Assembly (NCBI GenBank): GCA_964019415.1 | Contig: OZ025869.1 | Span: 6,396,882-6,460,881, forward strand | Origin: Ianthella basta | Taxonomy: Eukaryota > Porifera > Demospongiae > Verongiida > Ianthellidae | Length of the DNA: 64,000 nucleotides | Direction of reading: 5' to 3' | In this document: piece after piece, positions 1 to 64,000 of the stretch | Numbering within the stretch: the first letter of the stretch is position 1 | Layout: each line of letters opens with the position of its first letter | Notes under the pieces: model-generated | Databases searched by the model: none | Seen by the model: only the letters and a program-made list of their open reading frames with translations | Told to the model about the DNA's origin: nothing | Position numbers and translations under genes: made by a program

Positions 1-42
1 ACAGACACACACACACACACATTGCACATGCACACACACGCA
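1..42. repeat. (CA)n microsatellite at window edge
   Basis: Alternating CA units with a few interruptions. It has no coding value and is one of many CA/GT arrays in the window. Confidence 0.9.
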
Positions 43-244
43 AACTGGTACATCGCAATAGCTTCGGTGCATGGCATTCAGATCGAAACAGAACGAACAA
101 TCTTTTTGCATAATTCTGCAATGTACGTACATATAGAACTCTGGACAAAGAAGTATAATACTTGTCCCTTAAAGTAACAAAGAAGTTGCTCTAAACACAT
201 GCACAACAAGTACGTATGTTCTACATAAATACAAAGAGTCAGTG

Positions 245-1963
245 TTATCTCCTCAGGCATTTGCATGCTTGCGTCACTGACTCTTGGGCCTCCTTCCACT
301 TCCTTTCAAAATCCTCTGGACAATTCCAGTAATGTGGAAATTGTCCAAAGACAGTGGTCTTAAGCAGAGCCAATTCCATTTGAGGAAGTGCTGGTATGCC
401 AGTCCAGCCTCTTGGAGTGCACCTCTTCATCACTTCTTTACCAAATGTTGCTTCGCGTGCCAATTTGACAGAAAGCTCGCCTATCTTGCACTCTGTATGT
501 AGTGCTGAATACTTACGCAAGACAACAGTAATGGGTGCAAGTTTTGACTTGTCGATTTCACTTGATGTCAGCTCTTCATACTTGATACTCACCGGAGCAA
601 TTGGTAATGGTAGGTGTGGCAATACCAAAGGTGACTCCAAGCTCCGTGACTGGGCTGACGGGGTGAAGGGCAGCTGATCCTGACCGACTCCGGTGTTCAG
701 CATGTGGCTTGACTGGGTGATGTGGCCCTGAGGTAGAGGGGCAATGGGCAGTGGATCCTCCAGGCTCTGTGACTGAGCTGACGGGGTGAAGGGCAGCTGA
801 TCCTGATCGACTCTGGTGTTCAGCATGTGGCTTGGCTGAGTGATGTGGCCCTGAGTTAGAAGGGCAATGGGCAGTGGATCCTCCAGGCTCTGTGACTGAG
901 CTGACGGGGTAAAGGGTAGCTGATCCTGATCAACTCCAGTGTTCAGCATGTGGCTTAGCTGAGTGATGTGGCCCTGAGTTAGAGGGGCAATAGGCAATGG
1001 ATCCTCCAGGCTCTGTGACTGAGCTGACGGGGTGAAGAGCAGCTGATCCTGATCGACTCCGGTGTTCAGCATGTGGCTTGGCTGAGTGATGTGGCCCTGA
1101 GTTAGAGGGGCAATGGGCAGTGGATCCTCCAGGCTCTGTGACTGAGCTGACGGGGTGAAGGGCAGCTGATCCTGATCGACTTCGGTGTTCAGCATGTGGC
1201 TTGGCTGGGTAATGTGGCCCTGAGGTAGAGGGGCAATGGGAAGTGCAGAGTCCATGCTCTGCGTGTGGGACGGCTGGGTGATGGGCGGGAAAGGTGCCCC
1301 ATAGTTCTGTGTCTCAGTTGGGCGAGTTGCAATAGGGCAGATGGCAATATGTTTATTTAGCTTCTTGTTGCTCTCTTCTACTGCCTTCTGTAGGGCGTCC
1401 AAGCTCTTTTCCAGCTTCCGAACTGTTTCCTTTATAAACTGACATCTTTGCACATTTCGTCAGCCAGTGTTGTTCTTTGTTCTTCAAAGTCAAATTCAGC
1501 TAGATCCAGGATTACTCCTGTTGGCTGACTCTGGTCTTTGTGACGTTGACTTCTATCGTTGCACCTTTTCTTTGCTGGTGGTCTTGTGGGTTGAGCACTG
1601 GCTGGCAACCTCCTTCGAAGGTACTGAGAGTTCTCTTTGAGGAATCTGATTCTCCACCTGTCCATCGATGAATTCATCTGCCATCAATGACATATCCCTT
1701 TGCGATCCTATAGATTGCAGGTGCGATTGTAGGTGTTTTAGAAGTATACATACGTACTACAGATACAAAAACGTACCAATCTGGACGGTTGTTCCCACGT
1801 AGGACTTCTTCCCAATGAGAACTTGGCAGGTTTCTCCGACGACAGGAGGTTCAGCAAACTTGGACAGGGCTACAACGCTCACGCAGTCCTTGCCTGCCCA
1901 GTAGACGAGCGCATGGTCGTCTGCCGGCTTCTGCATAGCTCTCAACGTAGACCGTAGATTCAT
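245..1963 (-). CDS. BEN-domain protein, at least two exons, with tandem 41-aa repeats
   Basis: BEN domains are DNA/protein-binding modules of chromatin regulators and some mobile-element proteins. The first exon (1963-1777) starts at ATG 1963, encodes a small beta-rich N-terminal module (ALVYWAGKDCVSVV...GETCQVLIG) and ends at a GTACGT donor. A GGCAG acceptor at about 1678 opens exon 2. The central part carries five imperfect 41-residue repeats (HITQPSHMLNTGVDQDQ...). The last 80 residues (LAREATFGKEVMKRCT...FERKWKEA...CLRR) have the spacing and terminal CxxLRR of BEN domains, and the stop follows at 245. The reading frame changes near 1450, between LADEMCKD and QFIKETVRKLEKSLDALQ. Either a one-base indel or an undetected splice explains this, and the frame of the start of exon 2 is also uncertain. 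The coiled region QFIKETVRKLEKSLDAL precedes the repeats. The domain call is by motif recognition. Confidence 0.72.
650..1245. repeat. 123-bp coding tandem repeat inside the BEN gene
   Basis: The block starting GACGGGGTGAAGGGCAGCTG recurs at 656, 779, 902, 1025 and 1148, exactly 123 bp apart. Each unit encodes 41 residues in the same frame, so the array lengthens the protein without breaking it. Substitutions between units are few, so the expansion is recent or is being homogenised. Confidence 0.95.
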
Positions 1964-2267
1964 CCTTCAGCCGCAAAGACGAAAAACTGTTGCCACTAGA
2001 GCTCTTGATAGCACAATAACATGACACCTTCGTATACGTGCGAAAACCTTTCTGTTGGAATGCATACGCAGTTAGCCTTGTTAGCACTACGTTTCATTGT
2101 CTGTACGCACCGCTTTATTCACCCGTACGTGTTACCTTGTGCTCCCGTTGTGATGCCGTACCGTCCCCGTAGCGAAATCGAAAACGTCCGTACGTATAAC
2201 CGTAGCGTAACCGTACGTACCCACATACTACGCCTGTGCACCATCAACTTTTTGATAGGATGTACCG
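1964..2267. other. Upstream region of the BEN gene, no gene seen
   Basis: This is the presumed promoter side of the minus-strand BEN gene. Overlapping CGTACG/CCGTAC words are frequent at 2100-2225. Short open frames on both strands look like chance. Retroelement coding sequence begins at about 2268. Confidence 0.5.
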
Positions 2268-3358
2268 TACATGCTGGACAACCACTACATGGACACCTCT
2301 GTGCAGAAGGCATTCATCGATGGAGTCCCAGGATGCACTGAACACTATCTGAAGCTACTCTCCATCATAAACGAGGCTCACAGGAAGCACAAGTCCTTGT
2401 GTGTGTGTGGCCTGGCTGGACCTGGCCAATGCTTTTGGCAGTGTACACCACAACCGTGTCAGCTTCTCACTGGCCCACTAACATGGTCTCTAACCTCTAC
2501 ACCGGCCTCCTGGGTATCTTCTCCACCAGCCAATGGACAACCTCCCCCATCCCACTCCTGAAAGGTGTCTACCAGGGTGACCCACTCTCTGTGGTCATCT
2601 TCAACAATGTGATGAACACCCTGGTGGACACCATCGCCAAGAAACCACCCAGACCTAGGTTACTCCCTTGCCTCCTCTCCAGGGAAGACCAACCTGCTCC
2701 AATATGCCGATGACACCTCCCCCATCGCTGATGGACCATCTTCCTGTTGGACACTGCTTTCCGTCACCAACGCTTGGCTGGACTGGTCGGTCTGGCATGA
2801 AGGCCAACGTTCCCAAGTGTGTGTCATTGGCATCCAGTGGTGAAGCATACGACCCTCAGCTTACTCTCTCCAATCAGTCCATTCCCTTTTTGGCTCATCA
2901 ACGTTCCATTTTCTTGGTGCCCCCATTACCATCCACTCCAGCAGCACTCAGGCCAAGGAGGCCCTCCTCCAAAAGCTTCAGTCCCTGCTGGAAAAGACTG
3001 ACAACACCCTTGTCAGCAGGCAGCAGAACTGCTGTTGTACAGAGTGAGGCTCTGCCCTCGGCTTTCATGGGACCTTTCCGTCTCAGACTTCTCCACCCAC
3101 TGGCTCAAGTCCACACTGCAGCCATTGGCCACCCGCTACTTGAAGAAGTGGAGTGGCCTGGCCAGAACAGCTGACCCCAACAAGCTGTTCCTGCCAAAGA
3201 TCAATGGCGGTCTGGACCTGCCGGAGCTGACCACTTTGTACAAGAAGCTGCACGCTGCCAAGGCTGCCAGCTTCATGTACTCGCAGGACCCTACGGTCAG
3301 GGCCATTGCATCTCATGCAACACGACAGGAGGAATGCGAGAAAAGAGCACTCTTCTAG
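2268..3358 (+). pseudogene. Reverse-transcriptase region of an R2-clade-like non-LTR retrotransposon
   Basis: Several frames read as parts of one RT: MDTSVQKAFIDGVPGC then KLLSIINEAHRKHKSLCVC (2280-2410), YQGDPLSVVIFNNVMNTLVD (2570-2630), a degenerate YADDT region near 2702, SGMKANVPKC (2793-2822), and the thumb/linker motif TRYLKKWSGLARTADPNKLFLPK (3130-3200). The same motifs in the same order are found in the RT at 17.7 kb. Frames change repeatedly and the N-terminus is missing, so it is dead. It runs directly into the endonuclease part at 3359. HERO- or NeSL-like affiliation is inferred, not proven. Confidence 0.85.
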
Positions 3359-4111
3359 CCATACAAGGAGGTTGTGGAAGTGGTGAAGGGAGACTCTGGA
3401 GCCAGTAAGAAGACCATCATCAAGGCCGTCAAGGCCAGAGTGCAGGCTGAAGACACCACCACCCACTTTAACCACAGTACAGGACTTGTTGTGCAGGGGC
3501 AGACTGTATGTAACTTCAAGGGCAAAGATGCAGACACCTGGGCATCTGTGGTGTTTTCTCTGCTCAAGAAGATTTTCAAGTTTGCCCTCAACTCCAGCAC
3601 TGACACCCTGCCATACAACAAGAACCTGTGTTTGGGGAAGAAGCTCAAGTCCCCTTCATGTCCCCTCTGTGGTCAGGTCCAGACCCTCCTCCACATCCTG
3701 AATCACTGTCCTGTGGCACCGGAGAAGAGGAGGTACAATGAGAGGCACGACAGTGTCCTCTCCAGGATCCATTCATTCCTCGCTGATCATCTGCCTCAAG
3801 GAATGAAGATCCTGGCGGACCTACCTGGAACAGTGTACACCTTCCCCCCAAGCATTGCCCTAACCAATGAAAAGCCAGACATCGTGCTCTGGAACAGCTC
3901 CACTGTCCACCTTGTGGAGCTGACAGTGCCATTTGAGTCTGGCCTGGAGGAAGCCTCGTCCCGCAAGCAGGCAAAGTACGAGGACCTGGTCGCCTGTTGC
4001 AGGGACAATGGGTTTGCAACCACCCTCACCACTGTACAGGTGGGTTCAAGGGGGTTCCTGCACAGGGAGAGCCTAACCAAACTGTACCAACTGGTTAAGG
4101 CTCCCCCTTAA
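3359..4111 (+). pseudogene. Retroelement C-terminus: CCHC knuckle and restriction-like endonuclease
   Basis: An uninterrupted frame of about 250 residues. It has a linker (VVEVVKGDSGASKKTI), then a zinc knuckle CPLCGQVQTLLHILNHCP at about 3655-3708, then a PD-(D/E)XK-like nuclease block: KPDIVLWN at about 3871, VELTVPFE at about 3919, the lysine-rich KQAKYEDL at about 3967 and VGSRGFL at about 4042. This arrangement is the R2-clade C-terminus, which nicks the target for target-primed reverse transcription. The frame stops at 4111, but homologous residues continue in another frame to about 4190 (IWCQRNWL). The nuclease residues look complete, while the RT upstream is broken. Confidence 0.85.
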
Positions 4112-4637
4112 GGACAATGTAGCACTGGAGAAGGATGTGATCCAGAGGGCAATTTAGGGCTCATTCCGTATCTGGTGCCAACGCAACTGGCTGCAGTGAC
4201 AGTCCCTGTCTATGTACAATTCAGTTTGACTATAACCACATGTTCGAATTTTTATCTTTTTCACACGCTGCATGCCTATTTCTTATTAGGAGCCCCAACT
4301 TTTAACTGTGCATGTTTTTCTTCAGAGCATCCGCATATAGTGCAAGAGAAACTGGAGAGAAGACAACAGACTACCTTGACAACCTGCATGCTTAACTTTA
4401 CCCTTACTCTCCACCTAAACTAACTGTAATTGCACACCTGAATAGTATTTCTATCTATTTTTCCTTTTGATTTTGAGGTCCAACTTTAACTGTGCATGTT
4501 TGTCTTCAGAACATTCTTTTTGGCAGTGTCGGGGTCACCTCTACCAACCTGTCACCTTTAATGCATTCAAAACAAGTATGTACTTACCTACAGTTTTGAA
4601 TAACAATGGTGACAAGTTGAAAAATAAGTGGAAAAAA
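4112..4637 (+). mobile_element. 3' untranslated region of the first R2-clade-like element
   Basis: AT-rich sequence between the endonuclease and the GA tail. A 38-bp motif containing AACTGTGCATGTTTNTCTTC occurs twice, at about 4297 and about 4482. No independent gene is seen. Confidence 0.65.
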
Positions 4638-4662
4638 AAGAGAGAGAGAGAGGTGTTAATAA
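4638..4662 (+). repeat. A/GA-rich 3' tail of a retroelement
   Basis: A run of A followed by (GA)n ends the 3' UTR. Equivalent tails occur at 7540-7562 and 19082-19107. All three lie downstream of related 3' UTRs and are followed immediately by other mobile-element sequence. Confidence 0.8.
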
Positions 4663-4689
4663 AATGGTGGCTGGAGCCTAAAGTTCAGT

Positions 4690-5270
4690 GAGTGGAGTCT
4701 CCTAGCTTCTGGCTTCTAGGCTTAACCTTTGCTTTCTAGCCTAGCTACACCTGTGGTGTGTGCCCCTTGGAACCTCTGGGGAGAGTCAGACGGAGTTTCC
4801 TTTGCCACTTGGCCAGTTAGAGGACTTCTGGTGTCTTGTCACCTCAACATGGCCCAGTCAGCCACATCTAAACAGTGCCCCTTCTGTAACAGAGTCTTTG
4901 TGAGGTTGGGAAACCACCTCAAACATTGCCCAGAGCGACAAGGACAAGAGTGTGACCACCTGTTGTCTAGACCATCCAGAAGAGGGTAGTTAAGCATAGA
5001 ACAACACCCTGCCCCAAGTATGGTAAGATGTTTGAAAGGCTTGATACTCATCTGCGCAATAGTGTCACTGTCCCTGGTGGATGCTACCCTAGTGACAAGC
5101 CAACAAAAGGTGAGGCTCTTCAGAGATGCTGTTTGCCCTCGCCTTACCTGGACCTATCCCTTGCTGATCTCCCCCATCTCATGGGTTGAAAAGAACCTGG
5201 ACACCCTGACAACAAGGTATCTGAAGCGTTGGACTGGGCTGGCCAAGTCTGCCAACACCTGTCTTCTCTA
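4690..5270 (+). pseudogene. 5' end of a second R2-clade-like element, internally deleted
   Basis: After an untranslated leader, ATG 4849 opens a short frame with an R2-type N-terminal zinc finger, CPFCNRVFVRLGNHLKHCPE, ended by TAG at 4987. A second finger follows out of frame (PCPKYGKMFERLDTHLRN-like, about 5010-5060, with one cysteine lost). The sequence then jumps to the RT C-terminal linker (RYLKRWTGLAKSANTCLLY, 5217-5270), so nearly the whole RT is deleted. The linker is split by the insertion at 5271-6300 and resumes at 6301. Confidence 0.8.
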
Positions 5271-6300
5271 TCAGAGAGTACGATAGTACTCTCTATGTAG
5301 GGATGGTACAGGGTGTTTCGAATTCACAATACATTGGCATAGGGACGAAATTGCGAAAAGCGTTGAAAACTGCCAAAACGGGGCTTCGTAGGGCTAAATA
5401 CAAAATATTCATACACTAAACTGACCTAGAAGGCAAGTGAACGTGGTCTGTCAGTGAGAAAATGTCAACTCGAAAACATCCATTTTCGTCTTCATATTCT
5501 TCATTTTCTTCTTCATATTCTTTTTCGCCAGCTGTAACTGACGAACAGAATTAGCTACCAAACTAATTTGAAGACGAAACTACTGCAAATTAACTTTCGA
5601 AATATAGGGTCCAAAAGCGTATTATTCACACACTGGGGGTTACCAAGTCTTTCAGGAGACGTTGCTACGCGCAAGACGCCATTTTATGATGTCGGGGAAC
5701 GGCAGTTTTCGGCCTACTGTTCCTTCCGTTTCTGTCCAAAAGCCAGCCCCAACGCCATCAGGAGACTGTTTGAGGTGTATACGAGACAAGGGCTTAGGCC
5801 GAAGTTAGATTGCGGGTTGTTTCAAAAGGACATCCGTGGACTTGCGTGTCCCGCCATTTTTAATTAGTACTCGGCTAACTTCCGGTCACTGTTTCTAAGC
5901 TCTTAGGTGGGCTGGCACAAAAGCTAGGGGATAGCTGACACCTCGAGCTACAGGATTACAGAAATAAGGTCTTATACTGTAACCTGCATGGATGTCCTCA
6001 AGTGCAGCTTGCACACCATAAAAAGTACAGAAACTAGAAATAATAAAAGTTTTCTACAGAAATAGCAAGGATGTAGAGATGGCACACAAAGTACAGAAAC
6101 AAGTAAAGGCTGTGTTACACAGTGGAGCATTAACCATCGTCCCTCCTACATTCAAGGGTGTAGGACTATAAGGTGCGACATTCTTGCATGTAGGGACCAT
6201 GGTTAATGCTCCACTGTGTAACAGCCTTTACTTGTTTCTGTACTTTTTGTGCCATCCCTACATCCTTGCTATTTCTGTAGAAAATGTTTATTATTTCTAG
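5271..6300. mobile_element. 1.03-kb insertion inside the retroelement, ending in a foldback
   Basis: Removing this segment rejoins CTTCTCTA with TCTGCCAAAGAGC and restores the linker reading LLYLPKSKGG, so both boundaries are exact to within a base or two. Near the left edge is a hairpin, GAGAGTAC-GATA-GTACTCTC (5274-5293), followed by ACAGGGTGTTTCGAATTCAC, which resembles termini of some Tc1/mariner-like elements. The frame at 5568-5867 (RQFSAYCSFRF...NAIRRLFEVYTRQG) vaguely resembles the helix-turn-helix region of such transposases. The right third is the foldback at 6034-6300. It may be one element or two nested ones. Confidence 0.6.
6034..6300. mobile_element. Foldback MITE with arms of about 114 bp
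   Basis: The left arm starts CTAGAAATAATAAAAGTTTT and the right arm ends with its reverse complement. The arms are about 93% identical over some 114 bp with a loop of roughly 40 bp (about 6148-6187). No coding content. It forms the right end of the larger insertion. Confidence 0.85.
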
Positions 6301-7277
6301 TCTGCCAAAGAGCAAAGGTGGCCTCCAGGTTCCATCTATTTCAACCATCTTCAAAAAGCTAAAGTGTGTCAAGGCAGCGTCCCTGATGTCCTCCAGAGAC
6401 CCCCCCTAGTGCATCACTTGGCCTCACAGAAGACACTTGCTGAAGCCTCTGCCCAGAGACAGGTCTTCAAGCCTTTCCAGCAGGTAGTTGAAGTGATGCA
6501 GGAGGACCCAGGAGCAAGTCAGAAGACCTTAGCAAAGGACAAGGTGGCACAGATGGACTCCTCAGCCCATCTTCAGCACTGCAGGAGCCTCACAGTGCAA
6601 GGTCAGACTGCAAGACGGTTTCAGGACAGAGCTGTGGGCCCAGACTGTACTCACCTCACCAGACCATGTGATGAGGTTTGCCCTAAATGGTGTGACAGAC
6701 ACCCTCCCACACAACGTGAACCTGAGCCTATGGGGGAAGAAGACAACAGCCAAGTGTCAGCTCTGCCCAGAGAGACAGACCCTTCACCATGTGCTGAATC
6801 ACTGCAGCATGGCTCTAGAGGGGCGGTGCTACAACCAGCGGCATGACGCTGTTCTTGCACTCAAGCCACCTCCAACCTGGCTGCCAGGTGACAGCTGACC
6901 TACACGGACAACACTACTGCTTCCCGCAGGATATGGCTACAACAGACAGCAGGCCAGACATTGTCATCTAGAACGACCAAACTATCATCCTAATAGAGTT
7001 GACCATCCCTTTTGAGCCAGGCATGGACACTGCAGCAGAGAGGAAGAGAGCCAGGTATGCCGATCTCCTGGCCAGATGCAGTACCACTCGCCAAGCCCAC
7101 TTCACAACAATCGAGGTGGGGTCAAGAGGGTTCCTCAATGTCGCAAGCTTTGAAAAGCTGTACAGTCATTTGCGCCACACCAAGCAGAGGGAAAGAAGGG
7201 AGTTGGAAGCTGAGATTGTCTGGAAGGTCATTACAGAATCCCATGACATCTGGTGCAAGAGAAACTGGTTAGGCTAG
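6301..7277 (+). pseudogene. Second R2-clade-like element: linker, zinc knuckle and endonuclease
   Basis: This resumes the RT linker after the insertion (LPKSKGGLQVPSISTIFKKL), then passes through VVEVMQEDPGASQKTLA, the knuckle CQLCPERQTLHHVLNHCS (about 6755-6808, in a shifted frame) and the nuclease block SRPDIVI, ELTIPFEPG, RKRARYADLLA and VGSRGFLN. A TAG at 6969 lies just after the PD motif, and frames shift at least twice, so the copy is inactive. It ends IWCKRNWLG and stops at 7277. It is parallel to 3359-4190 and clearly diverged from it. Confidence 0.85.
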
Positions 7278-7535
7278 AGGACATACCCATTTCTTGTTTT
7301 TCTGTGAACTGAAACTGCATGTTACTTACTTTCCTTTGTGTTAACTGTGTTTTTCTGTTAATTAGCACTGCATGCCACTTATCTGTATGTGAGTGAACTG
7401 TGTTTACTCATCTATATGCTAGGGCTAGGCCTTAACTGTGCTGTGTTTTTGTCCTCACTGGTCACCCATGTTTTTTACTTCTTGCATGTGATCTTTGTAC
7501 TCCATTCAAGTTTAATTATGGTGTCCATTGTGCAG

Positions 7536-7562
<27 letters not shown>
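7278..7562 (+). mobile_element. 3' UTR and (GA)n tail of the second R2-clade-like element
   Basis: AT-rich, ending with a GA repeat (about 7540-7562). The last part (AGTTTAATTATGGTGTCC...) matches the 3' UTR end near 19056 (AGTTTAATAATGATGGC...). The tail abuts the tyrosine-recombinase-like unit with no spacer. Confidence 0.75.
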
Positions 7563-7566
<4 letters not shown>

Positions 7567-8395
7567 CCACACTCCACCAGAGACCCTGTGTCGATTGGAT
7601 CTCAGAGGGAGGGTGGTTCTACAAGAGAGTTTGGTCAGCATCCCTTATCGAGGGTGTGCTATTGGCGTTTATTGCGTGGTTGGGGACAGTCAATGGAAAG
7701 AACAGAACACCCAAGCAGGCAACAGAGATAGCCGTAGATGTGTCTAAGTTTCTACACTTTTGCAGCCAGGAGGCTGTACATCAGATACACTTTTCGTACA
7801 CACCAGCAGAATTCAATCGCTACTTGACAACTCAGACAGTGAAGCTCACCTGGCCTTCTTACTCTCTGGCTCACACGTGACACTAAACAAGGATGAAAAG
7901 GAGAAATTACAGGACATGACTCCGAAGCTGAACAGTTGGCATTCATACTTCTCCAAACTGAAGAACAAGGATGCAAAGGAAATGTACAAACAAGGGACGA
8001 ACGTCTCATCTACAAGTTCAAAGCCATGGTGGCAGCTGCAAAGGAAGAAACTTTGAAAGCGGAAGAATACACCTATTGTAGGAGATGCTTCCTTATGATG
8101 CAGATTCTTTACAGGAACAGCCAACGTCCAGGTGCTGTCACAAATATGACCTGTGAAGAAGCCACTAAGGTCGAGTGCTGTGTGGTGAAGGATAGGAGTT
8201 ACCTTATTGTCCAAGTGGCTGACCACAAAACCAGCCTCACCTAGTCATGGACGAAGAGGTGGCTGCGTGGTTCATCAATCTCTGCGATATATTGTAAGGC
8301 CACAGATAGGCTGGACGAATGTGGCGGCCCCCTTTTTTGTAACATTGAGTGGAAGCAGAGTAAATTCAGGGTCTCCACAAGTTTGAGAGGCAAAA
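7563..8395 (+). pseudogene. Tyrosine-recombinase-like fragment, copy A
   Basis: Frames with stops and shifts read as one protein: an N-terminal SAM-like part (GKNRTPKQATEIAVDVSKFL, then LNSWHSYFSKLKNKDA) and a catalytic-type part beginning with YTYCRRCFLMMQILYRNSQRPGAVTNMT. The arginine in SQRPGAVT fits box I of tyrosine recombinases, and VADHKTS fits the middle basic motif. The frame stops just after PFFVTLSGS, before the expected C-terminal RY box. Domain family (Crypton-like or a related YR) is by pattern only. This copy lacks a 50-bp stretch present in copy B and a downstream segment coding RKARIGKIVQ. The loss of the C-terminus coincides with the start of retroelement leader sequence. 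Confidence 0.6.
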
Positions 8396-8995
8396 AGTTG
8401 AGTTTAGGGGAGTCTCCAATCCAGCTGTCTAGGCAAGCCTTTCAGCTTGCAACCTAGGTTTTTCAACAGTTTTCAACCTAGGGACTAGTCCGGCCAAAGT
8501 TGGTTGTCATCCTCAAGCTACTTTTGGAGTTACAAGCCTTCCAAGTTTCAACACCTATTTTTGCAAGTCTGAAGAGTGGACCCAGCCCCAGATAACTGCT
8601 GCTGCTTCTGCCACAAGATTTTCAGATGTGTGGGAAACCATTACAAGAACTGTCCTGAATGCAATAGTCAAGACTACCAGCATCTCATGTCAGCAAAGAC
8701 AATAGCCAAGAAGAGAAACGGTAAAGCAAAGAAGGTCCCTTGCCCAAAGTGTGGTAAGGCTTTTCTACGACTAGAAACGCATCTGAGGAATAGTGCCACC
8801 TGCAAATCCATAGAGGTGCCCCCAGCAGTCACTCTTCACACCACCCAGCCTCCATCATCCTACCTCACACACCTACACATCCAAGTCACATGAGATACAT
8901 CTTTATCTGATAGTTTTGTACCATCCACACCTTCACTACAATCCCTGTGTCTGTCATCCATCCACCAACTAGTTCTGTATCCCAATCTCCATCAT
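8396..8995 (+). pseudogene. R2-clade-like element 5' leader and N-terminal zinc fingers, copy A
   Basis: The leader (about 8396-8572) resembles that at 4690-4848 in its first bases (GGGGAGTCTCC / GTGGAGTCTCC). The open frame from 8576 reads DPAPDNCCCFCHKIFRCVGN with H-C ligands following, then PCPKCGKAFLRLETHLRN. This is two C2H2/C2HC fingers as in R2-type N-termini. The codon that is ATG in copy B (20569) is GTG here, so the start is lost. A frame shift after about 8895 moves the reading into the serine/proline minisatellite. Confidence 0.8.
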
Positions 8996-9146
8996 CTAGC
9001 TCTGTGTCTCCATCTCCATCATCTAGCTCTGTGTCTCCATCTCCATCATCTAGTTCTGCATCTCCATCTCCACCATCTAGTTCTGCATCTCCATCTCCAT
9101 CATCTAGTTCTGCATCTCCATCTCCATCATCTAGTTCTGCATCTCC
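8986..9146. repeat. 27-bp minisatellite coding SSSASPSPS, copy A
   Basis: About six units of the 27-bp motif starting TCTAGTTCTGCATCTCCATC, coding a nine-residue serine/proline repeat in the retroelement N-terminal linker. Copy B at 20975-21112 has one unit fewer. Confidence 0.9.
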
Positions 9147-9600
9147 CAGTTTTGTACTTCGTCATCCAAATGTACCTGTACTAGCACACAGTTCTGTACC
9201 CCATCACCCAAATGGACCTGTACCTCCCAGTTTTGTACTTCATCATCCAAATGCATCTGTACCCCCAGTCCTCTACCTCACCCTTCACACATGCAGGCAG
9301 CACACAACATGGTGCTGTACCCAATGAGTTTTGTACAAAACAGTCATGCATGCCCTACACACACACCCATTGCCCATACACAACTCCCCATTACATCCCA
9401 ATCATCACCAACACATGTACAGTATTTTGCAGAATATAGAATTAAGACATACAGAGTACAGCTATGCATGTGATATTGCAATGTGATAAATTTCTATCAT
9501 CCATAGAATGTTGTGAACACAGTATGAAATGCTCTGTAAGATTGATTTTACACTCCTCGACAATTAGCCATTGCCTTGGAGCTAGAGTCAGCCACATTGT
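9147..9600 (+). pseudogene. Retroelement N-terminal linker remnant, copy A
   Basis: Pro/Ser-rich low-complexity coding remnant (HPNVPVLAHSSVPHHPNGPV) that degrades into AT-rich sequence. It is collinear and nearly identical with 21113-21590, apart from small indels. The match ends at about 9598, where copy A switches to sequence matching 23836 onward. Confidence 0.6.
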
Positions 9601-10200
9601 AGTTAATATTTGCATGCATGGTGATGTACTTTGTACAGTTTGTAGTTTAGTGCATGAAAGTATTAGCTACGCAGTCAACCACTCACCAAGTAGTTGAAGT
9701 TTTCCTTGTAGAATTTCTCCTGCATGACATTAAGTCTTGACACTTCAATATCAACGTGATTTAGCTCAAGAATTCACCTTATGTTAGCACTTCATTGTGG
9801 ATATCAGCACAAATGCCGAAAGATTTAGCTATGTACGGTTTAGCTAGTACGTAGCTACTTCGCCAAAAGAGTCTTTTTTTACTCTCAGGCCCTCTCGTAC
9901 ACTTACAGGACAACTTTGTAGAAACCGCAGCCACCTCATCCCAATACCTGAAGAGCCTCAGGAAGACACCGGAGAGCGATTCTCCACCCAATCTCGTACT
10001 GGAACTCACACCATACCACCTTCCAGACTTACGTACTGGAGTAAGGGAGATGTGGCATAAGCTGAACACTAACTATGTAGTGTTAAAATTACTGACTGTT
10101 ACTAGTCATAGCTGTGTTACTATCTTAGTCATGTTAAGTGTTGATTGTGTATCATCTTAGACAATGCTCTTTGTTGTACTGCTGGTTGAGTAATAAGTGT
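9601..10200. repeat. Deleted copy of 23.8-25.3 kb
   Basis: 9601-9725 matches 23836-23955 (including the exon end coding MQEKFYKENFNYL on the minus strand), and 10033-10170 matches 25168-25290. The sequence between these blocks is deleted or replaced relative to the longer copy. A minus-strand open frame at 9779-10069 is not recognisable. Confidence 0.75.
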
Positions 10201-10499
10201 TGCTGTTGGCGATGTAACTGCGGACGTTCCCCATAGTATTCTATAAGAACCATCATCCCATACTGTCACCAATCTTGTGAGCACATGGAATGGGCACGTT
10301 TTGCACCAAAAAGTACCGCCTATGCCTCAGCTTAATCATCTTCCCATGTTCTGTGGACGTAAATGAAGCAGTGACGCAGTAAGCATTCCACCAGGGCCAC
10401 CATTTCGCTGTCTCACATTCAGCACATGCGTGCGGTATAGTGCAGAATATATATTCCGCTCCACTAATTATAGGTGCTGCCTGATATTTCCAATGCACA

Positions 10500-10592
10500 A
10501 GGGCGCTTACAATTAGAACGAGAAAAATAGAGTACGCCTTAGGGGGCGCTTTAAATGAGGCTGAGCCTATATGAGAAATGATACGGTACTTC
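10500..10592 (-). mobile_element. Solo end of the TIR element found complete at 42.57-43.40 kb
   Basis: Reading GGGCGCTTACAATTAGAACG through GGGGGCGCTTTAAATG to ATACGGTA, this matches the reverse complement of the left terminus of the 42.57-kb element at roughly four bases in five. The outermost ATACGG terminus is preserved, as is the paired GCGC-rich subterminal block. Confidence 0.7.
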
Positions 10593-10619
10593 CCTCAAGC
10601 TCCAAACATTCAGAGCTGG

Positions 10620-10715
10620 CCGGCCAATCATTGCTCATTGTGGTTGTACAGATGTCTCAATTTCTTTTATTCTCAGTTGTATGAAACCCTGTATTGAATT
10701 GAATTGAAGTGCTGT
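10620..10715 (+). repeat. Probable LINE 3' end with TTGAA-type tail
   Basis: AT-rich sequence ending TATTGAATTGAATTGAAG, the sort of short tandem tail found at the 3' ends of CR1/RTE-like LINEs. No coding sequence is attached. Weak call. Confidence 0.35.
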
Positions 10716-10795
10716 CGTTGTCTAAAACCATGAATTCTAGCAGTTCCTTGTAATCTTGCCTGTGTGGATGTACTCACAATGACTATAAAATACTA
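10716..10795. repeat. Segment duplicated at 26,811-26,880
   Basis: GTGCTGTCGTTGTCTAAAAC through TTGCCTGTGTGGAT matches 26811-26880 with a few substitutions. It is the third block of the deleted copy of the 19.5-26.9 kb region. Confidence 0.75.
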
Positions 10796-11029
10796 GATTC
10801 TGTACATGGTTTTCTGTTCCTTTCCTCTGAGCAGCAACCATTTATTCTTTTCGCACACGTACAGGTTATACATCTTAAATGCGCTAAATATGGCGGCAAT
10901 GCAACACCTACATACGGTTACAGGTTCCACATTACAGGCATTTATAATATCTTAAGGTCTTTAATACCTAGGAGTTCCCCCTTGAATGATGCTCCCATGC
11001 ATTTTTGTGGCCTTTAATCAACAAAGAGC
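10796..11029. other. Intergenic, nothing recognised
   Basis: AT-rich sequence without repeats or coding signal that I can support. Confidence 0.4.
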
Positions 11030-11351
11030 TGGTTATTGTGATGCTGTGACATGGAGCAATCCTGAAATTGATCAGCAGAAAGATGCAGCAGCACTTTCAG
11101 AGACAAACTGTAGCTGTGACAGGAAAGGCAAAACTGACCCGACTGCTTGCTTCCAAGACTCCCATGCTAGCAAGTGCCTTTGTTATCTGAAAAAACGTGC
11201 GCGGCCAAATGCAGATGTAAGAATTGCCTAAATCCATATGGGCAGAGAGTCTGCAACACTGGTGTTACTAGTATAATTAATTCACAAAAGCACACGTGTC
11301 CAATGAAATGCAGAGCCATTCACTGCGTGGAACAAAAGGGGAAACATTCAT
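11030..11351 (+). pseudogene. CXC (tesmin/TSO1-like) cysteine-rich domain fragment with a frameshift
   Basis: The first frame reads SETNCSCDRKGKTDPTAC then SKCLCYLKKR. After a six-A run at about 11190-11195 the next frame continues CAAKCRCKNCLNPYGQRVC. The joined pattern (CxC, then SxCxCxxxxxxC, then CxCxNCxNPYGxR) is that of the CXC fold seen in tesmin/MSL2-type proteins and in some mobile-element proteins of cnidarians and sponges. One missing or extra A would restore the frame, so either a sequencing error or a pseudogene is possible. There is no neighbouring exon to tell which gene it came from. Confidence 0.55.
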
Positions 11352-11529
11352 GAAAGAAGCAGGTGATCATTACTAGAATGAACCTGAAAGGAGGGTGACA
11401 TACGTGCCAGACTGTCCTAAAGATGATTAAAAGTTGCCCCCTTGCCTTGTAAGTAGCACAAATGGCTATTCTAAAAACCACCACTCCTCAAAAGATTAAT
11501 CAGCAACTACCAAAGTAGCAGCTTACATA
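11352..11529. other. Intergenic, nothing recognised
   Basis: Short AT-rich spacer between the CXC fragment and the repeat at 11530. Confidence 0.4.
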
Positions 11530-11708
11530 CATGTGCAATGTACTGAGTACACTGCACTGAAGAGCCCCAAACAGGGCGAAACAGCCTCAGTAGCTGTCTG
11601 CAGTTCTCTATCTACGTGTGGTGGATATGTGCTTGGTATACATGCTCTTGCATGTCAGAACTGTATGCCTGCAATGTCCGCCTTAATGTCACAATGCAGC
11701 CCTGCATG
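11530..11708 (+). repeat. Dispersed repeat coding EYTALKSPKQGET, copy 1
   Basis: The left half (11537-11645) matches the reverse complement of 27900-28010. The right half (11630-11708) matches the reverse complement of 17519-17597. The plus frame reads EYTALKSPKQGETASVAVC. Three partial copies in the window mark a dispersed repeat of unknown class. Confidence 0.8.
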
Positions 11709-12393
11709 GCACCCTTGACCATTTGTGAATTATGACTACAACCCTGTTTGGCATAACACAGCATAAATTTTATATAAACATTACAGCCAATAACAAGCCA
11801 ATAGTGTGTGTGTCTATTCTGAATGTATCACAGTTTTGAATTACACTACTGGGAATTGAGGAGGGATAACATTCTGGACCAATCAGATTTAGGCTAACTT
11901 TGGACGAATGAGAATTAAGCTCTGAGGGCCAATCATATTTGAGCTATGAGGGACAGCTACAGTATAAGAAGCCCTGTGTCCTGGCATTTGATAAGTCCAC
12001 TGAGACACCAACCAAGCAAGAGATGCCAAACAAGACAGAGACCAAGACCAAGATGACCAAGAACCTAATATCGATCATAGTGGATGACGTTGTAGCCTGT
12101 GATGACAGTATTACACTGGTACTGTCTAAACCAGTGAGCTGCAAGTCCCTGGTTTCCCAAACTGAGACAATCAGGGGCCAGGGCTATATGAAGGACAAGA
12201 CCCTTTTTTGTTCTGGGAAGGAAGTGAGTCAGGTTTGGGCTAGGGTATATAACCTTAGATTAAAAGGTATGGGATTAGGCACAAGGCCATAGGAGCAGAA
12301 TGGACTTCATGTAGTTTAGTAGCATTCATACCTGCATTGATGAGTTCATGGAATGTTCTTGCAACTTCTCCCGGCCTCTCTTTAAATTATATA
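11709..12393 (+). other. Possible upstream exon region, unrecognised
   Basis: Contains an open frame at 11939-12292 (KPCVLAFDKSTETPTKQEMP...). Its direction agrees with the terminal exon at 12394, but I do not recognise it and see no convincing splice sites. Confidence 0.2.
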
Positions 12394-12670
12394 GGTGAAG
12401 CAGGACATTGCTAAAGAATGTTCAGTGAAGGTGGTGCCACTCATGGAAGAAGTTTATACCTTCTATAATGAGGAGGGTGCAGCAATGGCTGAAGGGAGCT
12501 TGCACCCTGAAAGAGAACGGTTTCATGGAAGGAAAGTGAATGCTGACCATGTAGTGGTCAGTATCGAGGCGATTTTTGACAATGGGGTCAGTCTGTATCC
12601 GGACCCGATGGAAGAGGACAATGTACTATGTTTGGGACAGTTTGCCCTGTACATCGAGACTGCAAAGTAA
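12394..12670 (+). CDS. Putative terminal exon of an unrecognised protein
   Basis: A pyrimidine-rich tract and AG (TTTAAATTATATAG) precede an acidic open frame, VKQDIAKECSVKVVPLMEEV...LCLGQFALYIETAK, ending at TAA 12670. An AATAAA lies at 12669-12674, overlapping the stop. Splice acceptor, compositional coherence and polyadenylation signal together suggest a real last exon. No family is recognised. Confidence 0.35.
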
Positions 12671-13490
12671 ATAAATGACTTGTGATACATAATAATTTAG
12701 CGAGTGAGTTATTTTGATCGTAGATATACGTAGTTTGCTAAAGTCCTATCACATGAAGTTGCAAGTCTGCCCACACGTTGAATGAAACAACAGTGACCAT
12801 CAACAAGCTGTTCCATACAGTGCGGTATCTGGATGATGTTGAAGAGGCAAAGCTATAGTGAGATTCATTACTAGCAGTTCTGAAACTGGCTGGATACAGC
12901 TGCACCAAACAAGATAATATCTGTATGGTGCAAAGATTGTGCGACCACAAAGGCCTGCAATTGCAGGAATCTACTGGGTGGTGGACTTCCATTCAGAAGT
13001 GGCAACTGACCCTTGGCTGCCATGAGGTGTGCTGAGAGCATTGCACGCACCAGGGTCATTGCCTCTGACAGTGATATTCTCGAGAAGTATTACATGTGAT
13101 ATCCCAAAGTATATATAATGCAAATACAAACAAGAGTGTCTTCTTTACCTTTAATATAGTTTCTGTATACTCTGCCATTTTGTGCGACTAGTGATTCGGG
13201 ACTTTAGTTGCAGCTACAAATGATGGAAAACCTAGGTAAAGAAAGCTATTGTACTGATATAATTATGTCCAAAATCACACATCATACAGCTTACCTCGCG
13301 ACCATCCGAGATCCAATCATGGTTGTTGTGGTGTACAAGCACCTACAGCTGTGGGCGGAAAAGAGCTGTTTCAGTCTGCTTCCCGCAGCAAACCGCAAAT
13401 CCTTCAAGAGGCTGGAAGTGATGTGGCGTTCCAGATAACCCTCCTCTGAGCCGGAAGAGGGTCATTCGTGACCTTCAGAACAACTCATCT
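12671..13490. other. Intergenic, weak open frames only
   Basis: Open frames such as 13208-13438 (+) have no recognisable domain. No repeat structure seen. Confidence 0.3.
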
Positions 13491-14100
13491 CAAAAGCTGC
13501 TTCTAAACAGCACCAGGGGAAATTCATGAGGGAATTGTGATGTCAAGCTGCCCTCCATGAAGATCTGTCAAACCGCTGGTTGAAGAAAGGCCAACTCCGA
13601 AGCACTGCTGAAGCCCAGATTTAGCTGCTCAGAATGACTGTCAGGCAGGCACATTCTCAGCCAATGCCAACCAAAGGGGTACAACCTCTATTTGGAACGG
13701 CATAATCATGCTCTGCTAGCGGTCTACCATGCATGACCTCTGCACTCACTACAGCTTTGAAGTGACGCCTTGATGGCGGGAACTCGAATCTTTGCCTGTC
13801 TGTGAAAACCAACGGGCGAAGATTCTCTGGGACATCCCCATCCCAATGGACAGAGACATTGTGGCCCGTCATCCAGACATCTTTCTCCAGGGCAAGGGAA
13901 ACAGGCGGCTGTATCTCATCGAGATGGCAGTTGCTTGGGACTCTATCCTGGCAGAGAGAAGAGCCAAGAAGCTGTCCAAGTTGATGGATCTACGTGCCGA
14001 CCTGAGGAGAGAGTACCCTGGTTATCGTCGGCTGGACACAGCAGTGCCAGTGGTAATTGGGGGGGCTGGGTACGGTCACACACTAATTGGTGAGTGACTT
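13491..14100 (+). pseudogene. C-terminal remnant of a second retroelement family (nuclease-like)
   Basis: The clear part is 13792-14097: CENQRAKILWDIPIPMDRDI, then ARHPDIF, LYLIEMAVAWDS, AERRAKKLSKLMDL and VPVVIGGAG. This ILWDxxIxTDR...RPDI...IDxAVPxD...KxxKYxDL...VPVVVGxLG order is the C-terminal PD-(D/E)XK-like region of RT-encoding elements common in cnidarians and molluscs. It is distinct from the R2-clade-like copies here. Upstream (13640-13790) NGIIMLC...MHDLCTHYSFE fits the preceding N-x-x-H-xx-LC region with stops and shifts. RT itself is absent. Confidence 0.65.
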
Positions 14101-15884
14101 AGGCCACCTCTCCACTGCGGAGAAGACTGAGTCACAGATCGAAGGGATGCAGCACTCTGTGCTGTGTTCTGCTGTGTGGATGTCACCTTTCAGCGTCTGA
14201 GCTGACGGCCTGAGCCCATTCAGGATCTGTCGTCGGTCACCAACCTGTGAGGACCGCTTCCCTCCTGAACTGAGGTGGCTAGGGCTGAACCCCTGAATCA
14301 CCTATTATGAAGGGCTTGAAAGACAGTCCTGATGAGGGAGGAGATGGGGGTCGATGGAAATCCAGGAAAAAGCCTGCCTGGGTCAATCAAATCCCAGGAC
14401 AACGGACCTAAAGAATTATTGTTTTCAACCCCTGTAATTTTGTTTTGTTCAAAAGATTCCGGCTTCCATGTCATTTGTCTTGGGTCCAAGAAAGAAAGTT
14501 ATTGTTTGTTGTATTTTAAGGAATTCTGAACTGTTAAATGTGGCACAGCGTTCTGTACATTGCCATTTTTAAAGGTACCAGAATAACGCCCAAACAATGG
14601 AAGCTGGAACCAAGGAACAGATGTGTGGAAGACGGCGAGTGTACAGTGAGCAACACAACTGGAAGGTAATGATTGTGCTCTTGGTATAATGGTTGTTATA
14701 ATATAATACAATTAATTTTTTAATTCACCGAGGCTACAGAGGATGCTGCAGACAAGTACTCAGTATGCATACAAACTATAAAGAATTTAATGGATTTTTA
14801 ATTTAGTGAGCCATTGTGTACTGAGCTGTCTCCAGCCTCTTTGTATGTTCTTCCCTACACGTGTCCATGTTGTCCCTGAGGCATAGAGGAGAGTGGATAG
14901 TTCATGCAATTGGCCTGGATTTATCATATTGTAGAGTCTGTCACCGTAAGAGTTCACTTTATTCAGTGTACATATGTGTAGAAGAAGTACTACTCAGTTG
15001 TGTGTGTCTCTGTGTGTTACAGATGCTGGGTTTAAGACTGAGCAAATTCCGTGCTCCTTCCACAATCTTCTGGCTGTCTACAGAAGAGCCCCTGTGCCAA
15101 CTCTCTGACTTGTGCCAATTGATGGAGACACCTGATCCCCTATCTTCAACAGCTTGTTACTAGTGCTTTTCTTCCATAAACTAGCACAAACACTCTACTT
15201 TTACTCGTGGCAGGTACCCCTTGCATCTTGCACTTGTGGTCTTAAATAGCACTAGCACATAATTATCCTGCTTGCGCATATTGTATACAATTTTATGATG
15301 TTTTATTTAGGAATGTCATTTCTCTATGTAACCAGTGTAACATTACTGCAGCATTCTTGACCTTGATTTCTATATGGGAATCTCTATGGTAAAATGTGTC
15401 CAGTCAATGACTGAGGTTACCAGCGCAATCTTTAGCCTTTGGGTTTCAATTTAAGCAAGAAGCTAGAAAGGAAGGAGAAAGTTGCAAGACTTTTACTGTG
15501 AATTGGAAAAGTGGAGGGAAGAGGCTGAAGAAGCAAAGAAGCGAGTGCCCATTCCCATAATAAAATTGCAGTATCATGTGTTGTGACTGGAGCTGGGATA
15601 CGTTTTAAAAGATGTCTCCTCTCTGATGTGCAGGTGTAAGATTGAAAGTGATGAGCAAAGAAGAAGACTGGAAGAAAAGAATAGATGTTGGAGGCAGTGG
15701 TGAAGCACATGGAGGAGGATAGGAGAGAAACTGATGCAGCATAGCTAATTAAAGAACAGCAGCATTGGTCAGCAGTGGCTGCACTGTAGGCCGGTGTTGA
15801 ACTCCCAATTATGTCTTTAACTGTAAGATTACACGTAGTTCCTTTTCCTCACTTTAGGTCATGGGCTACTAATATCGCTTCCAT
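14101..15884. other. Intergenic, a short dispersed match only
   Basis: No gene supported. 14912-14934 (TTGGCCTGGATTTATCATAT) recurs at 16739-16761, and both are followed a little later by TTTATTCAGT, so a short low-copy repeat is present. Confidence 0.4.
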
Positions 15885-15962
15885 GGGTTGCTGGAAGACT
15901 AGCCTCCTGGCTAAAGCCCTCCCGTTAAATTAAGATTCCAAATCCAAATTCAAATTACACAG
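15885..15962 (+). repeat. LINE-like 3' end, copy 1
   Basis: GTTGCTGGAAGACTAGCCTC...GGCTAAAGCC followed by AAATCCAAATTCAAATT. The same block occurs at 51246-51340 (CTGCTGGAAGAGTAGCCTTC...). The shared layout (GCTGGAAGANTAGCC, then an AATTCAAATT tail) suggests the 3' end of a LINE family. Confidence 0.5.
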
Positions 15963-16944
15963 TTCACCCTAGCCAAATTCCAGTAGTTTGTGTACTATCC
16001 AACAGGAAACTTGATTTGCTTCTATTCCCATTTCTTTCTACCGATGCAAAGCAAGAGTCGCTTGTCCATGCAGTTCGCACTTCATCATTCGCACCCATTG
16101 ATGAAGAATGACAGTTTCACGGTATAGTGTCTTCTGGTTTCCCTTTATCACCTGGATAGGTTGGATAGGTTTTCCCTATAATGGTTGTCATCAAGGAAAT
16201 AAAAAAAAAAGGATGGCTAGCAAGCCATCTGATTAGTTCACTTGAGCACGAGATTATGCAAATAAATGTTGTGGAAGAAAGGGAGCAGAAGTTCAAAGAA
16301 ATAAGCTTGAAGACAAAGGGAGACATGAGGCAGACATTCTGGAGGAAAAAACACATCTGGAAGAAATGGAAGAGGTTGGAAAGCACAGCTACATAACTTT
16401 AGCTCACTTTAGTTACTTTTTGCCTTGCAGATTGCACGTTCTAAATACTTGGCACACACCTTTACCGTGTGGAATAGCACCTCAAGTCTTGGCCGTCATG
16501 GACCACATGCAAAGAGGGCAAAATTGCTTGCGCTGCCAAAACTGGAAGAGTGGGAAGTCTAGCCAACATGATGGCATTCATCCAGACAAAGTAGTGTATA
16601 AAGAAGTTCTCTTTTAAAAGACACAATTGCACAATTACACAGTTGCATACAATACTTGCAAATCAACTGTTTTGAGGCCTGTTTTCATATTAATATTAAA
16701 TTTCCCATTTATAATACTAATGCTCTTTCCGTCTGTCTGTTGGCCTGGACTTATCATATTGTATTTATTCAGTACATCAATACACAATCCTACAACATGC
16801 TCCAGAAGCATTAGAAGTATTGGATATCATGCACCACAAAGGATGTCCATCTCAAACTCCATTGATAAACCAGAGAGCAGAGTAACCACACGTCAAGCTC
16901 AGACAAATGAATCAGGCCAACTCACAAACTAAAATACTGCTCCT
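15963..16944. other. Intergenic with weak open frames
   Basis: A lysine/glutamate-rich frame at 16181-16396 (+) could be coiled coil but has no family signature. 16870-16944 is shared with 39480-39550. Confidence 0.35.
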
Positions 16945-17088
16945 ATTTATACACAGATCATAGTTTAAACTGGTGTAACTGGTTTGACTAGTTGTAACAG
17001 TTAATTACAAGCTGTCAAACATCTGTTAACCTGTCACATACCCAGTCAAACCAGTTACACCAGTTTAGACTATGATCTGTGTATAAAT
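16945..17088. mobile_element. Foldback MITE, 45-bp arms with one mismatch
   Basis: The left arm starts ATTTATACACAGATCATAG (16945) and the right arm ends with its reverse complement at 17088. A single mismatch separates 45-bp arms around a 54-bp loop. The left arm and about 75 bp of its upstream flank recur at 39480-39600, so the repeat family is larger than the palindrome. A 40-bp block just right of it (17089-17128) recurs at 26966-27005. Confidence 0.85.
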
Positions 17089-17128
17089 TATTGTGGGTAC
17101 TAGTCCATACCACATAGAATAAGTAGCC

Positions 17129-17518
17129 TTAATTCGTTTTCCATGCTTGAAGACCATTCCATCTCTCTCAGATGACGTCATGTGTATGTTGTTCACTGAT
17201 TGGGTGTGATGTAGACAGCAGCAACTATGTATGAACGTCGAGCGCTGATATCCATGTACCGCTACCGACATTCTACTGTGTGCACTTGAAAGACGGAAGG
17301 AAGGCAAAAAATGAGTGATCTCTATCCGTTTCAAGTTTGTTCTTCTTGTTTTGTTCGTTCGTATCGCACATCGAAATCTCTTACGCACCTCGAGCAGACA
17401 TTTTACTAATAATCATACTTCTGCTTAATATTCCGTTATTCCGCTATTCCGTATTCCGTTATTCCATCATCCGTATTCCATGTTTTAAAGACACCCATTG
17501 TCATCCTTACAGCGGCAT
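17129..17518. other. Intergenic with a CRE-type octamer
   Basis: TGACGTCA occurs at 17173-17180. 17433-17475 is a TTCCGTTATTCCG-type short tandem run. No gene supported. Confidence 0.4.
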
Positions 17519-17600
17519 GTGCAGGGCTGCATTGTGATATTATAGCGGACATTGTGGGCATACAGTTCTGACATGCAAGAGCATGTATACCAAGCACATT
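17519..17600 (-). repeat. Dispersed repeat EYTALKS family, copy 2 (partial)
   Basis: The reverse complement matches 11630-11708 with few differences. Confidence 0.8.
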
Positions 17601-17689
17601 CCATATCTAGTCCTGAAGAAGTGTCCATCACTACTTTCTGCACTGCTGCACATCTTCGACACTTGCTGGTCTGTGAAGGAAGTCCCAGT

Positions 17690-18799
17690 AGCGTGGAAAG
17701 TTGGAGTCCTTCGGTTACTGGGATAGAAGAAGGCTGAAGAGGACCCCAATAATCCCAAGAACCTTCGCCCCATCGCCTTGACCAGCTGCATTGGCAAAGT
17801 GTTCACCAGCCTACTTAAGGACCGCTGGATGGCTTACATGAGATCCAACAGCTACCTAAACACCTCCGTGCAGAAGGCCTTTATATCGATGGGGTACCAG
17901 GATGCACGGAGCACCACCTAAAGCCTCTTTCAATGTTGTAGGAGGCGAGAAGGAAGCACAGATCCCTGCATGTGTGCTGGCTGGATTTGGCAAACGCGTT
18001 CGGCAGTGTACACCACAGCTTGATCAGGTACTCCTTGGAACACTACCATGCTCCACCAGAGATGGACATCACCACCAAGACTTGGCAATCAGCCCCATCC
18101 ACCTCCAGCTGGGTGTCTTTCAGGGCGACCCATTGTCAGTGCTGGTGTTCAACACAGTGATGAACACCATGGTGGACACCATCACCAAGGAGCACTCAGC
18201 ACTGGGGTACAGGTCGGACGCATCCCAGAGTCGCACCAACTTGTTGCAGTACGCGGATGACACCTCATTGCTGGCTGACGGGCCGTCTTCCTGTCAGACG
18301 CTCCTCACTGTCATTGAGGCCTGGCTGAGCTGGTCAGGAATGAAGGCCAACGTGCCTAAGTGTGTGTGCCTGGCCATCCAGGCCTCCACTGCCAAGCCCT
18401 ACGACCCCAAGCTGACGCTGGATGGACAGCAGATCCCCTTCATTGGAGACACCACGTTTCACTTCCTTGGTGCTCTAGTGAACATCTCTGGAACAAACAC
18501 ACCAAGGGAGGACCTCTGTGAGAAACTGACAACCCTCCTACAGAAGGTGGATGCTACACTGCTCTCCAGACAGCAGAAGCTACTCCTGTACAAGGTTGAC
18601 CTGGGACCTCTCTATCTCCGACCTCCCCATCTCCTGGCTGCAGAACACCCTGCAGCCAATCGCCACCAGGTTCCTCAAGAGGTGGAGTGGTCTAGCCAGG
18701 TCAGCTGACCCCAACTGCTTGTTTCTCCCCAAGTCCAACGGGGGCCTGGAGCTGTCCCACTGGAAAGAGCCTGCCACCAGCCATGTTGCTGCTGACTAA
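17690..18799 (+). pseudogene. R2-clade-like reverse transcriptase, copy with YADD box
   Basis: RT motifs in order: NPKNLRPIALTSCIGKVFT (about 17747), SYLNTSVQKAF, WLDLANAFGSVHHSLI carrying the first catalytic aspartate (about 17975-18025), GVFQGDPLSVLVFNTVMNT (about 18110-18170), QYADDTSLLADG carrying the catalytic DD (about 18247-18282), SGMKANVPKCVCLA, then the thumb and linker to GLARSADPNCLFLPKSNGG. The YADD box and both catalytic positions are intact, but at least three frame changes and a truncation after GGLEL inactivate it. The knuckle and endonuclease are deleted, and the element goes straight to its 3' UTR. Confidence 0.88.
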
Positions 18800-19107
18800 A
18801 CTGCACTGTTGCCTGTCTCATGCGTCTTTGCACTGTCCGTCCCTGTGTCCATGTTGCCCTTACTTTTCCATTTCCCTGTCCTTTTCATAATTTATAGATT
18901 TTAGTTACCTACTGTTTTAAGTAGCTGATCATCTGTTGACTGTGTAGTATTTTTTCAATACTTTGGCAGTGGGTGATGATCAGACCCCATGTCCACATTA
19001 TTAACTTTAAACCTGATCTTTGTACATGCATGTGCATGCGACTTCTGCTCTCGTTTTAGTTTAATAATGATGGCATGTTTGAAAAAAAAGAGAGAGATAG
19101 AGAGAGA
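18800..19107 (+). mobile_element. 3' UTR and A/GA tail of the 17.7-kb retroelement
   Basis: AT-rich 3' region ending in AAAAAAAAGAGAGAGATAGAGAGAG (19082-19107), homologous to the tails at 4638 and 7540. Another retroelement fragment begins right after. Confidence 0.75.
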
Positions 19108-19490
19108 ATTTCCTTCTGAGACCTACCTTCCGAAGAGCAGTGGTGGTCTCGATCTGCCATCCATCAGTAGCATCTTCAAGAAGATCAGATGTGGTTTGGC
19201 TGCCTCTCAGATGTGCTCCCGCGACTCCACTGTGCGCTTCGTTGCCAGCCAGCAGACAGTGGCTGAGAAGTCCACCAGGGTGGCCTTCAAGCCCCACCAG
19301 GAAGTGATTGAAGTTTTGAAGGATGACCCTGGAGCCTTGAACAGGCAGATCATCAGAAGTGAAGAACTGAGTCACTGCTGCTGACAAATGCAGGCGGCTG
19401 GAGGAATACAGGCAGCTTACAGTGCAGGGGGACATCTCCCACCGGTCTGATGACCAGGCATCCTCCATCTGGGCACAGGTGCTGTGAGAG
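19108..19490 (+). pseudogene. 5'-truncated R2-clade-like fragment (RT linker to knuckle)
   Basis: It begins directly after the GA tail with ETYLPKSSGGLDLPSISSIF, continues VASQQTVAEKS and VIEVLKDDPGAL, and ends near SIWAQVL. The same order is seen at 3190-3540 and 6301-6640. It is cut off before the zinc knuckle at the start of the tyrosine-recombinase-like unit (about 19491). Confidence 0.8.
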
Positions 19491-20395
19491 CTGCTGGAGA
19501 GCCACACTCCACCAAAGACCCTGTGTCGATTGGATCTCATAGGAAGGGTGGTTCTACAAGAGAGTTTGGTCAGCATCCCTTATCAGAGGGTGTGCTATTG
19601 GCGTTTATTGAGTGGTTGGGGACAGTCGATGGAAAGAACAGAACACCCAAGCAGGCAACAGAGATAGCCGTAGATGTGTCTAAGTTTCTACACTTTTGCA
19701 GTCAGGAGGCTGTACAGACTCTTCGTACACACCAGCAGAATTCAATCGCTACGTGACAACTCTGCAGACAGAGAAGCTCACCCCTGCTGGTATAGCAGGG
19801 AACTACTCAGAATGAAATCATTCCTGGCCTTCTTACTCTCTGGCTCACACGTGACACTAAACAAGGGTGAAAAGGAGAAAGTACAGGACATGACTGCAAA
19901 GCTGAACAGTTGGCATTCGTACTTCTCCAAACTAAAGAACAAGGATGCAAAGGAAAGGAAAGCGAGAATTGGCAAGATTGTACAAAACGTCGAGTGCATA
20001 GAGACACTTGCAAGGGATGAACGTCTCATCTACAAGTTCAAAGCCATGGATGGTGGCAGCTGCAAAAGAAGAAACTTTGAAAGCGGAAAAATACACCTAT
20101 TGCAGGAGATGCTTCCTTATGATGCAGATTCTTTACAAGAACAGCCAACGTCCAGGTGCTGTCACAAACATGACCTGTGAAGAAGCCACTAAGGTCAAGT
20201 GCTGTGTGGTGAAGGACAGGAGTTACCTTATTGTCCAAGTGGCTGACCACAAAACCAGCCTCACCTATGGGGTCGCCAAGCTAGTCATGGATGAAGAGGT
20301 GGCTGCGTGGTTCATCAATCTCTGCGATATTGTAAGGCCACAGATAGGCTGGATGAATGCGGCGGCCCCCTTTTAAGCAGAGTAAATTCAGGGTC
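19491..20395 (+). pseudogene. Tyrosine-recombinase-like fragment, copy B
   Basis: Nearly identical to copy A (7563-8395) but more complete. It keeps FNRYVTTLQTEKLTPAGIAG, then MKSFLAFLLSGSHVTLNKGE, LNSWHSYFSKLKNKDAKERK, ARIGKIVQNVECIETLARDE and the catalytic-type part YTYCRRCFLMMQILYKNSQR-PGAVTNMT...VADHKTSLTYGVAKLVMDEE. Box I arginine and the HKT motif are visible, and the C-terminal RY box is missing because the frame ends at GWMNAAAPF, where about 20 bp present in copy A are deleted. Frameshifts lie near 19720, 19815 and 20045. Family assignment rests on motif pattern only. Confidence 0.62.
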
Positions 20396-21112
20396 TCCAC
20401 AAGTTTGAGAGGCAAAAAGTTGAGTTTAGGGGAGTCTCCAATCCAGCTGTCTAGGCAAGCCTTTCAGCTTGCAACCTAGGTTCCGCCCAAGGTTGGTTGT
20501 CATCCTCAAGCTACTTTTGGAGTTACAAGCCTTCCAAGTTACAACACCTATTTTCACAAGTCTGAAGAATGGACCCAGCCCCAGATAACTGCTGCTGCTT
20601 CTGCCACAAGGTTTTCAGATGTGTGGGAAACCATTACAAGAACTGTCCTGAATGCAATAGTCAAGACTACCAGCATCTCATGTCAGCAAAGACAATAGCC
20701 AAGAAGAAAAACGGTAAAGCAAAGAAGGTCCCTTGCCCAAAGTGTGGTAAGGCTTTTCTACGACTAGAAACACATTTGAGGAATAGTGCCACCTGCAAAT
20801 CCATAGAGGCGTCCCAGCAGTCACTCTTCACACCACCCAGCCTCCATCATCCTACCTCACACACCTACACATCCAAGTCACATGATACATCTTTATCTGA
20901 TAGTTTTGTACCATCCACACCTTCACTACAATCCCTGTGTCTGTCATCCATCCACCAACTAGTTCTGTATCCCAATCTCCATCATCTAGCTCTGTGTCTC
21001 CATCTCCATCATCTAGTTCTGCATCTCCATCTCCATCATCTAGTTCTGCATCTCCATCTCCATCATCTAGTTCTGCATCTCCATCTCCATCATCTAGTTC
21101 TGCATCTCCCAG
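20396..21112 (+). pseudogene. R2-clade-like leader, N-terminal zinc fingers and Ser/Pro repeat, copy B
   Basis: ATG 20569 opens DPAPDNCCCFCHKVFRCVGN, then KNCPECNSQDYQHL and PCPKCGKAFLRLETHLRN. The two zinc fingers have CxxC and H/C ligands as in R2-type N-termini, where they contact target DNA. The frame stays open for 192 codons but leaves the family reading at the 27-bp repeat (20975-21112, about five units). Its start codon is intact, unlike copy A. Confidence 0.82.
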
Positions 21113-22690
21113 TTTTGTACTTCGTCATCCAAATGTACCTGTACTAGCACACAGTTCTGTACCCCATCACCCAAATGGACCTGTACCTCCCAGTTTTGTA
21201 CTTCATCATCCAAATGCATCTGTACCCCCAGTCCTCTACCTCACCCTTCACACATGCAGGCAGCACACAACATGGTGCTGTACCCAATGAGTTTTGTACA
21301 TAACAGTCATGCATGCCCTACCATACACAACTCCCCATTACATCCCAATCATCACCAACACATGTACAATATTTTGCAGAATATAGAATTAGAATTAAGA
21401 CATACAAAGTACAGCTATGCATGTGATATTGCAATGTGATAAACTTGTATCATCAGTAGAACGTTGTGAACTCAGTATGAAATGCTCTGTAAGATTGATT
21501 TTATGTTACTTTTCAGGCAAAAGTCTACCAAATCCACACTCCTTAGCAATTAGCCATTGCCTTGGAGCCAGAGTCAGCCGCATTGCATGATCAAAGTCTG
21601 CAAGCTCTAAGCTGCTCATGGGCAGTGCAGTCAATGTCAAGCTGTACCCAATGAGTTTTGTACATAACAGTCATGCATGCCCTACACACACACCCATTGC
21701 CCATACACAACTCCCAATTACATCCCAATCATCACCAACACATGTACAACATTTCAACACCTATTTACCACAATTACACCCCAACACGTTACCTGTTCCA
21801 CCATACACAGTCATCACCACCTGCACAAAACACCCTCATAATCCCATCACCCCAGCCTGAATCTAGGCATGAAGCACCACTTGGAGCCTCACTTCCTAGT
21901 GCCCATCCCACTTTGATGCACTCCCCCACTAATGTTCACTTCCTGCCAGTGATCAATCTACTGAAGGAAGCTGGGGTATGGAAAGAGGCAAACTCCTTCT
22001 TTAAGGAGCACCTTGTCCCAAGAGTGCTCGTGGAAAGTATAGCTGATGTCATGAATGATGTGCTATGCATGGAAAGAGGCAGACTCCTTCTTTAAGGAGC
22101 ACCTGGTCTCAAGAGTGCTCATGCAAAGTACAGCTGATGTCATGAATGATGTGCTGTGCATAACGGATCCATGACTACTTCACCAGGAAGCCCCCAACAA
22201 CATCACAACACGCCAACAGTCCAACCACCATCATCAACACCCTTCTAAGGTGAGAGGCCAGCATCAAAGGATCCTAAAGGCGGTGAAAGAGGAGAAGAGG
22301 CAAGCCAAGAAACAGCTGAGAGCCCTGAAAAGGGATGGCACCAATCCGGAAGAGGTGCACAAGCTCGCACACTTCTTCCATCAATCGGTGCAGAGGTACA
22401 GCAAACTGTCCCATGAAGAGAAGCTCAGGGAAAGGAAGCGGGGCAGGCAGGGTGAGCACAGAGCCTGCCACAACAATCTCTGGAGATTTTCCAAAGCTCT
22501 CCTTGATGATGACGATTTCACCAGTATACCGCCTTCATTCACCTGCAAGACTGCTGAGTCCTTTTACAGGTCCACCTACAGCAACACAAACAAGTCATTC
22601 AATCAGCCAGACTGGAAGCCTGATGTCCCAAGCCTGATGGGGGGTAATCAATGCCAAAATCAGCAGGTGACTTGTACTTTTGTCAGGTGA
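21113..22690 (+). pseudogene. Retroelement N-terminal to pre-RT region, copy B
   Basis: After the Ser/Pro linker, the frame at 21658-22095 ends with NLLKEAGVWKEANSFFKEHL...ADVMNDVLC, and 22250-22690 reads KEEKRQAKKQLRALKRDGTN, EEVHKLAHFFHQSVQRYSKL, NNLWRFSKALLDDDDFTSIP and CKTAESFYRSTYSNTN. This is the conserved segment just upstream of RT in R2-like proteins. The RT does not follow, and the homology stops at about 22690. Confidence 0.72.
21971..22160. repeat. 93-bp tandem duplication in the pre-RT region
   Basis: GGTATGGAAAGAGGCAAACTCC through GATGTCATGAATGATGTGCT (about 21974-22065) is repeated with about 90% identity at 22068-22160. It shifts the frame after the first copy. Confidence 0.88.
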
Positions 22691-23027
22691 CTTTGCAACG
22701 CAGGTGACTTTGCACAGTCTCACTGACCACCTCCAGAGTACTGATATCACTATTATTATATGCATATTGTTATGTATATAAATGTTCACGTGTGGAAATA
22801 TTCACGAAATTAATTTAGGTCATTCGCAAATATCGTGAACTTTATATTAATCGCCAAATTTTGCCATATATGGTATATGTAGGTTCACCACCTCCGCACA
22901 CCATGTGTGCTAGGTGTTAGAGGCCTCCGATGATTGGCTCAGTGAGTTCAGTCCACAGACAACAACAATGGACCGTGAACGCGACCAGACTCCTACTAGG
23001 CGCCTTTAGCGCACTAGAAACCTATTA
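22691..23027. other. Intergenic, nothing recognised
   Basis: AT-rich, with a short imperfect palindrome around TCACGAAATTAAT...ATCGTGAAC. No gene. Confidence 0.35.
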
Positions 23028-23327
23028 TTGATGGCTGTGGACAGCCTTCAAGAAAGTGAAGTGGCTCCCCATGCCTTGGTAGCAGTTTCTGATTCCTCCA
23101 CACGCCCTTCCAGCCGTGTTGCTCCTTCTGCTGCCAGAACCTCTACACAGCTGGGAGCGTTGGCACCCTTTTACGGCTCTACTGTTCCCTCCGCTGCTGG
23201 TACCTCGACGCCACTGGGAGTGTTGGCTCCTTCTTACGGCTCTACTGTTCCCTCTGCTGTTGATACCTCGACGCCACTGGGAGCGTCGGCCCCCTCACGG
23301 CTCTACACTGTTAAAAATGTGGTGTGA
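23028..23327 (+). other. Open frame with three tandem STPLG-APSYGSTVPSA repeats
   Basis: The frame reads three degenerate copies of a 57-60-bp unit (about 23115-23300) coding TSTxLGxLAPxYGSTVPSA. Conservation of the protein repeat hints at past coding use. No family is recognised. Confidence 0.35.
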
Positions 23328-23399
23328 TGGTCATACCAGTCGCCGCTCACACCAATGGTGTGATCGATCACACCGTGCGTTTGGTGTGACGATCACACC
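23321..23399. repeat. Cluster of three GGTGTGAT/ATCACACC palindromes
   Basis: Positions 23321-23337 (imperfect), 23357-23374 (perfect GGTGTGATCGATCACACC) and 23383-23399 (one base shorter at its centre). They look like binding sites or the terminus of an unidentified element. Confidence 0.85.
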
Positions 23400-23835
23400 C
23401 AATTTGCTCGGTACGCTATTGCACAATCGCGATTCGTTCGTATCCTAGGTAACGAGGACATGTACAGGGGTGCTTCGGAAGATGATTCCTCGTCAGGGAG
23501 CTTCAGGGAGCAACACTGGCACCCTGAGAGTCATTTTGCCGGTGAAGATCACAATGTACATATTGTGTGTGATGTCCAACTATTATTCATCTTATTTTCT
23601 TGTGTAAACCTACTTTTAAGCTATTAGCCCACTGGCCATCACTGGCTGTTGCACGCGCGCACAGACGAAACGCGCATACAAGTGTACTATAGATTGATTA
23701 AATTGCACTTTGTCTAGAGCCTATAGCGCACAAATCTAGTATCTAGTTGCTACACACAGTCACTGCTTTACCACATTTACTGGAGGTCATCATTCAATAG
23801 GTACGTAATATTACAGTTCAAATTAGTCTATTAGT
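23400..23835. other. Intergenic, nothing recognised
   Basis: No coding or repeat structure that I can support. Confidence 0.35.
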
Positions 23836-23918
23836 TAATATTTGCATGCATGGTGATGTACTTTGTACAGTTTGTAGTTTAGTGCATGGAAGTATTAGCT
23901 ACGTAGTCAACCACTCAC

Positions 23919-24296
23919 CAAGTAGTTGAAGTTTTCCTTGTAGACTTTCTCCTGCATGTACTCAGTCCGTAAACCCTCAAACGGGTAACAAGAGATGCTT
24001 CCTAAGCTGTCCAGCACAGTCTTCTGGTCTACCTTGTTCAGCCCAACTTTCTGTGTGACCCGAGATGCTTGTGCCTTGAGGTTGCTAATGACTTGCTCAC
24101 ACAGGGATGATGTACTGTGCACAACCTGGTCCAGAGCTGTCTGTGTGAGTCTCCCTTCCTCCCTTGTCTTTAGCAGGAACAGAGCAGCTGACCTCTTCGG
24201 ATTGCCTACAGGTTCTGGGTTTTCTTCTAGATCTGTGTTGTCCATGGAAAGCTCGCAAGGGAAGTTATGGGCTTTTCTATCAGCAGTGGCATACAA
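23919..24296 (-). CDS. Exon of a transposon-associated protein (KRSAALFLLKT... family)
   Basis: Clean open frame: GNPKRSAALFLLKTREEGRL then TQTALDQVVHSTSSLCEQV...YPFEGLRTEYMQEKVYKENF. It ends at a GTGAGT donor just after NYL (23919). The same domain occurs at 44.95-45.26 kb downstream of a C2H2 finger, and its last codons at 9690-9725. In sponge, cnidarian and fish genomes this module sits between an N-terminal C2H2 finger and a DDE-type transposase of CACTA/KDZ-like elements. That link is from memory of the family and was not tested. Exons on either side are not seen here. Confidence 0.55.
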
Positions 24297-24478
24297 CTAT
24301 TGTATTAAGTGTAATATTATTATTGTACTTGATTGTTTCTAACTGTGCATGTAATTGCACATAATTGAATTTGCTTCATTTTTGTACTGACATTTTGTAT
24401 GTTGGGTATATAAGTTTGACATGTACAAGACCTGACTAATTAATGTGCAATAATAATTGTACTATTTATAATGGCAGC

Positions 24479-25505
24479 TTGTATGTATACAGAGTATGCC
24501 ATGCATGGACAGTCTCTCAACCTCCCACTAGAACCTCTGGGACAGGATTTACTGGACCTAGTAAGTTTTAGCTGGTATAGGTACAGTTTCAATTAAATAA
24601 TGAAATTACCATGCATTGACAGGTTCACAGCTGTTGAATATACTCGTATTTATTACTTGATCTGTCACAGGATGACACTCCACTGGAGAATTGGCTAAAA
24701 TGCGGCATGCAGTTCCCCCTACATTCCCTCCGGAAGCACCTATACACCTGTCAGCAAGCACTTGAGCTGGCTGGCTGGGATCTTGTGAATTTATTTTATG
24801 TTCTTGTCAAATGCACTAAACAGCCATGTGTATACAATGTCATATAGGATCTGTGCAAGCATTATGCATGTGCATTTGTTGACTAGTGTATTAGTAGTAC
24901 CAAGTATGACATGCTACTAAGTGGTCATGGCCCAAACATTCATCCACGAGACGCAATTTGTTATTTATTGCATCCACATTATGGCTAAGTGCTAGTATAA
25001 TTCTGGTCATGACTTCTGCCTGCTACTGTCATGTAGTTGAAAATGGTGACTCTATATCTGATGACAATGGAGTGAATGGGAGCTTGCTTGAGGGCTGCAA
25101 TGATGCAGGATTTCTGGCAGATGTCAGACATTCACCACAGATCAATGGCCACTTGGTACTTTTTGGTGGTAGAGAACTGTGGCATAAGCTGAACACAAAC
25201 TATGTAGTGTTAATTACTGACTATTATATTACTAGTAATAGCTGTAAGTGTTGATTGTGACTGTACTTAGTATCATCTTAGACAATGTTCTTTGTGTGTT
25301 GCACTAAAGTTCATATTCATCCCAAAAGGAAGATCTCACATTTTCAAGCAGATAGCTACCTTGTGCGGCGTGACTCCAGATCCGGAAGAGATGTATTCAG
25401 ATTCAGAGCCAGACAATCTTTTGTACTTTACTTTTTTCTGTCCAATTTCATTAGAAAATGAAATGACCTGCACTGGTCAGTGTGCAAAATTAATCACAGA
25501 AGATT
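24479..25505 (+). CDS. Multi-exon gene fragment, unrecognised, with a C2H2-like stretch
   Basis: Exon a (24479-24560) reads MYTEYAMHGQSLNLPLEPLG and ends at GTAAGT. Exon b starts at 24671 after TCTGTCACAG in phase and reads DDTPLENWLKCGMQFPLHSL then RKHLYTCQQALELAG, a finger-like CxxxxxxxxxHxxxC stretch. Exon c (about 25035-25156) reads ENGDSISDDNGVNGSLLEGC and ends at a GTACTT donor. An open frame at 25292-25507 may be a further exon. The phase match between a and b is the main support. Family unknown. Confidence 0.4.
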
Positions 25506-26040
25506 AGCAATATTGCATGATAGGTTTCATGGCAAAATGCATGCAGAAAAGATGGCAATAAATGGGGCATGAAATTTGGTAGTGAACTGCATGTATGTGT
25601 GCTGTCCAGTCATAACCACCCCAATTGGCTCTGTCCTGAAATATCTCAAGGAAACTCGGCATTTCCTGACCCTCAGGAATGCAAAATAAAATGTCTATTT
25701 CCTGCATCTGGCATGGGTCATGAAATTTTTGTTTTGGCCTAGGTAACTTTCCAAATGTCCACTCCACACTGATGTGTACTCGACTCATGTTCTTATTGAA
25801 GTCATGCTGCTGTCGACTGAGTTGTGCCCCTCAGTATGCTAGGATGCAGCATGACAAGGCATACGCTGGGTCAGCGTAAATTACATAGGGCTGTCTGTTC
25901 AGTTGTTTAAACCTTCAAAGTTTCTGTGAGACTCCACTTGCTCTCAACATGAACGTGTTGTGCCACCTACCCTCAATAGGGCCAAAGAGGTGCGCAAATA
26001 GGCCATTTGGTGTTACATCTGACTGCCATCAAGATTGGAA
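25504..26040 (-). pseudogene. PIF/Harbinger-type DDE transposase remnant
   Basis: Read on the minus strand from 26040: TPNGLFAHLFGPIEGRWHNT, FMLRASGVSQKL, then PYVIYADPAYALS, then GAQLSRQQHDFNKNMSRVHI followed by SVEWTFGK. These are the diagnostic central and C-terminal motifs of Harbinger transposases (the GPxxGxxHD, YxxYxDxAY and SVEWxFG boxes), in order and spacing. Two or more stops and a frame change after SVEWTFGKL show it is dead. No terminal repeats were located. Confidence 0.78.
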
Positions 26041-26266
26041 GAAACCAGTCAAGTAGTATGTACATACTTAGTAGCCTACCTGAAACTTAATGCAATGGAC
26101 CCTCTTGTGGCCGCTGAGCATTATCCTTTGATCCTGAGAGGGCGGGAAATCAGACAAACTGTCCCATCTATTAACTCCCAACGCTTGTGTAACACTGCCC
26201 TTTGGCTTCAATGGCTGCTGAGAATTCCTCTGGATTCTACCAAATTAGATCAAGTGACTCTAAAAG

Positions 26267-26900
26267 GTGCTTGAACCTCTTAGAGATTTCATCTACTATC
26301 TGCATTGGATACAGCACACAAACACACACATGAAATGCCCATACCTGTGCACATGCACACAATCACACAGAAAGACACACTCGCACACTGTATACTCATG
26401 CACATGGACAGACAGACTCACCTCGTTAAAGGTAGTGCTTAGTTCCGCTTCTGCTCTTCCAAAAAGTGATAAGATAACACACAACCTACTAGGGAAACTA
26501 AGCCTTTGAAGCATGATCAGAATCACTACCATTTCCAGTAGCTTTGCTCCTCTGGGCACCACAGTGATAAACATCGGGATGTTCAGAGCCATCTTTAGTT
26601 GTGCAATGTCAGCTCTTCCAAATTGAAATGGACAGAACAAAATAGCAGGTGCTTTCATCAAAGCTACCTTGGTATGAAATTATCTGAATATTCGTTCAAA
26701 TTCCACGTTGCTGCAGTCCTCCAGCAATAAACAAGCTTGATGAAGAGGCTTGGGAGGGAAGGCCATGTGGTAAAGGAGAATATCCATGTCCCCGTCTTTG
26801 CTACTGGAAGAAGTGCTGTCGTCGGCTAAAACCATGAATTCTAGCAGTTCCTTGAAATCTTGCCTGTGTGGATCCCACTCCATTGATGGCAGGCTGATTA
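26267..26900. other. CA-rich stretch and unrecognised minus-strand open frames
   Basis: Loose CACA-rich sequence at about 26310-26410. A minus-strand acidic frame at 26680-26883 (DFKELLEFMVLADDSTSSSS) overlaps the block shared with 10720-10790. Nothing can be assigned. Confidence 0.3.
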
Positions 26901-26965
26901 CAACCCATAATCTCCCAATTTCACATCCATTCCATTTTTTGGGAATGTATCATGTCCAGGTCGTA

Positions 26966-27005
26966 ATTATTGTGGGCACTAGTCCATACCACATAGAATA
27001 AGTAC
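26966..27005. repeat. 40-bp block shared with 17,089-17,128
   Basis: AATTATTGTGGGNACTAGTCC...CATAGAATAAGTA occurs in both places with one difference. Confidence 0.85.
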
Positions 27006-27137
27006 CTGTAATTAACACATTGAAAAGTGCATTGTATTGGTTTCGAAGTTGTATCTAACTGTCATAGTGGAATCAGGAAGTGCGAAAAGTAAATTGTGAG
27101 CCATTTTCACTGCGATAATTCATGTAAATTCTGTCTG

Positions 27138-27729
27138 TACTTCACAGGTAGTCAGGCGTCGCGTGACCCCTCCTCACAGAAGGGTCAGGTTAAGTCTAAT
27201 ACATTGACTTGTCCATGCGGAATGCAATTATGCGCTGTGGCATGTAATCATTGCGCAACATTATGCCTCGCTTGTGGCCGCAAGTACGCGCCACGGCTCG
27301 CGACACTTACCTGATCTTTCATAATAGCCGTCAAAGGAGCGACAGCAAGGACTATCGATGTCCCTTTGACCGGCACCACCAGATCGAACACTGTCGGCGG
27401 AGACACGTAGCACAGGCTCTTGCCGAAGCCGGTCGGCAAAACAGCGAAAGCATCCCTCCCAGAAACGATGCCAGACACGACCTGAAGTTGCTCCGGCTAC
27501 ATAGTAGAATAACCTAGGCGCTGGATGGCTTCCGTCACAGCATATGACACTCTCTGGTCCATGCTCTGGTCTGCTGCCATATGCGGACACGTGAGGGATT
27601 AATATTTCACACTTTTCCTGCAATCTGATTGGGCACCGAACCATTGTGGCGTGCTGCACAAGTCAATGTATTAGACTAAACCTGACCCTTCCATGAGGAG
27701 GGGTCACGCGACACCTGACTACTTCACAG
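27138..27729. mobile_element. TIR element with direct flanking repeat and captured helicase fragment
   Basis: Inverted repeats of about 64 bp: left GTAGTCAGGCGTCGCGTGAC... (27148-27211), right its near reverse complement (27659-27722). They are flanked by TACTTCACAG on both sides (27138-27147 and 27720-27729, the exact boundary ambiguous by a few bases). A 9-11-bp target duplication plus long TIRs fits Mutator-like elements. The interior carries a piece of a cellular-type RecQ helicase rather than a transposase, that is, a Pack-type element. Confidence 0.8.
27270..27560 (-). pseudogene. RecQ-family helicase N-terminal fragment (captured)
   Basis: On the minus strand: AVTEAIQRLGYSTM, then VVSGIVSGRDAFAVLPTGFG followed by KSLCYVSPPTVFDL and GTSIVLAVAPLTAIMKDQ. 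This is the Q-motif region, Walker A (LPTGxGKS) and motif Ia (PLxxLMxDQ) of RecQ helicases. An in-frame stop (TAG) interrupts the Q-motif region. The fragment ends at CAG|GTAAGTG, a canonical donor, so genomic (intron-containing) DNA was captured. Confidence 0.8.
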
Positions 27730-27894
27730 GCACAAGAGAAGGGAGACATGATGATCTCAATATCATGGACAGCAAAATGTTCCCGTCACTTCATTGCTGA
27801 ATGCACTTTTCAGAGAGCTACATTGTAAAGGTGTGGGAGCTAGCAAGAAATCTGCTGCAGTTCATGCATGCATTATGACTGATTGAAATGGGGA
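27730..27894. other. Spacer, nothing recognised
   Basis: AT-rich spacer between the TIR element and the next repeat. Confidence 0.4.
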
Positions 27895-28020
27895 CCTGCT
27901 CGCATGTATACCAAGCACATATCCACACATAGAGAACTGCAGACAGCTACTGAGGGTTGTTTCGCCCTGTTTGGGGCTCTTCAGTGCAGTGTACTCAGTA
28001 CATTGCACATGCATGTAAGC
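27895..28020 (-). repeat. Dispersed repeat EYTALKS family, copy 3
   Basis: The reverse complement matches 11537-11645. On the minus strand it is fused in frame to the domain at 28030-28326, giving one long open frame across the boundary. Confidence 0.8.
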
Positions 28021-28029
28021 TGCTATTGC

Positions 28030-28326
28030 TGCAACGTGCTTGTGCTTGCCATGGTCTAGTCCAGCCACCTTCTTGGCCTTGTCAAGGGAATCCAGTTTCA
28101 GAAGGTCAACAATGAGTGCATCAATCAGTACATCACCAACACGAAGAAAGAGATGCAAGTTGTCAATGACAAGATTGAGGGGGATCATGGGGAACAATGG
28201 CTTCTTCGACAGGTTGTATTCCTGCTTTCTCTTTGATATTGATGCAATCTTCACATTCTCCTTGTTCTCAATGTTGATAAGACCAAATGTATGCTCATCC
28301 GTTCCCCAAGAGCCAGAATCCACCAC
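28030..28326 (-). CDS. Fragment of a KPLFP-IPL-DNLHLFLRVxDVLID family protein
   Basis: The frame reads TFGLINIENKENVKIASISK, YNLSKKPLFPMIPLNLVIDN, LHLFLRVGDVLIDALIVDLL and LDKAKKVAGLDHGK. I recognise this as a segment widespread in sponge and hydrozoan predicted proteins of probable transposon origin, but I cannot name the domain. No start or splice site is certain. The 3' side runs into the dispersed repeat. Confidence 0.45.
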
Positions 28327-28399
28327 CCCTACACATCTTTGTCAACTGCTTACAGTGAGGACTGAAGTGAGTGACTGGCTTATATACAAAACAGATGAC

Positions 28400-29022
28400 A
28401 GTAGGTGACAGGTGTGCAGAAGGATCGGGCAGACAACATCTGTGGCCCAGAAACCAGAGCAGAGGAGCTACATCACCTCGAAGACGTGTTCCAGGTGAAT
28501 GGTTTCCCTGCTACTCTCGTGAAGAAAACCCTGTCAGCATCACCTTTGCAAAGTACCTCGTCCACCACCTTCACCCACTCAGCCACCACAGAAGACCCTG
28601 TGTACCCCGTATGTTCGCGGAGTGAGCGAGAAGTTGAAGACTGAACATACGTACAGTCTTCACACCTGCACACACATTGATGAAAGTGAAGAACCGGGTA
28701 CCGGAGGAGAAGAAGAAGGCTGTGTGTGGTCTATCAGGTGCCATGTAAGGACTGCCACCAACTCTACATGGGTGAATCCAAGACGACGCTTAAGGTCAGA
28801 CTGGACGAACACAGAAGAGCAGTACAGAAGAGTGATGTGAACAATGGAATTGCGGTGCATGTGGCCAACACCAGCCACAGTATTGATTGGCAGAATGCAC
28901 GAGTGGTGAAGACAGTACCAGGATACTGGGAGAGGAGAACTACAGAGGCCATCCTGATTAGGAAGAGGCAGGAGCCCATGAACCTGGACAATGGACTCCT
29001 ACTCCCCAGTGCCACTAACTGA
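28400..29022 (+). pseudogene. Penelope-like element C-terminus with GIY-YIG endonuclease
   Basis: Two frames together: RADNICGPETRAEELHHLED then VFQVNGFPATLVKKTLS (RT thumb-side linker), PYVRG-SEKL, a KxRxPEEKKK stretch, then VVYQVPCKDCHQLYMGESKT, TLKVRLDEHRRAVQKS, IAVHVANTSHSIDWQNARVV and RRTTEAILIRKRQEPMNLDN. The last part is a full GIY-YIG-type endonuclease module: Y...Y at positions 3 and 14, the RLxEH motif, the conserved H...DW and the E of EAI. Frames shift near 28620-28740. The C-terminal nuclease itself is uninterrupted and stops at 29022. Confidence 0.85.
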
Positions 29023-29899
29023 GATCTGAACTATAATTTTTTTTCTGTCTTTCACATTCCAGCGTGGAGCAACCAAAATGGAAACATTAGCAGAAGAGAA
29101 ACAATGGCCGTGTTTACCGTTCCTTTGTTCTACTCTAGCCTCTTACTGGGACTGGGAGCTGCAGACAGTGCTGTACTCAAAACAAGCACTGTTTTTGGCC
29201 TTATTTGGCCTCATCAGTGCAGCACACCCAAGTGTGTGTGAACTGGCACTGGAGGGGGCACATGCATGCATGCATGAGTCATTGCTGGAAGAAAAGCACA
29301 AGAGCAAAGAAATGTATACATATATATACAGCGTTGAGACGGCCACACAAGGCGTCACTTCAACGGGAATTTCAGCGACAGAACAATGAAAGTTGGTAAA
29401 ATGCCAGTATGCACTTGAATCAACAGCCATCTGCAAATATATGGACATTACTGAAAATGGACATGCACACAGCTCGAGCCAATCAATGACGTCATACGTA
29501 ACTAAAATGGCAATAATTAATTATGGGCAACAACTTCACTTCACTAGTTCCTTTGTTGCCGACCTGTTGTTCTTGCTGAAAACAAACATGTCTATTCGTC
29601 CTTGCTAGTTACCCAAGCGCGACATCGTTCCAGAGTTGAACAAGATTGTTCCTCCCTCAATGGCAAAGGCTGTACAGAAAGAAGTAGAGAGCACTACGTG
29701 CATGACTGCAGCTGTGCAAAGCGGATCAGTGGCCATGGGGTCGACAAACAGGGGGGGCAATATGACAAGACCATCACAGAGACCCAGAAAAGCCAAGATC
29801 GCCAGGTATGAACTAATGAGACCAACTATGAACAACCAATGAACAACCTATGAACTCTGATGTAACAACCTGTTCCAGAGTTATACTTGACTGCCAAAA
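29023..29899. other. Intergenic, one CRE-type octamer
   Basis: A poly-T run at about 29037 follows the Penelope-like end. TGACGTCA occurs at 29487-29494. Open frames here (29078-29389 and others) are unrecognised and probably not genes. Confidence 0.4.
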
Positions 29900-29955
29900 C
29901 AAGTATTTCGAGTTAAAAAAACTCGTGGGGCTGCCGCCCCAACTCGAAATACTTG
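29900..29955. repeat. Nested hairpin element, copy 1
   Basis: Perfect 15-bp outer arms CAAGTATTTCGAGTT / AACTCGAAATACTTG enclose a poly-A run, ACTCG and a second hairpin TGGGGC-TGCC-GCCCCA. An inverted-orientation copy is at 48127-48190. Confidence 0.9.
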
Positions 29956-30060
29956 CTCCCTTCGGTCGCTGCTCTGTCACTCATGATTGGTAACACATGA
30001 CATTGTGTCATACACCTCAGTGACAGTACGCATACACCACTAGTCACCAAACATAGCTAC

Positions 30061-30390
<330 letters not shown>

Positions 30391-30659
30391 GAGAAATCTC
30401 CAGCAAAGACAGACACATGACTGCTTATAGCACATGCATTTACCGTGAATATTCACAGAAATATAATGTACCAAGGAACCCACAGTCGCCAGAGTAGCTA
30501 GTGGTCTGTGGTGGCAAAAGCTACGTACGTTTGCTACAGCGCAGTACGCGTGGGCCAGGTTCTGAAGAGCATTTAGAAGGGCAACCGTGCGAGCTAAGCT
30601 TTTCAACGCTAGAAATGGTTAAAGAATGTTAGCGTCAACATATCACGGCGCTCACCAGT

Positions 30660-30950
30660 TTCTACGTTACTCCTGTCATGTGTTCCAGGCGGCGGAGTGA
30701 AGTCCTCCGAGGCGGGTGCGGCCATTATCGAAGAAGGCGCGGGCGAAGTCGATGACCTGTTGGGCACTGTCTAAAAGCTGTCTCTGTCCGTCGACCAGAA
30801 GTGCTGTAGGAGTCTGTTCCAGGATCAGAGGCGGAAGAGAACGTCCAAAGTTCGCTAAGACGTCGTTTCGAAGCCGGTTTTCAAAGTCCCTTGGCCTCGC
30901 ACACGGTCTACTTCCGGCCGAATAAAATGGCCGACAATATAAATTCCCTA
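30660..30950 (-). CDS. Possible exon, GC-rich, unrecognised
   Basis: The minus-strand frame reads RDFENRLRNDVLANFGRSLP, PLILEQTPTALLVDGQRQLL and AQQVIDFARAFFDNGRTRLG. The composition is protein-like and GC content is well above the surroundings. The plus strand offers no comparable reading. The start and splice sites are unclear, and the frame runs into the (TA)n array upstream. Confidence 0.3.
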
Positions 30951-31016
30951 TACCCAATACTTCGCCCAATACATTCAATATAAATGTAAGCATTGACGCA
31001 CAACCGTAGGTTGGCG

Positions 31017-31018
<2 letters not shown>

Positions 31019-31073
<55 letters not shown>
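31019..31073. repeat. (TA)n microsatellite
   Basis: About 27 uninterrupted TA units. Confidence 0.97.
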
Positions 31074-31076
<3 letters not shown>

Positions 31077-31115
31077 AACATGAAGCCATATGAAAACGTC
31101 AATTTGAAAACAATA

Positions 31116-31140
31116 TAGGGGCTGCCTGCGGCAGCCCCTA
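31116..31140. repeat. Perfect 11-bp hairpin TAGGGGCTGCC/GGCAGCCCCTA
   Basis: The stems are exact with a TGC loop. The GGGGCTGC core resembles the inner hairpin of the elements at 29900 and 48127. Confidence 0.9.
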
Positions 31141-31539
31141 AAAACACGGGCAGAAGTGGTCCATCCAGAGAAACGCGTGATAGCTATAGTTCTTAATGAC
31201 ATGTGACACACTTGTACTGCTAGCAGCCTCAGTTTACTTCCTGTCCTATTAGGTGCATGCTATAAATTTCTTAAATCTTCCTTTCTGACATGAATTAAAT
31301 AAATGACTCCTGACCATTCATCCAAAAGTCAACCCGGTAAGAAGTGGATGGTGCTGTGTGCATGTATTGCTTTTGCAAGCCCATCACACACAGGGTGTGC
31401 TCATTACGTATGTTGTCTCAGAACACTACAAGCAGTTGAGTCACAGAATTGTCTCCATTGCCTTTATAGAAATATAGAAAGTTATACCAATTGTAGTTAG
31501 CCCATTGGTATATATAGCTCCTACTGCCCAGCATTATGA
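31141..31539. other. Intergenic, nothing recognised
   Basis: No supported gene or repeat. Confidence 0.4.
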
Positions 31540-31705
31540 AAGCTGGGCTGTTTGGGCAGTTTGATGCTTTTCATGTGTCTTACAAACCAGCGATGAGTTC
31601 ATAGATGGTGCTGGGTGGATAATGTCCACCAGCTTTTGGTCTAGTTTCTGCAGACAATCCATGTAGCCAGTGCCAGAGATTCTTCTCGGCCATTCTGATG
31701 CAAAC
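31540..31705 (-). pseudogene. Crypton-derived (KIAA1958/ZMYM-type) domain remnant
   Basis: The minus strand reads MAEKNLWHWLHGLSAETRPK then AGGHYPPSTIYELIAGL, stop, then MKSIKLPKQ. The WLxxFxxExRKxDGxxYPPxTLYxLxxGLxRHL pattern is typical of the N-terminal part of the Crypton-related domain in KIAA1958/QRICH1/ZMYM2-4-like proteins. Only about 50 residues remain. Confidence 0.5.
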
Positions 31706-32679
31706 TGGTTACTACAGATGCGAACATCGAGAACAAGAAACTAAGGAGATTTGTTGGCCAACCAGTCATTCCCTAGGGGTCTGTAACAGTTAAATGCCAT
31801 TCAATCGGTATCTGTGGGATTTAGACCACTTGGTTCTCAGGCACTTCGCGTCCTCAAGCTTTGTGCTCTAAATTCCCCCAGGTGATTGGACGGCATTAAA
31901 CTACAAGCAAGGCTTTTGATCTGCGATTGACTGGTGACCATACAACACAATTGGCATTAGCTACCTCCTTGAGTGGTGCACCTTGATCATGGAGAACTTC
32001 TGCTCATTCTGCTTTGATGAGGCTCACAACTCCCACGGTATTCCTAAGCTAAAGGCCACAGTAGGTGAGAACAACAAAGTGAGCAAACATTCCAGGCGGA
32101 ATGGTACCACCTCGGGTAGGTGGTTCAAACTGGTCCAGAACCGTTCGTTCAATTCGCTACTGAAAACAATACCACTTGGAAGTGGCTGCTCATGCCTCTT
32201 GTCTCACACATAACCGGGTAGTTAGAGAACACAGAGAAGCTTCAGTAAATCCAATTCTTCAGTAGCGAGCTGTATTGTGTTCTAAGCAGGTATCTGGAGT
32301 GATACAGAGGTGCTTCTTTCAATCAAAATGCTTATTGGAGAAGGTTGCTCAGGTAGCAATTAATGATAACTGTCTGTGCCTTTCGTCAGAAATTCGGTCG
32401 GTGCCTATGCAATGGAAATCGTCTGTTAGAGACTACATGTTTGTTTTCCACACACGCACTCATGCACGCACACACGCGTGCGTGAACACACACACACACA
32501 CACACACACTTTTCAAATGTCACCAATTATTATTAGGAAAGCCAGTACTGTAAGACTGGTGGGCAAAGCATGCGTACAAAAAGCAACAGAACAAGACAAA
32601 CACTATTGTTGAATAATCTCTCTATAAATGGCATACCACTTATTCCAGTATTGAAAGCTATTCCAGTATTGAAAGCTAT
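31706..32679. other. Intergenic, short CA array and a 19-bp tandem duplication
   Basis: CA/CG-rich stretch at 32455-32510. TTCCAGTATTGAAAGCTA is repeated back-to-back at 32642-32679, beside the pogo-like MITE. No gene supported. Confidence 0.45.
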
Positions 32680-32844
32680 TACAGTGAAACCCCTGTAATC
32701 CGCCCCCCTCAATCCGCCAAGCCCACCTGAGTTTCCAAAGAACAAATTATTACTTTTAGTTTTACCTCGTTAATCTGCCAACCTCATTAATCCACCACAA
32801 ATTCGAAACTCCCAATAGTGGCGGATTACAGGGGTTTCACTGTA
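32680..32844. mobile_element. Pogo/Tigger-type MITE, perfect 23-bp TIRs, TA duplication
   Basis: The left TIR (32682-32704) begins CAGTGAAACCCCTGTAATCC. The right TIR (32820-32842) is its exact reverse complement. Both are flanked by TA. The 161-bp interior has CCGCCAA/CTGCCAAC-like subterminal repeats. The CAGTGAAACC terminus is typical of pogo/Tigger. No coding capacity. Confidence 0.92.
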
Positions 32845-33904
32845 TATGAAGATGTGGATGGACTGCTCAATTCTAGTAGCTAATGCCCCCCCCCCCCCTC
32901 CCAAGCACCTAGCCGGACTGATTGTTGCTGAACTGATTGACAATACTGACTCATATGACTATGTGCTTATTTATTATGATGGTTTACTTTGTTGCTCTTT
33001 TATTGCCTCACAGGGCAGTGACTCTGATTATCACACACAGAAGAGGAGGCTGAAAGTGCAGCTAGCCCAGGACTGCCAGCCACTCGTGTCTTCTTGCTTT
33101 GGGGAATGCAGCACCGGCATTTCCATGTCCATCTGGAATGCTGAGGAGTGTCAAAGAGAGGTCGTTACTCAAAGGGTGACTCTTGCAGTTACACCACCAG
33201 CCAACTACACCAAATGATGGAGCCACATCGTAGTCCCTTATGGTACAAGGATACAGGAATACACACATGCAGTTCAGTGGCAATGGAGGAGACACCTTAT
33301 AGTCCTCAAAGCATGTGACGCCATACATCCATGCACATGAGATGCCACATTAGCTAGTTCCTGTGTCAGTATGGCTCTCTACTTTCATTCACACAACAAG
33401 GCCTGGAAAAGTATGCAGTGCCTGTGGGAAGAAAACCCTGGACAGCCTTGGAAGGTGAAGGCAATTCACTCCTGTTGTATTGCCAACTACTCACTGGAGC
33501 AACTGGAGACCAGCCAAGCAGCTGAGAAAGAGATGTGCAATGCTATCGACGAGGTTTGCCAGAAGACAAAGACGTATTGTGTTCTGACATGTTAACAGCT
33601 AGCTAACTTTTATCCTCCTTGCTTCTCCTGATTCAATTTCTATTGTGCTGTATACGTTGTTAATATTTCAGTGTATCTGTGATCAGAGGTACAGATTTGT
33701 TGCGTTGGATAGAGAGGCCTTGGGGTGTCTTCTTCCCTCAACGTTGATGTGTGAGCGTGTCTGAACTTCAGCAATACACTATGTAGTTGGCCTTCCTCCA
33801 TTTTCCCAATCTGCACAATCTTACCCGCGCAGACGGTCCGTGTTGGACCATGCGGCCATCAACGGATGCCTGCGCAGTCCGTGCAAGGAAATCTGGGGGA
33901 AAAT
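32845..33904. other. Intergenic, C-run and weak open frames
   Basis: A run of ten or more C at about 32886 and plus-strand frames of 60-120 codons with no family signature (32846-33217, 33371-33595). Confidence 0.35.
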
Positions 33905-34070
33905 GTTAAATGATCCATGTCACATACTGTAGTTAGATCTCTGCACAATCCACTGCAATGTTCCTTCAGACCTATAGTGCAGATATCTCATCATGAAGCC
34001 GTGATTGCATCCTTTCCCTCTGGTCAAGGTGAAGCTATCACACCGTGCTCCTTTATTCCACTCAGCGCTA
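33905..34070. repeat. Low-copy repeat shared with 39.87 and 40.48 kb
   Basis: TAGTTAGATCTCTGCACAAT... (33930-33965) recurs at 39868-39905. GTGCAGATATCTCATCATGA...CACTCA (33978-34065) recurs at 40483-40567. The two halves are adjacent here but about 580 bp apart at 39.9-40.5 kb, so that copy is split by other sequence. Confidence 0.8.
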
Positions 34071-35039
34071 CAACTAACTTGTTCCATGTGGGCAAAGTTG
34101 TTAAACCATTCTGCTGTGAAGCTATGATAAAAAAAACTGACTACTTGCTGGTTAGAAACATTTAGGGTCATGTAACTCTAGATAGAAACCTTGCTTAGAT
34201 TTTGCCCACATGGAGAATCTAGAAAATTCAGTTGACTAACAGTTGACTAACCATTTCTATCTTAGTCTCATGAAAACCCTTCTCAATGGGTACAGCACAG
34301 CTGTTTAGTGACAAGGGTTAAGTACCATTTTGCTAGGCGTATCATGTGACAATATTGTGACTTACTGCTAAAGCGTCAAAATTCGTTCGAACAAAGCCCT
34401 TGAAAATGACCGTGTACCACGGACGTCTTGCTGCAACGAAGAATGTTTTTCTTCGTCAATGCTTCAGACAGGAAGGACGAGTTCTGCCTTTCTACTCACA
34501 TCACGCCCAGTCACATGCGTAGTGTGATAATACCACACGGTTCACCTTTTGTAAACAATGTTGCCATGACCCATATATGTGAGGGAGGGTGAAAGATAAC
34601 ACTCAGTGACGAAGCTATTCCCTACAGTGGTATATTTAGTTGCGCTTTCCTATGAGAGACACCAGCTATCGCAGAGAGAGTCTATCTATCGCAGTAGGTC
34701 CATTTACCACTAGAGAACAATCCATAGAAACTCAAAGACTGAGCTTCATTCTATCACAGCAAGGTTTATGCATTCTGCTTCCTTTGTCACCACAACTGGC
34801 ACAGAACTGCTACAGGTGCAATTGCAAGTTTGTGCACTGGAAGCCCAGAATGGTAATGGCCTCCAGATCGAGTGAGAATGTAGTGCAGTAGCCTGGAAGG
34901 ACTGCTGATGTAGCGTAGCTGCTCTTCAGGATTCCAATCATGTGACTGACTGACCATACATACACTTCTTAGCTGTATATCGTTGTACTCGGTTGACCAG
35001 AATTAATGCCACTGGGTTCTGTGCCACAGGTGCATCTGT
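34071..35039. other. Intergenic, nothing recognised
   Basis: Short open frames only. No domain or repeat recognised. Confidence 0.35.
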
Positions 35040-35110
35040 TACTATATCTAACGTCATGTACACTGCTGGCACTCATTTGGCTCGTGATATTCCAGAAGTG
35101 CAGTGGACGC
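35040..35110. repeat. Repeat shared with 38,510-38,600
   Basis: AACGTCATGTACACTGCTGG through GATATTCCAGAAGTGCA matches 38513-38600, which contains a 30-bp internal insertion or duplication of the ATTCCAGAAG part. Confidence 0.8.
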
Positions 35111-35989
35111 CACCCATACCATATTTATCTATGACTGCATTGGAGACTTCTAATCATACCAGCAAGAATGCGAACTTGAAGTTTCACCTCTGACGGTCAG
35201 AAAAGGGTCCCCATTGTTGCCACCAAGGTTATTTTTGCATTGGCTTAGAGCACGGCATGGGGACAGTGTTTACTGAATGTCATTCCTTAGGGCTAGTGTT
35301 AGGGGCCTTTATATTATTCCAAAGAAGCCAGTCCACATCTGCCCTGTTCCAGGGTGTGGGGCAAATGTAGTTATGAACATGGTTTAGTCTCATGATGTAT
35401 TGGTTTTCAAAGATTGGATGATGCTTTGCTTTCATATTTCCTAGTGTATGCATTTACGTACACAAATATTTATATGCCTTAAACCTTTGGTCATTGGTAT
35501 ATAAACTGAAATGTGTATGAATACCACAAATTCTGACAATCGTTCAATAGAGCTTATACTGTATAATAAGTAAATTGATATAATGGAAGACAAGATGGCG
35601 GACATGTAGAGATGTGTAGAGATTGTAGAGTTTGAATTTTCTTAGAGGATTGCAGTCTAGTGAATTTGTTTGAGTGAGTCTGGTTAGGCCAGTCTACAGA
35701 AGCACGGAAGATGATTGAGGAGCCTACGTGCTCGGCACATGCCGTTGAGGAGGACAATACCATACGCGTGCATGGTCCAGTTGGTGATCGATGCCCAGGA
35801 TCATCAGGCTCTTTGCCGTTCCCACGTGACTCCTCCTCTGTCGACGATCCCCCGCGATCTGACGGCCAGGTGTCAACAGATGACCTTGTGGAGGACTTCT
35901 CCATGCTGCCATATACGTGCGCATTTTGAAGAGGATTCCATGTGCCTCGCGAGACCAATCGGAAAGGAAGTTGACCACCAACCATCCTT
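35111..35989. other. Intergenic, unrecognised open frames
   Basis: 35711-36110 holds overlapping open frames on both strands (for example EEPTCSAHAVEEDNTIRVHG, +) with no family signature. Confidence 0.3.
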
Positions 35990-36700
35990 GGAAAGCTACA
36001 GAAACCTGCCCATTCTCGCACAACACCTCAATGTGTGGTTGTGGTCAGATGACATACAAGTATGTTCTGCCAGACGTGTTCTGTCACAGATGTATTCAGC
36101 TGCTTCCTAATTCTGAGACCAGTTACCTCTAAATCAGTATCAGAGAAAGTGGTAATTTTGACTGGGATTCTGCAAAACATGGGGCACCATAGTGGTTGGT
36201 GTGGTGTATACAAGTGAACACTACTTGTGTTCAAATGTGATGTGAGTGGCACCTGCAAAGCCTTGAGCTAGGTCTGCAACTAAACTAATGTGTGTGTGGT
36301 GTTGTCGAACTGCCAAAAGCAATAGGAAGCGAGAGATGACAAGTGCAGAGAAGCAAGCCCCCAGCAGCAAAGAAGCAGGGAGACAGGCAAGGAAAGAGCA
36401 AAGAAGAGGAGAAACTGCAAGTTTCACCTGAAGTATGGCAGATGCCATCAGAAGGGGTGCAAGCAAGAGCACCCAAACAGAGCAACGATCACCTGCAAGT
36501 TTGGGCAAAGCTGCAGGAAGAAAGCTACAGAAAACACTGGCCATTCTCACACAACACCTCAATGTGTAGTTGTGGTCAGATGACATACAAGATGTTCTGC
36601 CAGACATGTATTCAGCTGCTTCCTAATTGTGAGGCCAGTTACCTCTACATCAGTAGAGAGAGTTGGCATTTTGACTGGGATTCTGCAAATGCACGCACGC
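35990..36700 (+). other. Duplicated exon-like segment with cysteine-rich frame
   Basis: About 165 bp at 36000-36165 and 36533-36690 are roughly 88% identical. The second copy reads HNTSMCSCGQMTYKMFCQTC then IQLLPNCEASYLYI. The first has the same reading with one shift and a stop. Between them a Lys/Arg/Gln-rich stretch reads in one frame as a CCCH-like KYGRCHQKGCKQEHPNRATI-TCKFGQSC. This looks like a zinc-binding protein with a duplicated exon, but the frames do not join cleanly. Confidence 0.4.
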
Positions 36701-37002
36701 ACCATGCATGCATGCACGCACATACACACAGAGACAGATGTAGAGATGTGGCAGGTCACGGACAGGTGTGAGTATGAGGAATACACAGAATACCAAAACA
36801 AGCAATTGTGATACATTTGAGAATTGAGTTCTTGCAACACCCCTCCCTCTCTGCTTAGGAGGAAGTTAGTCAGCTTCAGCAAGAAGCCATTGAACTGCAG
36901 AGAAAGCTGCTTAGTGAAAGAGTACCTGCCTAGTAGTAGACATGTACTACAGGTGTATACAAACACCACACTACACTAACCCCACACCCCAGACTATAAT
37001 AG
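36701..37002. other. Intergenic, nothing recognised
   Basis: CACACA-type short run near 36700-36740 only. Confidence 0.35.
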
Positions 37003-37225
37003 CATCAGTCCAGCCTATAGTGAATACGCGTTTGTCTGTCAGTTACTGGCAGGTGTGTATGTAACAGTACTCCTGTTCTTAGTCATGCCAAGGGCTACTG
37101 CACCAGCAGCTAATGACAGTTTCTGAGAAAGCCTTAGAGCTTACTTGTGATGACATTGCACGTCAATCAACAAACAGCTGCTAGCATCAGTCCAGCCTAT
37201 GGTGAATACGCGTTTGTCAGTTACA
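37003..37225. repeat. Direct repeat about 180 bp apart
   Basis: AGCATCAGTCCAGCCTATAG...GAATACGCGTTTGTC at 37003-37040 recurs at 37185-37222. A neighbouring pair, CTACTGCTATTCAAGGCATC, occurs at 37245 and 37389. Confidence 0.85.
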
Positions 37226-37493
37226 GTCTAGGTGGTTAACTTCTACTACTGCTATTCAAGGCATCACATACAGAGCAAGTCTGCATAATAAGCAAAATGA
37301 TAATCATATACATACTTCACTTTAATCGATGCACAATGCAATCAAAGAGGGTGATGGAGTTAGTGTTCTGTGCTGTTGGAAGATTTTGCTACTGCTATTC
37401 AAGGCATCTCAGACAAAGATTTATTATGCACAGCAACTGCTGTATTCTAGATATATCAACATCCATGGTACGTAAAAATGCCAGCATCTCGTA

Positions 37494-38113
37494 TTGCAAC
37501 ATCTTGGGGTAAATAAGCACATCACAAGGGCAAACAAATGCTCACATTTGATCAATCAACAAACAGCTGCTGCATATGCACTGTATGCAGGGCCCGCCTA
37601 TAAATTGCCAGAGGCAAAATTGAATTCAACTCTGAATGACCATGAGCACCCCTCCTCCCTCTCCTCCTGCCCAATCGGAGTGAATCAGAGACTTGAGTCT
37701 GACTCTTCAGACAGCCGAGCACATTGCCTGCCAAGGTTTAGGAAAAGAAGGTGCTTGGTTCACCAAGTGCCTACCTTCTGAAAACGTGTTCTGCCAGGAG
37801 GAGCCGAGCCGCAGTTTCCCCCCCTAGAAGAGCCGGCGCCCCCACACAAGATACCGGCGCCTCCCAGGAGGAGCCAAGCCGCAGTTGCCCCACGCGCCCC
37901 CCCCCCCCCCAGGAGGAGCCAAGCTGCAGTCGCCCCAACCCACCCCCCCTGGAAGAGCCGGCGGGCACAACACCTTGAAGAGGATCAAGTGGTTCCTGAA
38001 GTCGACGATGTAGAGGCGTTGCCTCCCGCCAAAGCCCCAACACTATATTTCCAGAAGAAGAGTTTTTCCCGGCTTCTGATGACTCCGAATATTTCTCAGA
38101 TGCAGATAATTAG
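37494..38113 (+). other. Proline/glutamate-rich coding-like stretch, unrecognised
   Basis: Plus-strand frames run from LNDHEHPSSLSSCPIGVNQR and SDSSDSR through a QEEPSxSCPxxPPP repeat (37795-37975) to an acidic end, FPASDDSEYFSDADN, with TAG at 38111. Two or three frame changes at C-runs separate them. The repeat unit of about 50-60 bp starts CCCAGGAGGAGCCAAGC. The acidic finish looks like a genuine C-terminus. No family recognised. Confidence 0.3.
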
Positions 38114-38509
38114 GAGTGTAAGGGAACAGGAGCTATCATTGTGTGTTTATGCATGAATGTATGTGTACAAATGGCTTTCCTAAAAGCCACCCACATGCCA
38201 ATTCGATGTCACCAGTGGGTCACAGTAAATACCATGCGAGTGCACTGATCAGGTAGCTACATTATATATGCAGACTTCTGACGATTACCAAGTGAAACTA
38301 TAAATAGGCTGTCAGTGTACTGGGCACCGCAAGCAAGAGCGACATGGCAGATATCAACAGGAACAGGCATGGTCCCTGTTTACAATAGAGCACAGTCTAA
38401 AAAAAAAACAGAGAAAGAAAGCAATGCAACACAGTAGAGAAGCTGAAGGACCTGCCAAAGCTGTGCAGGTACTGGCAACATTGCAGAGGGGTTGCAGCTA
38501 CAAAACTAG
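38114..38509. other. Intergenic, nothing recognised
   Basis: An A-run at about 38399. No gene. Confidence 0.4.
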
Positions 38510-38605
38510 ATTTAATGTCATGTACACTGCTGGCACTCATTTGGCTCATGCTTACGCTTTTAGCCAGATATTCCAGAAGCCTAGCCAGACATTCCAGAAG
38601 TGCAC
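38510..38605. repeat. Repeat shared with 35,040-35,110
   Basis: Contains a tandem GCCAGATATTCCAGAAG / GCCAGACATTCCAGAAG not present in the other copy. Confidence 0.8.
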
Positions 38606-39479
38606 CAAAGCTTAAAAACAGCCTCACACATTCTGTATACTAGGCCAACATATTTGCCTCACCCATGATTAATCTTTTGTCAGTGGGAAGGTATATGCAA
38701 CGGAAACTGTTTCCATAGAATATCAACGATCTAAGTGACTACCTGGCCATGGAGGACTAATAACAGCAACCCATTATTGAAATGCATACCGTCATACTAT
38801 ATCAGTTCATGAACTGATTGCATGTTCATTTGCTTATGAAGAGTGCAGCACAGCATCAGTAGCATTGAAAGACTTCAAAACAAATTTGGCTGGACCTGGA
38901 TTACTGTCAGGTACTTTGAGATGGTTCAAGGATGCAACAAATAAAGTCGCAGGACTGTTGCAAAAAGATGGGAGGAGGAAGCCTTCAATAATGTGGTATA
39001 CACTGCTGAGTCCACTGTACAACCAGAATACCACCAAAGAACAATTTCAGAAGACTGAAGTACAAGCACTAGCACTTCCCTGTGATTTTGTTCAGTAGTT
39101 AAAGTGTATAGAAGCATACTTTCTGCCTCCCTTGAGCCATTCAGTGAAGAAATATATGCTATAGGTCACCAGCCACAACCAGACAGAAAGATTACTCAAC
39201 ATTTTCACTGGCGAGTACATCCAGAGGTTCTTTGAAAGCAAGTGAAGTGGAAGAGTGCAGCAGATACCCCCAGACCTTGACCACATCGAAAGATGTGGCC
39301 TCAATGAAAGCCTGACTCAGAGACAAACTGTCAAGACAAAGAATCTTGAACTAGATGGGGACAGGATCAGAACCTCCTGGAAGATACTCATTCCTGAGGC
39401 ATGCACAAGAAGGGTTGAATATATACAAAATATGACATTGTGGTATATCTTGCACCAACAATGGACCTCCTTGAGAAGA
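38606..39479. other. Intergenic, unrecognised plus-strand frames
   Basis: 38865-39098 (KDFKTNLAGPGLLSGTLRWF) and 39255-39587 are open but have no family signature. Confidence 0.3.
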
Positions 39480-39610
39480 CCGGAGAACAGAGCAACCACA
39501 AATTCAGCAATACAGATGAAACAGACCAGCCCACAACCTAAAACAGTGCTCCTATTTATACACAGATCAGAGTTATATCTGGTATAACTGGTTTGACTGG
39601 TTACCTCACA
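39480..39610. repeat. Repeat shared with 16,870-16,990
   Basis: Includes CTCCTATTTATACACAGATC...GGTTTGACT, the left arm of the 16.9-kb foldback, but lacks the second arm. Confidence 0.8.
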
Positions 39611-39865
39611 GAAACATTGCACAGAACACGTGAAACAGTACACAGTTTGCTGTTAGTGTAAGAAAGTACATCAAATCATGTCAATCCACTACAAATAACT
39701 GTTGTTCAAAAACATTGAAAGCTGTATATTCTTGAAATCATCTCAATTCCTGTCTTCACCTCTTACACTGTTACACATGTGGTGACAAATTGCATGACCA
39801 TAATACGAACAACACAAACAAAGAATAATAGCAAAGATATTAAAATAAATCTCTCCATATGTATA

Positions 39866-40575
39866 TAGTTAGATCTCTGCACAATCCACTGCAATCTTCC
39901 CTCAGGCATGTAGCCATTGGTGGCATCTGTAACACTGAAAGTGCTGTTCTTCAAGTGGCATGGTTAATTATGTTAAAACCAAGTATGTAATAGAATTGTT
40001 AGATATTCTACTGGAATGAAATACAATAATAAGTCAGTATAGAAATTGATGGGAACATGCAGAATAATAATCAATTCTTTGCTATGTGCACTCCTACAAC
40101 CATGCTATACCATGCAAACTATAGTTATAATTTAGTGTAGGTGAGTCTTAAACTTGCTGTGCACCATGTAATAGTCCTCGGTGATGTATAAGGGTGTACA
40201 GTTGAACGGAACAAGGTTTAAAGTTACCCTATATTATATGTGAGATGTCAGGTGCGAGTATTTTGTTTGGTTGTCACTGCAGTCAGCTTGTTTGGTATTT
40301 AGTTAATAAGCAGTATGGAGAAGGTTCTTATACAGTATGAGGGCAATGAATCGTCGAGATATAATAATAAAGAGTATTTTGAGTTGGTAGCCAAGCTCAA
40401 ACGGGAGACTAACATCAGAGGCCCACTGAAGGATGGTGGGAAAGTCACCATAAAGACAAAAACGTGCATCTGGAAGACAAGTGCAGACATCTCATCATGA
40501 AGCAGTGATTGCATCCTTTCCTCTTGATCAAGGTAAAGCTATCACACCATGCTCCTCTAACCCACTCAACACTAC
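39866..40575. repeat. Split copy of the 33.9-kb repeat
   Basis: 39868-39905 and 40483-40567 match the two halves of 33930-34065. The 580 bp between them is unrelated and may be a later insertion. Confidence 0.7.
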
Positions 40576-40828
40576 ACATACCCCATCCTCCCACACCTCT
40601 GCAGCACAGCTCAGCACTACATACACAGGATCCTCACACACCTCTGTAACGCAGCTCAGCAGTATATTACCCCACTCCCCATACCCCTGTAGCACAGCTC
40701 AGCAGTATAATACCCCATCCTCCCACACCTCTGTAACGCAGCTCAGCAGTATATTACCCCATTCCCCATACCCCTGTAGCACAGCTCAGCACTATAATAC
40801 CCCATCCTCCCACGCCTCTGCAACATAG
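40576..40828. repeat. Minisatellite, units of about 40 bp in an alternating pattern
   Basis: Units of the form CCCCATCCTCCCACACCTCT-GTAACGCAGCTCAGCAGTAT alternate with CCCCATACCCCTGTAGCACAGCTCAGC-type units, giving a higher-order period of about 82 bp. Confidence 0.88.
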
Positions 40829-42567
40829 AAAACCTCTCACACTGATGCTTTGGATTACATACAATCACATCCCAGCTATGGTCTTCATGAATCTTACTAA
40901 TGCACACTGACAGTCGGCTGGGTCCAATCCATACACAATGGAGATCAGACATAATCAAGAATAACAAGAGTGAAAAGCTATAATACAATGTTAGAACAAG
41001 AGGGGCGACTTCTCTTATTGCCACTTAGGAACTTTGAATTTGTATTTATGGCCAGTCAAACTAATCACAGAAGTTCAGAATGGGCCAGAATGCACAACTG
41101 AGATGGCTTTGCTTTAGTTTTTGTGTGTGTGTGGATGGATGCGGGAGGTAAAAAAGTGCTGGACAACTCTTTCCTAGAGTCACCATTAGGCCGTTCAATT
41201 CAGGAGCTAGTGCAGTTGGCAGCCAACTCAGGAGCCACTACTAGGTAACAGCGGTAGCTCAGTATTCCTCCCCCTCCCCCACCCTGGCGCTCCCCTCCTC
41301 CAAGGGGGCCCCTCCTCAGCTGGTTCACGATGGCGAGCTCAAGAGGATGCTGAACCAGCTGGCAGAGGCATTGCATCTCAATGCCTAGAGGTGGCGCATA
41401 TCACTACGAGAGCGAACACTACCTGTTCTTTGCTGGAGTAACAAGAGCCATCAGAGTCATGGATCAACACCCATAATCCAGATGTCATCAGGGTGTGGAA
41501 AGCCAACATGGATCTGCAATACATCCTAGGTCCATATGCATGTGTGACGTACATTGCTGTGTACATGCTTAAGAGTGAACGCTCAATGGAAGAACTCCTG
41601 AAGCAGTCATCTTCTTGCTCTTGGTGCCAAGGTAATGCTGATTGTCAGTGTCAACGTTTCAGATGGACTGGTGAATGGCGCATGAGGAACTGAGAGTGAC
41701 ACACTGCTGGTTGTCTCATGGTTCACCTGCCATCACAGCACTGTCTGATGAGAAAGAGGATACCACTGTGGAGGAAGTAGAAGACAATGAGCAAGAAGGC
41801 AGGGAACAAGAAGACAGCCAGATTCAACCATTACATAAAACGAAAATATCCAATTATACAACAGGAAATTATAGCCATTTTCACAGGTTATGATCAACTT
41901 ACAAATCCACTTCCACATCTGCTCTCCAAAAATGGATATTTCTTTATACATTGCAGGGCAACGCGTGTCTTTTCTCTTTAGTGGGGTAGCTCTTCACACT
42001 GAAGACCACAGAAGCAATTTCCCCAATAAACTTTGTATCTTCCCAGAGAGAGAACCTGCCTGAAGCCCAGCCATAACAATTGGTGTGTGGTTCATAGGTA
42101 GGCTAAATGAGATAGGCAGTGGGAGTTCCGCACTCATTTTGGCTGCATATTCTCGTTTCTGCTGTAAATATTCAACAAGGCAAAATGAATAGACATGTCC
42201 TACTTCAAAAGGAAATCATGCAATTATGGTGAATATACAGTCATAATATTATGCCAAGTACCAATATGTATGCATAGAAAAGTGCTTACCTTAGACCCAC
42301 ATGCTGATGAAAAACCTTCAGGTGTCACCATTTCAAGAGGAGAGTCCTGCATTATAAGTATAGTTGTTGATCAGTAGCAGCATCAAGTATACATATGCAC
42401 AATAGTATATCAATACGTTAATGGTCATGTACATAATGTCATCATGGCATCACTATAGAGTCTAACTGCAGATACTAATGATTTGAAGCAGGAGGATGGT
42501 GCTGATGGTGTGGAGTTGGTGGCAGATACTGATTACCACTTTTATGCCATGACAAAACAAACCCACA
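40829..42567. other. Intergenic, nothing firm
   Basis: Short frames (for example 41493-41693 and 41787-41981) without domains. 41252-41266 resembles a tRNA A-box but no cloverleaf follows. 41270-41320 is C-rich. Confidence 0.35.
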
Positions 42568-43401
42568 TACCGTATAAATTCTAATATAGGCGCCGCCCCA
42601 ATTAAAGCGCCCCCTAGGGGCATACTGTATTTTTCCCATTCCAATTGTAAGCGACCTTGGGCGTTGGAATTAATTTTAGGTGGCACCTGAACTAATGGAG
42701 CAGAAGTATGGTAGTTCGCACTTCACACTTACACCTGTGTTGCTGCTGCTATGTGAGATGACGACCTTGACAGACATTTTAAGCGTGTCAGCCAGGACTG
42801 GAGGACTACATCGCTGCTTCATTCTCAACCAGAGAACGTGGGATCGGTGGGCGGAAGACAGTCAAGCGACCTGTGGGGAGACCGAGAAAGCGCTCACTGG
42901 AACCATAGACCCTGAGCAGTGGCCAGGCGAAGGCCAACAAGCCGAAGAACATCCAGGTGGCACCTGTAGTTGCTGATGGTGAGGATCCCAGTGCCAAGTC
43001 CATTCAATATCAATACACTGCTAAGCAGAAGCAGCGCGTTGTCCTTTATGCTAGGAACCACGGAGTTCGTCCCGCTGAAAGGAAGTTCAGCATTCCACAA
43101 AAGAATATCCAGCGGCGGCTAAAGAACTTTCGTGATGATGGCTTCGAACAGAGTATTGCTAAATGAGGACCCAAGAAACAGCGAATTGCGAGAGGCAGAC
43201 AGAAAGAGCCAGAGCCTGCCATGTAAATAAATTTCACATGTGCGTGCGCAACAGTGCTATTCCGCTTTAATTACATGCACTAGGCGCCACTCCAATCAAA
43301 GCGCCCCTTGGCCATTGCATAATTTCATCCATTCTAATAAGAAGCGCCTGTCAATGGTGGAATTATTTTTAAGGGGCGCCTATATTAGAATTTATACGGT
43401 A
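42568..43401. mobile_element. Complete TIR element (pogo-like), 25-bp perfect TIRs, TA duplication
   Basis: The left TIR (42570-42594) begins CCGTATAAATTCTAATATAG. The right TIR (43375-43399) is its exact reverse complement. TA flanks both ends. Inside each end lies about 100 bp of similar sequence in direct orientation (paired GGCGCC, AAGCGCCCC, CCATTC-AA, GTGGAATTA blocks), so the termini are inverted outside and direct inside. The interior codes AT-hook and HTH remnants but no DDE domain. A solo end of the same family is at 10500-10592. Confidence 0.88.
42830..43225 (+). pseudogene. AT-hook plus psq/CENP-B-type HTH protein remnant
   Basis: One plus-strand frame, broken only by two stops (TAG near 42907, TGA at 43164), reads GRKTVKRPVGRPRKRSL (AT-hook core GRPRK), then AVVADGEDPSAKSIQYQYTA-like linker, then KQKQRVVLYARNHGVRPAER followed by KFSIPQKNIQRRLKNF, a helix-turn-helix of the kind at the N-terminus of pogo/Tigger transposases, then GPKKQRIARGR. 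The DDE catalytic domain is absent. This is the DNA-binding half left in a non-autonomous element. Confidence 0.65.
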
Positions 43402-44056
43402 TATACATATCAATGTGTTCCTGAAAACAATATTACTGAACAGGATGCCAGCAGCTGTACAGTGTATACGTAGCAGCAGACAATACTACAGATCCTGATA
43501 AACATGGCACTATACTATACAATTACTTCTCACTTCTAGTTGTCCTTCAGAATCTGTGGCCACCTCCCCAGAAACTGCTTGTTGGTACAACAGGTTGTTG
43601 AACAACCTATAGTGTACATGGATACATAAAAGGAGCATCATAATAATGTAATCTCATTGATCAATGAAGACTAAATGTAAGTTCCTAATAATTGTTTTAT
43701 GCAAAAGATGATTACTATGAGACAATGAGACTATAGGTGGAAGTAATTTATGGCAACATCTGTCAAGGCAATTTATACTATATAGCATGACGCCAGTACA
43801 AGTACATAAACATGCAACCATAAATCATTGGTTTCACACAGGTCAAAATTACATGGTGCCTCACTTCTAGCATTGATTCACTATGGGTGGCAACTTCCTC
43901 TGGCCCAGTACCAATGGCTGGCTGGCCTCAATAAGAGTGGAAAGGGTGACAGGGCTCTTAAGAACCTATAGGTATAAAGAAAAACACTCAATGAAGTGCC
44001 ATATTTATAGTATGTATGGAATGGTCTACGTGCACAACTATAGTATTAGCTATATC
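43402..44056. other. Intergenic, nothing recognised
   Basis: AT-rich, no supported feature. Confidence 0.4.
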
Positions 44057-44069
44057 CTAATAAATATAC

Positions 44070-44326
44070 ACACTACACATATATTCAACTATCTTGAGTT
44101 TCTGCTTGTCCTTGGCCACAAGAGCAACATCAATGTCAATCCACTCTTCGAAGTCATTGTCATACTGTTTGACAAGTAGTTTTCCTTCAATTTCGCCAAA
44201 AGCAAAAACCTTGTTGGCTGCGTCCGTTATAACCTCGATGTCTGGGGTGATTCCTGATGACGATGGCAAGGTGGTAACCTTCTTACTCTCACCAAAAGCA
44301 AGCATAATCTTTCTTAGGGTCGCCAT
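44070..44326 (-). CDS. First exon of a PB1-like domain protein, probably mobile-element related
   Basis: ATG 44326 starts MATLRKIMLAFGESKKVTTL then PSSSGITPDIEVI, VFAFGEIEGKLLVKQYDNDF and EEWIDIDVALVAKDKQKLKI. The order (FGxxxK, a strand around LLVKQYDxDFxEWIDID, then DKxKLKIV) is the compact N-terminal PB1/ubiquitin-like domain found in many sponge, cnidarian and fish proteins linked to transposons. The frame closes soon after KLKIV. A donor was not fixed. It is divergent from the C2H2 exon at 44611, about 285 bp away, so a shared promoter region is possible. Confidence 0.5.
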
Positions 44327-44610
44327 CCTTCAACTCTCACACTACAGGAAAGTAGCACTTGAGCGCTATAGCACTTTTTGAACGGGAACAGCAATTTCAT
44401 TGGTTCCCGAATCAACAGCTCAAGAGGCATTTAAATCAACACTAGCAGAAGCAAATTTGACACACAGCATGTTTCACATTGTAAGCTAAAGTGAGCCGTT
44501 TCCTTTAGTGCTTTAGAATGACTGACAAATACGCCAGTCCTAGTTTCTGCCCAGTTTTGAGACGAAGCGATCAGCGAAGTACACCAGTTTGAATCTGAAA
44601 TTGCCGTAAT

Positions 44611-45258
44611 GTGTGGACTGGATGTTTGCTCCAACAAATACACGACAGTAAGTGGCTACAAGACCCATCTTTATCGAAAGCACAGACAGTTCTTGCAACT
44701 AGACGAAGCTGATTGTGAGGAGCGCCGTCATGAAATGTCAGAATATGAGGACAATGGCCATGGTAATACTGGGTAAGTTGCATGTGATTGCACGCATGAC
44801 TGTACAATAACATAATATTCTCCAACAATGACCTACCCCTAAGGGGAAGCATGCATAATAAGACGAACTATTTGCATAAAAATTATTAAAATAAATCTGC
44901 AAACACTATATTCTAATTTTACACCATGAGTTAATTTCTTGGATTCCTCAGGGATGATAGCACTTTGATTATACCAATGTCCAACGATGAGCTAAGGGAC
45001 TCGGACAGGCCAGTGAAGAGGAGTGCAAAGCAAAAAATGAAGGGCGTCTCACTCAGTCTGCCCTAAGGGATGTCACCAATGGGACCAGCAATCTGTGTCA
45101 GCAAGCCTTAGAGCGAATGAAAAGAAAAATATCACACATCATTGACAGTGACTGGGAAATTCAACCAGATAAGAAAAGGGAGATCTGTGCGGGATTCGAG
45201 AGCGAGTTTCTACAAGAGAAATACTACAAAGACAAATTTGGATATATGATGGGTTGAA
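44611..45258 (+). CDS. C2H2 zinc-finger protein, transposon-associated, two exons, frameshifted
   Basis: Exon 1 (44611-44772) reads MCGLDVCSNKYTTVSGYKTH then LYRKHRQFLQLDEADCEERR, a C-x4-C-x12-H-x4-H finger, ending at GG|GTAAGT. Exon 2 starts at 44952 after CTCAG in phase (DDSTLIIPMSNDELRDSDRP-VKRSAK). The conserved continuation NEGRLTQSALRDVTNGTSNL, CQQALERMKRKISH, FESEFLQEKYYKDKFGYMMG lies in the next frame after an A-run near 45032. It is homologous to the exon at 23919-24296, and here about six residues (ALFLLK) are deleted, causing the shift. So this copy is probably broken. Confidence 0.55.
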
Positions 45259-45730
45259 CAAGTACAGAAATGCCTAGCATGTAGGTACATGTAATAGGAT
45301 AGTCCATAGACACAAAAATTGTACTTACTAGGTATCAGACGTCAAGTGAGCTTATTTCTGGCTGATTGACTGGGGGACATGCTAAAGTGACTAACCTCAG
45401 AGTTGTTGTATTGTGTGTTGAAATTGGGGAGTATTCAAGCTTTTTTGGCAATGACCTTGCATATGTGACCATGCAGGCACCCCAGAGGAGACTATAACAA
45501 ATTGGAGGCAACGTCTCAACATTATCCTCGTCGTGACAGATGTCCTCCTGATCAGCTAACGTTCTGAACAGACTACCTCTCTATTAAGGAGGGAGGAAAT
45601 GTGGTAACTGCACTATTACTTTGCATTGCACCGTATGCTTTTGGTTGTGTTATCTGTTTTTGTATTTGAGTATGATGTAATGCACGTGACTTAACCTTTG
45701 TACTTACCTTATGTGGTCTTATCTGCATGG
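45259..45730. other. Spacer, nothing recognised
   Basis: No gene. AT-rich. Confidence 0.35.
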
Positions 45731-45761
45731 GCACTTGTTTGCCACCACGTAGTTGATTCAT
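45731..45761. repeat. 31-bp exact repeat, copy 1
   Basis: GCACTTGTTTGCCACCACGT... identical to 46861-46891. On the minus strand both code MNQLRGGKQ. Here the frame ends shortly at a GTAAGTAC donor (about 45712). Confidence 0.95.
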
Positions 45762-46028
45762 TCATTGATTGTTGAGTTGAACGATGAACCATTGGAGCGC
45801 AGTCCACGATATCACAACATGCACACTGGTATGTACATAGGTCTGGGCGCCAAGAAACTGGGCAAGACAGATCAAATCAACAAGATATCTATTACCCACA
45901 TGCAGACAGTCAAGAAACCAGGCCCAACTCCAGAGCAAAATGTATACATATAATACATATTATGTACATGCAGTGGTTCTTGAGAAGAAATTAAAACTAT
46001 ACACGAATATACATGACTGTACATACTT

Positions 46029-46891
46029 GCTTTTCAACTCCTTGTGATCCATGGAACAGCCGTAAAAGTTCCCCATTGGCAGCTTCAAAAGGAAAGCATG
46101 AGTGAGTCCAAAGAAGACCCAAGTTTCGAATTGTCTCTGGCAGATGAAGGAGTTCACCTGATTGCACAGAAAAACAAAACTATGTGTATGTACAGAAACG
46201 GGTTGGTTATCAGGGTGTTTTATCGGTGATAGTATGCATTCAATTGCAGCTATAATACATGTGTGAAATTGTAGATGCATACTTACCATATAGTGGCGCA
46301 AACATGAAGCAGTAGTACTTCAAGATTCGTAGGCTCTGTGCAACATTGCTATCTTGCACGACATCTTGAAGCAACAGAAATATTGCTTCCACAAGAAGAT
46401 GGTGCTGATAATGCATATCAGAGAGCACTCCATACAGTACCACTGGAGAGTAATGGAGCAGCCAGGCACAAAGTTCATGGGCTGTATAGAGATGAGCAAA
46501 AGGACCATGCAAAGTTATCTACTGCATGGAGAAATTATAGGGCATCATATGATTTGCTGGCATATAATTATACTGTATTATGCATGGTGTTTACATGCAA
46601 ACATGAACATGCACATGCACCTTTCCAATACTTCAGTGTTGTAGCCATACTCCTGGGTGTTCACTGTATCTCACTTGGAAGCTTGATGCTACAAAGGCGA
46701 GCATCCAAAACTGATGTCTGTGAGCCAATGTACCACAACTTCCAGGGATGAAAGGGTAGTAGCCACAAGGATAGCAAAAATCGACAAACACCAACGAGAA
46801 CACAGTGCATGTAGTCAAAAGACATCCCTTGAATAAGATTGAAGGAAGGTACCATCACCAGCACTTGTTTGCCACCACGTAGTTGATTCAT
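46029..46891 (-). pseudogene. Transposase-type protein with DYMHCVL motif, at least three exons, one stop
   Basis: Exon 1 (46891 to about 46595) reads VPSFNLIQGMSFDYMHCVLV, LWYIGSQTSVLDARLCSIKL then PSEIQ-stop-TPRSMATTLKYWK, ending at a GT. Exon 2 begins at 46486 after CTATACAG: HELCAWLLHYSPVVLYGVLS, YQHHLLVEAIFLLLQDVVQD, RILKYYCFMFAPLYG. Exon 3 (about 46165-46034) reads LLHLPETIRNLGLLWTHSCF, PFEAANGELLRLFHGSQGVE, ending at a GTATGT donor. This is the widespread metazoan transposase-domain protein family of CACTA/EnSpm-like affinity. Superfamily assignment is from memory. One TGA replaces a likely Arg codon at about 46664. Confidence 0.72.
46861..46891. repeat. 31-bp exact repeat, copy 2
   Basis: Identical to 45731-45761 and followed by a CTAC/ATCC tetranucleotide stretch (46892-46925). 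Confidence 0.95.
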
Positions 46892-47284
46892 CTACCTATC
46901 CATCCATCCATCTACCTACCTACCGTAGTTGATCTGTCTACCTATGGATACCTATAATATTATATGTATATAAGTACATGAAATCTAAATGGCCTCAAGT
47001 TACATATCTTCATGCACAAACACATGCACAAATAAGGCAGGCTCAGCTACTCGTTACATGGGGCTCACTCAGGCTGGCTCTACTAATGCTAAAATATAGG
47101 CTCAAGAAAGTAATTATTTATCTGGGCCTAGCCAGCAACGGAAGAGCATCTAAATTGATGTGTGGACTGCTGTCCGTCTTCTTTGAGCCCCACGTTTTGG
47201 CTCAAAGTAGTGCCCTTGGTTCGCGTACAAATATGAAGTTGGACCAAGACATCCTGTCCGCATGCATCAGTAAGTGTATGTAGG

Positions 47285-47890
47285 CTAGCGTTAGCAACAA
47301 TGGCTGTAGACAATGCCGCAGCAATGATGAGACGACCAGAGAAGAACTTTGGAAGCTGTTGCACAAGTCTGGAATCAACGTTTCTTCAGCCACAGCCCTG
47401 AGGTGGCGGACAGCATTAGGCTGGACTTTGAAAGGAATGAGTTATTGCCAGATGATTTGGGATGTAAATAAAGAAAAACGACTTCAGTGGGCTCGAGAGC
47501 ATATGGATGTCATTTAGAGATGTCATTTTCACGAACGAAACCACTGTGCAGATTGAAACACACCGCAGAACCTGCTGCTACAAGAGAGGGAGAAAGACAA
47601 GGTGTAAACCAAAACCAAAACATTCAGTGAAAGTCCACGTTTGGGCAGGAATCAGCCATCGAGGGCAGACAACTTAGTGCATATTTGAGGGCAAGATGAA
47701 TGCTGCTCTCTTTATCTCCATTTTGGAGAAATCACTTGTGCCCTTTCTTAAGGCAGTGTACCCAGATGGGCATTGATTAGTCCAAGATAACAACCCCAAG
47801 CACTGTTCCAATTTATCCAGACAGTACTATGCTGCTTGTGGGATTAATTGGTGGCCAACACCACCCGAGTCACAAGATTTAAGTTCTATT
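47285..47890 (+). pseudogene. Tc1/mariner transposase remnant
   Basis: The first frame reads REELWKLLHKSGINVSSATA then LRWRTALGWTLKGMSYC and DVNKEKRLQWAREHM. After one shift at about 47508 it continues FRDVIFTNETTVQIETHRRT, KVHVWAGISHRGQTT, LVPFLKAVYPDGH, LVQDNNPKHCSN and INWWPTPPESQDLSSI. The first catalytic Asp (TDE) has become Asn, and the glutamate region is lost where a GT microsatellite begins. The N-terminal HTH is missing. It is a different lineage from the copy at 48.9 kb. Confidence 0.85.
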
Positions 47891-47985
47891 ACGCGTGTGT
47901 GTACGTGTGTATGTGTACGTGTACGTGTGTGTACGTGTGTGTGTGTGTACATGTGCGCATGCGTGTGCATGTGCGTGTGTGTGGT
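47891..47985. repeat. (GT)n array truncating the 47.3-kb transposase
   Basis: GTGTGTACGTGTGTATGTG-type array of about 95 bp, starting within the codons where the catalytic glutamate should be. Confidence 0.93.
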
Positions 47986-48126
47986 AAAGGTGCTTTCATT
48001 GGATGATAGGCTGGGCTGGTCTTGCAAACCCAACAGTCTATTGCATCTTGATGCATATTTCAGGCCATCAACATTGCTGTATTCCCAGCTTTCTGAAATA
48101 CTGAACATTCATGTAAAGATTGCTAG

Positions 48127-48190
48127 CAAGTAGTTCGAGTTCAGGGGCGCCCCAGCGCCCCACGAGTTTTTTTTTAACTTGAAATACTTG
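48127..48190. repeat. Nested hairpin element, copy 2 (inverted)
   Basis: Outer arms CAAGTAGTTCGAGTT / AACTTGAAATACTTG (two mismatches to perfect pairing) enclose GGGGCGCCCCAGCGCCCC, CACGAG and a T-run. This is the reverse orientation of 29900-29955. Confidence 0.88.
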
Positions 48191-48918
48191 CTCTCTAGAT
48201 GTCGCGAATATCAACTCTACAGCTTCTATGTACTTGTAAAAAAGCAGGCTTGCAAAGTGTACCAATGCCTTGTTAGAAGTTACTCAAACAGATGTTTAAC
48301 TCAAATTCTGACTAGTGCTGGAAGATTGACAGATTTGCACTTTTGTCTACATGACAGTCATACGGTACGTGAAACGGAAAACTTAACTTTATCCGCGGCG
48401 AAGCGCGCAGGTTATCCGCTAACACCGGGCCACGGCCCACGGCTGGCCGTACGGGTGCTGTGCGGCATCTGTGCGGAATCCTCTTTGTAGTTTACAAGTA
48501 TTTAACAGATCTAGTCTGCCACCAGTCGAACGATGAGTCGATTACCTGGTCGATCTTAAAGCTCGTACGTACGCATACAGCTAGGAAGTCAGTCGTCATA
48601 GCGTAGCTACCATTGTTAGTCACGTCGCCCTCTGTCAGTCCATGCAAACGTACAAATGTCGTCATTCTTTCCCCAAGAACATGGCAGTTGCCTTGCGATG
48701 TCGTCCTCCCTCGACGTGAAGCGCGCCTACGTTGAACGGCAAACCCTACATGAGGATTGTCGATTGTATAAACATTGTGGTTAGCCACAGTGTTTGTATA
48801 TACGTACATATAAGCATGCGCAAAGGTCAAACAGATGATTGCAGGAAATTGACCATAATAAGCATAATAATAACATACGTACATTGTTAAGGCAATGTTA
48901 ATAACACATGTACAAGTC
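48191..48918. other. Intergenic, GC-rich island at 48,390-48,480
   Basis: The 90-bp GC-rich stretch (CGCGGCGAAGCGCGC ... GGGCCACGGCCCACGGCTGGCC) can form strong secondary structure. No gene supported. Confidence 0.4.
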
Positions 48919-49902
48919 TTAATGTCCTGAAGGCGCTCCATCTGCCTTTATGACGTCTGGCATCACCTTCTGGAGGTGATCAATATACCTGCAGCATACC
49001 TGGGGTGTCACAGTGCTCCAAAATTTCCTGAGGCCCTCTTTCAGCTCTGGCATATTCCTGGGCTTGTGCTTGTTTCTTAAGAAATTCTTCATGGAGCCCC
49101 ACACTTTCTCGATTGGGTTGAGATCAGGGCTTTCCACCGGGCTCCTCCACCATGTTATTTTGTTCCTCACGAAAAAGTCCTGTATATACCGGCTTGTATG
49201 CTTTGGGTCATTATCTTGATACAGTCTATGGCTGTCTGGGTATGATTTTCTGAGAAAAGGGATCAGAGCTGTTGAGAGAATGTCACCACATCTTGTTGCT
49301 GTCATTATGCCTGCAAACATCACGAGCTGTGTGGCACCTCTCTTTGAAATCCCCGCCCAGACATGAATCTTTGGAGGATGTTTGTGCCTGTATTTGAGCT
49401 TCCGTGGAGTATTCTTCTTGCGAAAGGACTTCCTCCTGTGGCTTTCCAACTGCACAGTACATTCATCTGTGAAGATGACATCACCAAAGCGTTCCTCAGC
49501 CTCGAGACATTTGTTGACCCAGACAACTCTTTTTTCTTTATTTGCATCGCGAATAGCCTGGCAATAGCGGGCAGTTGTGAAGGTCCATCCCAGTTCACTT
49601 TCCACTCCAAATCTGGCAGCAAGCAGTGTTTTCAACATTGATGCTGTATACTCATCATTCAGGGCCATTGCTTCATCGATGAGGCAATAATGGCTTTGGG
49701 GAATTGTTGATTTTCGTCCAATTCGTGGCCGGTCTCATACTGATCCTGTTTCTTCCCATTGGGTAATTGTGTTCTTGATTGTTTGGACTGTTGTGAAGAT
49801 TCCTTCCTGGGCCAATATTCGTTTGATTTCTGTCATTGTCCTGCTCTTGGACTGGTTCCACAGGGAAAGAATTCGCTGTCTTTGGTAGTTGCTTAAAGGC
49901 AT
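48919..49902 (-). pseudogene. Tc1-like DD34E transposase, nearly intact (one stop)
   Basis: Reading from ATG 49902: MPLSNYQRQRILSLWNQSKS (N-terminal HTH), ITQWEETGSV, then a TGA at 49736-49734 where an Arg codon is expected, then DRPRIGRKSTIP (GRPR-type motif). After that the frame is uninterrupted to the stop at 48919, 327 codons in all, a normal Tc1 length. The catalytic triad is visible: D in IFTDECTVQ, D in YQDNDPKHTS and E in LNPIEKVWG, with 34 residues between the second D and the E. Terminal inverted repeats were not found by eye. The single stop is consistent with a young, recently inactivated copy or an error. Confidence 0.92.
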
Positions 49903-50141
49903 CGTCTTTGTACATGTACATACTGATATGCTTATATGTAGATGTGTGTATCAATATATAAGGGGTCCGCTCGAGGTGCGAGATTATTTGGCCTCAAGAA
50001 TCAGCCAATCAAATTTGTGATACAATTACACTGCGGTCCGCCGACAGGTAGAAATATTACAAATGCGCAAATTTTGCCACTATGGAGTCACCTATAGAGC
50101 ATTTCAGCCTGTTGAACAGAAGTTGTCAAGAACAATCGCAA
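49903..50141. other. Flank of the Tc1-like copy, nothing recognised
   Basis: No TIR located by eye. AT-rich with a GGTCCGC motif twice (49963, 50034). Confidence 0.4.
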
Positions 50142-50463
50142 TGGATAAGATCGTCGTGAGGTGGACAGAGGGAAGATCAATAGGAGCTACATCACTGGTG
50201 AAGAGATCGGCGATCAGGAGCGGAGCTATTGCAGTCGGGAAGAAAGTGACAGTAGCGTGGGGGTAGACAAAGAAGACATACAACGCTGAAGTTGTAGACG
50301 ATGGCACTGGAGTTCAAGTTCCACCGCAGCCCGCCTCTAACGATGAGGAGCCTTTAGCTATGGAGCTTGTGGATCCTGCCCCCGCTGAAGACTCACCACA
50401 TGAAGGACATGAGTCAGAGAGAGAATGTCTTTCCTTTGTAGCTAGCAAACTGGCATACTCTTG
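50142..50463 (+). pseudogene. N-terminal module like that of the BEN-domain gene, with one stop
   Basis: ATG 50142 opens MDKIVVRWTEGRSIGATSLV then KRSAIRSGAIAVGKKVTVAW, a TAG at about 50265, then TKKTYNAEVVDDGTG, an acidic linker (NDEEPLAMELVDPAPAEDSP) and a stop at about 50463. The pattern (VVxWxxG...SLVK...xVGxxVxVxWG...YxAxVVxxG) parallels the first exon of the BEN gene at 1963-1777 (VYWAGKDCVSVV...VGETCQVLIGKKSYVGTTVQIG). The remainder would lie in or beyond the sequence gap. Confidence 0.5.
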
Positions 50464-50553
50464 ACTATTTTCTTTCCATATTTCTCCTGCATGTTTTGTT
50501 CTATTGTACTTGCTCACTATTCATGGTTGTTCATATCTTGTAGTGCATTTGGA

Positions 50554-50753
50554 NNNNNNNNNNNNNNNNNNNNNNNNNNNNNNNNNNNNNNNNNNNNNNN
50601 NNNNNNNNNNNNNNNNNNNNNNNNNNNNNNNNNNNNNNNNNNNNNNNNNNNNNNNNNNNNNNNNNNNNNNNNNNNNNNNNNNNNNNNNNNNNNNNNNNNN
50701 NNNNNNNNNNNNNNNNNNNNNNNNNNNNNNNNNNNNNNNNNNNNNNNNNNNNN
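50554..50753. other. 200-N assembly gap
   Basis: Exactly 200 N. Open frames across it are meaningless. The true gap length is unknown. Confidence 1.
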
Positions 50754-51245
50754 CAGCAGATGGATCAGCTCCACCGGTATGTACAACAGTGATGACAGTG
50801 TATTACAGAGCTGAAATAGAGGCCATTTTACACCCTCCTGTCCTTAATTGCATCACAATGTGCATGCGAGTGTAGAGTACTTACTTTAAACTTCTTTATC
50901 GACATAGGCTGAGTGGTGTCATGCAGGCCCTCTATCAGGCCATAGAGGCATGTTTGGACAATGACCTGCACAGGATGCCTGACATGGTCATCTCTGTAAC
51001 TTGAGCTGGTTGTCTTTTCCACCACCAACTAATTGGGTGGGGTTTGGGGGTGCTGGTGGACTAGAGTGCAAGGTAGAAGGTTCAAGGTTAAGAGCCAGAG
51101 ATTATGGGATGTCAATGGATCACGCCCAGGCCATGGCGGCAAGATTTTCAGTGACTGCATCCTCTAACAACAAACATTGCCCACTGAACACAAACCGATT
51201 TACTCTGACTTACTGAATTGCTTGTGAGTCTGTGTGTATTGTGGG
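50754..51245. other. Intergenic, nothing recognised
   Basis: Short frames only (for example 51001-51216). Confidence 0.35.
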
Positions 51246-51340
51246 CTGCTGGAAGAGTAGCCTTCTGGCTTAAAGAATTCCCAACATGAACCTTAATAAC
51301 ATGTCTGATTCCAATTTCAATTCCAATTTGATTACTCTAT
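51246..51340 (+). repeat. LINE-like 3' end, copy 2
   Basis: CTGCTGGAAGAGTAGCCTTC ... CCAATTTCAATTCCAATTTG, matching 15885-15962 in layout. Confidence 0.5.
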
Positions 51341-51362
51341 AGGTACATGTGGTCCTAATGTA

Positions 51363-51425
51363 TGTAAATAAAATGTAATGTAATATATAATGTAATGTAA
51401 TGTAATATAATGTGTGTAATGTATA
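51363..51425. repeat. (TAATG)n-type microsatellite
   Basis: Pentamer run ATGTAATGTAATATAATGTAATG with interruptions. Confidence 0.9.
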
Positions 51426-51540
51426 TATGTAAACAATAAAAATTGAGTGGAGTAAAATACAAAAATTGCAATGATTAATGATGCTATTATTGAAACAATA
51501 TTTTTGCAGGTAATCAGTTATCTTGTCATCTGTATGCTTT

Positions 51541-51800
51541 GTCACCTACATCCACACTCTGATACAGACAAACTGTTGTGAAAAATACTCGAGTACACTC
51601 CATTCACTTTCACCAAGAAATGGATCAATTTGTACTTGATGGGGACACATAGTGCTTCTACTGTTAGTTCACTATGCGGGTTGCAATAGGAAATAAACAA
51701 AGCATGCTCTGTTACTCTGCCAGACAGTTCTGAAGAATTGATTACAAAACTGCAGTTTTCCACGCATTTGCCGATGTCAGCCATTTGGGGATGAAGGCTC
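51541..51800 (-). CDS. Possible exon, unrecognised
   Basis: The minus strand reads MADIGKCVENCSFVINSSEL, then SGRVTEHALFISYCNPHSEL, ending SVSECGCR and a stop. The composition is reasonable for protein, but there is no family signature. AAAGGCTCTTCTGGGTTA at its upstream edge recurs at 52690-52712. Confidence 0.22.
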
Positions 51801-51855
51801 TTCTGGGTTAAGGCTGTATACAGTGCAAGTTGCAAAATACAAGGGTATTGAAGCC

Positions 51856-51905
51856 ATAAATAACATAATATAATATAATATAATATAATATAATATAATA
51901 TAATG
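51856..51905. repeat. (TAATA)n microsatellite
   Basis: About nine units of ATAAT. Confidence 0.95.
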
Positions 51906-52232
51906 GGGGCTTTGGGCACCCTGTGGCATAGACCATTGGTAAGATGTCAAACTTAAGGGAAATTTAATGATGTTAAATATGACAGAATTTTTAATTAGGC
52001 CTTTGTTTATGTGCAAGGTGGCACCAAATTGCAAATATAAAATGCCATAGCCCCATATCATTGCTATAGCACATTTATACTGATAGTGGGTGTTATAATA
52101 ATTTAATATAAAAATCCGGCAAATGCTCACGAAACTTTGTAGGCAAGTGCAAGTGGCCTATGAGGCTGTATACTCAGCAGGGATTAGTAATTAAAGACAC
52201 TTTTGTTCAATTTGAAGGCTGACAATTTAGTG
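51906..52232. other. Intergenic, nothing recognised
   Basis: AT-rich spacer. Confidence 0.4.
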
Positions 52233-52322
52233 TGACGTCATGGAACGGTGACGTTTAAGTGTGACGTCACGTAAATGTCACACCCTAGTCGCTCCAAATA
52301 TAGAGTTCGTTTCGTGACGTCA
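52233..52322. promoter_or_regulatory. Three CRE octamers (TGACGTCA) within 90 bp
   Basis: TGACGTCA at 52233-52240, 52262-52269 and 52315-52322, each preceded by G. This is the CREB/ATF consensus. Spacing is 29 and 53 bp. A plus-strand frame begins at about 52346 (82 codons, unrecognised) and could be a first exon of a regulated transcript. The regulatory role is inferred. Confidence 0.5.
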
Positions 52323-52757
52323 CCTTTCATACCTCAAAGACTACTTTGAAGTGGCTGACAGGAAGAAAGGGCCACTGCGCATGCTTCTCTTTGGCACCCA
52401 TTGCCAAGGGCGCCTCGGAATTTGGGGGTTTCGCGAGCGTGAGAGAGTTTCCAGACGATTCTGAGTGCCTACTGCACAAAGACAGCGAATCAATGGGTAT
52501 TGGGAAGACACACGGCCTTTGTGAAAGCAGAGCCTTGAGGAAGTGTTCCGAGAATCGCTGCCGTAGTGCTAGCGGCGTACTCTTCAACCATTAGTCAAAT
52601 GTGGGATGTTTCCACTGGGCCACATATACGGTAAGCAGGAGAGCGCTCGCGCACAAGTTGGCCTGCCGCAAGTCAATGCACTCAACTGGATAAAGGCTCT
52701 TCTGGGTTAGCGCTGTGCTGTGCTTGCCTGATTCAGTGAAAGATATAAACTCCCAGC
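52323..52757. other. Region downstream of the CRE cluster, unrecognised open frames on both strands
   Basis: The plus frame 52346-52594 (LAPIAKGASEFGGFASVREF) and the minus frame 52327-52587 overlap completely. Neither has a family signature, so I do not call a gene. Confidence 0.3.
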
Positions 52758-53660
52758 TCATTGTGTATGTGCCAGTACACTACAGCTTTCCGCCGTGTGT
52801 ATTGCACCATAGACCTTAGTTATAGTTGCATTTCTCAACCGTACACATATACTGTAAGTCCATTGTGTATGCGCCATGCACCAGTGCTGTAGGTCAAGGC
52901 GTCTACTGATCTGACCAACATAGGTGGCAGGGCAGCCAGCACATGGGACCTGGTACACCATACCAGCGAGTTCCTTCTCTGGGACACGGTCTTTTGGTTG
53001 TGACAGAAGCTGCCTGAGTGTTGTGTGTGGCCGGAAGGAGACCCTGACACCTACTGGAGTAAGGATGCGTCTCACTGCCTCTGACACCCCTCGCACGTAG
53101 GGTAGTGTGATGACTGGGCCTTGAGTGTCATCTCGGTCCACTGGTCTGGCGGACTGCACCGTCAAGTGGCGTTGGATCACCCCTTTGGGGTAGCCGTTAG
53201 CAGTGAGGGCCTGCCTGAGGTGCCTCGTCTCTTCATCCTTGCCTACCACAGACGAGTTGATGGTCTTTGCTCTGCTGTGTAGCGTTCTGACAACTGCAAT
53301 TTTGTGGGCAAGGGGGTGGTGGGATGCAAAGTCCAAGTACCTATCAGTGTGTGTAGGCTTCCTGTAAACTGTTGTCGACACTGAGCCGTCAGGGTTATGT
53401 CTTAGTAGCACGTCGAGGAATGGCAGCTTCCCGTCTGACTCCACTTCTACTGTGAAGCGGATGCTAGGCTCCACCCTGCTCAGATGGTCCAGGAACCTCT
53501 GCACATCGTCGGCTGGTAGTACTGTGCAGGTGTCGTCAACATACCGTTTCCAGAACCGAGGGTGCACGTCTGTCGTTGCCAGAGCTCTCTGTTCCACATC
53601 TTCCATCACTAGGTTAGCAACTGTCACCAATACTGGGGACCCCATTGTAGAATTCTGCCT
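52758..53660 (-). pseudogene. Penelope-like element reverse transcriptase, truncated at GIY-YIG
   Basis: Minus strand: TMGSPVLVTVANLVMEDVEQ, RFWKRYVDDTCTVLPADDVQ (YVDD catalytic box), FTVEVESDGKLPFLDVLLRH, VYRKPTHTDRYLDFASHHPL, then KTINSSVVGKDEETRHLRQA, LPYVRGVSEAVRRIL, PKDRVPEKELAGMVYQVPCA and GCPATYVGQISRRL. This is the RT through the start of the GIY-YIG domain (VYQxxCxxCxxxYVGQ) typical of Penelope-like elements. About 300 residues are uninterrupted. The nuclease is cut off after QISRRL. The N-terminus is cut where the sequence inverts at about 53660. Confidence 0.9.
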
Positions 53661-53745
53661 CTCTGCCACATTCTTAGGCTTTCGTAGGATGGTGTACAGA
53701 CAGACATTTGGCACAGCAATGGGGTCCCCAGTATCGGTCATGCCT
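53633..53745 (+). pseudogene. Inverted Penelope-like RT piece abutting the main copy
   Basis: The plus strand reads FRRMVYRQTFGTAMGSPVSV (about 53682-53742), the PLE RT segment that should precede VANLVMED. It faces the minus-strand copy, which starts at the same MGSP. ACTGGGGACCCCATTG (53633-53648) and CAATGGGGTCCCCAGT (53718-53733) are exact inverted repeats and form the junction. Confidence 0.75.
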
Positions 53746-54199
53746 GGTTATGCAGTCACCGTGCATCGTGTGCAAAGCATGACTGTGAAGCAGGCTGTGG
53801 TACTCCTGAACAAGAGCTTCTTTGAAAGTGGTCAAGCCTATGTCGCTTTGAGCCGAGTGAGAAAATTAGAAGATTTGACAATCTGGAGGTACAACAAAGC
53901 AGCTGTTCATATCCTCGGTTTCTACAAGCAGCTACTGAAATGGTGTGACGCCCAAGATGTAATTTGGCCCACCACCTTGCCACAGCCTACAGATGCTGCA
54001 TATTCATCAAGGCCTGACACAGTAAGCAATGCCCCACTTTTATTGGAGTGCATGGAGCAGGACAATACCCACATCGAGAACAACATCCAGACAAATAACA
54101 CATGTCCTGTGCCTGCAGCACCACTGTCCAGTAAGCAACATGAAGCTCCAGGTCACCAGGAAACGAGCTGTGCATGCAACAAGGCCCTCCAATAGCACC
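53743..54199 (+). pseudogene. PIF1-type helicase C-terminus (Helitron-like?)
   Basis: The open frame reads VMPGYAVTVHRVQSMTVKQA, FFESGQAYVALSRVRKLEDL and TIWRYNKAAVHILGFYKQLL. These are helicase motifs V (TVHxxQSMT) and VI (GQAYVALSR) of PIF1/RRM3 helicases, as found at the C-terminus of Helitron Rep-Hel proteins and of free PIF1 genes. No upstream helicase motifs remain, because the piece is fused to the Penelope-like fragment. The following Asn/Thr/Ser-rich tail continues in a second frame to about 54517. Confidence 0.78.
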
Positions 54200-54786
54200 A
54201 AACAGACATGCTTAAGCCAATCACCATCGTCAACTAGTTCACTGTCCAATGCTGCAGCAATTTCTGGGCCTCCTACAATTGAATGGAAGAGACATGCTAT
54301 TGCAGCTATTCAGAAGTACATTTCCATCCCAATCATTGACGAAACTGCAACTCCTGATGCAAATAATACACTAATGTGTCCTGAGATCCATCCAACTGTG
54401 TCTTCAGAGCTGTTTCAAAGTCAATCACAGGGACAGAGACCAATCATACAGCCCTCAGAGCAGCAGTCGTGGTTTTCATGCGCAGTTCATGTGCTGGTCG
54501 CAGGAGGCCTTGGATAGTAGCAACAAGGACCATTGACGAGTAAATACACCAGAAACGCATGGACACAACAGGATGGATAACACATGTTGAGTTGCAATTC
54601 ATAGCCTCATTCCTGCAGATTACCATTGATGTCTTTGCAACTCTTAATGGCACAACACAACGCCAGTGGGTGGCAATCCAACCTGCATTCAGAACACAAG
54701 AGTGCATGGCTCCATCACAAGTGCACGTTCATTTTCACCACAGCCAAACCAAAGATCACTTTGACGGAGTTGTCCTTGGAGCATAA
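54200..54786 (+). pseudogene. Linker and OTU-like segment following the PIF1 part
   Basis: After a Ser/Thr-rich linker (IEWKRHAIAAIQKYISIPII), the frame at 54559-54786 reads GWITHVELQFIASFLQITID, FATLNGTTQRQWVAIQPAF and VHVHFHHSQTKDHFDGVV. The WxxxxELxxIAxxLxxxIxV ... HFDxVV layout resembles the C-terminal half of OTU cysteine proteases, with the catalytic His in the HFD/HYD position. OTU domains accompany some animal Helitrons. The catalytic Cys region is not visible. Confidence 0.5.
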
Positions 54787-54907
54787 AATGCTGCAACATA
54801 ATATTTGTACATACTGACATTATTTTCTGTTTCCACTTGTAATGCTTAAGACAGCTTGTTGTTAGGGATGACCTCCAGAAACTGGAGATATGTATCCTTC
54901 ATGATCA

Positions 54908-54923
54908 TTGATTGATTGATTGA
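54908..54923. repeat. (GATT)n short array
   Basis: Four GATT units next to the 26-bp minisatellite. Confidence 0.9.
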
Positions 54924-54934
54924 TCGACTTGTAA

Positions 54935-55048
54935 TGCACCAACCCCGGTGGCACATGTAGTGCGCCAACTACGGTGGCACATGTAGTGCGCCGACCCCGG
55001 TGGCACATCTAGTGCGCCGACCCTGGTGGCACATGTAGTGCGCCGACT
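54935..55048. repeat. 26-bp minisatellite
   Basis: About four and a half units of GGTGGCACATGTAGTGCGCC plus six variable bases. Each unit holds TGCGCC and GGTGGCAC. Confidence 0.92.
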
Positions 55049-56916
55049 GCCACCCATTCTAGGTGCATCTTGTCTATGCTGCATACCAGCCGCATTGCAA
55101 GGGGGTACCAGTGTCTCATACACCAATTCTTACCAGGGCTTTGGTCGCCAACGCTTTTGACTCCAGTTAGTAGTGTAGGAGACACTGGTACCTTGGGGTA
55201 AGCTGCACCTCCCGGTCCACGTCCATTACCCTGGGATCATTTGCATTAAGCAAATGATGCAGAGAGAGGTGCCAAAATGCAAACATATGATTGCACAGTC
55301 AACAGACCCCATTCCTGGACTAATTCACTTGCTGTGCATGCAAATACCATTCACATTTGCACATAGCCCATTCACCAACATAAACACCTATCCACATTGT
55401 ATAATGATAAATGGTAATGTTACAAAAATATTCTATCAGTTTTTGACACATGGTCGCGGAATGTGGTAGAAATATGCAGAGGTGTAGTATGTGCAACTTG
55501 GCTGAGCCGAATTCTGGGAAAAGTTGTTCCACCCAAATTCTTGCATCTTTTACAATCGCCACCATATTGAAGAGATAATAAAAAGATCATATTTGGTTGC
55601 CCACAAATACCTCCTTCAATTTTCTATCTATCTTCACCAAAATTGGAAGAGTATAGCACGGCAATCCGATGAGCACCATAAGGTAGTTAGTGCCTGCTGC
55701 TGGACTCCTTTCCATGAAAGACAAATAAATACAAACAAAACTCTGTTTGCATGGAGTTTATCGTGCAAGTCTACAGAATGTTCTCAATTAATTAAATGTC
55801 CAATTTTAATTGGTTATAGATATACATGCCCGAATCTTAAACACAAACGACAAAACTTACCCAAAGGGTGGATGCTCAGTTAATACAGTCGAGACAAGCT
55901 ACAGTCCTACACTCCTACAGTATAGGCATGAACACAGTATACCCACATACAATACTGCGTTGTTTACTGGATGAAATGCCTGCATTGCAGCAAAATACCA
56001 TAGTATGATCAAACACAACAACAGGCATAGCTGGGAGGCAGACGGGGGAAAGCTAGAAAATGGGAATACCATGAAGGCAACCGTGGGGTGGGCTACATAG
56101 CATTGGCATAGTGTCTAAGAAAGAGAAAAATGTGGTGACATTTGAGACGCACTAGTGGACACACATCAGAACAGACAGCAGATAAGGAATGCTAGAAGGG
56201 CAGTAGGATGAAAGGCAGAGGGATCAACATGCCAGCCAGTGAGCAGAGGCAACAGTACAAAGTAAAAGGGTGGCAAGAGAGTACGGGAAAAGACAAGGCT
56301 GGAGGTACTAGTCCTGAAGTAGGGCAAGACAGATGCAGACATGAGGGAAGCAAGGAGCAGACAAGCAAACCCATACCTTGGCACTCAGTGCTATCCTTCT
56401 CTCATCTATGTTCCCAACTGCAATGGTTCATCAAGCTCTGAGAAACACAACCGAACTTCACGAGCTGGTGACCTCGGTTTCGCAGCCTCCATCCAAAGTG
56501 TGCCACATGCCGGCTGCAATCCTCTGCCCTTGGTGCTATTGCACAATAGCGCACTTCCCTGATCGAGTCAGACCCAAATCAGAAGTGGTGCAGTGGTCAA
56601 CCTGCTTCCAGCTTCCATTCTATTTGTATTGTACAGCTCATTACACCATAGAAGTGTGAACACATGCTCATGGAACCTGCACTTGGACAAATAACTATTG
56701 ATAGCTAGAAATAGCCAGGACAGGGTGTTAATTGTAATAAAATGTCCTGCCAATCAGAGCCTTTCAGATCCACACTATCCCGTAGGCATATTCCCTATAG
56801 CCAGATAAAAAAGGTAAGCTAATACCATTACTAGCCTCCTCTGTTCATTAGCATCTACTACCCCCATACAGTGGCAGAAGTGTCATCCTACACCAACTAC
56901 ACAGGTATTCCTTGAA
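55049..56916. other. Intergenic, one inverted repeat, weak frames
   Basis: GGTACCAGTGTCTCNTACAC occurs at about 55096 and inverted at about 55175. Plus-strand frames at 55254-55469 and 55524-55883 may belong together (two stops between) but show no family. Nothing else is supported. Confidence 0.35.
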
Positions 56917-57405
56917 ATGGCCACAGACAGCGGAGCTAAGTTTACCAATATGTACAGAAACATAATTTTCCAGGGACAGAGCAGTGCGGAACGCAAGCGA
57001 GCCTACACAGACGTGCTCCAGAGCAAGGTGCCAGCCCAATCAGCCAAGAAGCCTCGTCAGCAAAGGGTGAAATCTTGGCTGTCCAAAGCAAAGGGCTCCA
57101 AAATATGCTTTTACCAGGAAGCTTGCCGCTGCCCACCGGGGGAGAGCTGCTTCCAACACCTACCGAAAAAGATGCTAGCTGGAACGAAGGGGCCTTACAA
57201 ACTCTGCTACGAATACCCTCAGTGTGCCAAAAAGCAGTGCCCGTTCGTACACTGGACGGGAGATGACGAGGACATCGATATCGGAAGTTACGAGAAACCC
57301 CCAATGGGGTTGCCTCCATTAAACTCCAAATCTAATGGGGGAATCATCCCTCGTCCAGATGGCGAAGACAAGCCAGATGCTGAAGACCATGCCCCATGGC
57401 GCTAA
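56917..57405 (+). CDS. CCCH-type zinc-finger protein, intact 162-codon ORF
   Basis: ATG 56917 in good context (GAAATGG) opens MATDSGAKFTNMYRNIIFQG. A basic stretch, SAERKRAYTDVLQSKV...KKPRQQRVKSW, precedes two cysteine clusters: CFYQEACRCPPGESCFQHL (C-x5-C-x6-C-x2-H reading) and CYEYPQCAKKQCPFVHW, a clean C-x5-C-x4-C-x3-H CCCH finger like those that bind poly(A) or other RNA. The C-terminus is acidic and ends APWR. AATAAA at about 57681 could be its polyadenylation signal. No introns are needed, and upstream AGATAAAAAA at about 56805 may be TATA-like. RNA binding is inferred from the finger type. Confidence 0.6.
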   Translation: MATDSGAKFTNMYRNIIFQGQSSAERKRAYTDVLQSKVPAQSAKKPRQQRVKSWLSKAKGSKICFYQEACRCPPGESCFQHLPKKMLAGTKGPYKLCYEYPQCAKKQCPFVHWTGDDEDIDIGSYEKPPMGLPPLNSKSNGGIIPRPDGEDKPDAEDHAPWR

Positions 57406-58559
57406 TACTTTTCTGTTCGTGGTACAATCTTTTTGTTCTTATATTCCAAACTATTCATCTCAAGTAGTTCACTGCCATTTTCTGTATTATTTCTGTCTAA
57501 TATTATGGTATTGAGATGGTATATAACCTACCTAACTGGATAAACAACTAAAGTAACTATGTGCAACATAACGCGGCAACCAGTAGCATGTTTCTAGTTC
57601 TGATTTATTATAGTTAGAAGAAGTACTTGGCCACCGTACTCAAGCTGGCTGCTTTCTTCAATGCCTTCCAGTTTCCTAGTAAATAAAGCCCTGTTGCGAC
57701 CAACTACTTCACAATGGTATACATATGCAGGCATGGATGGGCATGCAAGGGTAGTGCACATGTACATTTACAGATTTTACAGAACACACAATTATACCAC
57801 AATAACTATGACATAACAGCTTTACAAAGCAGAGTTTGCACGCAGTCTGCAGATTCTGTAGTTCCCTATACACTGTAATGTGGCCACCACAGTAGTCCCA
57901 CTTTAATCTTTCTTGGTCTTCTCCTGGCTATATTCAGCTTCATACTCCAGGATCGCCAGCAATAGCAAGGCCTCCTCTTCTCAGCTCATATCGAAGACCT
58001 CGCCAAATGAATTATCATTCACAACAGCAGGCCTCTGGTGCCGGTGCAGGGGCTTTATTTGGCCTTTCCCTTTCCTGTAGCTGCTGCCCCTTAACAGCTC
58101 GCGACTGCTGTTGGCGTGAGGGGACTACACAAGCTCCCCTACCCCTCCGGCAGCTCCTCCGCTTCCTCTCGGGCTCAGCCATTGACAGTCAACCAAGGTG
58201 GTTTCACAACAGTTTTGACTCTGGCTGGTCCCAATCACAGAGCTTGCACCTTCATTCAGCCTTTCCTTGAGAAGTGGCTAATCCACCGGCACGCAATCTT
58301 GCACAATTTACATCACCATTTGCACATATAGCTGCGTGGCAATCTGCTCCGTCAAGTGCTCTATTTTAGCTGCAAATGCACTATATAGCCAGTTTGAAAG
58401 TAGATGCACAACACCAATTAGCTACCCATGCAGGCACAAACTCTTAGAAGAATTGCTTTGCCAATCACACAGCAGACATGGCTGCATGGGTGCAGAGCCA
58501 TGTACTATACTTGTAGCAAGTCACAGACGTCACACAAGTGTAGACTCAATGATTCACAA
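57406..58559. other. 3' flank and intergenic
   Basis: AATAAA at about 57681 follows the CCCH ORF. Open frames at 58007-58331 (+) are proline/serine-rich and unrecognised. Confidence 0.35.
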
Positions 58560-58745
58560 AAGCCGGCCTTGAAGGCCTAAACACAAGGACTTAAATAGGC
58601 TGCCAAAAGTTAGACAAGTTAAAACCAGTTACAGATGACAGCAAACAAAGAGAACAAGTTGTCACATACACAAGTTATACAGCAAACACAGGTTAACTTG
58701 ACAGCACATGAGCTGGATAAACATGTCCACTATAAATACTCCCCC
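58560..58745 (-). other. Possible retroelement 3' end with polypurine tract
   Basis: On the minus strand, GGAGGGGGAG at about 58748-58739 precedes TATTTATAGTGGACATG..., and a CCTATTTAAG-type TATA-like box lies further on. This resembles a polypurine tract plus start of a long terminal repeat, but only one copy is in the window. Tentative. Confidence 0.25.
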
Positions 58746-59261
58746 TCCAGTGAGTTGGCTGAGATCAATAGCCAAAGCAATCAGGCCAGCGCACATGCCG
58801 GCCAGAGCATGTAGCCCTTGGTAGTTGCGTTGCACATATGCTAGGATGTGACATACCATGTCTGCCCGGAACAGATTGGATGGTTCCAATCTGCTGGGTA
58901 TGTTAACAGAGGCCAGGGAGTGATGGATGATACCGTTTAGCATGTGATGACGAGGGACTCTCCCTTTGCTGAACCTACAGCTCAACCCATGATGACCAAA
59001 TTCATCTACAGGATGACCACAGGAGCTGCAGGGGTGTGGTAGACAAATGGGAGCACCAACACGCAAGCCAATGGCTGAACGGACTGCACCATCTAACATG
59101 TGATTACATGTACATGCTTTCCCCAAGGATGCATTTACTCCTGGGAAATGTGTCAACATGCAATTGGCACCAATACACCACATCCATTGCTCACCGCTTT
59201 GCTTCTGTTGTGGGCTGAGCCAAGCTTTCCAAGCAAGTGCAATCCAGCTGAGCCAAAGCAA
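58746..59261 (-). pseudogene. C-terminal remnant of an RT-type element (GLRLGxPxCxPHxC family)
   Basis: The minus-strand open frame reads VNASLGKACTCNHMLDGAVR, SAIGLRVGAPICLPHPCSSC, GHPVDEFGHHGLSCRFSKGR, VPRHHMLNGIIHHSLASVNI and PSRLEPSNLFRAD. The DxxVRxxVGLRLGxPxCxPHxCxxCGxxVDxxGxHGLSC...RHxxxNxIIxxALxxAxVPxxLEPxGL order is the common zinc-binding and nuclease-leading segment of RT proteins in sponges, cnidarians and arthropods. The expected following KRPDG motif is lost at a frame change after FRAD. Start and stop are not genuine gene ends. Confidence 0.65.
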
Positions 59262-61377
59262 AGTGCCAAAGCCTTCATGACATCTTCACATCTTCATGCA
59301 TCACTTGTTTCATTGGGTACTGCGGCCACATGTCTGTGCGTGCACTGAATGTTCCTGGTCAGAGTGCGGAAGAACAGAAGTTGGCGACACTGTAAAGCAC
59401 TCAAAAGTACTACTGAGGCAGCGTGGAGAGGATAGGAAGCAACTTTAGCCGTGTCTTACGGCAAGATTACCAGTTCCAATGCAGCTCCCCAATGGAACGC
59501 ACTAAAATTAAAATCGGGGGCAATTCTTTTTTGGTAAACTACTTACTACGTGCTTTCAATGGCGTACAGCATATTTACTGCACATGCCCTCGGGTCTTGT
59601 GCAATAGATACCGTACACCATTGAAGGCGTGTAGTAACTACTACTTGTTACTCTTATTTTACAAGTATCAGGGTACAGAAATAGTAATTTAGCGGCTAGT
59701 GTGTGTATGTAGGACTGTAGAAGGTACAGCATGGAATTATAATATGTTACATTGTACTAGACACTGCTGTGATAATTATCTATGCACTTTTTTCTGCTGA
59801 CGACCTCAGTGGGCCTTCTACATTTATGATGAACAACTGCAATGAGATACTGTGAGCAGCATGGATGTACGATGATGAAAACAATAATTGTAATTTGAAT
59901 ACTGCATGCTTTTGCAATGTACATACATACGTCATGTTGCAAAGTTATACAACTGCAAAGATCACTGGACAATGGAAGTCAGTTTAATGAAAGTTACATA
60001 TCTGTTTGTGGTAACCCAAAACTGACCATTTAGTGAAACTGAACAATAACCTACAGGAATACAAAGTGTAATTTAATAAATGGAGTAATCAGATGTATGT
60101 GAATACTGTTGACTAACTATGTAGAGTGTCATTTTCTTTTGCAGCTGTTGCATTTCCATTTTGTTTTCTTTGGTGGTGTCTTTGCCAAACATGTGCACAA
60201 GAGGTGTGATACCATCTCTGACAGTAGCTGCACAAGATACTTTTCTCAATTTCACCCATCTCATCTTGCATTCACAATCAGCAGTGAAAGCAAAACTGTG
60301 AAGCAAGGTATCTTACATTCACACATACTCATACACTGTACTTCCTATGTACATTCTTAAATTTGTCATCACTTATTGTACTCACATCACTTGGACGACA
60401 TTAGAAACCACATCCTGTATGTAGTGCACATGTATTGTGTGCATATACCTCAGATTCTGCCCACTCCGATGCGGGGAATCTTCTGTGCTCAACAGGTGAC
60501 TGCCTTGACCTGCAGTCACTACTATTGATCATTCTTAATGTTAGTGTTGGCTGTTCTTATTTTTTGTATGCATGCACGGTGCAGTTCACCTTGCAGTGAG
60601 GTTCTTCAAACAGGTATGCACAAAGGTGACGTGGATGTGTGTGTGCTCCACTTCATGGCTTTGAAGAGAGGCTGAAACAGCATGAAACGGTTACTTTGTG
60701 GTGTGCTAGGTAAGTATGTGAAGGGTTACTAGATTGCATCACTGTTGTCCTTGTGTAGTCTTCTTTATTATTTTGAAATGGACTATTTAGGGTGTCTATG
60801 TATGTTACATTCATTTCGTTGTATTATTGAATTTGAAGCCTATGTATTGTGTGGGCTGTGTTGGTGTTCAGTAGGTTCACATGGCTGTTTCCCCAATGTA
60901 AAATATGGCAACTTAGTTTTGACTTGGGAACTGGGCATTAATTGACGTACTAAGATCATGTGTAGCACGCAGCAAACACTTTAGGCATTTTTCTCTGCAA
61001 GTACTGAGGTAATGGGAAATCAGCATTTTGCGAAGGCTGACAGAACAGTGAGTAAGTTGTTGTTTGCCGTAAAGTCTGGCTTTGCATTCTTTTAACAGCA
61101 AAATCAGGGTGTATAGGTCGCAGGCTTAAACTGAGTGTAGCAGATGCCTCCGAGTTTTCCCACTAATGTGCTATGGTTCAGAAGAAAGCCCAAGAGTCAC
61201 TCCGTACGAGAATGCATTGACTGTTCTGCTGGCTTTTTCCTGGACTCATCTCTGAGCGCTTGTATTGAGGCTACATTGTATCATACACACCGTGTGCATG
61301 CATGCTAATATATTATTTTCTATAGGCATCACAGTTAATAAATTGAGCAGTTAGCTATTGTGTTAAATTGTGTGTTC
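59262..61377. other. Intergenic with one possible exon at 60,147-60,306
   Basis: 60147-60306 (+) is bounded by TTTCTTTTGCAG and AAG|GTATCTT and is open (LLHFHFVFFGGVFAKHVHKR), but it has no family and no partner exon. Elsewhere I see nothing. Confidence 0.25.
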
Positions 61378-61912
61378 TCACTTCTTCTTAGAATATGCTA
61401 TCAAGTCATCATCAAGTTTGACCAGTTCTGCCTGCAGCTTCTTCAGTGCACTTTTTTTGATCTTATACACCTTCCGTACAGATCCTGGAATGAGGGCAGC
61501 ATTTTGGCCATAAGGCTGGGCTTGTGGGAAGTCCTCGAGTTCTGTATTGGGTCCTGCCTCCCACTTTTCCTTGTACGCATAGTTGTCATCTGCCTCATCT
61601 GTATCTGTGTTGGCGCTATGCCATGCTTCATCAGCATCTGCACAAATGAATTGCATGTGTATAGCTAACAATGAAGTGTATTGTCTTTTGTCGGCATAGC
61701 TTGGCATGTGCTCACCTTGGAGACTGCCAGGGTCTAGCTTGCTGCTACTGCTACTCCTAGCAGGGCCTGCATATAATGATATTAGAGACACATGGTTAGA
61801 CATGTTTTAAACACATGCAAACACATGCACACTTACTGTCCAAGTCAAAAGCGATTGATTTAATGTGGTGCTTTTGAGGGGTTGCTGTTATCCACTCTTC
61901 ATCCTTTATCTT
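61378..61912 (-). CDS. Small multi-exon gene, acidic protein with basic tail
   Basis: Three exons on the minus strand: about 61912-61836 (KDEEWITATPQKHHIKSIAF, donor GTAAGT), 61768-61718 (GPARSSSSSKLDPGSLQ, acceptor ATTATATGCAG, donor GTGAGC) and 61637-61378 (ADEAWHSANTDTDEADDNYA then YKEKWEAGPNTELEDF, QNAALIPGSVRKVYKIKKSA then LKKLQAELVKLDDDLIAYSK, acceptor TTTGTGCAG). Consistent splice sites and an intact long last exon argue for a real gene. The C-terminus is a predicted basic/coiled helix. Function unknown. Confidence 0.55.
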
Positions 61913-61929
61913 TGCAACTGGTGTGTCAG

Positions 61930-62010
61930 GAACACACACGTGTACACATGTACACACACACGCACACTAGCTCACACACACACACACAACACAACACACG
62001 CAAGGATGTA
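61930..62010. repeat. CA/TGTACACA-rich microsatellite
   Basis: ACACACGTGTACACATGTAC followed by CA runs and CACAACACAACACA. Confidence 0.85.
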
Positions 62011-62095
62011 CACATGAATGGACATTCTCTGAGTTATACATCCATAGTTGTAGGCATACACGAGTATGCATAAATGCTTACACGTCAACCACTCT

Positions 62096-62190
62096 CACAA
62101 TCAAATTTGGCCAGTTGGGCCTGCTTTTTCTTCAGTGCATTTTTTTTATTTTATGTATCTACTCTCTGTACAAATCCAGGAATGAGGCAC
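62096..62190 (-). repeat. Diverged partial copy of the last exon at 61,395-61,500
   Basis: AATTTGGCCAGTTGGGCCTGC...TTCTTCAGTGCATTTTTTTT...CTCTGTACAAATCCAGGAATGAGG aligns with 61408-61498 at roughly three bases in four, interrupted by a CA array on the right. It is a non-functional exon duplicate. Confidence 0.75.
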
Positions 62191-62287
62191 ACACGCACGC
62201 ACGCACACACACGCACACACAACTCACGCATGCACAATCACACACAATGCACACAGGCACACACACACAAACACACAACTCATGCAT

Positions 62288-62331
<44 letters not shown>

Positions 62332-62345
62332 GCGCGCCAGGCATA
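62190..62345. repeat. (CA)n array
   Basis: CACGCACGCACACACACG... with a pure run at about 62287-62328, ending CGCGCGCG. Confidence 0.95.
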
Positions 62346-62998
62346 TGCATGTACACATGAATGGACATTCCCCGAGTTATGCTTTTCGTTCACAGTTGTA
62401 TGTATACACAAGCATGCATAATATAATTATACTTACACGTCACTCTTGCATGGCATGCATGCACACAGAGGTATTACAATTTTATATGCTACGCATTGCA
62501 TTCCATAGGATTGGTGCTTGCTTGGCGCTTATGCATGCACTTTGCAGAAATGACCCATGCAACCTGTCCATGCATGGGCATTCTTTTGAGAGTAGGAATT
62601 ACAACTGTGTATTATCATTATTATGTCACATGCATCAATCCATCTTTACTTGTGCAGTAAATGACTAAATAATATTAATTTTTGGACTTTATAACATCAC
62701 TTTGAAGTAAATTATATACATAATTTTGTATAATTATCATAATTCATCACTGATTCATGAATATAATATACGTATATTGTGCATGATATTAATATTGCAG
62801 CATCCATCATAATAATAATACAAACAACACATCCTAATAATACTTAATGCAGTGCATGCCTATCTAAAACTGCAATGCATGATACAAGAGTACAGTCCAT
62901 ACAGCAGCAGACCCAATTAATTGCATAATCAAGTTTCTGATCTTTGAGGGTGGTCTTCCTCAGTGCAGCTAGCTAGCGCTGTACTAAACATCCTGCAG
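62346..62998. other. Intron or intergenic, upstream of the RAG1-like exons
   Basis: AT-rich, no coding exon recognised. The last bases (CATCCTGCAG, 62989-62998) form the acceptor of the first visible RAG1-like exon, so at least one further 5' exon is expected somewhere upstream. Confidence 0.4.
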
Positions 62999-64000
62999 TG
63001 ATACATAAGAGGACAGACAGACTTCCTTTGTGCAGTAGTTGGCCATGGATCAGCAGAGACAACCTCCTGCATCTTTGCAGAATTTGTGGGCAGTGCTTTG
63101 GCAGAGACCGAATGAGAGTCACATACTTTACACAGGAATATGCTGAAAGGCTAGAGTCATCACTGATGGTGAATGTGAACCTGGACAAAGAGGACATACA
63201 CCTAAAAAAGTTTTGTAACACCTGCTACCGGGCCATGACGAGGTAAGAGGGTGCAATTACACAGTATACAGTGAAATTTCAAAATTACATAGTTTTGCAC
63301 CAGCCGTCATTATGGCATCGTCACTTTCTGCATAGTCATGAAGAGGCAAAAAGGATAGGCAACTACAGAATGATCAGCATAATAGTGGCAGAGTGGACAC
63401 AACACAGCAACAACTGTCAGACATGCGGGTAAACTGTCTAATGAACTATATACATGAGACATAACCATAACCACGAACATGATCATGCATGTTCTCGCAC
63501 GTACATGCAGCCTCTCTTCAAATCAACTGAAAGGGGGTAGACCCAGAAAAAATGTGTAAAGGAAGGGGGTGTGCGTCTCAAGATACAAATGTTGCGGGGC
63601 TGATAAGCTTTATATCAGAAATGAGCAGCAATATTCCATCCCAGAAGCCACAGGAGATGGACTATCTCGACACAGATTTCCTCCTGCCACCACCACCACC
63701 AATCACCATCACATCTGTGACCTGTCCATTTTGCCTGGCGGTACTAGAAGTGCCGATATCACTGTCATGTGGGCACACAGTGTGCAGAGATTGCCTAGTG
63801 AAAGCCTTTCATTACATGCCTACTCACCCCAGATGTTCATGCTGTTCCACTGCCATTGGGAGCACAGCTGACATCAGACCGCCACCAGATTTAATTCTGG
63901 AGGTGATTCATTCACTTAGTATGAAGTGCTGTAAGCTGCAGTGTGAAGCCATTGTCAACCTACAGAGTTTGAGGCAGCACTATAAAGCACCACATACACC
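62999..64000 (+). CDS. RAG1-like N-terminal zinc-binding region (partial gene, runs off window)
   Basis: Exon 1 (62999-63242): LLHLCRICGQCFGRDRMRVT ... DIHLKKFCNTCYRAMT, donor AG|GTAAGA. Exon 2 (63336-63428), acceptor TTTCTGCATAG: HEEAKRIGNYRMISIIVAEW, THS-like NNCQTC, donor GG|GTAAAC. A short exon 3 (63511-63555) gives LKGGRPRKN. Exon 4 (from about 63608 or 63629): PPPPPITITSVTCPFCLAVL, LSCGHTVCRDCLVKAF, RCSCC (C3HC4 RING), then ILEVIHSLSMKCCKLQCEAI and LRQHYKAPH (C2H2). All visible junctions are phase 2 and keep one open frame. Vertebrate RAG1 has the same order: HLCRIC...FCxxCW, W-x-x-C-x-I-C, RING, then K-C-x4-C...H-x4-H. In RAG1 this region dimerises, binds zinc and carries E3 ubiquitin ligase activity. 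Whether a catalytic core follows is not visible. It could be RAG1-like, a ProtoRAG/RAG-like transposon gene, or an N-terminal-only (N-RAG-TP type) mobile element gene. Confidence 0.78.

Follow-up and report, generated by a model that had tools for sequence, protein, structure and literature searches.

A decayed transposon, probably of the Chapaev type, with a RAG1-like transposase layout in the sponge Ianthella basta

Introduction

Chapaev transposases of two subgroups carry a RING and a Chapa domain, the latter being the equivalent of the N-terminal zinc domain of RAG1; this combination is traced to Kapitonov and Jurka (2007), as cited in Kapitonov and Koonin (2015, PMC4411706). The latter paper places the RING after the Chapa zinc domain and describes a DDE core distantly related to that of Transib. 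Elements of this kind have already been proposed as distant cousins of the ancestor of RAG1. The CACTA-Mirage-Chapaev-Transib group as a whole has in common a C(2)C and an H(3-4)H motif, ends that are mostly CA..TG and target-site duplications of 2 to 5 bp, according to a 2025 account (PMC12730594).

Two views of the origin of RAG1 compete. One has a Transib core fused with a separate N-terminal element (PMC8355894); the other has an ancient transposase that already possessed both parts (Kapitonov and Koonin 2015, PMC4411706). N-RAG-TP of Aplysia, as presented in PMC8355894, is a transposable element with RAG1 N-terminal-like sequence and consists entirely of such sequence, whereas in the element described below the core lies in the same gene. 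TransibSU, in PMC4411706, is described without a RING, which is present here. Canonical Transib has the core alone and produces 5-bp duplications, neither of which fits this element.

RAG1-type modules at the edge of the window

The window is a 64,000-nt stretch of Ianthella basta DNA (C2:6396882-6460881); genome searches covered the 209-Mb assembly (96 contigs). A silicatein-type motif, tried as a sign of a sponge host, had 0 matches. Direct reading of positions 61001-64000 gave the exons and modules listed in Table 1. Against Pfam, exon 1 scores 27.2 bits with RAG1_imp_bd (cut-off 23.3). Against PDB sequences, RAG1 chains hold ranks 1 to 4 of the 97 entries matching the exon with the RING and the zinc finger at E <= 1 (7.5e-8, for 1rmd, to 4.4e-7), the best of these matches spanning residues 45-152, finger included. 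The lead is narrow, with TRIM5 close behind at 8.1e-7. Because the RAG1 profile match is accompanied by nine genomic loci (see below), a chance resemblance is excluded.

These data bear out the first-pass annotation, made from the letters of the window, in its recognition of a RAG1-type N-terminal region: RAG1_imp_bd is above cut-off, the family profile (alignment A1) matches the RAG1 N-terminus, and RAG1 outranks unrelated RING proteins in PDB, if narrowly. The positions of the modules and their RAG1 order hold as well; the stated spacing does not, the module given as W-x8-CxxC reading W-x6-CxxC.

Table 1. Features of the window copy and its surroundings (window coordinates; exon limits are predicted).
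Feature	Position	Strand	Remarks
Probable 5' TIR, degenerate	60878..60925	+	CACATGGCTGTTTC...CAACTTAGTTT; resembles the CACGGCTGTTTCG ends of copies C and D
Candidate accessory-protein ORF with exon-like stretch	61378..61806	-	Lies within the element and is oriented away from the transposase
Exon 1	63045..63242	+	Chapa / RAG1 N-terminal zinc region (LCRICG...FCNTC); RAG1_imp_bd E 3.6e-6
Exon 2	63336..63428	+	W-x6-CxxC module; homologous exon in copies B and C
Exon 3	63511..64000, extends beyond window	+	KGGRP, RING, zinc finger; extra A near 63546-63552
C3HC4 RING	63723..63845	+	PF00097 22.0 bits, cut-off 21; best PDB match RAG1 1rmd
Zinc finger KCCKLQC...H...H	63924..63998	+	Follows the RING, placed as in RAG1; from RAG1 alignment
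Pogo/Tigger-like transposase in exon 5	about 64749-65789	-	DDE_1, HTH_psq, HTH_Tnp_Tc5

Related copies in the genome

A six-frame genome search with the RING exon returned 48 matches at E <= 0.01. Nine are clear relatives (copies A to I; E 1.2e-104 to 2.4e-11), and the remaining 39 stand at 1.6e-6 and weaker. Either 20 or 30 kb was taken at each of the nine loci and compared at the protein level. To the right of the RING, a conserved train of exons appears in copies A, B, C, F and G; copy D is near-identical to C, and copy H to G. The model of copy B has 13 exons and 12 GT-AG introns (predicted splicing), and its 1012-aa ORF is open end to end. The modules follow one another in the order Chapa zinc region, W-x6-CxxC, basic GGRP stretch, RING, zinc finger, LPTGGxP link and DDE core with CxxC and Hx4H.

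The window alone, with just N-terminal modules, could be taken for an N-terminal-only mobile element of the N-RAG-TP type, separate from any core. This is scarcely credible, and we rejected it: ordered core exons lie downstream in A, B, C, F and G (and in D and H through their near-identity with C and G), and both halves are joined in a single modelled ORF in copy B. A search for the core to the right of the window, proposed in the first-pass annotation, was likewise rewarded there by remnants of exons 4-8 and 12, belonging to a DDE core of RAG1 fold (as modelled for a relative), the complete core being found in copy B.

Comparison of copies B and C reveals 247, 166 and 385 differences at codon positions 1, 2 and 3 over 675 codons (54% amino-acid identity). 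On sequence grounds, this third-position excess is a mark of selection on the protein. The excess would agree with domestication, copy B still serving the host, as would the contrast between B, whose frame is unbroken throughout, and the damaged copies A, C, D and H. However, recently moved transposases are also expected to show third-position excess, copy B keeps TIR-like ends, 69 stretches across the genome match its last exon, and more open copies may exist among E, F and I, outside the modelled set. We give domestication very little credence.

Exon 10 of copy C is frameshifted. For copy G no exon 13 was located, so that its model stops short of the end; the RING change of copy D falls outside the zinc ligands. 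The codon for the first catalytic D is frameshifted in copy H (+1; C1, near 8.085 Mb) and in copy D (-5; C2, near 11.945 Mb), which belong to separate subfamilies; this may reflect either chance or a loss of function. Set against nine RAG1-like RING loci, the 69 stretches matched by the last, catalytic exon (some loci give two) mean either that a minority of the family bears the RAG1-like N-terminus or that other N-termini have diverged beyond the search.

Decay of the window copy

The first-pass annotation took the exons of the window copy to be intact and joined by three phase-2 junctions. Two of these, 63242/63336 and 63428/63511, are GT-AG and phase 2 and recur in the copy B and C models. 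The third intron (63555/63608-63629) was rejected. Copy B reads straight through the same stretch. In the window copy, a single additional A in the A-run near 63546-63552 puts a TAA in frame; thus, no intron is needed. Nor is the start intact: the ATG at 63045 and CRICG lie in different frames, two bases being absent relative to copy B. Past the window edge, exon 3 has an 82-bp deletion (compared to copy B), exons 4 and 6 carry stops, exon 5 has a pogo-like insertion and lacks its end, and a deletion spans exon 8 into exon 12. Catalytic exon 13 was not found in the 30 kb read.

Differences between the window copy and copy B number 30, 23 and 21 at codon positions 1 to 3 (575 sites each), and introns differ at 50 of 957 positions, like the exon rate. 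Given these frame lesions and the even spread over codon positions at the intron rate, the suggestion that this copy may be functional is abandoned; judged by its sequence, it is a relic that would be unable to make a working enzyme. An apparently intact exon set can thus be a dead copy, rescued on paper by an imagined intron.

The transposase core and its homologues

In copy B the core residues are D526, D596, CLWC (615-618), H930/H935 and E952/E956. Position D526 is invariant in alignment A1, and D596, H930, H935, E952 and E956 are near-invariant. Copy B therefore has the DDE core with C(2)C and H(3-4)H that is a feature of the Chapaev group. Relatives are present in Ephydatia muelleri (a sponge), Branchiostoma and Lytechinus. 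PF06918 (DUF1280) is listed for 12 of 12 homologues and RING models for two (P0005 and P0012); the DUF1280 proteins of the three organisms belong to the same transposase family as this element. Named homologues are "hypothetical" or "uncharacterized", and P0005 bears a RING-ligase name. An NCBIfam scan of three relatives gave no match over cut-off, and a 14-row tree among relatives gave no settled order for the rows of this genome, those of Ephydatia and P0005.

The predicted core fold of the Lytechinus relative P0003, a protein 38% identical to copy B and from a genome other than the window's, is closest to RAG1. The full-length model of P0005 has a mean pLDDT of 62.5 and a low-confidence N-terminus. 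At the sequence level, the family profile matches residues 100-386 of RAG1, the N-terminus only, and leaves the core unmatched; the Pfam RAG1 core model PF12940 had no match in the genome, and was silent on the controls too.

Termini, target-site duplications and mobility

Copies C and D end in CACGGCTGTTTCG..., while CACGGGTGTTTTT... is found at both ends of copy H, at the 5' end of I and at the 3' end of G, the 5' end of G being damaged. Termini in C, D and H are thus CACGG...CCGTG, of the 5'-CA..TG type, and copy B has TIR-like ends as well. In the window copy, similarity to copy B starts at 60886, within the repeat-like stretch that is likely, from its sequence, to be the left end of the element (Table 1). 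There are 188 + 215 occurrences of the 13-mer CACGGCTGTTTCG in the genome and 0 of the reversed control.

Twenty-nine plus/minus TIR pairs were chosen by eye among the matches listed, and flanks were compared for 20. An exact 4-bp duplication flanks 15 of the 20 pairs, against 0.37 expected from mismatched pairs; as two pairs share flanks, the independent count is 14 of 19. One of the 15 (a C-run) is also compatible with 5 bp. No duplication is seen at four pairs, and one pair fits only 2 bp. Copies G and H have 4-bp duplications. The 5-bp duplications anticipated by the first-pass annotation did not materialize as the rule, although the termini do begin with CAC. Four base pairs is the length of the Chapaev target-site duplication.

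Over 9.1 kb, copies C and D share 99.1% identity, and across another 1.8 kb 98.0%; the similarity begins and stops at the inverted repeats. The 99.1% identity suggests recent movement of the family, which would open its ends, stagger and RING to direct study.

TransibSU/ProtoRAG elements (BbRAGL, 6b40) make 5-bp duplications and have a RAG2L partner. A RAG1-RAG2-like transposon of this sort, in a non-bilaterian, would suit the modelled core fold of the relative, closest to RAG1, as well as the RAG1-like N-terminal region and the ends beginning CAC. We nonetheless hold it to be most improbable. Duplications are 4 bp rather than 5, the RAG1 core goes unmatched by sequence profile, and an exon-by-exon search of the genome for RAG2 (weak for split genes) gave a single match of 19.9 bits, below the cut-off of 21. 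Moreover, copy H leaves little room for a partner gene: 0.86 kb and 0.72 kb from the TIRs to the transposase frame, plus two introns of about 0.8 kb.

Class and proposed working of the element

Since the features of the Chapaev group are found, while the searches gave neither the 5-bp duplication nor the RAG2 partner that mark RAG-like elements, the element is filed as Chapaev-type. In all likelihood, the window ends with the 5' half of a Chapaev-type cut-and-paste transposon (CACTA-Mirage-Chapaev-Transib group), now decayed, with the RAG1 layout in one transposase. This placement rests on features, the tree having covered relatives of the element. Some observations sit less easily with it: copy D is flanked by a duplication of 5 bp (ATATG), copy C has no duplication, the family profile reaches the RAG1 N-terminus but not its core, and RNF4 (E 9.6e-7) ranks over RAG1 (5.6e-6) for P0005, on top of the narrow RAG1 lead over TRIM5.

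The kind of element is known, Chapa and RING on Chapaev transposases being already in print (PMC4411706). A sponge is absent from the species in the Figure 2 legend of that paper; documented here, in one genome, are a zinc finger, the TIRs, duplications of 4 bp and a second ORF on the minus strand. Vertebrate RAG1 shares the N-terminal module order (RAG1 100-386), the core fold of the relative, the CxxC/Hx4H ligands and the DDE residues. It differs in that the present core has no profile match and belongs to a mobile element with 4-bp duplications and no RAG2 match over cut-off in this genome.

Predicted fold and residues support a RAG1/Transib-like cut-and-paste working; membership of the RAG-like elements is unsupported. 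If RAG1 and Transib are a guide, transposase subunits would bind TIRs starting CACGG(C/G)TG, and the DDE core would nick, then cut the element out. Insertion with a 4-bp stagger would yield the 4-bp duplications. A ubiquitylation role has been reported for the RAG1 RING, and the RING of the present transposase may regulate it in a similar manner. We infer splicing, activity and this RING role.

A single ORF with the full layout, together with relatives that have N-terminus and core, speaks for the view that an ancient transposase already had both, and provides material to test it. More tentatively, and with doubt prevailing, this may be a young family combining a complete RAG1 layout in one transposase, a core fold nearer RAG1 than Transib and an undescribed, divergent second gene. 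Together with the sponge and deuterostome relatives, it would then indicate that N-terminus and core were one protein before the sponge/bilaterian split, and were not joined later from two elements.

Second ORF and other mobile elements

The minus-strand ORF upstream of the transposase exons had no Pfam match. Its counterparts in copies B and C, members of two diverged subfamilies, are 39% identical over 59 residues, and 26 stretches genome-wide match it at E <= 0.1. Several of these matches lie within short elements (1.1-2.8 kb) that have TIRs at their ends (e.g., C1:11074658, C3:944302, C1:2905974 and C3:3547919). The ORF is a possible accessory gene, as far as sequence can tell. Truncated copy I, whose similarity to copy H stops at composite position 9493, adjoins an open frame of at least 1384 aa (composite 9848-13999), ankyrin-like by eye. 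Elsewhere in the window, a Tc1/mariner-type transposase ORF occupies 48919-49734 on the minus strand (DDE_3 68.5 bits, 271 aa open) and a reverse transcriptase ORF occupies 17860-18708 on the plus strand (RVT_1 54.8 bits).
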